DNA of 40,911 bases, taken from positions 1 through 40,911 of the forward strand of contig JAPLSN010000040.1 of the NCBI GenBank assembly GCA_026398615.1, written 5' to 3'. This document shows, piece after piece, positions 1-40,911 of this stretch. This DNA is from Spirochaetota bacterium (lineage in GTDB: Bacteria > Spirochaetota > Spirochaetia > Treponematales > UBA12059). The position numbers were made by a program, and so were the translations under genes. Under the pieces are notes generated by a model. The model had not been told where the DNA came from, made no database searches, and saw nothing but the letters and a program-made list of their open reading frames with translations. The stretch's first letter is position 1. Every line of letters begins with the position of its first letter.

Positions 1-1536
1 TACGTCTGGTTCGACGCCCCGATCGGTTATATCAGCATTACAGCCTGCCTCGGTGACGAAAAAGGTTTCGACTGGAAGTCGTGGTGGATGAACCCGAGGG
101 AAGTCGAGCTCTACCAGTTCATAGGGAAGGACAACATCCCCTTCCATACGGTGATCTTCCCCTCGAGCCTCATCGGCTCCGGACGTACCTGGACGCTCCT
201 CCACCACATGTCGAGCACCGAGTACCTCAACTACGAATCCGGGAAATTCTCCAAATCCAAGGGCATCGGCGTATTCGGCAACGATGCCATGGAATCAGGC
301 ATACCCGCGGACGTCTGGCGATTTTACATCTTCTACAACCGGCCGGAGAAGTCGGACGTCACCTTCACGTGGAAGGATTTCCAGGAGAAGGTCAACAGCG
401 AGCTCATCGGGAACCTCGGCAATCTGGTGAACCGCACCCTCACCTTCGTCAACCGCTTCTACGACGGCGTCATTCCCGAAGCCGGCCCGAACGAGGCATT
501 CTGGTCCGATGCACGACGCATCGAGCGGGAGATCACCGAGGGGCTCGACCGTGCGGAACTGCGCGAATCCCTGCATTCCGCGTTTGCGCTCTCGGCGCTC
601 GCCAACAAAGCCTTCCAGGATTGCGAACCGTGGAAGGCCCGGACCGAAAATCCCGCCAAGGCGGCGACGCTCATCCGCGACCTGTGCTATGTCCTGCGCG
701 ACCTCGCCATCATCATGCACCCCTACCTTCCCGCCAGCGCCGCGAAAGTCGCCGGTTTTTTCGGGAAGACGATCGGCTCGGGCGGGCTCGACTGGTCGAC
801 GCTCGGGAAACTGGAGGGGCTCGACCGCGTACTCCCCACGGAAGTCCTGTTTGCGAAACTGGAAGACGACCAGGTGAACGCCTTGCGCGAACGCCACGCG
901 GGATCCCAATCCGAGCGGCAGGCGCGCGACGACGAAGTCCGCAAGTCGGTTGCCGGGACGGCAGCAGCGGCGCTCGTACCGACGGCCGGGGAAGCGCCCA
1001 AGCCGGACGAACCGAAACCTTTTCCCTGGGCCGACCTGCCGGTCGAAGAACGCTTCGGCAAGATCGTAAGGCTCCGCGTCGCGACGATCGCTTCAATAAC
1101 GCGCCATACCAAGGCTGACAAGCTCTATATCGAAACGCTCGACGACGGTTCCGGTACGGAACGCGTCATCGTCTCGGGACTCGTGCCGTTCTACGGGGAA
1201 GAGGAACTCCTGGGCAAGCGCATCCTCATCGTGGACAACCTCAAATCCGCCAGGCTCAGGGGCGTGGAAAGCCGCGGTATGCTACTCGCGGCCGAAGCGA
1301 CGGGCGCCGACGGAACCGAGATCGTCGAAGTCCTGGACGTTTCCCGGGCAGCCAACGGCGATATCGCCGTGCTCGAGGGGCTTGAGGCCTATGGCGCCGA
1401 CGAGATAGACGTGGATGCCTTTTTCTCCGTTCCCCTGCGCGTCGAAGGCGGTTGCGTCATGGTCGGAACAAGACGGCTTACCGTGGACGGGGAACCCGTC
1501 ATGACGTCCAGGATCGTCGATGGCGGCGTCCACTGA
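1..1536 (+). CDS. metG: Methionyl-tRNA synthetase, C-terminal 511 residues (5' end outside window)
   Basis: Charges tRNA-Met with methionine in the cytoplasm. The frame is open from base 1 and begins inside the catalytic domain with the family motif YVWFDAPIGY. The class I KMSKS loop is present as KFSKS at residues 82-86 of the visible part, followed by the alpha-helical anticodon-binding region (WxxxN-type segment around ELIGNLGNLVNR). From about residue 347 there is a C-terminal tRNA-binding OB-fold domain of the EMAP/Arc1p type (FGKIVRLRVA, then VSGLVPFY and SRGMLLAA), which is common in dimeric MetRS. The stop at 1534-1536 is 8 bases before the FemX-like gene, so the two are probably cotranscribed. 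The upstream part of the gene, including the HIGH motif, is not in the window. Confidence 0.97.
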   Translation, partial: YVWFDAPIGYISITACLGDEKGFDWKSWWMNPREVELYQFIGKDNIPFHTVIFPSSLIGSGRTWTLLHHMSSTEYLNYESGKFSKSKGIGVFGNDAMESGIPADVWRFYIFYNRPEKSDVTFTWKDFQEKVNSELIGNLGNLVNRTLTFVNRFYDGVIPEAGPNEAFWSDARRIEREITEGLDRAELRESLHSAFALSALANKAFQDCEPWKARTENPAKAATLIRDLCYVLRDLAIIMHPYLPASAAKVAGFFGKTIGSGGLDWSTLGKLEGLDRVLPTEVLFAKLEDDQVNALRERHAGSQSERQARDDEVRKSVAGTAAAALVPTAGEAPKPDEPKPFPWADLPVEERFGKIVRLRVATIASITRHTKADKLYIETLDDGSGTERVIVSGLVPFYGEEELLGKRILIVDNLKSARLRGVESRGMLLAAEATGADGTEIVEVLDVSRAANGDIAVLEGLEAYGADEIDVDAFFSVPLRVEGGCVMVGTRRLTVDGEPVMTSRIVDGGVH

Positions 1537-1544
1537 GCCCTTCG

Positions 1545-2642
1545 ATGCCCGTCGGGCCGATGGAAACAATTTCCCCCGCGGAATGCGATATCCGCGCGGG
1601 GGACCTCCTTCAGACCGGTTTTTGGGGAGCGTTCAAGTCGGATTTCGGCTGGAAACCCCATCATGTCTCCTGGAACGGCGAAGCCATCCTCGTCCTCCAG
1701 AGGAAGCTCGCGGGGCCGACTTCCTTCCTGTACGTGCCACGAGGCCCATCCCTGGCGTCGGTACCCGAACCCGGTCGCACTGCATCGTTGGCGGATCTGG
1801 CTCGGGAACTGAAGACCCTGTCGGCGGGCTCGGTTTTCGCCCGTTTCGATCCTCCCTGGTCCACGGTCGAAACCATCGATCCCGGCGATGAAAAACCAGC
1901 GTCCGCGAACGACGTTCCCCGCCCTTCGCTGGGCGCCCCGTTCCGTCGCGCATCCATGGACATCCAGCCGCCGGACACGGTGATTGTCGACCTGGCAGAA
2001 GGTGACGGGGTTCGATCCGACGAAAACCTGCTCGCCACCATGAAACCGAAATGGCGCTACAACATCCGACTTGCCTCGAAAAAAGGCGTATCGGTGTCCG
2101 ACGAGGGAATCGACGCGATGGACGTTTTCTACGAACTGTACCTGGCGACGTCCAGGCGCGACAGGATAGCCGTCCATCCGAAGTCGTACTACCTGAGGCT
2201 TCTTTCGCTCGCCCGGGAATACGGTCCCGGCGCACCCGACCTGAGGCTGTGGATCGCTCGGCACGAAGGCCGCCCGATCGCGGCCATCATAACTTCGTTC
2301 AAGAACGGCCAGGCGGTCTATCTCTACGGTGCATCGGGTGGGGAAAAGCGCAATCTCATGCCGGCATACGCGCTCCAGTGGGAGGCCATGCGCGCCGCAC
2401 GCGATTGCGGCTGCACGAGCTACGACATGTACGGCATCCCCCCACGCGCCGATCCATCTCACCCGATGTCCGGGCTCTATCGTTTCAAGACCGGGTTCGG
2501 GGGCAGGATCGCGCATTTCGCCGGTTCCTGGGATTATCCCTTTCACACCTTGCCGTACGCGGCATACAGGGTGGCGGAGTCAGCGAGGAAATACTGGTTC
2601 AAACGATGGATGAAGCGCGGTGGGCGGGCAAACGCCGGATAG
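1545..2642 (+). CDS. FemX/FemAB-like peptidoglycan-bridge aminoacyltransferase
   Basis: A 365-residue protein of the Fem family, enzymes that move an amino acid from aminoacyl-tRNA to the peptide stem of lipid II or nascent peptidoglycan. The family signature KPKWRYNIRLA lies at residues 167-177, within the second GNAT-like half; the N-terminal half carries the TGFWGAFK segment (24-31) typical of the first GNAT subdomain. The C-terminal YDMYGIPP and LYRFKTGFGG segments (293-320) are also characteristic. There is no long coiled-coil insertion, so it resembles FemX rather than FemA. ATG 1545 is chosen because it lies just after the metG stop; ATG 1560 is an alternative in the same frame. Glycine is the likely donor amino acid by analogy with glycine attached to ornithine in spirochaete peptidoglycan, but specificity cannot be read from sequence. 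Confidence 0.85.
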   Translation: MPVGPMETISPAECDIRAGDLLQTGFWGAFKSDFGWKPHHVSWNGEAILVLQRKLAGPTSFLYVPRGPSLASVPEPGRTASLADLARELKTLSAGSVFARFDPPWSTVETIDPGDEKPASANDVPRPSLGAPFRRASMDIQPPDTVIVDLAEGDGVRSDENLLATMKPKWRYNIRLASKKGVSVSDEGIDAMDVFYELYLATSRRDRIAVHPKSYYLRLLSLAREYGPGAPDLRLWIARHEGRPIAAIITSFKNGQAVYLYGASGGEKRNLMPAYALQWEAMRAARDCGCTSYDMYGIPPRADPSHPMSGLYRFKTGFGGRIAHFAGSWDYPFHTLPYAAYRVAESARKYWFKRWMKRGGRANAG

Positions 2643-2645
2643 GCG

Positions 2646-3194
2646 TCAGTCTTTTTCCCCGAACACGATGGCCTCGAAGGTATAGAGTTCGGTCGCGGGG
2701 CTTTGCCAGGCTTCCTCGGGAAGGCACGCCTTCCTGCAAACCTGCTTGAGGAATGCAACCCGATCCCATCCCCATTCCACGGGAACCTGTGGAAGGAGCA
2801 CGCCGGACTGGAAGCCCCTGACGATGTACAACCCGTGCCTGCCCACTTCGACGGTCCCGGGATCGGGGCACGCCGAAAGCGGCGTCAGGACCGATATCTC
2901 GATGGAAATCGACGGCCATTCCCCGGGCGAAACCGGCGGAAATCTCGAATCCTCGAACGCCGCCGCCGCCGCCATGATCCTTACGGTTTCGGCGAGCGCG
3001 GTCGTGGCGCTTATCCTTCCTATGCATCCACGCAGGTTTCTCCCGATGCTGAGGGTCACGAATGCCCCGCATCTCGCGGCCAGGGAGCCGGTACCCGGCA
3101 TGAAGCGGGTTTGCGTGCCGCGCAGGCGAGACTCGACCGACTCCCTCGCGATCTCGAGCAATTCCTTCTTTTCCTCGCCGGTAATTTCAAGCAT
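2646..3194 (-). CDS. amrA: AMMECR1 domain protein (AmmeMemoRadiSam system protein A)
   Basis: A 183-residue single-domain AMMECR1 protein. The hallmark LRGCIG motif is at residues 54-59, followed by the usual helix with AAFEDSRFPPV and the conserved ISVLTP strand; the C-terminal half has the LLPQVPVEWGW segment. The biochemical role of this family is unresolved; it co-occurs with Memo and a radical SAM protein, often as fusions. Here it follows the Memo gene after 5 bases, so the two form an operon, and the radical SAM partner is at 25548-26543. The start ATG 3194 matches the usual N-terminus; a longer reading frame upstream only overlaps the Memo gene. It ends 3 bases from the convergent FemX-like gene. 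Confidence 0.9.
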   Translation of the reverse strand: MLEITGEEKKELLEIARESVESRLRGTQTRFMPGTGSLAARCGAFVTLSIGRNLRGCIGRISATTALAETVRIMAAAAAFEDSRFPPVSPGEWPSISIEISVLTPLSACPDPGTVEVGRHGLYIVRGFQSGVLLPQVPVEWGWDRVAFLKQVCRKACLPEEAWQSPATELYTFEAIVFGEKD

Positions 3195-3199
3195 GTCCG

Positions 3200-4036
3200 T
3201 CAAACTCCCGGAAACCAGGCACCGGCCGCGTAATGGACGATTTTCTCGTCGGGATTCGCCCTTGCGGCGCGCGAATCGATCCTTTGCAGGAGGGTCCATG
3301 ACGCATCGCGGAGGATCATCGTCGAAAGGATGGTAGCAACGCAGGCTGAACCGCAGGGCGAACCCTCGCCGCCCACGAGCATGGCGTCGGTGTTCCGGAC
3401 GCGGATCGACTCCAGGAACGCGTCCGATCTTCGCCCGGCTTCGCGTGCGTCCGCACTCGAGGCGAGATCCGTGGACACGACGAACAGGACGGAAGCCATT
3501 CGCTCGTAGAACACGAGATCGAGGGCACAAGCCAGTGCATTGGAAACCGGCTTTCCCGGGGTTCCGGTCAGCACCGGGACCAGGGAAGCTTCCGGGAAGA
3601 GCGAACGCATGAACGGGAGCTGGACTTCGATCGAGTGCTCTTCGAAATGCGGGATATCGCCCATGCGGAAGATCATGCCGCAGGACTCCAGCTCCTCTAT
3701 GGCCGCGCGGTCGACGGGTATGGATCCGAGGGGCGTTTCGAAGAAATCGGATTCGGGAAGGTAGACTTCGGAAGAATCAAGCCGATGTCGCGGCGCGATG
3801 ATGACCACGGTATCGATCCGTCGTCCGGAGGCCGCTTTCCATGCGAGGGCTTCTAGGTTGCCGGAATAGCTGAAACCCGCATGGGGCGAAAGCACGGCCT
3901 GGGCATCCGTCCTCGGGGGACTGGCTTCGGCAAGATGGGCATGAACCGCTGCCCCGAGTTCGGATGGATCTTCAGGATAGAAGATGCCGGCGACGATGGC
4001 TTCCCGGACCTTTATCCCTTTACTTTGATCGTCCAT
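3200..4036 (-). CDS. amrB: Memo family protein (AmmeMemoRadiSam system protein B)
   Basis: A 278-residue Memo-like protein, a fold related to class III extradiol dioxygenases. Visible family segments are SPHAGFSYSG with the putative metal-binding histidine, a VVIIAPRH strand where many members have GPSH, the FEEHSIEVQLPF segment, a VSTDLA strand and the SPCGSA loop carrying the conserved cysteine. Human MEMO1 binds metal through equivalent His and Cys residues, so metal binding or redox chemistry is plausible, but no reaction is established for the bacterial family. The gene is first in a two-gene operon with AMMECR1. Its start codon lies inside the divergent promoter predicted for the response regulator at 4107, so the two may influence each other. 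Confidence 0.9.
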   Translation of the reverse strand: MDDQSKGIKVREAIVAGIFYPEDPSELGAAVHAHLAEASPPRTDAQAVLSPHAGFSYSGNLEALAWKAASGRRIDTVVIIAPRHRLDSSEVYLPESDFFETPLGSIPVDRAAIEELESCGMIFRMGDIPHFEEHSIEVQLPFMRSLFPEASLVPVLTGTPGKPVSNALACALDLVFYERMASVLFVVSTDLASSADAREAGRRSDAFLESIRVRNTDAMLVGGEGSPCGSACVATILSTMILRDASWTLLQRIDSRAARANPDEKIVHYAAGAWFPGV

Positions 4037-4054
4037 GTTGAATTCCAGTATACT
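4025..4054 (+). promoter_or_regulatory. Sigma70-type promoter for the NtrC-family regulator
   Basis: TTGATC at 4025-4030 and TATACT at 4049-4054 are 18 bases apart. The start codon of the regulator is about 45 bases after the predicted transcription start. The element overlaps the start of the divergent Memo gene. Confidence 0.55.
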
Positions 4055-4106
4055 CCACGGAACGGGGGATGCAAGAAGGAACGCTCTTCCGGAAAACGGG
4101 GAAACG

Positions 4107-5462
4107 ATGAAGATAGTGATCGCGGACGACGAGAGGAACCTGCGCGAGGCATTGTGCTCGTTTTTCAGGTCTGAAGGATTCGAGTGCATCGAAGCGGCGG
4201 ACGGCATGGCGGCCAAGGCCGTGCTTGAATCCGAAGCCGTGGATGCCGTCGTGGCGGACTTGCGAATGCCGGGCATGGACGGGCTCGGTCTCCTCGCCTG
4301 GTTGCGGGATCATGGCCCTTCGATTCCCGCCATCATGATCTCGGCTCACGGTGACGTGGGGGACGCCGTGGCCGCTATGAAGCTGGGCGCCGTGGATTAC
4401 CTGCAAAAGCCGTTTGACCCGGAAGAATTGGCGATTCGTCTCCGCAAGGCCGTGAGGGAGCGCCTCATGACCGCGGAACGGGAAACGGAGCTGAAAATCA
4501 GCGCGGGGAAAAACGAATTCCTCGGCCGGAGCAAACCCGTCGCCGACGTGCTCCGCCTGATCGAAAAGGCGGCACCCCTCCCGTCGACCGTCCTCATCAC
4601 CGGAGAAAGCGGTACGGGCAAGGAGGTGGCGGCGAGGTCGCTCCATGAACTATCCGGCCGCCAGGGCCCGTTCGTTCCGATCAACCTGGGCGCACTCCCC
4701 GAGTCCCTCGCCGAGAGCGAACTCTTCGGATACGAAAAGGGCGCGTTCACCGGAGCCGATTCCAGGAAACCGGGGTTTTTCGAATTGGCCCATGGGGGCA
4801 CGCTTTTTCTCGACGAGATCGGGGAACTGCCCCTCAATCTCCAGGTCAAGCTCCTGCGCGCCGTGCAGGAGAGGAAAATCTCGAGGCTGGGCGGGGGGAA
4901 GGCGATACCCGTCGACGCGCGCATCGTCGCCGCAACGAACCGGAATCTCGAACAGGAAGTCCGGGAGGGGCGTTTCAGGGAAGACCTCTACTACAGGATC
5001 AATGTCGTCAGGATCCAGCTTCCGCCGCTCAGGGATCGGGGACAGGACATCGCGCTGCTCGCCAACCACTTCGTGAAGAAAATTTCCGCGGAAACCGGGA
5101 AAACCGTCGACGGCATTTCCGAGGCGGCGATGGCCGAGTTGCTCGGGTACGGCTTCCCGGGCAACGTGCGTGAACTGCAGAACGTCATCGAACGGGCCGT
5201 CATTCTATCGGAAGGGGCAATGCTGGAATCGGGGGATTTCAGTTTTTTCGGCGAACGTGCCTCGTCGCCCGGCGCCGTTACTGGGACGGAACCTGTTTCG
5301 CTTGCGGAACTGGAACGCGCGGCCATCGTCGCGGCGCTGAAACGCAACGGGTTCCGGCGCGAAAAGACGGCGAACGAACTCGGAATCACTCGGCGGACCC
5401 TGCTCAACAAGATCAAAGAATACGGCATACCCGCTCAGGAATCCGATGAGCCGGCTTCCTGA
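4107..5462 (+). CDS. NtrC-family sigma54-dependent response regulator
   Basis: A 451-residue three-domain regulator. The receiver domain (1-118) has the acidic pair D7-D8, phospho-acceptor D51 (ADLRMPGMDG), S79 and K101. The AAA+ domain carries Walker A GESGTGKE at 166-173, the sigma54-contacting GAFTGA loop at 212-217 and Walker B LFLDEI at 233-238. The C-terminus (about 399-441) is a Fis-type helix-turn-helix, with ANELGITRRTLLNKI as the likely DNA-contact region. It therefore should activate RNA polymerase carrying RpoN when phosphorylated. No histidine kinase is beside it, so its signal and targets are unknown. The start at 4107 gives the standard receiver N-terminus. It converges on thiQ, with only 17 bases between the stops, occupied by a GC-rich palindrome (5463-5474). 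Confidence 0.95.
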   Translation: MKIVIADDERNLREALCSFFRSEGFECIEAADGMAAKAVLESEAVDAVVADLRMPGMDGLGLLAWLRDHGPSIPAIMISAHGDVGDAVAAMKLGAVDYLQKPFDPEELAIRLRKAVRERLMTAERETELKISAGKNEFLGRSKPVADVLRLIEKAAPLPSTVLITGESGTGKEVAARSLHELSGRQGPFVPINLGALPESLAESELFGYEKGAFTGADSRKPGFFELAHGGTLFLDEIGELPLNLQVKLLRAVQERKISRLGGGKAIPVDARIVAATNRNLEQEVREGRFREDLYYRINVVRIQLPPLRDRGQDIALLANHFVKKISAETGKTVDGISEAAMAELLGYGFPGNVRELQNVIERAVILSEGAMLESGDFSFFGERASSPGAVTGTEPVSLAELERAAIVAALKRNGFRREKTANELGITRRTLLNKIKEYGIPAQESDEPAS

Positions 5463-5479
5463 GCGCCCGGGCGCAGGCA

Positions 5480-6535
5480 TCAGCCGGGGCATGAAAAAGG
5501 GAGCAGGCGGCAGTCAGCCGGACTCACGCCCGCGCGGACGGTTTGCCCGGGCGTGGGAGCGTCGCGCTCGTCCAGGTCGAGCATCATCCTGAAACCGGAC
5601 GAATCGAGCTCGCAGCGCCACCTGCCCCTGACAAACGAGCGGCCGACGCAGGTCGCGGTGAACGAGTTGGGCGATTTTTGTTCGGGTGCGCATCCGCCAA
5701 GGATGATCCGGTCACGGCGGAAGAACAGGGCTGTACCTTTCCGCGCGTTTTCCGATGAGCTGCCCCGGGTCTCGAAGGTTCCGAGCGGCGTTTGGACGGA
5801 CCCGTCTTCCTGCTGCTCCGCGGGAATGACGCAGCCGCAATCCAGGAATCCCGCGATGAAGGCGGTAGGCGGTTCATCCCAGAGCTCCTGGGGACTGCCT
5901 TCCCCCTCGATCCTTCCGGCACGCATCACAGCTACCCGATCGGCGACGACGAAGGCTTCGTCCAGGTCGTGGGTGACGTAGATCGCCGTCATCCGAAAAT
6001 CCCTGAGCCGGGTGCGTATCTCGTCCCTCAATGTCGATCGCTGCGTTTCGTCCACCGAGGAGAGGGGTTCGTCCAGGAGGATGAGCCTGGGATCGATGGC
6101 AAGGGCCCGCGCGAGCGCGACGCGTTGACGCTCTCCGCCGGAAAGGGTGCCAACGTGCCGCGGGCCGAAGCCACCGAGACCCAGCCGGTCGAGGAGTCCG
6201 TCGGCTTTCAGCCTGCGTGCGCGGCGCGGCATTCCCCGGACAGCCAGGCCGAAGGCGACATTGTCCCGGACCGAAAGGTGGGGGAACAGCGCATGATCCT
6301 GGAAGACGAATCCTATCCCGAGGCTTTCGGGTTTCGCGCCGGAAATGTCCCGGCCGTCCAGGACCAGGCGGCCCGAATCGGCTGTCTCGAGGCGCGCGAT
6401 CAGTCGCAAGAGCGTCGTTTTCCCGCAACCCGACGGACCCACCAGGGCAAGGATCTCCCCCCGTTCGAGCGCGACGCTCGCGGACAAGGTGAAATCGTCG
6501 TAACGCCTTTCAATGGCTATGGCTTCACAGTGCAT
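5480..6535 (-). CDS. thiQ: Thiamine ABC transporter ATP-binding protein, with C-terminal TOBE-like extension
   Basis: A 351-residue ABC ATPase that should energise thiamine import with ThiP and ThiB. Walker A GPSGCGKT is at 33-40, Q-loop glutamine at 79, signature LSGGERQ at 131-137, Walker B LILLDEP at 151-157 and the switch histidine at 189. Classical ThiQ is about 230 residues; this one continues for about 115 more, with alternating strands (LFFRRDRIILGG, RAGVSPADCRLLPF) resembling the TOBE domains of PotA/FbpC-type ATPases, which often sense substrate or regulators. ATG 6535 overlaps the end of thiP by 11 bases, indicating coupled translation. The longer open frame upstream lies inside thiP and is not used. 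Thiamine specificity is inferred from thiB and the riboswitch. Confidence 0.92.
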   Translation of the reverse strand: MHCEAIAIERRYDDFTLSASVALERGEILALVGPSGCGKTTLLRLIARLETADSGRLVLDGRDISGAKPESLGIGFVFQDHALFPHLSVRDNVAFGLAVRGMPRRARRLKADGLLDRLGLGGFGPRHVGTLSGGERQRVALARALAIDPRLILLDEPLSSVDETQRSTLRDEIRTRLRDFRMTAIYVTHDLDEAFVVADRVAVMRAGRIEGEGSPQELWDEPPTAFIAGFLDCGCVIPAEQQEDGSVQTPLGTFETRGSSSENARKGTALFFRRDRIILGGCAPEQKSPNSFTATCVGRSFVRGRWRCELDSSGFRMMLDLDERDAPTPGQTVRAGVSPADCRLLPFSCPG

Positions 6536-8138
6536 CCCGACGCCCTCCGGACAGGGAGAATACGGCCACGGACGCGAGGAAGAGGATCGTGCCGAGCGCG
6601 CAGGCTTCGCCGAACCGGTAGCCTCCGATGTAACGATAGAGGCGGAGCGAGAGGGTCTCCGCACCCGATCCGAGCATGAGAGCCGCGTTGGCGTCCCCGA
6701 CGCCGATCGCGAAAACCATGGCGGCTCCGGAAAGGAGCGCCCTGGACACGAGGGGCATGGTGATCCTTGTCGCAGTATCCACGGCGTCCGCACCGATCGA
6801 TCGTGCGGCGTCGAACACGGACGGAGGGACGTTGCCCAGGGCGGCCGCGGCAGGCCTGAAGACGAGGGGGAAGGACGAGGAAGCGATCACGGCCGCGATA
6901 ATCAGGAACGGGGGGAAAAAAATCGAATCGGTTCCGGCGGAAATCCTCGTCCACCCGAGTGCGAGCGCCGTTCCGGAAACCGCCAGGGGAAGGAACGACA
7001 GGGTGGCGGCGAAGGGTTTGATCCGGGCGTTGCGGGACGAAGCAAGGAATACCGCTCCGACGATGACCGCGAACAATGCTGCCGTCCCGGCCGCCGCGAG
7101 GGTCAAGCCCAACGAGTGCAGGAAGGATGGCGAAAGGGCGATCCTGATATAATTGCCGAAGCCGAACGCCGTCGACGGCGAGTAGCCGTTTCTCTCGACG
7201 AAGGATCTCAGGATGATCGAGCCGAGCGGCCCGAAGAGGAAGAAGACCACGAGCGCGAAATAGGCCAGGGCCGCGGGAAGCTCGGACAGCGACAGCCTTT
7301 TTCGCGTCCTTCCCCGTGAGCGGGCCGAGATCTGGGACGAGGAAGCGCGCGATTCCAGCATCGCGTAGGCGCCGACGACCAGGAGCGATACCGCGGTTTC
7401 CATGATCACGATGACGCCGGCCTTGCCCGAATCAAGGTCCGTGCGCGCGGCGCGGAAAAGTTCAACTTCCATCGTCGAGCCGGAAAGTCCGCCCACGAGC
7501 ATCGCGATCACGAAACTGAAAAAACTGTAGAGGAAAACGAGCGATGCGGCGGCGCCGACGGCCGGGGCGAGTTGGCGCAGGGTGACCTGGAAAAATATCC
7601 GTGCGGGCGAAGCGCCAAGTGTCCTTGCGCCGTCCTCCTGGATCCCGGGCAACTCCGCCCACGCGTCGCCGACGATCAGCACCACGAGCGGGAAGTTGTA
7701 CGCCGTATGCACGATGACGATGCCTGGCGCGGTGTAGAGGAACTGGAAGATGCCGACTCCCAGGATCGCTTCGCTCGCCGCGTTGGCGAAGCCTTCGCGT
7801 CCGAAGAACATGACGAAGCCGAGGGCCATGACGACAGGCGGTACGCAGAGGGGAACGGCTGAGGAAGCCAGGAGGAGGCCGCGTCCGGGGAAAATCCTCC
7901 GCGCGACGAAAAATGCTCCCGGCATTCCCACGAGGACGGAAATCCCGGAGCTCGCGAAGGCTTGCACTGTCGTGAAGCACAGAGTCCTGACGACACCGTA
8001 CCCCGGGAATCCCGCGGGAACCGCGAGCGCGATGACCGAAACGAAGGGAGCGATGAAAAAAGCCGTGATCACGAGGGCAAGGCCGGCCGCCAGGGCCGCG
8101 ACCGCGAGCCGGACTCGCCATCCGGCGCTGTTCCTCAT
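6525..8138 (-). CDS. thiP: Thiamine ABC transporter permease, two fused permease halves
   Basis: A 537-residue inner-membrane protein made of two binding-protein-dependent permease halves, each with about six membrane helices; this duplicated layout is that of ThiP and FbpB. The coupling loops that contact the ATPase are visible as AWAELPGIQEDGARTLGAS in the first half and FDAARSIGADAVDTATRI in the second. The N-terminal helix (LAVAALAAGLALVITAFFIA) follows directly after ATG 8138. That start overlaps the thiB stop as ATGA, so the two are translationally coupled. The open frame extends much further upstream but only through thiB in another frame. The assigned substrate is thiamine because of the adjacent ThiB and the TPP riboswitch. 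Confidence 0.93.
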   Translation of the reverse strand: MRNSAGWRVRLAVAALAAGLALVITAFFIAPFVSVIALAVPAGFPGYGVVRTLCFTTVQAFASSGISVLVGMPGAFFVARRIFPGRGLLLASSAVPLCVPPVVMALGFVMFFGREGFANAASEAILGVGIFQFLYTAPGIVIVHTAYNFPLVVLIVGDAWAELPGIQEDGARTLGASPARIFFQVTLRQLAPAVGAAASLVFLYSFFSFVIAMLVGGLSGSTMEVELFRAARTDLDSGKAGVIVIMETAVSLLVVGAYAMLESRASSSQISARSRGRTRKRLSLSELPAALAYFALVVFFLFGPLGSIILRSFVERNGYSPSTAFGFGNYIRIALSPSFLHSLGLTLAAAGTAALFAVIVGAVFLASSRNARIKPFAATLSFLPLAVSGTALALGWTRISAGTDSIFFPPFLIIAAVIASSSFPLVFRPAAAALGNVPPSVFDAARSIGADAVDTATRITMPLVSRALLSGAAMVFAIGVGDANAALMLGSGAETLSLRLYRYIGGYRFGEACALGTILFLASVAVFSLSGGRRDAL

Positions 8139-9148
8139 TTTCTTCCCAGCGCTTCGAGGCAGGCGTCGATCATCGCGACGGGAACCGCGGCTTCCGGCTT
8201 GAGGAGTTTCGCCGGCCTTGGAGCCGCTTTGAAACTGGCGGGAAGGGGTATCGACGGATCGACGGGGTACATCCACTGCGTCGTTGGCAGCAGTGCCTGG
8301 ACTTCCGGCGAAAGGAGGTAGTCCACGAATGCCTTGGCCTGTTTGAGCCGCATGGTTCCCGCGAGTATGCCCGCGCCTTCGACCTGCAGCGGATGACCTT
8401 CGGCGAAAACGAGGGTCTTGTACCTCTCCGTATGGTCGTTTTCGACATGGTAGGCAGGGCTCGTGGTATAGCTCAGGACAAGAGGCGTTTCGCCCGCGAC
8501 GAACATGCCATACGCGGAATCCCACCCGTCGGTCATGGTCAGGACGGTCGGTTTCAACCTTCGCCAGTAATCGGGAGCTGCGTCGCCGTAAGCCGACACG
8601 GTCCATGCGAGAAACCCGAGGCCCGGCGTTGAGGTTCGCGGATCCATGATCACGAGCTTGCCTGAGTACTCGGGGGAGGTCAATCCTTCGAGGTCCTTTG
8701 GGGGCGATTCCAGCTTTTCTGAATCCCATACGATGGCGAAGCAGCCCCAATCGAAGGGAGTGAGCCTCCATTCGGGATCGAGGACCAGCTCGGGGGGAAC
8801 CTTCCCGGCGCCGGACGGTCTGTAGGAAAGGAGGATGCCTTCGGAAATCGCCCGATGCGCAAGGTTGTTGTCGATGCCGACTATGACATCCGCCTTCGGC
8901 GTCTTTTTTTCCAAGATCGCCCGAACCAGGGTCTGGCCCGCGTCCCCGGACGATACGAGTTCGATTTCGATCCCGGAAGCCTTCAGGAATCCCTTGACGA
9001 TCGCAGGGCCCGGACCCCATTCAGCGGCGAACGAATCATAGACATAGACGACAAGTTTCGACGGATCTCCTGCTTCGGCCGGTTTGGCGCAGGCGCAGAA
9101 CGCGAGGAGGACGAAGAGCAGGAACGGCAGTATGGCGGGTTGTTTCAT
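8135..9148 (-). CDS. thiB: Thiamine-binding periplasmic (lipo)protein
   Basis: A 337-residue solute-binding protein close to ThiB/TbpA. Diagnostic segments include VYVYDSFAAEWGPGP near the N-terminus, ADVIVGIDNNL, FDWGCFAIVWD, DPRTSTPGLGFL, SYTTSPAYH and QWMYPV, all of which line the thiamine site in characterised homologues. The signal region is hydrophobic (AILPFLLFVLLAF) and ends in cysteines at 18 and 20; the lipobox is non-canonical, so lipid attachment is uncertain. ATG 9148 is preferred over ATG 9166 because AGGGAG sits 5 bases upstream and the longer start would fall inside the riboswitch. The gene heads thiBPQ and is controlled by the TPP riboswitch directly upstream. Confidence 0.95.
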   Translation of the reverse strand: MKQPAILPFLLFVLLAFCACAKPAEAGDPSKLVVYVYDSFAAEWGPGPAIVKGFLKASGIEIELVSSGDAGQTLVRAILEKKTPKADVIVGIDNNLAHRAISEGILLSYRPSGAGKVPPELVLDPEWRLTPFDWGCFAIVWDSEKLESPPKDLEGLTSPEYSGKLVIMDPRTSTPGLGFLAWTVSAYGDAAPDYWRRLKPTVLTMTDGWDSAYGMFVAGETPLVLSYTTSPAYHVENDHTERYKTLVFAEGHPLQVEGAGILAGTMRLKQAKAFVDYLLSPEVQALLPTTQWMYPVDPSIPLPASFKAAPRPAKLLKPEAAVPVAMIDACLEALGRK

Positions 9149-9150
9149 GG

Positions 9151-9240
9151 CTCCCTCCGCAGGCATTACCCTGTTCAGGTGATTCGGGTATCATCTCAGA
9201 CCGTATTTCGCGACGGAAAAAACGGCCACCCCGGTGAAGC
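9151..9240 (-). promoter_or_regulatory. TPP riboswitch (THI element) controlling thiBPQ
   Basis: Read on the minus strand, the leader shows the conserved core in order: CGGGGTG, then CTGAGA, ATACCC, CACCTGAAC, TAATGCC, GCG and AGGGAG. These match the thi-box consensus. The final AGGGAG (plus-strand 9151-9156) is both the 3' side of the closing helix and the ribosome binding site of thiB. Binding of thiamine pyrophosphate should therefore hide the ribosome site and switch off translation. No intrinsic terminator follows the element, which supports a translational mechanism. Exact 5' border is approximate. Confidence 0.95.
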
Positions 9241-9242
9241 GG

Positions 9243-9271
9243 AAGCTACAACCAATGTCGCACAATGTCAA
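9243..9271 (-). promoter_or_regulatory. Promoter of the thiBPQ riboswitch operon
   Basis: On the minus strand TTGACA (9266-9271) is followed after 17 bases by TAGCTT (9243-9248). The -35 box is perfect and the -10 box is weak. Transcription would begin just before the riboswitch. Confidence 0.5.
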
Positions 9272-9287
9272 GAACCCCGATCACCCT

Positions 9288-10703
9288 TCAGTCTTCCCTT
9301 CCGATGAGCGCCTTGAGCGAACGCAGCCGCGTTTCGTCGATGACGATGCGCAGGTTCTTTTCCTGGGTGGGGATCACGAGGCCGACCGGGCCGTCCTTCG
9401 CCCGCCGCAAGTACTTGACGAAGGTGTAATAAAGGTCGCCCCTGCCCGCCAGACGTCCTTTAGAATAATACAGCGCGAGCGTTCCGGCATCCACGAGTAT
9501 CTCGAGCGGAACGGTCTTTCCGGGTTTGACTTTCACGAATACGTAGGAACCGGAATAATCGCGGGCATGAAGCCAAAGGTCGTTCCCGCGCACGTGAGAG
9601 CGGAGGAGTGCGTCGTTTTCCCTGGCCGACCTCCCGACCAGTATCTTCCATCCGTCCCGTTCGAGCGAAATACCGCCGAAACCCTTCCTGCCGCGTTCCT
9701 TTTCCGCCTGGACACGCACGAGATAGTTGCGGAGGACGAAGGGGTTTTCCTCTTTTTCGAGTCCCGCCAGTTCCCGATCGAGAACTGCGGCGCGTTCCCT
9801 CGCCAGGGCGAGTTCCTGAGCGATGTCGCTGGCGCCGGACCTTGCCTTGCGATGTTTCTGATAGTACGAAGCGGCATTTTCGACCATGGTGGCATCGGGT
9901 TCTATCTCCACGTGGACGACGCCGCCCCTGTAGAAATCAGGAGCTTCCACGAACCTGCCTGCGGGTTTCTTCCCCGCCTGAGCCATGAGGATATCGCCGA
10001 TTTCACGGAAACGGTCGGGATCGGCATATGAGCTCGCGACGCGCTCGAGCTCGTCGATCCTGGATTCGATGGCGAAACGCCGTTCCGCCACGCGTGCCCT
10101 GATTCGCTCCAGGAGTGTCTCACGCGAAGCGCCGCCGCCGCTCCGGGAGTAATGGGCATCGACTCGTTCGTTGAAGGTCGGCGCGGGATCGTCTGCGAAT
10201 TCGCGGATCGAGAAGTCTCTGGCCGGCGGGCTTTCGGGAATCATGGCTTCGGGGCGATACATGCCGCCTGCTATTTCGCCCTTCGAAGGCTTGCGGGCCA
10301 GCGCGTCGGCGATGTTTCCGGATGGATCCGTGAGGATGATGTTGGCTGCCCCGCTCCAGAGCCTCGCGTAGAGAAGGTAATCGCCGTCCTTGCAGCGCAG
10401 GTCGAAACGGACGATCCGTTCCGCCCCGAGCTGGCGGACGGAAGCGATTCGTCCGTTCAGTATCCGGGCTTTCAGGAGCTCGCAGAAACGGATCGGGCGT
10501 TCCGATTTCGGCACGGGTCTGGAAGTGGCGTGGAGACGGCAGGCGCCATGCGCGACGCAGACGAGCAGGTCGACCGATCCCCGCCCCGAGTACGTACAGA
10601 GCAGGAGTGTGTCGTACGAAGGCTGGACTATCTTCTGTATCTGCGCACCCGAAAGATCGAGTTCGGAAAGGACGAGATCGATCTCCTTCCAGTTCAGCGA
10701 CAA
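9288..10703 (-). CDS. NFACT-family protein (RqcH/Rqc2/Tae2-like, formerly fibronectin-binding protein)
   Basis: A 471-residue protein of the family that in other bacteria binds stalled 50S subunits and adds alanine tails to incomplete chains. The N-terminal NFACT-N domain starts with a QIQKIVQP segment; a charged helical stretch covers about 200-230 and 295-320; the NFACT-R domain has the signature DLWLHARDYSG at 375-385. It is shorter than RqcH of Bacillus (about 570 residues). The conserved DR pair of NFACT-N appears as E95-R96. The start must be TTG at 10703: an in-frame TAG occurs 30 bases upstream and there is no ATG or GTG between. It lies 37 bases after secA on the same strand and may be cotranscribed, linking export and ribosome rescue. 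Confidence 0.88.
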   Translation of the reverse strand: MSLNWKEIDLVLSELDLSGAQIQKIVQPSYDTLLLCTYSGRGSVDLLVCVAHGACRLHATSRPVPKSERPIRFCELLKARILNGRIASVRQLGAERIVRFDLRCKDGDYLLYARLWSGAANIILTDPSGNIADALARKPSKGEIAGGMYRPEAMIPESPPARDFSIREFADDPAPTFNERVDAHYSRSGGGASRETLLERIRARVAERRFAIESRIDELERVASSYADPDRFREIGDILMAQAGKKPAGRFVEAPDFYRGGVVHVEIEPDATMVENAASYYQKHRKARSGASDIAQELALARERAAVLDRELAGLEKEENPFVLRNYLVRVQAEKERGRKGFGGISLERDGWKILVGRSARENDALLRSHVRGNDLWLHARDYSGSYVFVKVKPGKTVPLEILVDAGTLALYYSKGRLAGRGDLYYTFVKYLRRAKDGPVGLVIPTQEKNLRIVIDETRLRSLKALIGRED

Positions 10704-10740
10704 CGGGAACCCCGCATCCGCGAACCGATCCTGCTACGGA

Positions 10741-13524
10741 TCACGAGCCGTGGCAATGCTTGTACTTCTTGCCGGAACCGCAGGGACAGGGGTCGTTTCG
10801 CCCGACCTTGGGGTTCGCACGCCGTACAGTTACCGTACCGGAGCGTGCCTGGTCGGCGACCGAACCCGCGGGTGCCATTGCCGGCCTTGCCGTCTGGGAG
10901 GACCCCGTAATGGTCGCCGCGGCGCTGCCGAATTGTCCCACTTCGTCGTGCATCGCGGTGGCGACCGTCGTCGCCTTCACCTGTCGCTCTTCCTGGGCTT
11001 TGATCCTCACGAGGAAGACTTTCCTGGCCAACTGGGCACGGATGTCCTCGATCATCGACTCGAAGATCTTGAATCCCTCGATCTTGTACTCGGTCAGCGG
11101 GTTCTTCTGCGCGTACGAGCGCAAGTACACCGCTTCGCGGAGGGCTTCCATGTTTTCGAGGTGGTCCAGCCACTTCTGGTCGATCGCCTGCAGGTACTGG
11201 TAGCGGATGAAGTGGTTGAGGTTGCCGAGTCCCGCGAATTCCGTCTTGGCGGCGAGGTCCGCGACGAGGTGGTCGCCCAGCCAGCGGGACAGGACGTCGG
11301 GATCCTTGGCTTCGGTCGAATCGTGCCGGAAAGGAAGCTGAACATTGTAATCGACGCGAAGCGTTTCCTGGAGCTTGGTCCATGCTCCGAGGGCATCGCC
11401 GCGGAGGTCGTCCCGGTACTCCTGCATGGCGCTTTCGACCATCTCGAGGGCCGCGGCCAGCACACGGTCCTTGAGGCTTTCATCCCTGAGTATGGCGTCG
11501 CGCTGGCTGTAGATGAACGCGCGTTGCTGGTTCAGCACGTCGTCGTATTCGAGGAGGTGCTTGCGAATTTCGAAATTGCGCTCCTCGACACGCTTCTGCG
11601 CCCCCTCGATCGTCCTGTTCAGCATCGAATGGTAGAGCGGCTCTCCGTCCTTCATGCCCATCTTCGACATGAGGCCCTTGAGGTTCGACCCTCCGAACAG
11701 GCGCATGAGCTCGTCGTCGAGGGAGATGAAGAACCGACTCAGCCCGGGATCGCCCTGGCGTCCGGATCGGCCGCGCAGCTGGTTGTCGATGCGCCGGCTT
11801 TCGTGGCGCTCCGTACCGAGCACGTAGAGCCCCCCGAGATTCCGGACTCCTTCGTAATCATTTCGCCACGCAACGGATTCCGCGTCGAGCGCGGCCTTGA
11901 TCTCCTCGTCACTCGCCTGGCTGCCCGCTCGCCGGCGCGCCCGGTATTCGGGATTTCCTCCCAGCTTGATGTCGGTGCCTCGGCCGGCCATGTTGGTGGC
12001 GATGGTGACCGAACCCCTTGCGCCGGCTTCCGAGATGATCAGTGCCTCGCGGGCGTGGTTCTTGGCGTTGAGCACCTCGTGACGGACTCCCTTGCGGGTC
12101 AGGAGCGCGGAGAGGCGCTCGGACTTCTCGATGCTGACGGTCCCGACGAGGATGGGCTGTCCCTTCTGGTGGATTTCCGCGATCTCGTCGCTGATGGCGC
12201 CGAACTTGTCGCCCTCGTTGAGGAATACGAGGTCGTCATCGTCCACGCGGGCAAGGGGGCGGTTGGTCGGGATCACGACGACATCGAGGTCGTATATCTT
12301 CGCGAATTCCGCGGCCTCGGTATCGGCCGTTCCCGTCATGCCGCTGATCTTTTCGTACATGCGGAAAAAATTCTGGAATGTGATGGTCGCCATGGTCCGG
12401 TTCCTTCGGGCGATGCGGATGCGTTCCTTGGCTTCGATCGCCTCGTGCAACCCGTCCGAATAGCGCCGGCCGTGAAGGATGCGGCCGGTGAACTCGTCCA
12501 CGATCTGGACTTGCCCGTCCTGGACGACGTAGTCCACGTCCATGTGGAACAGGGTGTGGGACCGGACAGCCTGGGTCATGTAGTGGACGAATTCGAAATT
12601 ACCTTCCTCGAAAAGCGAGCCCTTGATTAGCCCGCGCTTCTGGAGAAGTCCTTCGAATTTGTCGAGGCCCTGCGGCGTGAAGGAGACACGCTTGGATTTT
12701 TCGTCCGACTTGTAGTCGCCGTCCAAAGCCTGTCCTTCCTCTTCCCGGGGATACTCGCCGGTTTCCGGATCCTTCTTCACCTCGTCGAGCTGGGTGACGA
12801 AACGGTTTACCTCGTTGATCTTGAAGGTGTCGTCCTCGGCGGGGCCGGAGATGATGAGCGGTGTCCTGGCTTCGTCGATGAGGATGGAATCGATCTCGTC
12901 CACCACGCAGTAGCTGTGCCCACGCTGGACGCGTCCTTCCAGGGTCCACGCCATATTGTCCCGGAGGTAGTCGAAGCCGAACTCGTTGTTCGTGCCGTAG
13001 GTGATGTCCTTCGCATAGGCTTCGCGACGCGACGCCGGATCCATGCTGGAGAGGATGACGCCGACGCTGACGTCGAGGTAGCGGTACACGGGGCCCATCC
13101 ACGCCGCGTCGCGTTCGGCCAGGTAATCGTTCACCGTGACGACATGGACACCCTTGCCGGACAGCGTGTTGAGGAAGACGGCGCTCACCGAGGAGAGCGT
13201 CTTTCCCTCGCCGGTCTTCATCTCGACGATCTTGCCCTGGTGAAGCACGATGCTTCCCAGCATCTGTACGTCGTACGGTCGTTCGCCGAGCATGCGCCGT
13301 GCTGCCTCGCGCGCGAGCGCGAACGCCTCGGGAAGCAGCGAATCCAGGCTTTCGCCCGCGGCGGCGCGGGACTTGAGCGCTGCGGTGGCGGCCGGGTAAT
13401 CCACGGCGGACAGCGCCATCGCCCAGGATTCGCGTTCGTTGATCCGGTGGAGGACGGGCAGGAGGGTTTTCAGATCGCGTTCATGCTTGGTTCCGAGAAA
13501 CGCCGTCAGTGGATTGAATGCCAT
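10741..13524 (-). CDS. secA: Protein translocase ATPase SecA
   Basis: A 927-residue SecA, the ATPase that drives preproteins through SecYEG. Walker A TGEGKT is at 104-109, the second nucleotide-binding fold has [13 protein letters not shown], and the preprotein cross-linking and scaffold regions are full length. The protein ends with the zinc-binding SEC-C tail ([12 protein letters not shown]), which contacts SecB or ribosomes in other species. ATG 13524 is chosen because it gives the standard N-terminus and is placed 7 bases after a promoter -10 box; no Shine-Dalgarno sequence is visible there. A longer frame upstream runs into the divergent lipoprotein gene and has no homologous start. Confidence 0.98.
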
Positions 13525-13531
13525 GGGGGCT

Positions 13532-13560
13532 AATCTATCCCTTTTGGATTTCGCGGTCAA
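13532..13560 (-). promoter_or_regulatory. secA promoter, predicted leaderless transcript
   Basis: On the minus strand TTGACC (13555-13560), 17 bases, TAGATT (13532-13537), then only 7 bases to the secA ATG. Transcription should start at or within a base or two of the start codon. Confidence 0.6.
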
Positions 13561-13599
13561 GGCGAAGGTCATCGTCCATCCGGGTTCTTGCGCATATGG

Positions 13600-13629
13600 T
13601 TGACAACCTGGGAACGATGCTGGTACACC
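13600..13629 (+). promoter_or_regulatory. Promoter of the lipoprotein-nnr operon, predicted leaderless
   Basis: TTGACA (13600-13605), 18 bases, TACACC (13624-13629), then 7 bases to ATG 13637. The -35 box is perfect, the -10 box is weak. It is back to back with the secA promoter. Confidence 0.45.
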
Positions 13630-13636
13630 GGATTCC

Positions 13637-14890
13637 ATGACCTTCACGCATGCTCGCGCGCACGGCGCGCGCCCTGGATGCCTTGCCATCGTCGCGATGA
13701 TCGCGCTCGCCGCGTCCTGTTCGCACGGCGGGCCGGTAGTAATCCTGGAACGGGAACAGCTTTTCTCCCTGGATTACGGCACAGCCGAAGACAAGTTGAG
13801 CCTCTTCCGGCTCGAGGGCTACGCGCCTCCGCTCAAGACCTGCATGACGATGAGAGACGGCATCTTCTACGTCTCGAACGGCGACGGTGCGAAAGTCCTG
13901 GGATTTTCCTCCTTCGGCGACCTTCTGTCCATGATCTACGATCCGGACAAGAACCCTCCGCCCATGATGCTCAAGGTCGTGGATCATGGCGAGGGAGGCA
14001 TCGACGGAATTTCGGGGATACAGGGACGGATCGCGGTGAGGCATCCGCTCGAAGCGGTGGGCGAAATAGCCGTCGACTCTCGCAAGACGATCTACGTCGA
14101 GGACAAGGTTCCTCAGGACCGGCGGACCTGGGACAAGGACGCGGACGCACAACTCGAGAACGTCGTGCTCCGTTTCGACAGGAACGGCGTCTACCGCGAT
14201 TACCTTGGACAGGAGGGCATCGGCGGAACCCCGTTCCCCTTCGTGACCGGAATCTACGTGACGAAACGGGATGACTGCGTGGTGGTCTGCGTGACGAAAC
14301 GGGCCTGGTCGGCTTTCTGGTATGATCCGGAAGGGCGGCTCGAGTACTCGGTTACCGTGGACCGCGACAAGCTTCCGGTTCCTGAGATTTCGGATTATGC
14401 CGCGTCTCTCGAAAAGATCATCCCCGATCCCGACGGGAAAAGCCTTTTCGTCAAGGTGGATTACTACAAGAACCGCATCGACGAGGCGACGAAGACGCTC
14501 GTCAGCATTGAGTACGCCGAGAGCTGGGTGTACCGGATGAATCCGGGAAAGGCGACCTTCGGCGAAAAATACGAAATCCTGCCTTACGAGGACCCGTCGG
14601 CGTCGTCCACGGGCTCCGGCAGGAAAGTGTTCGAATTCCTCGGGACCACGTCCGGCGGTTACCTGTTCTTCTCGACCGTCGGCGACGACGGAGCCATGAT
14701 CGTCGCGGCATACAACCTGGCGTCCAGGACCATGAAGCATTATTCCATCCGCATCGATCCGGACGAGATGAACTACGTTTCGCTCTTCCTTTCGAATGAC
14801 GGCATACTCTGCGCCCTCCTGGCAACGCGGCTCGAAGCCAGGCTCGTCTGGTGGCGATTCGACAAGGTTCTTCCGGGTGTCGGCAGATGA
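13637..14890 (+). CDS. Putative spirochaetal lipoprotein, possibly LIC_12708-type
   Basis: A 417-residue predicted lipoprotein. A short basic N-terminus is followed by a hydrophobic stretch ([13 protein letters not shown]) and a lipobox LAASC, with the lipidated cysteine at residue 28. The rest is strand-rich with repeated short units ([50 protein letters not shown]), suggesting a beta-propeller-like fold exposed at the periplasmic or outer surface. It resembles a conserved spirochaete lipoprotein family annotated as LIC_12708; this is from memory of the sequence style and needs a profile search. Its stop overlaps the start of the NAD(P)H-hydrate repair gene as ATGA. No enzymatic motif was recognised. 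Confidence 0.75.
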
Positions 14891-16422
14891 AACCCCTCGT
14901 CGATTTCGCCGTCGCCCGCGAGCTAGACGCACGCATTGTCGAAGGGATCGGCGTACCCTCCATCGTGCTCATGGAGGATGCGGCCGTCGCGATGACCGAG
15001 GCGATCCTGGCGCGGGTTCCCGGCGGCACACCGCGGCCGGAAGTCACGGCGCTCTGCGGCGGCGGCGGCAACGCTGGCGATGCCCTGGCCGTGTGCAGGC
15101 TGTTGTCCTTCAGGCGCGGGTACGCCATCTCTGTCGTCCGTACGAAATCCGTTCCGTGCGGGAACACCGCCGTCCACCTGCGGGCGCTCGATCGGCTCAA
15201 CGCGCGGATTTTCGAATGGTCGAAGGACCGTGAAGCGTGCGAGGCGGCCATCGCGGGCGCCGGCATCCTCATCGACGGGCTTTCCGGGATCGGGCTTTGC
15301 GGATCGCTTGCCGACGAGGCAGCGGAGATTGTGGAAACGCTCAGGTCGGCGGGCGGGACCGTGTTCGCCGTGGATGTGCCGTCCGGCCTCGGCGACGGCA
15401 GGGTCGGAACGCTCGTGCGGTCGGATTATACGCTCTGCGTCGAACCCCTCAAGAGCGCTTTGTATCGACCGGCCTTCCGGGAGGCTTGCGGGAACATTGT
15501 CCCCGTTCCCGGCGTCTTTCCGGAAGCAAATTTCATCAGGACGGCTGAGGATATGCCGGAATGCGGCTTGTCAAGCGTCCGCGCCGAGCTGCTTGAAGAG
15601 AAGGACCTGCCCTCGCTCGTACGGCCGGTATCCCCGTCAGCCCACAAGTACGATCGCGGAGCGGTGGCGGTGTTCGCGGGTGCCGTCGGATCCACGGGTG
15701 CCGCGATCATGGCGAGCGAGGCGGTGCAGGCGTGCGCGGGACTTGTCACCCTTTTCGTGCGGCCCGAACTCTGGCCGATCTGCGCCTCGCGACTCGTCGA
15801 ACCAATGGTGAAACCGGAAGGGGAGAAACATGACTTCTCCAGGTTTTCGGCCATTTGCGTGGGTCCGGGATGGGGCCTGGATCCGTCGAGGGACGAGATC
15901 TTCGCCTCTGTATGGGATTCCGGGTTGCCGCTCGTACTCGATGCGGATGGCCTGCGGATCCTCAAACGGATGTCGCCCGGACCCAGGAACGCGCCGCTCG
16001 TGCTGACTCCGCACCTGGGCGAACTTTCCTCGCTCATGGACGTGTCACAGGCGGAGGTCAACACCGACCCGTATGCGGCAGCCCGCCAAGCTGCAGGGAA
16101 ATACGGCTGCATCGTCGTCGCCAAGTCCCATGTCACCTGGATCGTCGCCGTGGACGGACCCGCCGGTGTTTTCGACGGGATGACGCCTTCTCTTGCCGTA
16201 GGCGGATCGGGTGACATCCTTGCAGGGCTCCTGGCAGGACTGCTCGCGGACGGTTCTACGCCGGTATCGGCTGCACGGGCCGCGGTGCTGGCCCATGGCA
16301 TGGCCGGGAAACGCCTGGCCGGCATTTCGGGGTACTTCCCCGCATCATTGATTTCACGCGAAGCCGGCAGCATCATCGCCGACGCGAGGCGGCGCGCTTC
16401 GATGGAGGGGCGGAAGGGATGA
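14887..16422 (+). CDS. nnr: Bifunctional NAD(P)H-hydrate repair enzyme (epimerase + ADP-dependent dehydratase)
   Basis: A 511-residue fusion that repairs hydrated NADH and NADPH. The N-terminal YjeF_N epimerase domain (about 1-215) has the GGGGNAGDALAVCRLL loop, where most members have GPGNNGGDG, and the DVPSGLGDG motif. The C-terminal ribokinase-like dehydratase domain has KYDRGAVAVFAG, the CVGPGWGLD segment, VLDADGL, LTPHLGE and the ATP/ADP site GGSGDILAGLLAG, where GTGDVLAG is usual. The epimerase loop differs enough from the norm to raise the question whether the first activity is fully kept. The start overlaps the lipoprotein stop (ATGA) and the stop overlaps the next start (ATGA), so the three genes form one coupled operon. 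Confidence 0.92.
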   Translation: MKPLVDFAVARELDARIVEGIGVPSIVLMEDAAVAMTEAILARVPGGTPRPEVTALCGGGGNAGDALAVCRLLSFRRGYAISVVRTKSVPCGNTAVHLRALDRLNARIFEWSKDREACEAAIAGAGILIDGLSGIGLCGSLADEAAEIVETLRSAGGTVFAVDVPSGLGDGRVGTLVRSDYTLCVEPLKSALYRPAFREACGNIVPVPGVFPEANFIRTAEDMPECGLSSVRAELLEEKDLPSLVRPVSPSAHKYDRGAVAVFAGAVGSTGAAIMASEAVQACAGLVTLFVRPELWPICASRLVEPMVKPEGEKHDFSRFSAICVGPGWGLDPSRDEIFASVWDSGLPLVLDADGLRILKRMSPGPRNAPLVLTPHLGELSSLMDVSQAEVNTDPYAAARQAAGKYGCIVVAKSHVTWIVAVDGPAGVFDGMTPSLAVGGSGDILAGLLAGLLADGSTPVSAARAAVLAHGMAGKRLAGISGYFPASLISREAGSIIADARRRASMEGRKG

Positions 16423-16961
16423 ACACACCAGACCGCGACGACGGGGACCAGGAGATTCATTTCCACTATGATCGCTCGAAACGCCTGGATCGGGCATCTC
16501 CGGATGTGCGCTGGCTGGCGGAACGCCAGAAGAAGGGAAGACCTTCCGTAATCGCCGGCATGCTGTCCAACAAGCCGCTCGTCATCCTGTTCCTCACGCT
16601 CGTCATCGCGACGGTGATCGTCAATCTCATGGGTTTCCTCGGCGGCATCCCCGACAGGACACGGCTCGGGGCGTACTCCTTTTTTGCGCAGGCCTTCATT
16701 TTCGACGGCGATGCATATGTCACCGTCATCGCGAAGGCCGACCGCGAAGCTTCACCGGGAGGTTCGTTGAGCATCACGTCGCCGACCGAAGGTAACGCGC
16801 CCACCGTCGTGAGGGACATTCTGCCGTTGTCGGGGGTGAAGGAGTACCGTTTCATCCTGCCCGGACCGGCGGCAGCCGGCTCGAAGCTGGGGATGAGGAT
16901 CGTCACCCCGGCGGGTTCAACCGTTCTCACGGCCGAGATATCCGGGGGGGCGCGACCTTGA
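16419..16961 (+). CDS. Unknown single-pass membrane protein
   Basis: A 180-residue protein not recognised. The first 50 residues are hydrophilic and basic with several arginines and should be cytoplasmic. One membrane helix follows (about 53-73, LVILFLTLVIATVIVNLMGF). The remaining 105 residues look like a small extracytoplasmic beta domain (YVTVIAKAD, YRFILPGP, GMRIVTPAGS). It is the last gene of the lipoprotein-nnr operon, joined by an ATGA overlap. Its TGA stop lies inside the -35 box of the Nudix gene promoter. A role with the lipoprotein in the envelope is a guess from position only. Confidence 0.75.
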   Translation: MNTPDRDDGDQEIHFHYDRSKRLDRASPDVRWLAERQKKGRPSVIAGMLSNKPLVILFLTLVIATVIVNLMGFLGGIPDRTRLGAYSFFAQAFIFDGDAYVTVIAKADREASPGGSLSITSPTEGNAPTVVRDILPLSGVKEYRFILPGPAAAGSKLGMRIVTPAGSTVLTAEISGGARP

Positions 16962-16986
16962 CCGCGTTCCGTAGATACCATACGGT
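16958..16986 (+). promoter_or_regulatory. Nudix gene promoter, predicted leaderless, -35 overlaps upstream stop
   Basis: TTGACC (16958-16963), 17 bases, TACGGT (16981-16986), 6 bases to ATG 16993. The TGA inside the -35 box is the stop codon of the preceding gene. Confidence 0.4.
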
Positions 16987-16992
16987 TCAAGC

Positions 16993-17421
16993 ATGAGCCG
17001 AGGAAAACCCGACGTCGAAGAACCTGGAGTCGGGCACCGCGTTTCGGTAGCCGCGATCATCCGGATGGGCGGGAAAGTTTTCATCGCACGGCGCAAACCC
17101 GGCGGGGATCTGGGCGGACTCTGGGAATTTCCGGGCGGAAAATGCGAAATCGGGGAAAAACCCGAAGATACCGTGGTACGGGAGCTGGCCGAGGAATTCG
17201 GCGCCCGCGCCCGCGTGGTAACGGCGCTCGGTCGCACATCCTTCGTCCACGGCAGCAGGGATTACACGCTCATCGGGTTCGAAACCGTCCTCGACGAACC
17301 CGCGTGTTTCCTGCTCGAGCACGACGAGACCGCGATGGTCGAGCCGGACGAACTCGATGGACTCGATTTCGCGCCGTCCGACAGGGGATTGTTCCGGTTC
17401 GTGAAAGGTTCATGTCGTTGA
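16993..17421 (+). CDS. Nudix hydrolase, MutT-like
   Basis: A 142-residue Nudix protein. The Nudix box is perfect: G49, five residues, E55, seven residues, then RELAEEFG at 63-70, which binds the catalytic magnesium ions. Preceding WEFPGGK and the RRKPGGDLGGLWEFP context are those of MutT-type 8-oxo-dGTP diphosphatases (nucleotide pool sanitation). Substrate cannot be fixed from sequence alone, so the symbol mutT is not assigned. No Shine-Dalgarno is visible before the ATG. It converges with xseB; the 81 bases between (17422-17502) contain no evident terminator. Confidence 0.88.
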   Translation: MSRGKPDVEEPGVGHRVSVAAIIRMGGKVFIARRKPGGDLGGLWEFPGGKCEIGEKPEDTVVRELAEEFGARARVVTALGRTSFVHGSRDYTLIGFETVLDEPACFLLEHDETAMVEPDELDGLDFAPSDRGLFRFVKGSCR

Positions 17422-17502
17422 ACGTCATCGGCACAGTGGATCGGCATTCCGGCCATCCGCTCTGGATCAAGGGCGCGCCGGCACGACGCGGGTCGGCGGA
17501 GA

Positions 17503-17739
17503 CTAGAACTCGCCGGGTTGATCGAAGAGCGTAAGCTCGGGCTTGTCCGTCGCCGCAACCGGCTGGTTGATCAGCAATTCCACCTTGCCTTCGATTTTTT
17601 CAAGGTCCTTCTCCAGACCCTTCGCGAGCTTGATCCCTTCCTCGAACACGGCGAAGGCTTCTTCAATACCGAGTTCGGGTTCCTTGATCCGCTCAGCGAG
17701 GTCTTCGAGTCGGGTCAGGCGTTCCTCAAACTTCTTCAT
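17503..17739 (-). CDS. xseB: Exodeoxyribonuclease VII small subunit
   Basis: A 78-residue protein with the XseB helical hairpin: FEERLTRLEDLAERI, then GIEEAFAVFEEGIKLAKGLEK in the family pattern. It binds XseA to form the single-strand nuclease ExoVII used in DNA repair. ATG 17739 gives the expected length and overlaps the end of xseA by 14 bases. It is the final gene of the minus-strand run that begins at tig. Confidence 0.93.
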   Translation of the reverse strand: MKKFEERLTRLEDLAERIKEPELGIEEAFAVFEEGIKLAKGLEKDLEKIEGKVELLINQPVAATDKPELTLFDQPGEF

Positions 17740-18937
17740 GGGCGCTCTCCTCGATCGTGGCCAGTGATGCACCTTTCGCGAAACGGATGCGTACCTTTTC
17801 GCCGCTCCTTGCGCAGCTCGCGTCCCGAACGACCTTGCCATCCTTCAGCCTAGTCACCACCGCGAAGCCGCGCGACAGGACCGCGGAGGGGTTTGCCGTT
17901 TCGATGTCCCGCTCCGCCAGTTCCAGCCTGCGCGACGCGTCGCGAATTCCGTTCCTGATGCAGTCGATCAAGCGCTCTTTCGCGTCGTCGAATCGCTGGA
18001 GAACTGGTTGTATCACGCGCCGGAATCGCAGCTCGAGGCCTTCCACGGAGAATTGGCTTGTCAGGTTCCATGCACGCTCGAGCCGCGAACGCATCGTGCG
18101 TTCGATCGTTTCATGAACCCGGGAAATCCCCGCGAGTGCCGATTCCGTGCTCTCGGAGACGAGTTCGGCGGCGGCTGAAGGCGTCGGAGCCCTGACGTCG
18201 GCCGCGAAATCGGTAAGCGCCCAGTCGATTTCGTGGCCGACCGCGCTGATGACGGGGATTCTCGAGGCGGCCACGGCGCGTACCACGCCCTCGTCCGAGA
18301 ACGCGAGGAGGTCCTCGATGGATCCGCCGCCGCGTCCGACGATCAGGACGTCCCCCAGCCCATGGAGGTTCGCCGTCTCTATCTGCCTGACGATTTCGGC
18401 GGGAGCATCCTCGCCCTGGACGGTCGCGGGAAGGATGACGACATTCACCGACGAATTGCGGCGGCCGAGCACGTTGAGGATATCCCGGATCGCGGCGCCC
18501 GTGGGCGAGGTAATGACGGCGATCCGTTCGGGAAAGCGGGGAAGGGGACGTTTCCGGGCCTCGTCGAAGAGGCCTTCGGCGGCGAGCGCTCGTTTGCGTT
18601 CCTCAAGCAAGGCGAGGATGTCGCCCACGCCCGAACGTTCCATGCTCTCGCAGATCAACTGGTACTGGCCGCGGGCCGCATAAACCGAGAGCGAACCGCT
18701 GACCTTGACCAGCGCGCCGTCGGCCGGATCGAAGCCCAGGCGCGCCGCCTTGCCCCGGAACATGACGGCCTGGATCATGGCGGTTCGGTCTTTTAGGGTG
18801 AAATAGAGGTGGCCCGACGGTGCGGGCCGGAAGTTGGAAATCTCGCCCTCGACGCGGACGGATGGGAAACCATCCTCGACGAGCGACTTCACGAGCTCAG
18901 TGAGCTCGGAAACCTTAAGGACTTTGACGTCGTCCAT
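17726..18937 (-). CDS. xseA: Exodeoxyribonuclease VII large subunit
   Basis: A 403-residue XseA, the catalytic subunit of ExoVII. The N-terminal OB-fold (VRVEGEISNFRPAPSGHLYFTLKD) binds single-stranded DNA. The catalytic region shows RIAVITSPTGAAIRDIL, VIVGRGGGSIEDLLAF and PVISAVGHEIDWALTDFAADVRAPTPSAAAEL, all conserved in the family, followed by the coiled-coil arm and the C-terminal LSRGFAVVTR segment. Length is slightly shorter than the E. coli protein (456). It begins 6 bases after the lon stop and overlaps xseB, so it belongs to the tig-clpP-clpX-lon transcription unit. Confidence 0.97.
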   Translation of the reverse strand: MDDVKVLKVSELTELVKSLVEDGFPSVRVEGEISNFRPAPSGHLYFTLKDRTAMIQAVMFRGKAARLGFDPADGALVKVSGSLSVYAARGQYQLICESMERSGVGDILALLEERKRALAAEGLFDEARKRPLPRFPERIAVITSPTGAAIRDILNVLGRRNSSVNVVILPATVQGEDAPAEIVRQIETANLHGLGDVLIVGRGGGSIEDLLAFSDEGVVRAVAASRIPVISAVGHEIDWALTDFAADVRAPTPSAAAELVSESTESALAGISRVHETIERTMRSRLERAWNLTSQFSVEGLELRFRRVIQPVLQRFDDAKERLIDCIRNGIRDASRRLELAERDIETANPSAVLSRGFAVVTRLKDGKVVRDASCARSGEKVRIRFAKGASLATIEESAHEEV

Positions 18938-18943
18938 GCCGGC

Positions 18944-21421
18944 CTAGCGCGGAGGCTTCCGGCCGCCGGGAAAGTTTCGCGCCGACGGACGCGCCCGGGG
19001 GGAGAGCGAGGAAGTCCTGGAACGCCTGGTCCTGCCGGGCTGCGGGGCGGAATGATCCGCGAGCCTCCCGGAAAAGAGCAACGCAAGACCGCCTGATATC
19101 GAGTCGACGAAATTGAATTCGAGGTCATTCCTCACTTCGGCAGGCACGTCGTCCAGGTCCTTCCTGTTGGGTTCGGGAAGGAGAACGCGTTTCATGCCGG
19201 AGCGGTGGGCGGCCAGTACTTTTTCCTTCACCCCGCCGATGGCGAGCATCCTGCCGGTCAGGGTGATCTCCCCGGTCATGGCCCAGCCGGCTTCAAGGGG
19301 GAGTCCCGTCAGCGCCGACAGGACGCAGGCCACGAGGGTGATTCCCGCCGACGGGCCGTCCTTGGGTATCGCGCCCTCGGGAACGTGGATATGGATCGTC
19401 CTGCGCTTGAAATCATCGTACTTGAGGCCGAACTCCCCTGCGTGGCTCTCGATCCAGGAAATGGCGGCGCGAGCCGATTCCTTCATGACGTCCCCCAGGT
19501 TGCCGGTGAGGATGAGATCGCCCTCGCCTTCGAAAACCGAAGCTTCGACGGGGAGGAGGGTGCCGCCGAGCTCGGTCCATGCCAGGCCGTAAGCCACGCC
19601 GGGTCTCGGATCCTTGAAGACGAGGTCGTCCTCGCGATGGCGCTTGCCGAGCAGCGCAGGGACCGATTTGGCGGTTATCATCCTGGAAAAACCGGCCACA
19701 CCGTCCGGTTTCACCGCGAAGCCCCTGGCTACAGCAGTCTCCGCGGTCTTGCGTATGACCCTGGCGATCTCGCGTTCAAGGTTGCGGACCCCGGACTCCA
19801 TGGTGTAATGCCGAATGATCTCGAGTACCGCATCGTCCCGTATCTTCACCTTCGATCGCCCCAGCCCGTTTTCGGCCAGTTGGCGCGGGATGATGAAAGA
19901 CCTGGCTATTGCAAGCTTTTCGAATTCGCTGTAGCCCGGGATCTCGATGAGTTCCATGCGGTCCAGGAGTGGGTAAGGGATGTTGTGGACGGAATTGGCG
20001 GTCGTGATGAACATTACCGCCGAAAGGTCGTATTGAACTTCGAGGTAGTGGTCCACGAAGGAGTTGTTCTGTTCGGGATCGAGGACCTCGAGCAGGGCGC
20101 TTGCCGGGTCGCCCCGGAAATCGTTCGACATCTTGTCGATCTCGTCGAGGAGGAACACCGGATCCACCGAACCGGCCTTCTTCATGGACTGGAGGATCTT
20201 GCCGGGAAGGGCCCCGACGTAGGTCTTGCGGTGCCCCCGGATCTCTGCTTCGTCGCGCACGCCGCCGAGGCTCACGCGGACGAATGAACGCCCGAGAGCG
20301 CGGGCCACGGAACGCCCGAGGCTCGTCTTCCCGGTTCCGGGCGGTCCGACGAAGCAGAGTATCGGTCCCTTGTTCCTGTCGGTCAGGTTCCGGACCGCGA
20401 TGAACTCGAGTATCCGTTCCTTGGCTTTTTTCAACCCATAGTGGTCCTCGTCGAGCACTTTCCTGGCAAAGGCGATGTCGTGGTTGGATTCAGTGCGCGC
20501 CGACCAGGGCAGGTCCGCGATCCACTCGCAATACGTGCGCAGGACGCCGGCTTCCGGCGAGAGCGCCTGGAGTTTGGACAGCCGCGAGAGCTCCCTGCGC
20601 GCCTTTTCGAGGACTTCGGCGGGAGGAGAGTCCGCGGCAATCCTGGTTTCGAGATCCTTGACCTCGTTGAACTCGTCGTCCTTGCCAAGCTCGCGGCTGA
20701 TCTCCCGGATCTGCTCGTTGAGGAAGTATTCCTTCTGGTTGCGGTCAATCTTGGCCCTGACGCGCTGGGTGATCTTTTTCTGGACGGCGAGCAGCTCTAT
20801 CTCCCCTTCCAGGGCCGTCGCGAGCGCTTCGCAACGCGAACGAGCGTCCGGCGGTGCGAGGATGGCCTGTTTGCGTTCCGGCTTCACGTTCATGGCGTGG
20901 CCGACGACGTCGCATATCCTGTGTGGGTCGTTCGACTGCATGACGGTTTGTACGACTTCGGTGGGAATCTTCTTCACGTATTCCGCGTACTGTTCGAAAT
21001 CCTTCCGGACCACCGAAAGGAGCGCGGATACCTCGGCGTCGGAAAGGGGTTTATCGGGAATCGACTCGTACTGCGCGGCCAGATGGTCCTTCCGGTAAAG
21101 GGTCTTCCGTATGCGTACGCGCTCCATGCCCTCGACGAGGAGGCGGATGCCCCCGTCGGGCAGCGTCACCTGCTGGATCACATGGGCCACGACTCCTATG
21201 TCGTGCACATCGATGTCAGGCGATTTCTCGTCGGGCATGCGCCTCAGCAGCGAAATGACGAGACGCTTGTCCGCGGCGCAGGCGATGCCGACGGCGACGG
21301 TGCAGAAATTGGTCATCGCGTAGACCGACGCGAGCGAACGCGGGAAAACCACCGTGTCGCGCAGGTATAGCAGGGGAAGCTCGGCGGTGTCCCGCTGTTT
21401 GAGGGAGTCCAGGATGCTCAT
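18944..21421 (-). CDS. lon: ATP-dependent protease Lon, with a basic C-terminal tail
   Basis: An 825-residue LonA protease that unfolds and degrades damaged and regulatory proteins in the cytoplasm. The N-terminal substrate-binding LON domain covers about 1-210, a coiled coil follows, Walker A GPPGTGKT is at 359-366, Walker B FLLDEIDK at about 423-430 and the proteolytic Ser-Lys dyad is S691 (PKDGPSAG) and K734 (GGVKEK). After the normal end near residue 790 there is an extra tail of about 30 residues rich in Arg, Ser and Pro ([24 protein letters not shown]). The start overlaps the clpX stop as ATGA, indicating coupled translation. Confidence 0.97.
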
Positions 21422-22668
21422 GCGCTCTTCTGGAGATACTCCACGACGGGCTTGGCTTTGTTTTCCACGACATCCCTGTTCACGACGACGCGTTTGGCGC
21501 CTTCGATGCTCGGCACTTCGAACATGATGTCCATCATCAAGTTCTCCACGATGGCCCTGAGCCCGCGTGCTCCCGTCTTCTGCTTGACGGCACGCTCGGC
21601 CAACGCGCTCACCGCTTCGTCATCGAAGGTGAGGTCGACGTTGTCGATCCTCATCGATTCCTGGTACTGGCGGACGACCGCGTTCCTGGGTTCCGTGAGG
21701 ATGCGCTTCAGGTCTTCCGCGGTGAGGTCCTCGAGGCAGACCTGGATCGGGAGCCGACCGATGAATTCCGGTATCATGCCGTACCTCACGAGGTCGTCGG
21801 GATGAAGGTGGGTGAACAGATCGTGGAAATTGCGATCCTTGCGGCTCTGGATGTCGGCGCCGAATCCAAGCGCGGTCTTGGCCACCCGCGATTCTATCGT
21901 CTTGTCAAGACCGACGAAGGCGCCGCCGCAGATGAAAAGGATGTTCGTCGTGTCGATCCGGAGGTATTCCTGCTGGGGATGCTTCCGACCTCCCATGGGC
22001 GGGACATTGGCGAGGGTTCCCTCTATGATCTTGAGGAGCGCCTGCTGGACACCCTCGCCGGACACGTCGCGGGTAATGGAAACGTTTTCGCCCCGCTTGG
22101 CGATCTTGTCGATCTCGTCGATGTAGACGATGCCGCGTTCGGCCGAGGCGATGTTGCCGCCGGCGTTCTGGATGAGCTTGAGCAATATGTTCTCGACGTC
22201 CTCGCCGACATATCCCGCCTCGGTCAGCGTCGTCGCATCGGCGATCGCGAAGGGAACTTTCAGCTTCTTGGCGAGGGTGCGCGCGAGCAGGGTCTTTCCC
22301 GTGCCCGTCGGCCCGATGAGGAGGACGTTGGACTTTTCGATCTCGATGCCGTCCTGGAAACGCCCAGTGTGGGCGATCCGCTTATAGTGGTTGTACACGG
22401 CGACGGAAAGAGCCTTCTTGGCGTAGTCCTGGCCGATGACATACTGGTCGAGATAGTCCTTGATTTCCCGCGGCTTCGGGACATCCACGGAAAAATCGGC
22501 GGTTACTGTCGTCTCGTCCTCTTCGAGGATATGGGAGCAGATCTTGATGCATTCATCGCAGATGTAGACTCCCGGGCCCGCGATGAGCCGCTTGGCGAAC
22601 TCGGCGCTCTTTCCGCAGAACGAGCACTCCCGGACATCCTGCGTCCCGCTATTCTTTGACCGCGCCAT
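21418..22668 (-). CDS. clpX: ATP-dependent Clp protease ATP-binding subunit ClpX
   Basis: A 416-residue AAA+ unfoldase that feeds tagged proteins to ClpP. The N-terminal zinc-binding domain has C15, C18, C37 and C40. Walker A GPTGTGKT, Walker B VYIDEIDK, the GYVGEDVE pore loop and the RGLRAIVE sensor region are present, as is the ClpP-docking IGF-equivalent region (ALGFGADIQ). ATG 22668 overlaps the end of clpP by 20 bases. The order clpP-clpX-lon behind tig is a widespread protein quality-control operon. Confidence 0.98.
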
Positions 22669-23299
22669 GCTTCCTCCGCTCCAGGATCTTGTCGACGATC
22701 CCGTACTCCAGAGCTTCGCCGGCTGACATGTAGAAATCGCGCTCGGTGTCCTTCGCCACGATATCCACGGTCTTGCCGGTATGGATCGCAAAATACTCGA
22801 GGGTCAGCTTCTTGAGACGGATGATCTCCCGGGCCTGGAGGCTGATGTCGGAAGCCTGCCCAGAGACGCCGCCCCAGGGCTGGTGGATGAGCACGCGCGA
22901 GGACGGCAGTGCGAAACGCTTGCCGTCGCTGCCGCATGCGAGCAGCAGGGCGCCCATGCTGGAAGCCTGGCCGAGGCAGATGGTCTTCACGTCGGGACGG
23001 ATGATCTGGATCGTGTCGTAAATCGCCAATCCCGCGGTTACGGAACCGCCGGGGCTGTTGATGTAGAGATCGATGTCCTTTTCGGGATCCAAGGACTCCA
23101 GAAACAGCAGCTGGGCGACGACGATGTCGGCCGTCAGGTCATTGATCTCGCCGTCGATGAAAACTATCCGGTCCTTGAGGAGCCTGGAATAGATATCATA
23201 GGCCCGTTCCTCGTTCCCGGTCCGTTCCACGACCATGGGAACCAGGTTGTGCATTCGTTCATTCATATGGATGGGAACCTCGGCATCCAAATTACTCAT
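22649..23299 (-). CDS. clpP: ATP-dependent Clp protease proteolytic subunit ClpP
   Basis: A 216-residue serine peptidase that forms the barrel of the ClpXP protease. The triad is S114 (GQASSMGA), H139 (VLIHQPWGG) and D188 ([10 protein letters not shown]); the oxyanion region [10 protein letters not shown] is intact. The N-terminus is about 20 residues longer than the mature E. coli enzyme and may be processed. ATG 23299 overlaps the tig stop by 8 bases. Confidence 0.98.
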
Positions 23300-24650
23300 T
23301 TTCCTTGATCAAGTCTACGAACGCAACCTTTTTGCCTTTCTTGACCTTGGCGTCGGCGAGGAGGACGACCATGAGCTTGTCCTCCCTGACGCGGTCCCTG
23401 AGGTACTCGACCATCTCCCGGCGTTCGTATTCGGCCTTGATCTCCTCGACGCTCATGGAACTTTCCTCCGACATCCTGGCGTATTCCGCGGCGACATCCT
23501 CGTCGCTTGCCTCGTACTTGCCGTCCGCCACGAGCTTTTCGATGAGGAGGCGGGTCTTGATGGACCTTTCCGCGTTCGGGCGCCATTCCGCGTAGAGGGT
23601 TTCCAGCGTCCGGCCGCTCTTCGACAGGAGGCGTTCGAGCTTGGCTTTTTCGGAGATGCCCATCTGCTGCATGAGGTTGCGGCGGCGCATTTCTAGTTCG
23701 GCATCCATCATGGAATCCGGCAGGTCGATCTCGCTGCGGGCGATGAGGCCGTCGATGAGTCCCTTCTCCCTGACGGCGCGCAGCTTCTGCTCGAGCTGTC
23801 GGTCGAGCTGGCCGCGGATGTCCGCCTTGAGGTCATCGAGGGTCTTAAATTTCTCGGAAATGTCCTGCGCGAGCTCGTCATCGACCTCGGGCAGCTTTTT
23901 CGTCTTGACCTGCGTCACGACGACGGCGATGCGCTTCGTCGCACCGGCGAGTTCCTTGTACTCGAAATCGGCAGGGAAGGTTTTTTCGATCACCTTTTCG
24001 GCGTTCTTCTCCATTCCCTCGACCTCATCGTCGAACTTGTAGATATTGTATCCCGTGCCGATCTCGAAAACGAAATCCTGGCGTTCGGTTCCAGGGATCG
24101 TCTCGCCGGCTCCGCCGAGTTCCCGGTAGTTTACCGTGACGATGTCGCCTTTTTTTGTCCTGGCGCCGTCGTCCTTGTCCACGACGATGGCATTGCGTTC
24201 GCGGATGGCCTGCAGTTCGCGCTTTTCATCGTCCCTGGAAATGTCGCAGGCGGGAACTTCGAATTCGATGCCCTTGGTGTCCCCGATCTTGACTTCGGGG
24301 AAGATGTCGTAGACGACCGCAAAGGTAAGATCGCTGTCCAGGCTGAACTCGGGTTCCCCCTGAAGGGTCGGAGTGCTGTACACGAGGGGCTGCTCGGTCG
24401 CGCCTTCCAGCGCTTCCTGGATGCTCCTGTCCATGATCCGTCCCATGGCTTCGACGCGGAGTTCGTTCCCGTACTTCCGTTCGAGGACGGTCACGGGTAC
24501 CTTCCCCTGGCGGAATCCATCCAACCGGACGTTCCTGGCATGCTCGGCCATGAGTTCGTCGTAAGCCTTGCGGACCTCGTCCTTCGTGACGGTAATCGTA
24601 AGCTTGGCGGAAGAATGCTCCAGTCGCTCGATCTGCTTGTTCGCTACCAC
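23292..24650 (-). CDS. tig: Trigger factor, ribosome-associated chaperone and prolyl isomerase
   Basis: A 452-residue trigger factor. The ribosome-binding domain carries the signature as [10 protein letters not shown] (usual GFRxGKxP). The central FKBP-like isomerase domain contains [10 protein letters not shown], the [10 protein letters not shown] segment and [19 protein letters not shown]-type strands; the C-terminal chaperone helices follow. The start is GTG 24650: AAAGGAT lies 7 bases upstream, and the next in-frame codons give [10 protein letters not shown], which fits the family. The open frame extends upstream only through the tRNA-Gly gene. It is the first gene of the quality-control operon, separated from the tRNA genes by a strong terminator, so it needs its own promoter, which was not clearly found. 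Confidence 0.96.
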
Positions 24651-24708
24651 GGCGGTATCCTTTAATTGGAAAGATGGCCGGAACCTCGCGCGAATGCCGC
24701 GTCCTTGC

Positions 24709-24762
24709 GTACCGGTTCCCGGTAGTACCAGGAAACCGGCAGCACCCGGAAACCGGTCGTAC
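24709..24762. repeat. Short GGAAACCGG repeats with an inverted arm in the tig leader
   Basis: GGAAACCGG occurs at 24731-24739 and 24748-24756, 17 bases apart. An inverted copy (CCGGTTCC) is at 24712-24719, and the outer ends share GTAC, giving an imperfect palindrome. It lies between the tRNA terminator and the tig start, where a regulator site for the operon would be expected. Confidence 0.4.
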
Positions 24763-24777
24763 GGGGGAATTGCATCG

Positions 24778-24809
24778 AAAAAAAAGGCGATCCGGTTTTC
24801 CGGATCGCC
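24778..24809 (-). terminator. Intrinsic terminator after tRNA-Gly
   Basis: A perfect 10-base-pair GC-rich stem (24786-24795 with 24800-24809) and a 4-base loop are followed on the minus strand by eight T. It should end the Leu-Gly tRNA transcript before tig. Confidence 0.93.
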
Positions 24810-24814
24810 CACCG

Positions 24815-24886
24815 AGCGGGAAACGGGAGTCGGACCCGCGACATCCACCTTGGCAAGGTGGCGCTCTACCACTGAGCTATTCCCGC
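24815..24886 (-). tRNA. tRNA-Gly (anticodon GCC)
   Basis: Full cloverleaf of 72 bases. The acceptor stem GCGGGAA pairs with TTCCCGC, the D-arm has GCTC/GAGC with GG in the loop, and the anticodon loop TTGCCAA is closed by a CCACC/GGTGG stem. The T-loop reads TCCGACT, with C where the nearly universal T55 (pseudouridine) should be; the other four tRNAs here have TTCGA. No CCA end is encoded. It is the last tRNA of its unit, followed by the terminator at 24778-24809. Confidence 0.95.
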
Positions 24887-24921
24887 GTGCAATGCCCGCA
24901 CTCGTCACGCCCTCGAAGCGT

Positions 24922-25003
24922 TGCGAGAGAAGGGACTTGAACCCTCACGCCGCAAGGCACCAGATCCTAAGTCTGGCGTGTCTGCCAATTTCACCACTCT
25001 CGC
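24922..25003 (-). tRNA. tRNA-Leu (anticodon TAG)
   Basis: An 82-base tRNA with the long variable arm of the leucine class. The anticodon loop CTTAGGA is closed by CCAGA/TCTGG. The acceptor GCGAGAG pairs with CTCTCGC and the discriminator is A. No CCA is encoded. A clear promoter lies 20 bases upstream of the mature end (25023-25051). Confidence 0.96.
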
Positions 25004-25022
25004 GATCGAATCGGCGAGCGCG

Positions 25023-25051
25023 ACTATAGTGGAATCCGAGAGCCCCGTCAA
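25023..25051 (-). promoter_or_regulatory. Promoter of the tRNA-Leu/tRNA-Gly unit
   Basis: On the minus strand TTGACG (25046-25051), exactly 17 bases, TATAGT (25023-25028). Both boxes are near consensus, and the site sits between the tRNA-Lys terminator and tRNA-Leu. Confidence 0.82.
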
Positions 25052-25076
25052 GGATGACATTGGAAGCTCATCCTGG

Positions 25077-25126
25077 AAAAAAATCGGTAATGAACGGGAA
25101 CGTACGGACCTTTCCCGTTCATTACC
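25077..25126 (-). terminator. Intrinsic terminator after tRNA-Lys
   Basis: A perfect 14-base-pair stem (25086-25099 with 25113-25126) around a 13-base loop is followed on the minus strand by GA and seven T. It separates the His-Arg-Lys unit from the Leu-Gly unit. Confidence 0.92.
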
Positions 25127-25128
25127 TA

Positions 25129-25201
25129 TGAGCCGCGCAGGCATCGAACCTGCGACCCGCAGATTAAGAGTCTGCTGCTCTGCCAGCTGAGCTAGCGGCC
25201 C
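25129..25201 (-). tRNA. tRNA-Lys (anticodon CTT)
   Basis: A 73-base cloverleaf. The anticodon loop CTCTTAA is closed by GCAGA/TCTGC. The acceptor GGGCCGC pairs with GCGGCTC, with one G-T wobble. The T-loop TTCGATG is normal. No CCA is encoded, and the terminator starts within 3 bases of the mature 3' end. Confidence 0.96.
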
Positions 25202-25211
25202 ATGTGCAAAG

Positions 25212-25285
25212 TGCGTCCGGCAGGAGTCGAACCTGCGACCTACGGATTCGAAGTCCGTCGCTCTATCCAGCTGAGCTACGAACGC
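25212..25285 (-). tRNA. tRNA-Arg (anticodon TCG)
   Basis: A 74-base cloverleaf. The anticodon loop CTTCGAA is closed by ACGGA/TCCGT; the acceptor GCGTTCG pairs with CGGACGC, with discriminator A. UCG reads CGN codons, mainly CGA and CGG. No CCA is encoded. Ten bases separate it from tRNA-Lys. Confidence 0.96.
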
Positions 25286-25329
25286 GTTTCGAACCAGCCA
25301 GATCCCACGATCCCGGCTGATCTAGCTCG

Positions 25330-25403
25330 GGTGGATGACGGGGCTCGAACCCGCGACAACCAGATCCACAGTCTGGCACTCTACCGCCTGAGCTACATCC
25401 ACC
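25330..25403 (-). tRNA. tRNA-His (anticodon GTG)
   Basis: A 74-base tRNA with the anticodon loop CTGTGGA. The gene encodes the extra 5' G(-1) opposite C73, the identity element of bacterial tRNA-His. The T-loop TTCGAGC is normal and no CCA is encoded. It is the first gene of the His-Arg-Lys unit. Confidence 0.96.
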
Positions 25404-25426
25404 GTGCCGTGCACTTGGTAAGCAGG

Positions 25427-25455
25427 ATAATGCCGAACCCCCCCAAAAATGTCAA
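25427..25455 (-). promoter_or_regulatory. Promoter of the tRNA-His-Arg-Lys unit
   Basis: On the minus strand TTGACA (25450-25455), 17 bases including a run of seven G, then CATTAT (25427-25432). The -35 box is perfect. A TATCCT box with a 20-base spacer is the alternative. Confidence 0.6.
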
Positions 25456-25547
25456 GCAGAACTCCGGCAGGCTGCGGAAAAACCAGGAGCTTTTCGGCAG
25501 TCGCCATCATGGCGGAAACGGTCCGGCCATCGTGCCCGGAACTGGGT

Positions 25548-26543
25548 TCATCCGATGACGATGGGGATAGGCCGTGCGCAGGCAGCACAACGTCCCCCGG
25601 ACAGGCCGGTCACCGCCGTGCGGTATCCTTTCCTCCGGACGATGACGTTGCCGCAGTCCGGGCATTTCGTGTCGTTATCCAAGGAAAGCGAGTTCCCGAC
25701 ATAGACGTAGTGGAGCCATTTTCGGGCGATGGACGCACAACGTTCGAGCGTTTCATCCGGCGTGGGCGGGAGGTCGTACTTGTACATCGGGCGATAGGCT
25801 GAAAGATGATACGGGATTCCCGGATCCAGAGCGGAAATGAATCCCGCGATCCCCTCGATATCCGTCGCTTCGTCATTCCTGCCGGGGATGACGAGGGTCG
25901 TGATTTCCACGTGGACGCCGGCCGCAACCGCCGCACGGATGAAATCGAGCACGATCTCCCTGTCACCGCCCAGTTCCCCGCGATAGAAGACGGGATCCCA
26001 GGCTTTGAGATCTACGTTAGCGGCGTCGCAGAGCCCGAGGAGATCGGACCTGGCCTGCCCCTTCGCATGTCCGTTGGTCACGAGGATGTTCCCTATACCG
26101 GCTTTTCGGGCGCGTTCCATGCAGGCAAGGATGTATTCGGCGTGGATGAGCGGTTCGGAATAGGTGTAGGCCAGGGAAGGCGAGCCCTCGCTGATTGCCA
26201 GATCGATGGCCCGGTCCGGCGGCAGGTATTCGGCGGGAGCGTCTGTCGATTGTGAAATCCGGTGATTCTGACAGAACGGGCAACGCAGATTGCAGCCGAG
26301 GAACCCGAGAGACAAGGCCGTAGATCCCGGCAGGTAGTGGAATAGCGGTTTTTTTTCGATCGGATCCACTGCGATGGATGAAACCATGCCGAACCACGGC
26401 AGGATCATTCGTCCTGCAGCCATCCTTCGCGTTCCGCAAATTCCGGTAGCGCCCTCGCTCAGGATGCAGGCGTGATGGCACAAGGTGCACAGTACCCTGC
26501 CATCCTCACGATACTCCGCATAGACCGCCTGAGCCGGTTCCAA
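25548..26543 (-). CDS. amrS: Radical SAM protein of the AmmeMemoRadiSam system
   Basis: A 331-residue radical SAM protein. The iron-sulfur cluster motif is C84-x3-C88-x2-C91 (CNLRCPFC), preceded by an N-terminal cysteine group (C19, C22, C26, C36) and followed by a C-terminal zinc-ribbon-like region (CPDC and CAAC), the layout of the family linked to AMMECR1 and Memo. Segments AYTYSEPLIH and NVDLKAWDP resemble pyruvate formate-lyase-activating enzymes, but no glycyl-radical partner is nearby. The start is TTG 26543 with AAGGA 7 bases upstream; no in-frame ATG fits. It follows the unknown gene at 26547-26924 after 3 bases, so it shares the lnt operon rather than that of its presumed partners at 2646-4036. 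Confidence 0.88.
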   Translation of the reverse strand: MEPAQAVYAEYREDGRVLCTLCHHACILSEGATGICGTRRMAAGRMILPWFGMVSSIAVDPIEKKPLFHYLPGSTALSLGFLGCNLRCPFCQNHRISQSTDAPAEYLPPDRAIDLAISEGSPSLAYTYSEPLIHAEYILACMERARKAGIGNILVTNGHAKGQARSDLLGLCDAANVDLKAWDPVFYRGELGGDREIVLDFIRAAVAAGVHVEITTLVIPGRNDEATDIEGIAGFISALDPGIPYHLSAYRPMYKYDLPPTPDETLERCASIARKWLHYVYVGNSLSLDNDTKCPDCGNVIVRRKGYRTAVTGLSGGRCAACARPIPIVIG

Positions 26544-26546
26544 GGC

Positions 26547-26924
26547 TCATTCCTTGAAAATCTTGGACAGTTTCTCGTGAAGCAACGTGGATTCACCGTA
26601 GAAGTGGGGCGGATCGTCCACCTCGAACGGATCGTAGCGCATGCCTACGGAACCCCGGCGTACCCACAGGCGTACGACGGAGTAGCTCATCCCGTTTTCA
26701 AGGATGGGAGAGGGTAGTTCCTCGACGGAGACGATGTCGGAAAGCCGGAATTCGAAGATGCCCGGACTCTCGCCGAAGGGTTCGGAAATAAAGAGAAGTT
26801 TCTCGGGCGCATAGGGATGTTTCCTTGGCGTACCCGTGAAGGCCACGGCGTCTTGAGGCGGATCGGAACGATAACGCTGGATGCCGGTAAAAGGTTCCGA
26901 TTCCAGAATTTCCGACAGGCTCAT
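26547..26924 (-). CDS. Conserved-looking hypothetical protein between lnt and the radical SAM gene
   Basis: A 125-residue soluble protein, not recognised. It has no signal or membrane segment. The middle is strand-rich (KLLFISEPFG, FEFRLSDIVSVEEL, SYSVVRLWVRRGSVGMRYDPFEV), suggesting a small beta-barrel or PH-like fold, and the C-terminus is helical and charged. The start ATG 26924 has GAGGAG 7 bases upstream. It lies 23 bases after lnt and 3 bases before the radical SAM start, so the three are probably one transcript. Its function might concern either neighbour, but nothing in the sequence shows which. Confidence 0.75.
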   Translation of the reverse strand: MSLSEILESEPFTGIQRYRSDPPQDAVAFTGTPRKHPYAPEKLLFISEPFGESPGIFEFRLSDIVSVEELPSPILENGMSYSVVRLWVRRGSVGMRYDPFEVDDPPHFYGESTLLHEKLSKIFKE

Positions 26925-26947
26925 GCATTCTCCTCACCGGAAGGATA

Positions 26948-28669
26948 TCAAAAGCCGGATTTTTTTTCAACATCACGCACGGATCTCGCCTGCCCCTGCC
27001 TAGGGGCACCTGAATCCCGGTATCCAATCATATCGCTTGCGATGAACAGAACGGCGAGAACGGCGCACAGGACCAGGCAGGAAAGCGCAAACCAATCGCC
27101 TGAGATCGCGTAGAGGGTCGGAACCGTCGGTGCATAGACCGGGACTTCCGTGAAGATGCTGGCCGGGGTGAAGAGTGGAAGCGCGGATCCGAGCCGTCCG
27201 TAGGCATCGACGACGCCTGAAACCCCTCCGTTGGTCGAGCGGACGAGGGTTTTTCGGTGCTCGATGGCCCGGTATCGGGCGGCGACGAAATGCTGAACTT
27301 CGGCGGAAACGGTTTTCGACCAGGTATCATTGGTGATATTGACGAGGATGTCCGCCCCGTTCGCGAAAAAACCCCTGCAGACGCCGGCGAATGCATCTTC
27401 GAAACAGATCGGCGTGCCGATGTTCAGAACCCCGTCGCCGGTCGGAAGCTTGAAAACAGTGTATTCGTCCCCCATCTCCCAGCCTCCGCTGAGCCCGACG
27501 ACATTCGCCATGAAATTCCTGAACCATCCATATTCCATGAGGGGAATGGATTCTGCAAAGGGCACCGGATGTGATTTTGCGTAACTTGTTATCTGTTGGC
27601 CGTCCGGGCCGATGAATAGGGCCGAATTTGTTGCCTTGAAGTCCTTGTAGTCGAGGATGACCGGGGCGCCGAAAAGGAAATGAACGGCGGTGGACTTGAT
27701 GAAAGGAACCAACGGATCCCCCGCGGGGATCGAGTTGTAGCGCTTCGGGTAGTCCATATATGGCCAATCCAGGTTCGTTTCGTTCCAGATCACGATATCC
27801 GGCGACCTTCCGCCGGAGCGTATCGCGTCCCGAGTGAGTCGTATGCATTCCTTCAGCACTGACTGCTCGTTGCTTTCCCATGTATCGGAATTCTGCTGGA
27901 CGAGAACGGCCGTCATCCTGCCTTTTTCGGGGATCGGCGTTGCGAGCCGAATCCGGCCGTAACCAAGCGCCAGCGCCATGACGAGTGCAGCCACGGCGAG
28001 CTGTCGTGCGGCAGGCGAGCGGGTGACAAAACCGGTCATCGGGTTGTCGGGGAAAACGCGAAGCAGCGCTGCGGCGATCGGGTTCCTCCCCGTCAACCGG
28101 TTCCCTGATGGCAGACCGGGAGGAACCAGGGAAAAGTACGCAAGTTCAGCGAGGGTCGCGTTGGCATACGCCAGGATGAAGGTGATCCCGTAGACGCCGG
28201 TTCGATCGGCGATCTGGTTCAGGATGTCGACCGTATTCCATGTATACGCCAGGAGACCCCAGGGGTAACCGAGAAAACCGATGGACTTGGTGAACTCGAA
28301 GACAGTCCACCCCAAGGCAAAGATGAAAGGTCTCATGACGCCCGCTTTCTTCATGCCCCAGGAAAGCCACCCTCCGACGGCCGCGTAGACGACGGCATAG
28401 CCTATCGTCGTGGATCCGAGGGTCCACATCGCGAAACCCTTGAAAAACCAGAGCCAGTAGCTGGACAGGCAATGGACGATGGCGCCATACACGGCCAATG
28501 AAAGAGCGGCGATGCCGTGGTTCTGGATCGACACGAGGCCCAGATACAGGGGAACGAGCGCAACGATGCCGAGCGCGGGATTCCCGTAGACGAATATCTC
28601 GTTCGGCAGGGCAAGCGGAACCAGCAGTGAACTGAGGATGATGAGGGAGAACCCCCTGATGATACTCAT
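26948..28669 (-). CDS. lnt: Apolipoprotein N-acyltransferase
   Basis: A 573-residue inner-membrane enzyme that adds the third acyl chain to lipoproteins. The N-terminal part has about six to eight membrane helices. The nitrilase-like domain holds the Glu-Lys-Cys triad: E in VIWNETNLDWP, K in SYAKSHPVPF and C in GTPICFEDAF. A final membrane helix (WFALSCLVLCAVLAVLF) anchors the C-terminus. It is longer than the E. coli protein (512). ATG 28669 is only 7 bases after a promoter -10 box and has no Shine-Dalgarno, so the message is likely leaderless. The longer open frame upstream overlaps coaD and lacks membrane character. Confidence 0.95.
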   Translation of the reverse strand: MSIIRGFSLIILSSLLVPLALPNEIFVYGNPALGIVALVPLYLGLVSIQNHGIAALSLAVYGAIVHCLSSYWLWFFKGFAMWTLGSTTIGYAVVYAAVGGWLSWGMKKAGVMRPFIFALGWTVFEFTKSIGFLGYPWGLLAYTWNTVDILNQIADRTGVYGITFILAYANATLAELAYFSLVPPGLPSGNRLTGRNPIAAALLRVFPDNPMTGFVTRSPAARQLAVAALVMALALGYGRIRLATPIPEKGRMTAVLVQQNSDTWESNEQSVLKECIRLTRDAIRSGGRSPDIVIWNETNLDWPYMDYPKRYNSIPAGDPLVPFIKSTAVHFLFGAPVILDYKDFKATNSALFIGPDGQQITSYAKSHPVPFAESIPLMEYGWFRNFMANVVGLSGGWEMGDEYTVFKLPTGDGVLNIGTPICFEDAFAGVCRGFFANGADILVNITNDTWSKTVSAEVQHFVAARYRAIEHRKTLVRSTNGGVSGVVDAYGRLGSALPLFTPASIFTEVPVYAPTVPTLYAISGDWFALSCLVLCAVLAVLFIASDMIGYRDSGAPRQGQARSVRDVEKKSGF

Positions 28670-28676
28670 AGGTCGG

Positions 28677-28705
28677 ATAATAACGCAGCGACGTGTGATA
28701 GTGAA
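28677..28705 (-). promoter_or_regulatory. lnt promoter, predicted leaderless transcript
   Basis: On the minus strand TTCACT (28700-28705), 17 bases, TATTAT (28677-28682), then 7 bases to the lnt ATG. Confidence 0.6.
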
Positions 28706-28749
28706 GTCGTGAGAACCGATCGGTCGGCCTGCGGCCGCTTCTTTTCCCC

Positions 28750-28778
28750 TTGACCGCCCATCGCGATGCCCGTAGAGT
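28750..28778 (+). promoter_or_regulatory. coaD promoter, predicted leaderless transcript
   Basis: TTGACC (28750-28755), 17 bases, TAGAGT (28773-28778), then 6 bases to ATG 28785. Confidence 0.5.
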
Positions 28779-28784
28779 GGGGCC

Positions 28785-29279
28785 ATGGTAAAGGCGGTAT
28801 TTCCCGGTTCCTTCGATCCTCCCACCTACGGTCATCTCAATATCATCGAGAGAGCCAGATCCATCTTCGAAGAAGTCTATGTCGTGGTAGCCGTCAACCG
28901 GGACAAGAATCATCTGTTCACTCCGGAAGAACGGTGTGCTTTACTCAGGGAACTCCTCGCGGAATACCCGAACGTGGCGGTACAGCTCTGCGACACACTC
29001 ATCGTGGATTTCGCCCGGAATCACGGATGCAAGGTACTCGTGCGCGGGGTCCGGAGCGTTCCGGATTTTTCCTATGAATTCGAACTTTCGATCATGAACA
29101 AGGGCTTGAATCCCGCCATCGAGACGATCCTCATCCCGACCGATCCCAAATATTTCGTCCTGCGATCCAGCGCCATCAAGGAATTGGCGTCCTTCGATGG
29201 CAATCTCTCGGGTATGGTCCCTCCCAATGTCGCCGCGGCCATCAAGAAAAAGATGAATGAAATCAATATGACCACTTGA
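28785..29279 (+). CDS. coaD: Phosphopantetheine adenylyltransferase
   Basis: A 164-residue enzyme of coenzyme A synthesis: it transfers AMP from ATP to 4'-phosphopantetheine. The nucleotidyltransferase motif [10 protein letters not shown] is at 8-17, followed by [21 protein letters not shown] and the ATP-contacting [10 protein letters not shown] segment, all standard. Length is typical (about 160). It stands just upstream of acpP, whose product carries the 4'-phosphopantetheine arm, so the neighbourhood is thematically consistent. Its TGA stop lies within a -35-like TTGACA that may serve rpmF. Confidence 0.97.
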
Positions 29280-29335
29280 CATTTTATATCAAACTGTCAA
29301 TACTCCTTGACAAATGGCGAGGGCGGTTGTATTGT
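29276..29335 (+). promoter_or_regulatory. Tandem promoters of rpmF-acpP-rnc
   Basis: The distal pair is TTGACA (29276-29281), 17 bases, AATACT (29299-29304). The proximal pair is TTGACA (29307-29312), 17 bases, TATTGT (29330-29335). Both -35 boxes are perfect. TGTCAA at 29296-29301 also pairs with the second -35 box as a 6-base inverted repeat. Confidence 0.65.
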
Positions 29336-29381
29336 CCTGTCGACATTGTCGATAATTTCCAAGGGAGAATGAGGTTTCAAG

Positions 29382-29567
29382 ATGGCTGTTCCCAAATTCA
29401 AGACGTCAAAGGCTCGTACCCGCCGCCGCCACTCTATCAACATGAAGCTTACCGCTCCGTCAATCGTCAGCTGCAACAATTGCGGAAACACGGTTCAGCT
29501 TCACCGGGTCTGCCCCAAGTGCGGATTTTACCGCGGAAGGCAGGTCTTTACACCCGAGACCAAGTGA
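29382..29567 (+). CDS. rpmF: 50S ribosomal protein L32
   Basis: A 61-residue L32. The basic N-terminus MAVPKFKTSKARTRRRH is typical, and the zinc ribbon has CNNCGN and CPKCGFY. The leader of about 40 bases has GAGG 7 bases before the ATG. It is 11 bases before acpP and cotranscribed with acpP and rnc. Confidence 0.97.
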   Translation: MAVPKFKTSKARTRRRHSINMKLTAPSIVSCNNCGNTVQLHRVCPKCGFYRGRQVFTPETK

Positions 29568-29578
29568 AGGAGTCTACC

Positions 29579-29815
29579 ATGGATGAGCTTTTCAACAAGA
29601 TCAAGAAGATTATCGCGGAGAAGCTGGACGTTCCCGAGGACAAGATCTCTCTCGATGCCAGCTTCCGCCAGGATCTGAATGCGGATAGCCTGGATACCTA
29701 CGAACTCGTCTATGGCATCGAAGAAGAACTCGGCATCACTATCCCGGACGAAAAGGCGAACGAATTCGAGACCGTCCGCGATGCGTACGATTTCATCAAG
29801 ACCCAGGTCAAATAA
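29579..29815 (+). CDS. acpP: Acyl carrier protein
   Basis: A 78-residue carrier of growing fatty acids. The 4'-phosphopantetheine attachment serine is S37 in NADSLDTYEL. The protein is acidic with the usual helix II and III (ELVYGIEEELGITIPDEKA). AAGGAG precedes the ATG by 6 bases, which fixes the start. A longer open frame that includes it runs through rpmF in another frame. In many bacteria rpmF is followed by plsX and fabH; here it is followed directly by acpP and rnc. Confidence 0.98.
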   Translation: MDELFNKIKKIIAEKLDVPEDKISLDASFRQDLNADSLDTYELVYGIEEELGITIPDEKANEFETVRDAYDFIKTQVK

Positions 29816-29825
29816 CGCCCCCGGA

Positions 29826-29868
29826 ACGATCCTTACGAACGGAGCAACAACGTAAGGTCATGGATCGT
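29826..29868 (+). promoter_or_regulatory. Stem-loop overlapping the rnc start codon
   Basis: CCTTACG (29831-29837) pairs with CGTAAGG (29851-29857) around a 13-base loop. Alternatively ACGATCC (29826-29832) pairs with GGATCGT (29862-29868), enclosing TTACG/CGTAA and leaving the ATG (29860-29862) at the bulge. The only GGAG in the leader is in the loop. The structure could limit rnc translation or be a substrate of RNase III itself. Confidence 0.5.
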
Positions 29869-30597
29869 CCGCGCAGGGAGTTGCTGACAGTCTTCCAGAA
29901 AAAGCTGGGCGCCAGGTTCAAGAGCGTAGAACTCCTGAACTTGGCGCTTACGCATAGGTCCCTGTCGTCCGAATCCAACCAGCCCCCGAACAACGAAAAA
30001 CTCGAATTCCTCGGCGATGCGGTTCTCGGCGTCATCGTCGCCTCGTTACTTTTCTCGAGTCTCGGCGACAAGGCCGAGGGTGATCTAGCCCGGATCAAGA
30101 GCTTCGTCGTTTCTGAAGACACGCTATCGGAGCTGTCGCTTGCGCTCGGCGTCGACGCTGTTCTCAACATGGGGAAGGGCGAGGAAATGTCAGGTGGAAG
30201 GGGCAAGCGCGCGATACTCGCCGACGCGATGGAAGCGATCATCGGCGCCCTGTATGTTGACCAGGGAATCAGGAAGGCGGAAAGCTTTGTCCGGCGCCTC
30301 GTGATGCCGGAGATCGACAAGGTCCTGGCCAACCGCCATCGCAAGGACTACAAGACCATCCTCCAGGATTTCGCCCAGAAATATTACAGGACCTACCCGG
30401 CGTATGCGATCGTCGGCAGGGAAGGTCCCGACCACGATCGCACCTTCCACATCACCTGCCGGATCGCGGGCAAGGAATACGGCCCCGCCTCGGGACACAG
30501 CAAGAAGGAGGCGGAACGCGAAGCCGCCGGGATGGCGTATGAAAGCATCCTGCGGGGCGGGGGGGCCGACGCGGACCGACTCGTCCAGCTGCGCTGA
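29860..30597 (+). CDS. rnc: Ribonuclease III
   Basis: A 245-residue RNase III that cuts double-stranded RNA, as in rRNA maturation. The catalytic signature NEKLEFLGDAVLG begins at residue 45, the second acidic site is in ADAMEAIIGALYVD, and the C-terminal double-stranded-RNA-binding domain covers about 165-235 (KTILQDFAQK, FHITCRIAGKEYG, HSKKEAEREAAGMA). It is the last gene of rpmF-acpP-rnc and ends 3 bases from the convergent cca gene. Confidence 0.97.
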   Translation: MDRPRRELLTVFQKKLGARFKSVELLNLALTHRSLSSESNQPPNNEKLEFLGDAVLGVIVASLLFSSLGDKAEGDLARIKSFVVSEDTLSELSLALGVDAVLNMGKGEEMSGGRGKRAILADAMEAIIGALYVDQGIRKAESFVRRLVMPEIDKVLANRHRKDYKTILQDFAQKYYRTYPAYAIVGREGPDHDRTFHITCRIAGKEYGPASGHSKKEAEREAAGMAYESILRGGGADADRLVQLR

Positions 30598-30600
30598 CCG

Positions 30601-31962
30601 TCACGCTCCTGGCCGGACACCGTGTTTTTCCTTCAGCTTCAGCGCTATATCCATAAGTCGGCCTTTTTCGTTGAGCGTGGGATCGTCAAGGATCGAATCG
30701 AACAGTTCCTTGAGGATGGCGCCCATGACAGGGCTCCTCGGCACGCCGATCGAGGCGAGATCGTCGCCACTGACAGCCATGGCCTTGATGGAAAGGGCTT
30801 CCTCGGCCGCGAGCGTTTTTTCTATCCGCTTTCTGAAGGGTTCGAGCGTACGGGGATCCGGGCGCACTCCCCGGTGCGCGTACGCGTCCGCGAGCCGGAT
30901 CGCGAACAGGCGTTCCACGTACTCCTTGCCGATGCGCACGATGAACCTCCGCACCGCCGAATCGCTCCATGACTCCTCGTACTGGAACATGTGCTGCCCG
31001 ACAAGATGGACGACATCTCCGATCGTCTCGTTCGGGAATTTCAATCTCGTGAGTATCCTTTCGACCATTACCGACGACTCCCCTTCATGGCGATGGAAGG
31101 TCGCCACCCCGTCGGGACCGAGCTTTTTCGTGGACGGCTTTCCTATATCGTGGAGCACCGCCGCCAGGCGGAGCTGGAGGACCGGTTCGATCGCGTCACA
31201 GGCCAGGAGGCTGTGATCGAGGACGTCGAACGCGTGAAGTCCCTTCTGGAGGACGCCGCGGCAGCAGGCCAGTTCGGGGACGATCTCTTCGAGCAGCCCC
31301 GTCGTTTCCAGGAGGAGGAAACCGACGGAAGGCCGGGACGAGAGCAGTATTTTTTCAAGCTCCTCGCGTACCCGCTCGATAGAGACCATCCGGAACTTTC
31401 CCATGCTCTGCGGGATGGCCGCCAGGGTATCGGGCTCGACGGAAAAGCCGAGTTTCGAGGCGAACCTGACGGCGCGAAGGGGACGCAAGCCATCCTCGCT
31501 GAAGCGCTCGAGCGCCCTGCCCACCGTCCGGATGATGCATGCCGCGAGATCGTCCTTCCCCGCATACGGATCCAGGAGCTCTCCGCTTTCCAGATCGAGC
31601 GCCATGGCATTGATCGTAAAATCCCTTCTCGACAGGTCCTGGTGTATCGAATCGCCGAAGACGACGGAATCGGGGTGTCGACCGTCCGAGTACCCGGTTT
31701 CGGAACGGAAAGTCGTGGTCTCGATGGCCAGGCCCCGCCACATGACCGTGACGGTCCCGTGCTTGATCCCGGTAGGGATGACGCGCTTGAACAGGCGAAG
31801 CACTTCTTCGGGCCGGGCATCGGTAGCCACGTCGAAATCCTGCAAAGGCTGATCGAGGAGCATGTCACGGATAGCTCCGCCGACGAGAAATGCCTTCTTC
31901 CCTGCCCTGCGGAAAACCTTCGCGAAATCGGTCAGTTCGACGGATATCGGCAGCGTGGTCAT
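30601..31962 (-). CDS. cca: CCA tRNA nucleotidyltransferase with HD domain
   Basis: A 453-residue class II nucleotidyltransferase that adds or repairs the CCA end of tRNAs. The active-site core has FLVGGAIRDMLL (GGxxRD at 28-33) and the metal-binding DFDVATDA with D42 and D44; RRDFTINAM and the ERFSEDGLRPLRAVRFASKLGF neck region follow. The C-terminal half contains an HD phosphohydrolase motif (AAVLHDIGKPSTKKL), seen in a subset of these enzymes. All five tRNA genes in this window lack an encoded CCA, so the activity is needed. Sequence alone cannot exclude an A- or CC-adding specialisation. The start ATG 31962 lies 7 bases after a -10 box and has no Shine-Dalgarno. Confidence 0.94.
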   Translation of the reverse strand: MTTLPISVELTDFAKVFRRAGKKAFLVGGAIRDMLLDQPLQDFDVATDARPEEVLRLFKRVIPTGIKHGTVTVMWRGLAIETTTFRSETGYSDGRHPDSVVFGDSIHQDLSRRDFTINAMALDLESGELLDPYAGKDDLAACIIRTVGRALERFSEDGLRPLRAVRFASKLGFSVEPDTLAAIPQSMGKFRMVSIERVREELEKILLSSRPSVGFLLLETTGLLEEIVPELACCRGVLQKGLHAFDVLDHSLLACDAIEPVLQLRLAAVLHDIGKPSTKKLGPDGVATFHRHEGESSVMVERILTRLKFPNETIGDVVHLVGQHMFQYEESWSDSAVRRFIVRIGKEYVERLFAIRLADAYAHRGVRPDPRTLEPFRKRIEKTLAAEEALSIKAMAVSGDDLASIGVPRSPVMGAILKELFDSILDDPTLNEKGRLMDIALKLKEKHGVRPGA

Positions 31963-31969
31963 GCCGTGG

Positions 31970-31998
31970 AATCTACACCGAAGCGCGTTTCCGGACAA
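31970..31998 (-). promoter_or_regulatory. cca promoter, predicted leaderless transcript
   Basis: On the minus strand TTGTCC (31993-31998), 17 bases, TAGATT (31970-31975), then 7 bases to the cca ATG. The -10 box and spacing are identical to those of secA. Confidence 0.55.
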
Positions 31999-32039
31999 GC
32001 GGTCTTGCGCCGCCCACTGCACCTGGGGCTGGATTCGCC

Positions 32040-32068
32040 TTGACAGCGCCGGGGAGCGAAGCCACACT
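32040..32068 (+). promoter_or_regulatory. thiN promoter, predicted leaderless transcript
   Basis: TTGACA (32040-32045), 17 bases, CACACT (32063-32068), then 8 bases to ATG 32077. The -35 box is perfect and the -10 box is weak. No TPP riboswitch core is present here. Confidence 0.4.
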
Positions 32069-32076
32069 CCAGACGT

Positions 32077-32742
32077 ATGCCGCATGCATTGCTCGTCACG
32101 GGGGGCGAAGCGCCGCCATCCGCCGCCGTTCTCTCGCGATTCGCCGGGCGCCCCTTCGTATGCGCGGCCGACTCTGGTCTCGACACGCTGATAGCCTGGG
32201 GTATCGAACCGGACCTCATAGTCGGCGACATGGACTCCCTGTCCGATCCTGGCATTCTCGGGCGCTTCAAAGGTCCGGAGACGGTAATCGCGGCGCGCGA
32301 CAAGGATGAAACTGATACGGAGCTCGGGTTGCGCCTCCTGCTTGAACGCGGATTCGATTCCGTGGTCATCGCAGGCGGTGGCGGAGGCCGGCTCGATCAC
32401 CTGCTCGCGATCCGCGCCCTCTTCGAGCGTGTTCCGAGTCCGGTCGAGTGGATCAGCTCCCGGGAACGCATCGTGCTCGTCGGGGAACCCGCGTACTTCC
32501 GCGTCGAAGCCGGAGCGACGGTATCAGTATTCCCCCTGGCCGGCGGCGCGTCGGGAATGCGGAGCCAAGGCTTGAAATGGAAGCTCGACGGCCTTGCGTG
32601 GTCGGCCGGAGAATACGGGATCAGCAACGTGACGCTTGCCGACGGTTTCTTCCTGGACCCCGGGGCATCACCCCTTCTCGTCGTCATGCCGCTCGACGCA
32701 GTACGCGCGGGAGCAAGGCATTGCGATCCGGCATACGTCTGA
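32077..32742 (+). CDS. thiN: Thiamine diphosphokinase
   Basis: A 221-residue enzyme that makes thiamine diphosphate from thiamine and ATP. Conserved sites are GDMDS at 50-54, DKDETDTE at 75-82 and the GGGGGRLDHLLA loop that binds the pyrophosphate; the C-terminal beta domain (VSVFPLAGGASGMRSQGLKW, YGISN) closes the thiamine pocket. Together with ThiBPQ it completes a salvage route: imported thiamine becomes the cofactor directly, and its product is the ligand of the riboswitch at 9151-9240. It is divergent from cca and convergent with the HIT gene. Confidence 0.95.
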   Translation: MPHALLVTGGEAPPSAAVLSRFAGRPFVCAADSGLDTLIAWGIEPDLIVGDMDSLSDPGILGRFKGPETVIAARDKDETDTELGLRLLLERGFDSVVIAGGGGGRLDHLLAIRALFERVPSPVEWISSRERIVLVGEPAYFRVEAGATVSVFPLAGGASGMRSQGLKWKLDGLAWSAGEYGISNVTLADGFFLDPGASPLLVVMPLDAVRAGARHCDPAYV

Positions 32743-32788
32743 ATTTCCTGTTCGACGCGAGGAACGCGGGCCCGCGAAGCATTTTTCG

Positions 32789-33289
32789 CTATCGGGGGAG
32801 GGGCTGCAGCCCGTCTTGAGAAAATCGTTCCACGAGAAGTCGTTGCGTCGTCCTCGGATCCTCGACGAGAACCCGGTGCCCCGAGATCAGCTCCGCGATC
32901 CCGATTTCCCGCGGATACCTCGGAATGACGTGAAGGTGCAGGTGGTCAATCGACGCTCCCGCCGCGGGGCCCATGTTGTACCCGATGTTGTATCCCGAAG
33001 GGTGGTGCGTACGGTCGAGGGCGTCGAGACAGCGCAGTACGAGCCCGTCCAGTTCTGACCTTTCATCGCGGTCGAATTCCCTGAGATCGCGGATGTGTCG
33101 TTTCGGAAAGACGATGAGATGACCCGGGTTGTACGGATACAGGTTCACCGAAACCACGAAGGCCGCGGTTGCGAGGACGACAAGCCGTTCGACGTCGACG
33201 GATTCCTCGGCGATGAGGCACAGGATGCACCCGTCAGGGCGGCCGCCTTTGAGATAGGATATCTTGTCGAAATTGAAGAAATAGTCCAT
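32789..33289 (-). CDS. HIT family protein (nucleotide hydrolase or transferase)
   Basis: A 166-residue histidine-triad protein. The catalytic motif HLHLH occupies 116-120 (H116, H118, H120) in ASIDHLHLHVIPR; C21 and C24 (CILC) with later histidines suggest a bound zinc. The layout resembles the bacterial Ap4A phosphorylase-like or diadenosine hydrolase branch (YPYNPGHLIVFPKRH). Substrate is unknown. ATG 33289 with GAAGG just upstream gives the usual N-terminus; the longer open frame upstream overlaps the divergent gene and is not homologous. Confidence 0.9.
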   Translation of the reverse strand: MDYFFNFDKISYLKGGRPDGCILCLIAEESVDVERLVVLATAAFVVSVNLYPYNPGHLIVFPKRHIRDLREFDRDERSELDGLVLRCLDALDRTHHPSGYNIGYNMGPAAGASIDHLHLHVIPRYPREIGIAELISGHRVLVEDPRTTQRLLVERFSQDGLQPLPR

Positions 33290-33373
33290 CGTATACCTTC
33301 GTGATCGTGCCCGTGTTCGGCTCGGCAGGGAACGGATGGAAACCATTGTACACGAATCACCCGGAAGTTCAAC

Positions 33374-33769
33374 GTGGCGCCTGAATCCGACGCAATTCAT
33401 ACTCGAACCGCCTCGCGCGTTGATAAGCAAGCGGTCTTGCGCCCGGCAAAGGGACGAACCCGCATCCTGGCGAAGCGGGCGGCCATTTCCCTCCTGGCGT
33501 TCGATCTCGCGTGCGTCTTCCTCTACCTCATCGGCAACAGTCAGGATTTTCTGGATGCGACGCAATTCATGTTGCTCGGACTCGTGGGCGTTTCGTCCGC
33601 GTTGCTGGCCGTCATCTCCGTCGCCGGGGTCCTTGCTTCAGTATCCGACGCAGGGAAGGCTGCCGGGCGGCTCGCGGGAATTTTGGGATACGCTGCACTG
33701 GGCGCCGGCAGCCTGGCGCTTTTGGCCTTGTCGAAGGCGATCCTTGTCATTGCCGGCGGGCTCAGGTAG
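33374..33769 (+). CDS. Small membrane protein of unknown function
   Basis: A 131-residue protein with a basic, hydrophilic N-terminus (about 1-35) and three likely membrane helices: AISLLAFDLACVFLYLIG, FMLLGLVGVSSALLAVISVAGVLA and GYAALGAGSLALLALSKAILVIAGG. The start is GTG 33374 with GGAAG 6 bases upstream. It lies 9 bases before aroH and is probably cotranscribed. No family recognised. Confidence 0.65.
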   Translation: MAPESDAIHTRTASRVDKQAVLRPAKGRTRILAKRAAISLLAFDLACVFLYLIGNSQDFLDATQFMLLGLVGVSSALLAVISVAGVLASVSDAGKAAGRLAGILGYAALGAGSLALLALSKAILVIAGGLR

Positions 33770-33778
33770 GATGCGGGC

Positions 33779-34153
33779 ATGAACGGCACGATGTGCGGGA
33801 TACGCGGCGCGATCGGCGTCTCGAGCGATACGGCGGAAGAGATCCGGGCTCGCTCGGTCGAACTGCTCCGCGCCATTTTCGACGGGAACGGGATCGGCGA
33901 GGACGATGCGGTCTCGCTGATCATCTCGGCAACCTCGGACCTGAAAGCCCTGAATCCTGCCACGGCCATGCGCGAAGCCGGCTATGAAGTGCTCCCGCTT
34001 TTCTGCGTCAGGGAAGCGGAGTTCGCAGGATCGCCTTGCATGATGATCCGCATGCTCATGCACGTGGCGCTGCCCGCCGGAAGGCGGCCGGTGCACGCCT
34101 ACCTGGGGAGCGCCGCCGCGCTCAGGCCGGACCTGGCATCCGCTTCGCCTTGA
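33779..34153 (+). CDS. aroH: Monofunctional chorismate mutase, AroH class
   Basis: A 124-residue enzyme converting chorismate to prephenate on the way to phenylalanine and tyrosine. It matches the trimeric AroH fold: GIRGAIGVSSDTAEEI at the N-terminus with the catalytic arginine, SLIISATSDLKALNPATAMREAGYEVLPLFCVRE in the centre, and RMLMHV and AYLGSAAALRPDL at the C-terminus. GGTAGGA precedes ATG 33779. No other aromatic amino acid genes are in the window. The stop TGA falls within the -35 box predicted for gltX. Confidence 0.92.
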   Translation: MNGTMCGIRGAIGVSSDTAEEIRARSVELLRAIFDGNGIGEDDAVSLIISATSDLKALNPATAMREAGYEVLPLFCVREAEFAGSPCMMIRMLMHVALPAGRRPVHAYLGSAAALRPDLASASP

Positions 34154-34179
34154 CCCGCCATTCGGCGCGCCGGTATACT
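34150..34179 (+). promoter_or_regulatory. gltX promoter overlapping the aroH stop
   Basis: TTGACC (34150-34155), 18 bases, TATACT (34174-34179). The TGA of aroH is inside the -35 box. Leader length to gltX is about 28 bases. Confidence 0.6.
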
Positions 34180-34213
34180 TTCCTCCCTACATCCTGCATC
34201 CAGGGGTCAATCA

Positions 34214-35674
34214 ATGGAAGTACGCGTACGTTACGCCCCGTCACCGACTGGTTTCCAGCACATAGGCGGCGTGAGGACCGCGCTCTTCAATTACCTGTTC
34301 GCCCGCGCGAACGGAGGCGCGTTCATCCTCAGGCTCGAGGATACGGACAGGACCCGATACGCCGATGAGTATGTCCAGAACCTGTACGACACCTTCGACT
34401 GGCTCGGGTTCAAATGGGACGAAGGCCCGGATATCGGAGGAAAGTGCGCGCCATACGTCCAGAGCCAGCGTTTCGAGCTCTACAGGGAGCACGCGGAAAA
34501 GCTCGTCGCTATGGGGAAGGCCTACTACTGCTTCTGCGACGAGGACAGGCTCGAGCGTATACGGAAGATACAGACCGTGAACAAGATGGCGCCGGGCTAC
34601 GACCGCCACTGCCGGAGCCTGGCGCCCGACGAGATCAAGGCGAATCTCGACGCGGGGAAATCCTTCGTGATCAGGCTCAAGATCCCGCTCGAGGGGGCAA
34701 CGGCCTTCCATGACCTGCTCCTCGGCGACATTGAATGGAAGAACGAGGACGTCAGCCCGGATCCCGTGCTGCTCAAGTCGGACGGTTTCCCGACCTACCA
34801 TCTGGCCAACGTCGTGGACGACCACTTCATGCGCGTCACCCACGTCCTGAGGGCGCAGGAATGGATTCCGTCCACTCCGATGCATGTCGTCATGTACGAA
34901 GCTTTCGGCTGGATGCATCCCGAGTACTGCCATCTGCCGATGGTGATGGGCTCGGACGGCCACAAGCTTTCCAAGCGCCATGGCGCCACGAGCATGAACG
35001 AATTCCGGAACGGCGGGTACCTCAAGGAAGCCGTCATCAACTACATCGGGATGCTCGGCGCTTCCTACGAGGAAGGGAAGGACCTGTTTTCCCTCGCGGA
35101 GATGGAAATGCTGTTCAGGGTGGACAAGCTCAACAAGGCTCCCGCAGTCTTCGATTACAAGAAACTGGAATGGTTCAACGGCCAGTACATCAGGCTCAAG
35201 ACCGACGCCGAACTCTACGAGCTCATAGTGCCCTTCCTCGAGAAGGATGGGGTTGTCGGCCATGCGCCGGACGGAGCGACAAAGGCCCTGCTTTTCGGCG
35301 TCATGCCGCTCATCAAGGAGCGCTTGCGCTACCTGACCGAAGTTTCCGGGATGGTGCGTTTCTTCTTCGAGGAGCCAGCGGTGCCGCCGCTGGCGGACCT
35401 GGTGCCGAAAAAACTCGACGTCTCAAAAACGCGCGCCATCCTCGCCAGGGCTTCGGAACTCCTTGAATCCGCCGACCTGTCGAACCACGAATCCACGGAA
35501 GCTGCGTTCCGCGCCGCGGCTGACGAACTCGGCGTCAAGCTTGGGGACATGCTCATGCCCGTGCGGATGGCGGTCACCGGGACCCGCGTGAGCCCGCCGC
35601 TTTTCGAAAGCATCAGGATCCTGGGAGTGGAAAAGGCCCGCTCCCGCATCGGTTCTGCGATCGCGGCTTTCTGA
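34214..35674 (+). CDS. gltX: Glutamyl-tRNA synthetase
   Basis: A 486-residue class I synthetase charging tRNA-Glu. The ATP-binding HIGH motif appears as HIGG at 16-19 in YAPSPTGFQHIGG, and KLSKR is at 251-255. A CxCx-type zinc-binding insertion is reduced (YYCFCDEDR). The C-terminal helical anticodon-binding domain is complete to residue 486. The gene has its own promoter overlapping aroH and a strong terminator placed inside the end of the convergent cNMP-binding gene. Confidence 0.97.
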   Translation: MEVRVRYAPSPTGFQHIGGVRTALFNYLFARANGGAFILRLEDTDRTRYADEYVQNLYDTFDWLGFKWDEGPDIGGKCAPYVQSQRFELYREHAEKLVAMGKAYYCFCDEDRLERIRKIQTVNKMAPGYDRHCRSLAPDEIKANLDAGKSFVIRLKIPLEGATAFHDLLLGDIEWKNEDVSPDPVLLKSDGFPTYHLANVVDDHFMRVTHVLRAQEWIPSTPMHVVMYEAFGWMHPEYCHLPMVMGSDGHKLSKRHGATSMNEFRNGGYLKEAVINYIGMLGASYEEGKDLFSLAEMEMLFRVDKLNKAPAVFDYKKLEWFNGQYIRLKTDAELYELIVPFLEKDGVVGHAPDGATKALLFGVMPLIKERLRYLTEVSGMVRFFFEEPAVPPLADLVPKKLDVSKTRAILARASELLESADLSNHESTEAAFRAAADELGVKLGDMLMPVRMAVTGTRVSPPLFESIRILGVEKARSRIGSAIAAF

Positions 35675-35693
35675 AGCGCAGGAGGCATCGACG

Positions 35694-36209
35694 TCAGGCG
35701 CCCCCTCGGTTGCGCGGGGGCGTTTTTTTCGCGTCATCGGCAGCCGGTTGCTTTGCCTCAGCCGTCGATTTCTGCCATCCGGACCCCGACAGCATCACTT
35801 CGTCCATGTGCCTGAGCCGGCGCGAAAGGTCGCGGGCGAGATTCATGATCATGAGGGCGAATGTCCTGATCTCCAGGTGGTAGATCTCATGGATGGCATG
35901 GTTGGAGATCGTCGCGACCCTTGTATGAACAAGCGCTTTTACAGTGGCTGCGGACGGCATGACATCGAGCAGTTCCATCTCGCCGAAAGCGTCGCCTTCG
36001 GCGAACTCGACGAGGCGGATGCCGAGCCGGGAGACTTCCACGCGGCCTTCCAGGATGAACTGGATGCGATCATTGGATTCGCCTTCCCTCATGATCGTTT
36101 CGCCCTCATCGAAGGACGCGTACTCGAGGAGGGGCTTGATGCGTTCGATTTCCTCGGGGAGCATCCCGCCGAAAAGGGAATATTTCTGGAGGGCTGCGCT
36201 ATCGACCAT
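35694..36209 (-). CDS. Single cyclic-nucleotide-binding domain protein
   Basis: A 171-residue protein with one CRP-type cNMP-binding domain (about 8-125): LFGGMLPEEIERI, FDEGETIMREGESNDRIQFILEGRVEV, and the ligand-pocket strand GDAFGEMELLDVMPSAATVKAL. In CRP the pocket is GExALxxxxPRxAT; here E is kept but R is replaced (PSAAT), so nucleotide binding is doubtful. There is no DNA-binding domain; the C-terminus is a helix (LARDLSRRLRHMDEVM) and a Lys/Pro-rich tail. Its ATG overlaps the stop of the membrane protein upstream (TGATG), so both are made together and may interact. The last codons coincide with the gltX terminator. Confidence 0.85.
   Translation of the reverse strand: MVDSAALQKYSLFGGMLPEEIERIKPLLEYASFDEGETIMREGESNDRIQFILEGRVEVSRLGIRLVEFAEGDAFGEMELLDVMPSAATVKALVHTRVATISNHAIHEIYHLEIRTFALMIMNLARDLSRRLRHMDEVMLSGSGWQKSTAEAKQPAADDAKKTPPRNRGGA
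35698..35729 (+). terminator. gltX intrinsic terminator, inside the convergent gene
   Basis: CGCCCCC (35699-35705) pairs with GGGGGCG (35716-35722), then seven T (35723-35729). The hairpin overlaps the final codons of the cNMP-binding gene on the other strand. Confidence 0.9.
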
Positions 36210-37996
36210 CAGGGGGCATCCCTGAGCAGGCGATCGATGTCGAGCTTCCATCGTCCGTCGCGCCAGGCAGCGGCACGCTCGAGAGGCCCCGAGAAGACGG
36301 AGTGCAAATCCATGAATTCGAGCTCGATGAGTTCCCTCCCCGTCATGGATACGTCGACTTTGTCAAATTGGAGCTTGAGTCCGAGATTCTCGCCGAGGCC
36401 TTCCTTCGCTTCGAACATCCATGGGTTTTCGCCGTACAGCGGCTTGCCGTCGGTCCCGAGCAGCTGGATGCGAACAGGTGCCGCACCGGGATTCTTCACA
36501 TACAGCGCTCCTTCGCCGCCGAGCAGCTCCGGAACGATTTCCATGAGCCAGGATCCGGACTTCCTCCAGACGGCGGCCTTCGCCATCGGGTGAAGGCGCC
36601 GCGATCCGCCCTGCATGACGATCTCGACGCGTTGCGCGGCCGATACCTGGAGGGGTCCGCTCGCCCCGACGTTGAGCCATTTCCCGCTTGGATCGCCGGC
36701 TCCCTCGAGCGCGCCGAAACTCCACGACGTATCATGGAGCGCCGAACCGTCCGGCTCGAGGACGCGGAATGTGACCGGGTTCCTTGTCAGGTTGCGCACG
36801 TACAACCTGCCTGTCCCGCCCATCCCAGTGGACGGTGGCGGCGGCGTTCGCTCGATCGCCAACAGCCATTCCGAGCCGTCCCAGCGCGGATACCGTTCTT
36901 CTCCGTTCCGGAGCACCAGCCCCTCAGAGGCGATACGCAGGACGGCAAGGTCGGCGCCACGCGTGGCCTTGAACGCGGCATCCCCGATGACGAGCTCGAT
37001 ATCCTTGCCAGTTTCGTTCCCTTCGAAATCCCAGGAATTTTCGCCGATGACGATCCTGAACGCTTCGCTTGCCGGGTTCATGTCGATCGCACCGGTCCTG
37101 GAAGCGTCGAATATGCCGCCTTCCTCGAACAACCCTCTCGTGGCGAAAAAAACTCCCGCTGAAAACGACAGGACGGCGAACAAGGCCAGCAGGACCGCAC
37201 GGCTGCCGTGCTTTCCCAGCCGGGAACTGGCGGTTCGCCCCTGGGATCGTACGAGGATACTGTCCGGATCGTCCAGCACATCGTTCCCCTGCAGGACGAA
37301 TCCGCCCGAATCGTTTCGCGCTGTCCCGAATACCTGTACTTCATCGCCGGGTAACAGCGCGATCTCCCTGACGCGGATCTGGGTCGTTTTCCTTTCATCA
37401 TGACCGTCGATTCCGAGAGCGTCTCTGGCGAGCCGTCCCAGCACCGGCAGCTTCGACCGGAGCGTGCCCATGCTGAAAACCCGTTCGGTCCAGCCGGACG
37501 AATCGATGATCCCGGGACCGGACAGTCGCGCGATACCCGTGTCATCGCGCACGGAGATGCCGCTCCAGTATGAATCCACGGTTACCGTCGGGCCGGGTCC
37601 CTTTCCCAATCCTTCGAGGATCTCCGCTTCGATGCGGTAGGCCAGGCTATCCCTTCCGGACAACGGAGCGGCCTTGACGGGATCGCCCGATACTATTCCT
37701 GCGATCGACGCATGGAGTGAAACGCCTCGCATGATTCCGTTCCCGGAGAGCGCCGATTCGATATCCTGGATGGAATACCGTTCATGGCCGCTGAACTCTC
37801 TCAGGTCCGAAAGCCTTTTCCTGTACCGGGTTTTCCCGTACGCCACGACCGCTTCGATGCCGAGATGGGCCGCTGCCGCGATGAGGAGGATGGCCGGGAT
37901 CCAGGACGCGTCGTCCCCGGATCCGAGAATAAAGAAGCCAAGGGCCAAGGCGGCAGCGGCGGCGTTCACCAGCTTGAAGACATTCCTGAGCCTCAT
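36209..37996 (-). CDS. Membrane protein with GIDE/BAM-like domain and two tandem ~100-residue repeats
   Basis: A 595-residue protein of unknown function. Two N-terminal membrane helices lie at about 7-27 and 31-53 and another at about 266-286. Between them, residues 100-250 resemble the GIDE/BAM domain of MULAN-like proteins: DPVKAAPLSGRDSLAYRIE, SVRDDTGIARL, and IALLPGDEVQVFGTA. There is no RING finger. After the third helix come repeats of about 100 residues, 397-487 and 497-587, sharing LYV(R/K)N, PV, DG, W-F-A-EG-G, VS, A-AAWR-G-W-L-I; a degenerate earlier copy may cover about 312-381. The start ATG 37996 has GGGAGG 6 bases upstream. TGATG overlap with the cNMP-binding gene follows. Assignment to the GIDE family is by pattern only. 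Confidence 0.8.
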   Translation of the reverse strand: MRLRNVFKLVNAAAAALALGFFILGSGDDASWIPAILLIAAAAHLGIEAVVAYGKTRYRKRLSDLREFSGHERYSIQDIESALSGNGIMRGVSLHASIAGIVSGDPVKAAPLSGRDSLAYRIEAEILEGLGKGPGPTVTVDSYWSGISVRDDTGIARLSGPGIIDSSGWTERVFSMGTLRSKLPVLGRLARDALGIDGHDERKTTQIRVREIALLPGDEVQVFGTARNDSGGFVLQGNDVLDDPDSILVRSQGRTASSRLGKHGSRAVLLALFAVLSFSAGVFFATRGLFEEGGIFDASRTGAIDMNPASEAFRIVIGENSWDFEGNETGKDIELVIGDAAFKATRGADLAVLRIASEGLVLRNGEERYPRWDGSEWLLAIERTPPPPSTGMGGTGRLYVRNLTRNPVTFRVLEPDGSALHDTSWSFGALEGAGDPSGKWLNVGASGPLQVSAAQRVEIVMQGGSRRLHPMAKAAVWRKSGSWLMEIVPELLGGEGALYVKNPGAAPVRIQLLGTDGKPLYGENPWMFEAKEGLGENLGLKLQFDKVDVSMTGRELIELEFMDLHSVFSGPLERAAAWRDGRWKLDIDRLLRDAP

Positions 37997-38025
37997 GCCA
38001 CCTCCCTGTCTGCACTTCACATGTT

Positions 38026-38055
38026 ATTATATTGATCAAATCATGAGAAAAACAA
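38026..38055 (-). promoter_or_regulatory. Promoter of the GIDE-like/cNMP gene pair
   Basis: On the minus strand TTGTTT (38050-38055), 18 bases, and a perfect TATAAT (38026-38031). A leader of about 25 bases with a strong Shine-Dalgarno follows. Confidence 0.65.
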
Positions 38056-38072
38056 CACCAAACCTTCAGGAC

Positions 38073-38522
38073 TCAGGTACCGCAACAGTTCCGCTTCCAG
38101 ACCGCTCCCAGCAGGAAAAGCGTCATGAGTGGATCAGTCGAGATCCAGAGCACGCCGGATCCCGACCCGCCGCCGGCCAGGGTCAGGCAGTAGTCGAAGG
38201 CGAATATGACCGCGCAGTCGAAGATGCTGCCCGCGATGAGACGCTTCGTATAGCGGATGAAGATGAAATTGACGAAAACGACGGCACTTGCGACGGCGCA
38301 GGCCGACGGACAGGCGGAACGTCCGGCTTCTATCTTGAAGGGAATCCCGATGATGGGAACGCCCGCGGGCCACGATGCCGATGATGGCGCAGATGTCCCA
38401 CTCGCAGGGACGGTCGCGGTCCGGAGGTAGGGGTTGAGGTACCCCGGATCCTCCCCGGGCATGTCGCGGAAAACCCCGACCGTGGATTCGATGAGCGGCT
38501 CGATGCGCGCGATATCCATCAT
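38073..38522 (-). pseudogene. Chimeric remnant: CheX-like N-terminus joined to a membrane-protein-like C-terminus
   Basis: The open frame is 149 residues. Its start resembles CheX, the CheY-P phosphatase: IARIEPLIESTVGVFRDM. The next CheX-like motif, WDICAIIGIVARG, occurs in the -1 shifted frame (around 38380-38420), with strongly coding third positions there, and the main frame resumes with VPIIGIPFKIEAG. The remaining C-terminus does not look like CheX but has three hydrophobic segments (VVFVNFIFI, LIAGSIFDCAVIFAF, LMTLFLLGAV) with GC-rich third positions. A good Shine-Dalgarno (GGAGG) is kept at the start. It overlaps the cheY remnant by 4 bases. The simplest reading is frameshifts plus a deletion fusing two genes; a misread pair of bases in the assembly is the alternative. 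Confidence 0.5.
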
Positions 38523-38665
38523 TCCTCCAGGTAACGGTATTCGATGATCCTGAAGGCTTCGGCCCCGTCGGCGGCTTCCAGGTAGGCTGCATCGGCGTAT
38601 TTCGGTTCCTTGACGAGCGCGTTCTTGATGATGTTCCGCATGATTCGGGAGTCATCGACAACCAG
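38519..38665 (-). pseudogene. Truncated CheY-like receiver remnant
   Basis: About 48 codons encode the first two-fifths of a chemotaxis response regulator: LVVDDSRIMRNIIKNAL with the acidic pair, then YLEAADGAEAFRII. It stops before the phospho-acceptor aspartate region and so cannot be phosphorylated. No ATG, GTG or TTG starts this frame near the motif; the only nearby ATG (minus strand, about 38682) is in another frame. The end overlaps the cheX-like remnant as ATGA, suggesting the two came from an intact cheY-cheX operon. Confidence 0.7.
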
Positions 38666-38776
38666 TATTGTAACTTCAGCATAACAGATACCGATTTCTG
38701 GGGCAAGCCTCGAGCGGGCCGCGCCCGCATCAGTGCATCCGCGTACCGAGGCTAGTTCCCCGCGGAACCTTTCCGG

Positions 38777-38782
38777 TATACT
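38777..38782 (+). promoter_or_regulatory. Possible glyS -10 element
   Basis: TATACT stands alone; no convincing -35 box is 16-18 bases upstream. The leader of about 90 bases to glyS contains a small CCTCC/GGAGG hairpin (38842-38858) and then AAGGAG at the normal place. Confidence 0.3.
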
Positions 38783-38878
38783 CCCAGCGTGTCGGGAGCA
38801 TCTTTCCAGCGGAAGCGAGTTCCCGGCGACACCCCACCGAGCCTCCACGCCACGGAGGTACCGTCAAGGAGACCCAAG

Positions 38879-40237
38879 ATGGCAGACAACGACGAAACTC
38901 TAACCATGGATAAGGTCGTATCGCTCGCAAAAAGGCGCGGCTTCGTTTTCCAGTCCTCCGAGATCTACGGCGGGCAATCCGGGGCTTGGGACTATGGTCC
39001 GCTCGGGATCGAGCTCAAGAACCGCATTCAGCGGTTCTGGTGGAAGGAAATGACCCAGCTCCACGACGACATCGTCGGGCTTGACGCGGCCATACTCATG
39101 CATCCCATGGTCTGGGAAGCCTCCGGCCATGTCGCCAATTTCACCGATCCCCTCGTGGACTGCAAAAAATGCAAGCAACGTTTCCGCGCCGACCTGATGC
39201 CCGAGGACAAGCTCGCCAGGAAGGAATGTCCAGAATGCGGCGGCGAACTGACCGACACGCGCAAGTTCAACCTCATGTTCAAGACCAACATCGGCCCGGT
39301 GGACGACGGCTCGGGGTTGATCTACCTGCGGCCCGAGACCGCCCAGGGCATCTACGTCAACTACAAGAACATCGTGCAGTCCAACCGGATGAAGATTCCA
39401 TTCGGGATCGCCCAGGTCGGGAAAGCCTTCCGCAACGAGATCGTGACCAAGAACTTCATCTTCCGCACCTGCGAATTCGAACAGATGGAAATGCAGTACT
39501 TCGTCAAGCCGGGCGACGACGTGAAATTCTTCGACTACTGGCGCGAGCAGCGTTGGGCGTACTACCAGAAGCTCGGCGTTCGCATGGAACGCTTGCGCTG
39601 GCACCAGCACGGCCCCGGTGAGCTCGCGCATTATGCGAAGGATGCGTACGACATCGAGTACGAATTCCCCATGGGCTGGAAGGAGCTCGAGGGCGTCCAC
39701 AACCGCTCGGATTACGACCTTACCCAGCACCAGAAGTTTTCCGGCAAGGACCTCCAGTACATCGACCAGGAAAACAACAACGAGCGATTCGTGCCGTACA
39801 TCATAGAGACGAGCGCGGGACTAACGCGCCAGCTTCTCATGCTGCTCTGCGATGCATACGAAGACCAGAAGGTCGCGGACAAGGGGAACGACGACGACTG
39901 GCGCACCGTGCTCCATTTCCATCCCGAGCTGGCACCGGTCACGGTCGCGGTGCTTCCCCTCATGAAGAAGGACGGGTTGGCTGAACTTGCACGGGAAATC
40001 CGGGGCAACCTCAAGGAAGACTACGCAACCGACTATGACCAGTCGGGTGCCATCGGCCGCCGCTACCGACGGCAGGACGAGGCGGGGACGCCGTACTGCG
40101 TCACCATCGATTACCAGACGAAGGAAGACGGCACCGTCACCGTCCGCGACCGCGACAGCATGGAACAGGTCCGGGTCAACAAGGATGAACTCCAGGAGCA
40201 CCTGAGGAGCAGGATCAGGAATTACGGAAGGAAATAG
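38879..40237 (+). CDS. glyS: Glycyl-tRNA synthetase, homodimeric (eukaryotic-type)
   Basis: A 452-residue class II synthetase that charges tRNA-Gly. It is the single-chain alpha2 type, not the alpha2beta2 GlyQ/GlyS type. Features include SSEIYGGQSGAWDYGPLG near the N-terminus, a zinc-knuckle-like insertion with CKKCKQRF and CPECGGEL, LIYLRPETAQGIYVNYKN (motif 2 region), FRNEI, and ETSAGLTRQLLMLL (motif 3 region). The C-terminal anticodon-binding domain begins near residue 340 (APVTVAVLPL). AAGGAG is 8 bases before ATG 38879, which fixes the start over an upstream in-frame GTG. It is the enzyme that would supply glycyl-tRNA both to ribosomes and to the FemX-like enzyme. Confidence 0.97.
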   Translation: MADNDETLTMDKVVSLAKRRGFVFQSSEIYGGQSGAWDYGPLGIELKNRIQRFWWKEMTQLHDDIVGLDAAILMHPMVWEASGHVANFTDPLVDCKKCKQRFRADLMPEDKLARKECPECGGELTDTRKFNLMFKTNIGPVDDGSGLIYLRPETAQGIYVNYKNIVQSNRMKIPFGIAQVGKAFRNEIVTKNFIFRTCEFEQMEMQYFVKPGDDVKFFDYWREQRWAYYQKLGVRMERLRWHQHGPGELAHYAKDAYDIEYEFPMGWKELEGVHNRSDYDLTQHQKFSGKDLQYIDQENNNERFVPYIIETSAGLTRQLLMLLCDAYEDQKVADKGNDDDWRTVLHFHPELAPVTVAVLPLMKKDGLAELAREIRGNLKEDYATDYDQSGAIGRRYRRQDEAGTPYCVTIDYQTKEDGTVTVRDRDSMEQVRVNKDELQEHLRSRIRNYGRK

Positions 40238-40757
40238 GCAGAGGAACGCGTTCAAAACCATGTTGGTGTCCGGATGTGCCGGGCAGCATCACAGACGAAG
40301 GCTTACGCTCCCGGACGTCAGCCTTCGCAACATGAGATCCTCCCCAACGTACATTGATGTCCGGGCACCCGCATGAGCGCCGGTAAATCGCTTGCGTTGG
40401 CAGGACGATATCGTCGTCCGACACGTTTCCCGCGAGCTTCGCGATCAGACTCATGACCGAAGGCCGCCCCGCGAGTTCGGTGGGCGCGCGCACAGTGCTC
40501 AGGGGTGGATCGATCATCCCGGCGTAGTGCTGGTCGGCGAAACCAACGACCGATACTTCCGCCGGCATGTCGATGCCCAGAGCGTGGAGCGCAAGGATGG
40601 CGCCGTAGGCCGAGTCATCGTCCGCCGCGAACACGGCGTCGGAATCCCTGCCCTGCGCGGTCCAGGTCGAGCGTCGCCCGTTCCACACGGGATGAACCGA
40701 AAATGGGGTCATCACATGCTGCGATGATAATGGCAAGCCACTGAGGGAAACTTCCAC
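40215..40757 (-). pseudogene. Fragment of a LacI-type ligand-binding domain
   Basis: The 180-codon frame holds only the last part of a LacI/periplasmic-binding-like sensor: DAVFAADDDSAYGAILALHALGIDMPAEVSVVGFADQ, then DPPLSTVRAPTELAGR and the ending YRRSCGCP. The first 37 residues do not match the family, and the usual DNA-binding and first ligand lobes are missing from the frame and not seen upstream up to 40911. The C-terminus runs about 50 residues beyond the normal end and overlaps glyS by 23 bases on the opposite strand. An intact gene would need about 340 residues. A frameshift is the alternative to a deletion. Confidence 0.6.
40296..40327. repeat. Inverted repeat downstream of glyS
   Basis: CGAAGGCT (40296-40303) pairs with AGCCTTCG (40320-40327) across a 16-base loop. 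There is no T tract after it on the plus strand, so it is at best a weak terminator or RNA-stabilising hairpin for glyS. Confidence 0.4.
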
Positions 40758-40911
40758 AGTTGGGTACTATCCTGCTGATATGAAGTGACCTGTCAACAGG
40801 GATTTTTAACTTTCTCATATTTTGTTCCTGGCAAAGCAGTTCGAGCAAAGGCCGAAGAAGCTTTCGACGACGGTTGATCACTCTGATATTCGTGGATCGA
40901 ACCCGAAGGTC
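40758..40911. other. Unassigned end of the window, lower GC
   Basis: No gene is supported here. The stretch is richer in A and T than the rest (around 40800-40830) and continues upstream of the LacI-type fragment, where the missing part of that gene should be. Short frames on the minus strand show no recognisable domain. Confidence 0.3.

Follow-up and report, generated by a model that had tools for sequence, protein, structure and literature searches.

The window, a stretch of 40,911 nucleotides from a Spirochaetota bacterium, encodes a protein of 595 residues that we read, with a probability of about one half, as a rare protein of the cell envelope whose domains are arranged in a new way and whose gene shares an operon with a conserved neighbour only in this lineage. 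It would belong to a very rare spirochaetal family and span the inner membrane with three helices, with a divergent GIDE/BAM-type domain between helices 2 and 3, on the cytoplasmic side. Helix 3 would be followed by an ectodomain on the outer (periplasmic) side, made of three tandem beta-sandwich-like repeats. From this layout alone we infer that the protein most likely serves as a sensor or scaffold that faces the envelope: its repeats would bind to something there, and the GIDE-like part would act at the inner membrane face. The gene immediately downstream, which encodes a lone domain of the cyclic-nucleotide-binding (cNMP) type, would have joined the operon with the membrane gene in this lineage only, its expression being supplied by that operon. 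The anatomy of the membrane protein, its homology to GIDE, its repeats, its rarity and the absence of a conserved linkage with the downstream gene are established by the comparisons that follow.

The open reading frame of the membrane protein has no internal stop (Table 1), and the motif GGGAGG lies immediately upstream of its ATG. It is truly coding, since only in frame 0 does its codon usage match that of the genome (0.184; -0.021 and -0.129 in the other two frames) and since it has a full-length relative. Its stop codon has one base in common with the start codon of the cNMP-type gene on the same strand (TGATG, in the context ...CCCCTGATGGTC), an overlap already reported from the letters alone and confirmed here. 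The ATG of the downstream gene is the correct start because its orthologs start in the same way (MVD/MID...LQKYSLFGG). The earlier statement that the two proteins are made together goes further than the sequence does: given the overlap, the two genes are likely to be co-transcribed and translationally coupled, and no more can be read from it. The flanking genes are gltX, glyS and those for a chorismate mutase, a HIT protein and a poly(A)-polymerase-type protein; there is no cyclase among them. Upstream of the membrane protein gene, positions 38073-38848 of the minus strand look like a decayed operon. A response-regulator receiver at 38519-38848 matches the first 39 of 111 Pfam positions only (E 0.0016-0.005) and then stops. 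The open reading frame after it (38073-38522, minus strand) matches no family, has a CheX-like start by eye only, and may be the debris of a partner gene.

Table 1. Positions in the window of the two overlapping genes and of the parts of the membrane protein; residues are those of the 595-residue protein.
Feature	Positions	Strand	Details
GIDE-like membrane protein gene, 595 aa	36209..37996	minus	TM1 6-24, TM2 33-51, GIDE-like ~84-250, TM3 267-285, repeats 291-589
GIDE-like region, residues ~84-250	37247..37747	minus	hhalign with shuffle control; predicted cytoplasmic
Repeat copy 1, residues 291-383, degenerate	36848..37126	minus	z = 7.8 vs copy 3; not significant vs copy 2
Repeat copy 2, residues 394-489	36530..36817	minus	z = 17.5 vs copy 3
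Repeat copy 3, residues 494-589	36230..36517	minus	repeat comparison; predicted beta sandwich
Downstream gene, 171 aa, lone cyclic-nucleotide-binding-type domain	35694..36211 (codons 36209-35694)	minus	PF00027 E 7.3e-15

Relatives of the membrane protein are very rare. None was found among the 22 other genomes of the family, and the ~395 genomes of the class contain a single one (JAFGWI010000273.1, from a Spirochaetales MAG), which is full-length, is 23% identical over 532 columns, and has its helices, GIDE-like part and repeats in the same order; its gene is flanked by metH-type and carB-type genes (named by eye). Profile searches of the phylum and of the relative's own order gave no further relative, and none was found in viral contigs, plasmids or phages. 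Two pattern-based contig scans, the only searches to reach into other phyla, returned no relative beyond that of the Spirochaetales MAG, and distant relatives may exist beyond the phylum. Comparison of the protein with Pfam, NCBIfam, PHROGs, PADLOC and the sequences of the PDB gave nothing significant. Three sets of candidates were rejected. A match to the repeat profile elsewhere in the same genome (contig C38, E 7e-4) runs antisense to an ATPase-like gene, and we attribute it to chance; a weak match in another genome (E 0.01) lies inside what by eye is an ABC-transporter permease-like gene; and the divergent membrane proteins of 597-626 residues encoded beside some cNMP-type orthologs are S26-peptidase-like in the two that were scanned and were not counted as relatives.

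The hydropathy of the protein confirms the two N-terminal helices and the third helix after the GIDE-like segment that the sequence-only reading had described, the second and the third helix lying on either side of the GIDE-like domain. The positive-inside rule allows the two sides of the membrane to be assigned from the charges that flank such helices. There are 2 KR and 0 DE in the N-terminal flank, 0 KR and 2 DE in the loop between helices 1 and 2, 6 KR and 1 DE after helix 2, and 4 KR and 0 DE before helix 3. Under the rule, this pattern predicts that the GIDE-like part is in the cytoplasm and that the repeats are on the outer (periplasmic) side. The relative has 7 KR and 1 DE after its second helix, in agreement with this pattern, and, less clearly, 4 KR and 3 DE before its third; the argument is weaker for this protein because its third helix is followed by 3 KR and 0 DE.

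The segment between helices 2 and 3 had been noted as resembling the BAM/GIDE domain, and profile-profile comparison bears this out. From 11 canonical bacterial GIDE proteins of the same class we built a profile and compared it, using hhalign, with the 595-residue protein and its relative; the probability was 93.2% and the E-value 2.9e-7 over 171 co-linear columns. The score of this match (51.5) is far above those of 200 column shuffles of the query region (mean 13.6, standard deviation 2.4, maximum 21.0), of the reversed region (11.6) and of the repeat region (12.4). When the 595-residue protein was used alone as a query against the genomes, it matched one canonical GIDE protein of another genome (E 0.002), which itself scores 132 bits on PF12483. 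The profile match, so far above its controls, and the independent match to a canonical protein make the homology with GIDE convincing, but the segment is divergent. The Pfam GIDE model (PF12483) has no match up to E 5 in either the protein or its relative, and the TREYEE motif and the cysteine of bacterial GIDE proteins are absent at the aligned place (R90, E93, E94 and C81 are invariant across the 11 bacterial members). We label the region GIDE-like and do not assign it to the PF12483 family. A profile search of the PDB with the GIDE alignment gave no match. The same genome encodes an ordinary bacterial GIDE protein on another contig (C31:11208-11702), which scores 119 bits on PF12483.

Such divergence could mean that the GIDE-like part is a remnant without GIDE function and that the protein serves to anchor the repeat ectodomain, for example in envelope or cell-wall binding. 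The loss of the TREYEE motif and the cysteine and the lack of any score with Pfam GIDE are what one would expect of a remnant, and the N-terminal half is 24% identical to that of the relative. However, the core pattern (PL..., D-x-x-G, ...E...G-x-A) is kept in order across the whole domain, and the match is stronger once the 23%-identical relative is added (with the relative left out, hhalign aligns 54 columns with an E-value of 0.003), which argues for some constraint on the domain. We regard the remnant as unlikely, although it deserves to be weighed seriously.

The C-terminal part of the protein, after helix 3, consists of three tandem repeats. Two clear copies had been seen by eye and a degenerate one suspected before them, and the comparison of the copies upholds both points: none of 500 shuffles reached the score of copy 2 against copy 3 or that of copy 1 against copy 3 (z-scores in Table 1), and the latter makes the degenerate copy real. 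Direct comparison of copies 1 and 2 was not significant (58 of 500 shuffles). Copy 3 was modelled with AlphaFold2, with four repeats as the alignment and five models. The best of these has a pLDDT of 76.5 and a pTM of 0.70, with pLDDT values ranging from 76.5 down to 45 among the five, and because of this wide spread the evidence for a beta sandwich is moderate. The closest solved structures are the beta domain of pVHL (Z 6.5, 78 residues, 3.2 A) and the ectodomain of PepT2 (Z 6.2), all Z-scores being below 8, and the Foldseek match of the repeat model (E 0.027) is below significance, so that these likenesses may reflect merely the common beta-sandwich arrangement. Matches of this kind, below significance, are no proof that the fold of the repeat is new. 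The repeat alignment had no match in a profile search of the PDB. A full-length AlphaFold2 model of the protein, built with two sequences, had a pLDDT of 35 and was not used.

The protein encoded downstream belongs to a family with a history of its own. It scores 55.2 bits on PF00027 (cut-off 27.5), and shares this score and the FGE motif with other proteins that consist of a lone cyclic-nucleotide-binding domain, but differs from PF00027 systems in having neither the phosphate-binding arginine nor a DNA-binding or other effector domain. Its pocket reads FGEMELLDVMPSAATV, with a serine (PSAAT) in place of the phosphate-binding arginine of PR(A/S)AT(V). The loss of this arginine had been remarked on for this one protein and holds, as a trait of the whole family and not of this pair: it is missing in 36 of the 37 orthologs read, the sole exception being the ortholog of the MAG that carries the other membrane protein. 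FGEMEL and the C-terminal MNLARDLSRRLRRMDE are strongly conserved in the family. Orthologs that are 50-60% identical occur in 18 genomes of the bacterial family, and matches below E 1e-14 occur, one per genome, in 67 of the 395 genomes of the class (17%) and in 37 of its 134 genera. The distribution and the motifs indicate an old family that is conserved independently of the 595-residue protein and that probably reads no cyclic nucleotide in the usual way. Its surroundings vary. In many members of the bacterial family, a gene for a radical-SAM protein of ~830 residues comes next after the cNMP-type gene (Radical_SAM and Radical_SAM_N2 in the one that was scanned), and in several genomes of a neighbouring family (4 orthologs) it lies after the gene of a YchF-type GTPase, called from the start of the protein, directly or one gene away.

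The overlap of the two genes had suggested a functional pair, in which a membrane protein works with a cNMP-type partner. The neighbourhood search finds no conservation of such a pair, an outcome that the earlier reading had itself named as a refutation; it counts against the pair and leaves the anatomy of the membrane protein unaffected. We looked at the genes around 36 cNMP-type orthologs from outside the window, and none of these orthologs follows a gene like that of the 595-residue protein (0 of 36); their neighbours include radical-SAM, YchF-like, S26-like and GGDEF or EAL genes, among others. In the only other carrier of the membrane protein, the Spirochaetales MAG (a draft assembly), the two genes are on different contigs, and the cNMP-type gene is directly preceded by genes of other kinds. 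The pair is thus not conserved. The downstream family is present in both carriers of the membrane protein, although only 17% of the genomes of the class have it (a probability of ~0.03 if genomes are taken as independent), and this co-occurrence is a weak hint of a link between the two proteins. A sensor-partner pair may exist in this one lineage, but the comparison lends it no support.

The two proteins could nevertheless form a lineage-specific signalling pair, in which the repeats sense the state of the envelope and the GIDE-like part relays it to the cNMP-type protein, acting as an adaptor that is free of ligand or binds another one. The one-base overlap on the same strand, the predicted cytoplasmic location of the GIDE-like part, where the partner would sit, and the presence of the partner gene somewhere in both carriers are consistent with this possibility. 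However, the genes are linked nowhere else (neither in the 36 orthologs nor in the only other carrier), and dozens of genera have the partner family but lack the membrane protein, so we hold such signalling to be rather improbable. The full chain, a new transmembrane signalling pair of one spirochaete lineage in which a three-repeat envelope sensor signals, by way of a GIDE domain in the cytoplasm, to an old adaptor of the cNMP type that works without a ligand, is more doubtful still; if true, it would provide a functional assignment for a bacterial GIDE domain. The earlier remark that no described system with this pair is known agrees with the literature accessible to our search, in which we found no paper describing one. 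That the genes form a Pycsar-type defence or conflict module, with a cNMP-binding domain and a membrane effector, we find very hard to credit: the downstream protein does match Pycsar effector models (E 4.8e-13), but this score stems from the generic cNMP-binding fold, the adjoining genes include no cyclase, the pocket arginine is missing, and the family is kept across genera at a stable single copy in each genome, unlike a defence gene.

What sets the proposed envelope protein apart is best seen against the known proteins with a domain of this type. Like bacterial GIDE/BAM proteins (PF12483), it has a GIDE-like domain between transmembrane helices. However, the canonical bacterial members that we found are of ~260-275 residues and consist of no more than the domain and a single helix on either side of it, whereas the 595-residue protein has two helices before the domain and three repeats after it. 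Human MAPL/MULAN (BAM-RING) also has a BAM/GIDE-type domain flanked by helices (PMC4457424); unlike it, the spirochaetal protein has no RING and no Pfam hit over the cut-off, and its C-terminal half is made of the three repeats. The BAM domain of MAPL faces the intermembrane space, whereas the GIDE-like domain described here is predicted to be cytoplasmic, and what the conserved function of the domain might be, from bacteria to human MAPL, has been described as an open question (PMC4457424). In the literature accessible to our search, we found no function for a bacterial GIDE domain. The fusion of a GIDE-type domain to an ectodomain in a bacterium thus offers a handle, as the ligand of the repeats would show what the domain reports on. 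The downstream family, widespread and with its pocket arginine nearly always lost, is perhaps a more interesting question than the membrane protein itself.

Follow-up and report, generated by a model that had tools for sequence, protein, structure and literature searches.

Remnant of a probable accessory cheY-cheX-membrane kinase operon in a Spirochaetota genome that keeps its chemotaxis genes

CheX, CheY and their kinases in spirochaetes

Two known arrangements in spirochaetes are close to the locus described here. In Leptospirae, CheA-CheC/CheX fusions are reported, in which a single fused protein of the chemosensory CheA carries the phosphatase (PMC10542144). The other arrangement is the spirochaete che cluster cheA-cheW-cheX-cheY, which likewise encodes CheX and CheY, and which is present on a different contig (C23) of the genome under study.

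The window analysed here is an entire contig (G000:C40) of 40,911 nucleotides, from a genome (G000) of 3.38 Mb in 43 contigs that is 99% complete. Its minus strand carries, from 38674 to 38068, pieces of three genes with their order kept. The same three genes in the same order make up intact cheY-cheX-kinase operons in G011 (JAHIWF010000124.1), G002 (MIAR01000009.1, GWB1_60_80) and L102 (Treponema sp. UBA12037), to which the surviving pieces are 56–86% identical; whereas those operons are intact, the remnant has lost roughly four fifths of its coding sequence. The C23 che cluster is also intact, but the CheA-like frame there includes a CheW domain and its CheX is 29% identical to that of the operon. 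As in the Leptospirae fusions, kinase and CheX phosphatase are genetically tied, although the operon, unlike the fusions, has separate genes and a kinase without a matched CheW domain (PMC10542144).

We consider the locus, with a probability of about 0.93, to be a non-functional remnant of an accessory signalling operon encoding CheY, CheX and a membrane kinase.

Structure of the remnant

When six proteins from the intact G002 and G011 operons were compared with this region of the window (tblastn), they matched collinear pieces on a single strand:

38540 to 38674, minus strand: CheY remnant, residues 1–45 of 123, start codon lost
38424 to 38519, minus strand: CheX remnant, residues 1–32, 66% identical to G002 CheX (E 5e-12)
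38374 to 38418, minus strand: CheX remnant, residues 35–49 (EWDICAIIGI), in a different frame (0 of 500 shuffles)
38319 to 38372, minus strand: CheX remnant, residues 125–142 (W..VPIIGIPFKIEAGR), in the first frame again (0 of 500 shuffles)
38299 to 38319, minus strand: possible CheX remnant, residues 143–149 (FRLSVGL), in another frame; weak alone (E 1.0)
38100 to 38303, minus strand: third-gene remnant, residues 64–131 (membrane domain) of a membrane histidine kinase
38068 to 38109, minus strand: probable further kinase remnant, residues 279–292, in another frame (E 0.34)
38073 to 38522, minus strand: 149-aa open frame spanning CheX and kinase pieces, without a Pfam match

The strong pieces have E values from 1e-24 to 5e-12 within the searched region, and the significance of the short ones was judged by comparing the observed score with dinucleotide shuffles (500, 500 and 200). 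The CheY piece is 58–62% identical over 50 positions (E 1e-17), and the kinase piece of residues 64–131 is 60% identical to the G011 kinase (E 1.5e-24 by tblastn in a 901-base region), with a separate search recovering it at E 1.3e-19. For kinase residues 279–292 the score was reached by 0 of 200 shuffles, in a test limited to the collinear part. A search for the remainder of CheY between the CheY and CheX pieces found none, with 258 of 500 shuffles scoring equally high. A nucleotide alignment to L102 aligned the CheX start, but across the large gaps it set the CheY and kinase pieces in wrong positions; the break points were therefore taken without it.

The original prediction, of a receiver cut off before its phospho-acceptor and lacking a usable start, then an ATGA-coupled CheX-like start and a frame-shifted CheX motif, describes these junctions correctly. 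The CheY remnant (VTILVVDDSRIMRNIIKN...) is closed by a TGA once the match to CheY 1–45 has ended; Pfam Response_reg covers 39 of 111 positions. Between the remnant and the stop at 38866, upstream in this frame, neither ATG nor TTG occurs, and the sole GTG (38848) lies 58 codons away. An ATGATG overlapping the CheY stop opens the CheX N-terminus. The ATGA overlap is not ancestral, since cheY stop and cheX start are 14 nt apart in G011 and 8 nt in L102. The EWDICAIIGI motif does lie in a different frame, and beyond what had been noticed earlier a third CheX piece (VPIIGIPFKIEAGR) returns to the first frame. The remaining sequence had been said to resemble a membrane protein; this holds, and it can now be identified as residues 64–131 of the kinase, the third gene of the intact operon.

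The 149-aa frame could also be read as a new small membrane protein, a CheX/kinase fusion translated from the ATG that overlaps the CheY stop. It stays open across the junctions, which counts against decay, has GGAGGA directly ahead of its ATG and contains two hydrophobic stretches. Part of it, however, reads CheX in the wrong frame, it has no Pfam match, the CheY frame before it has no start, and by our estimate it is not unusual at the local G+C for about 40 noncoding codons to stay open. A functional fusion protein is thus extremely unlikely.

Extent and mode of decay

About 198 of 952 codons survive. Relative to G011, the computed gaps amount to about 231 bases in cheY and ahead of cheX, about 224 bases within cheX (including the ExxN site, ahead of the residue 125–142 piece), about 254 bases across the cheX-kinase border and about 450 bases within the kinase gene, whose C-terminus is also missing. 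At least four internal deletions, loss of the C-terminal half of the kinase and frame shifts have together left about 0.6 kb of an operon of about 2.9 kb, removing every catalytic centre while leaving the pieces in order.

The losses were set against alignments of 98 (CheY), 93 (CheX) and 94 (kinase) intact rows. In CheY, D55 is kept in 98 of 98 intact copies; the remnant has this position deleted together with the C-terminal two thirds of the protein, and residues 1–45 fall short of a receiver fold with its phospho-acceptor Asp. CheX E90 and N93, kept in 93 of 93 copies, are both deleted, leaving a sequence with neither the ExxN motif nor a full-length frame and with no Pfam match. Likewise deleted are kinase H407 and N536 (kept in 90 of 94 copies, the other four being gaps), and with them the Hpt domain and its histidine and the HATPase domain expected of a membrane CheA-like kinase.

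What survives has changed little. Near-invariant columns are broken at 3 of 33 positions (CheY 0 of 15, CheX 3 of 14, kinase 0 of 4), and the codon-position G+C of the pieces is still coding-like. The column test dropped identical rows and rows with at least 10% gaps in the retained columns, leaving 86, 84 and 69 rows, among which some unnamed and named rows may represent the same genome. The three broken CheX columns exceed the number in all but one of 84 intact copies, and one of them (column 5) is also altered in the nearest intact relatives, G011, G002 and L102. Few substitutions combined with large deletions suggest a decay that looks deletion-driven and recent relative to the divergence from these relatives.

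It might be argued that the true genome has an intact operon that the assembly or sequencing collapsed, given that the contig stops at 40911 and the genome is in 43 contigs. This would require several separate deletions of about 224–450 bases, and frame shifts, inside 600 bases flanked by open genes; moreover, no second copy of the kinase or of the operon-type CheX occurs elsewhere in this 99% complete genome. The neighbouring long frames (36209–38020, 34214–35674 and 38789–40237) are open, which speaks against general sequencing error. An artefact is therefore very unlikely. With collinear homologous pieces, deletions, frame shifts and intact relatives, the remnant is best read as an ordinary pseudogene operon, and the earlier claim that this copy has decayed stands.

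The intact operon in relatives

The 40-residue CheX start, searched against 58 relatives, gave matches at E up to 0.01 in three of the genomes, namely in G000 and in G002 and G011, the latter two belonging to one sister genus in the same family. Their intact operon encodes CheY of 123 aa, CheX of 155–156 aa and a kinase of about 680 aa, with Response_reg, CheX and HATPase_c above the Pfam cut-offs; the MASE6-type membrane domain and the Hpt domain of the kinase fall slightly below cut-off in G002 and G011 and above it in L145.

Across 23 genomes of the family, two (G002 and G011) have a full-length kinase; G000 retains the remnant alone, and the version in G003 is diverged, one of its matched stretches being interrupted by a stop. 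Among 346 genomes of the class, 32 matched the kinase at E up to 1e-60, and cheY and cheX lay beside the kinase in 19 of 20 fetched class loci, in two of which (L097 and L098) the membrane part of the kinase went unmatched. In named loci fetched with a CheY alignment, cheX and kinase follow downstream in 70 of 80, cheX only in 5 of 80, with L131 and L153 among these having about 1 kb or less of contig remaining, and kinase only in 5 of 80. The conserved arrangement can be seen, for example, in L006 (11316–14289), L007 (1464–4381), L102 and L112. The operon thus has a wide but patchy distribution among spirochaetes, and losing it, as here, is not exceptional. The searched portions of the literature on spirochaete CheX operons yielded no description of a cheY-cheX-kinase operon, and a literature search on MASE6 yielded nothing relevant.

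The broken genes had originally been taken for a chemotaxis operon. A canonical one would have a kinase with a CheW-type coupling domain; in the two intact kinases scanned, no CheW domain was found at E up to 1. For this reason the operon is better regarded as encoding an accessory phosphorelay than as the main chemotaxis operon, and coupling of the intact kinase to receptor arrays appears unlikely. From its domains (a MASE6-like membrane domain, Hpt and HATPase) and conserved residues, the membrane kinase would be expected to autophosphorylate at the Hpt histidine; the phosphate would then most likely pass from the Hpt domain to the stand-alone CheY, and CheX may strip it off again, resetting CheY.

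Chemotaxis and motility genes elsewhere in the genome

The original prediction had also suggested that this might be one of several copies, or that the lineage might be losing motility, and had proposed a genome search for chemotaxis and flagellar genes. That search found a CheA-like frame, a receiver, CheX, CheW-domain genes, flhA and flagellin-domain genes. Two intact CheX genes occur elsewhere, in agreement with the first suggestion. One belongs to the che cluster on C23, where a CheA-like 967-aa frame matching both HATPase and CheW is accompanied by CheX, a CheW-domain gene and a receiver identified by eye; part of one C23 gene is presumably cheR. The other (L002/L009 6402–6851, minus strand; G000:C24) is 37% identical to the CheX of the operon; the 14 kb fetched around this gene gave no match to CheY or to the kinase. 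Contig C2 carries a second kinase in which HATPase and CheW were matched.

A general decay of chemotaxis and motility would have as its sole support the broken cheY and cheX homologues at this locus. Against it stand an intact flhA, four matches to the flagellin domain, 13 to the receptor signalling domain (12 above cut-off) and six to the CheW domain, the intact CheX genes and the che cluster on C23. Loss of motility is rejected on gene content, with next to no probability left to it.

Genomic neighbourhood

The neighbouring synthetase genes are ones that we take to be glyS and gltX. Comparing the glyS locus in relatives, as had been proposed, gave no parallel: in 21 glyS loci from other genomes (L011–L031, with up to 1.5 kb of flank on either side) there was no match to cheY, cheX or the kinase. 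Two loci alone place glyS beside an intact operon, L095 and L145; they share their coordinates and probably represent a single genome. In them glyS is found downstream of the operon, in the same orientation and past a small gene pair, an arrangement that differs from that of the window. A conserved position next to glyS is thus rejected. The gene pair in L145 (3453–4117; genome labelled Treponema denticola) resembles, by eye, a PIN-type toxin and its antitoxin.

Adjoining the remnant is a 603-aa open frame (36209–38020, minus strand), for which Pfam gave nothing across the 595 aa scanned and which had no counterpart matched in the fetched loci. Beyond glyS, where the contig ends, lies a fragment of a LacI-type regulator (40215–40911, minus strand; Peripla_BP_3 positions 71–167 only), cut off from its N-terminal half, which looks like a second decayed gene.

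Implications

In this genome a broken cheY-cheX pair does not amount to a loss of chemotaxis, and that tempting inference is corrected here. The locus exemplifies deletion-led gene decay caught early. It is conceivable, and offered tentatively, that the intact module is an unstudied membrane-anchored spirochaete phosphorelay that works independently of receptors and CheW and has a CheY and a CheX phosphatase of its own, that spirochaetes can dispense with it and have lost it patchily, and that the genome described here may serve as a natural deletion mutant that keeps chemotaxis. The remnant in any case points to a conserved and apparently little studied signalling operon of spirochaetes.
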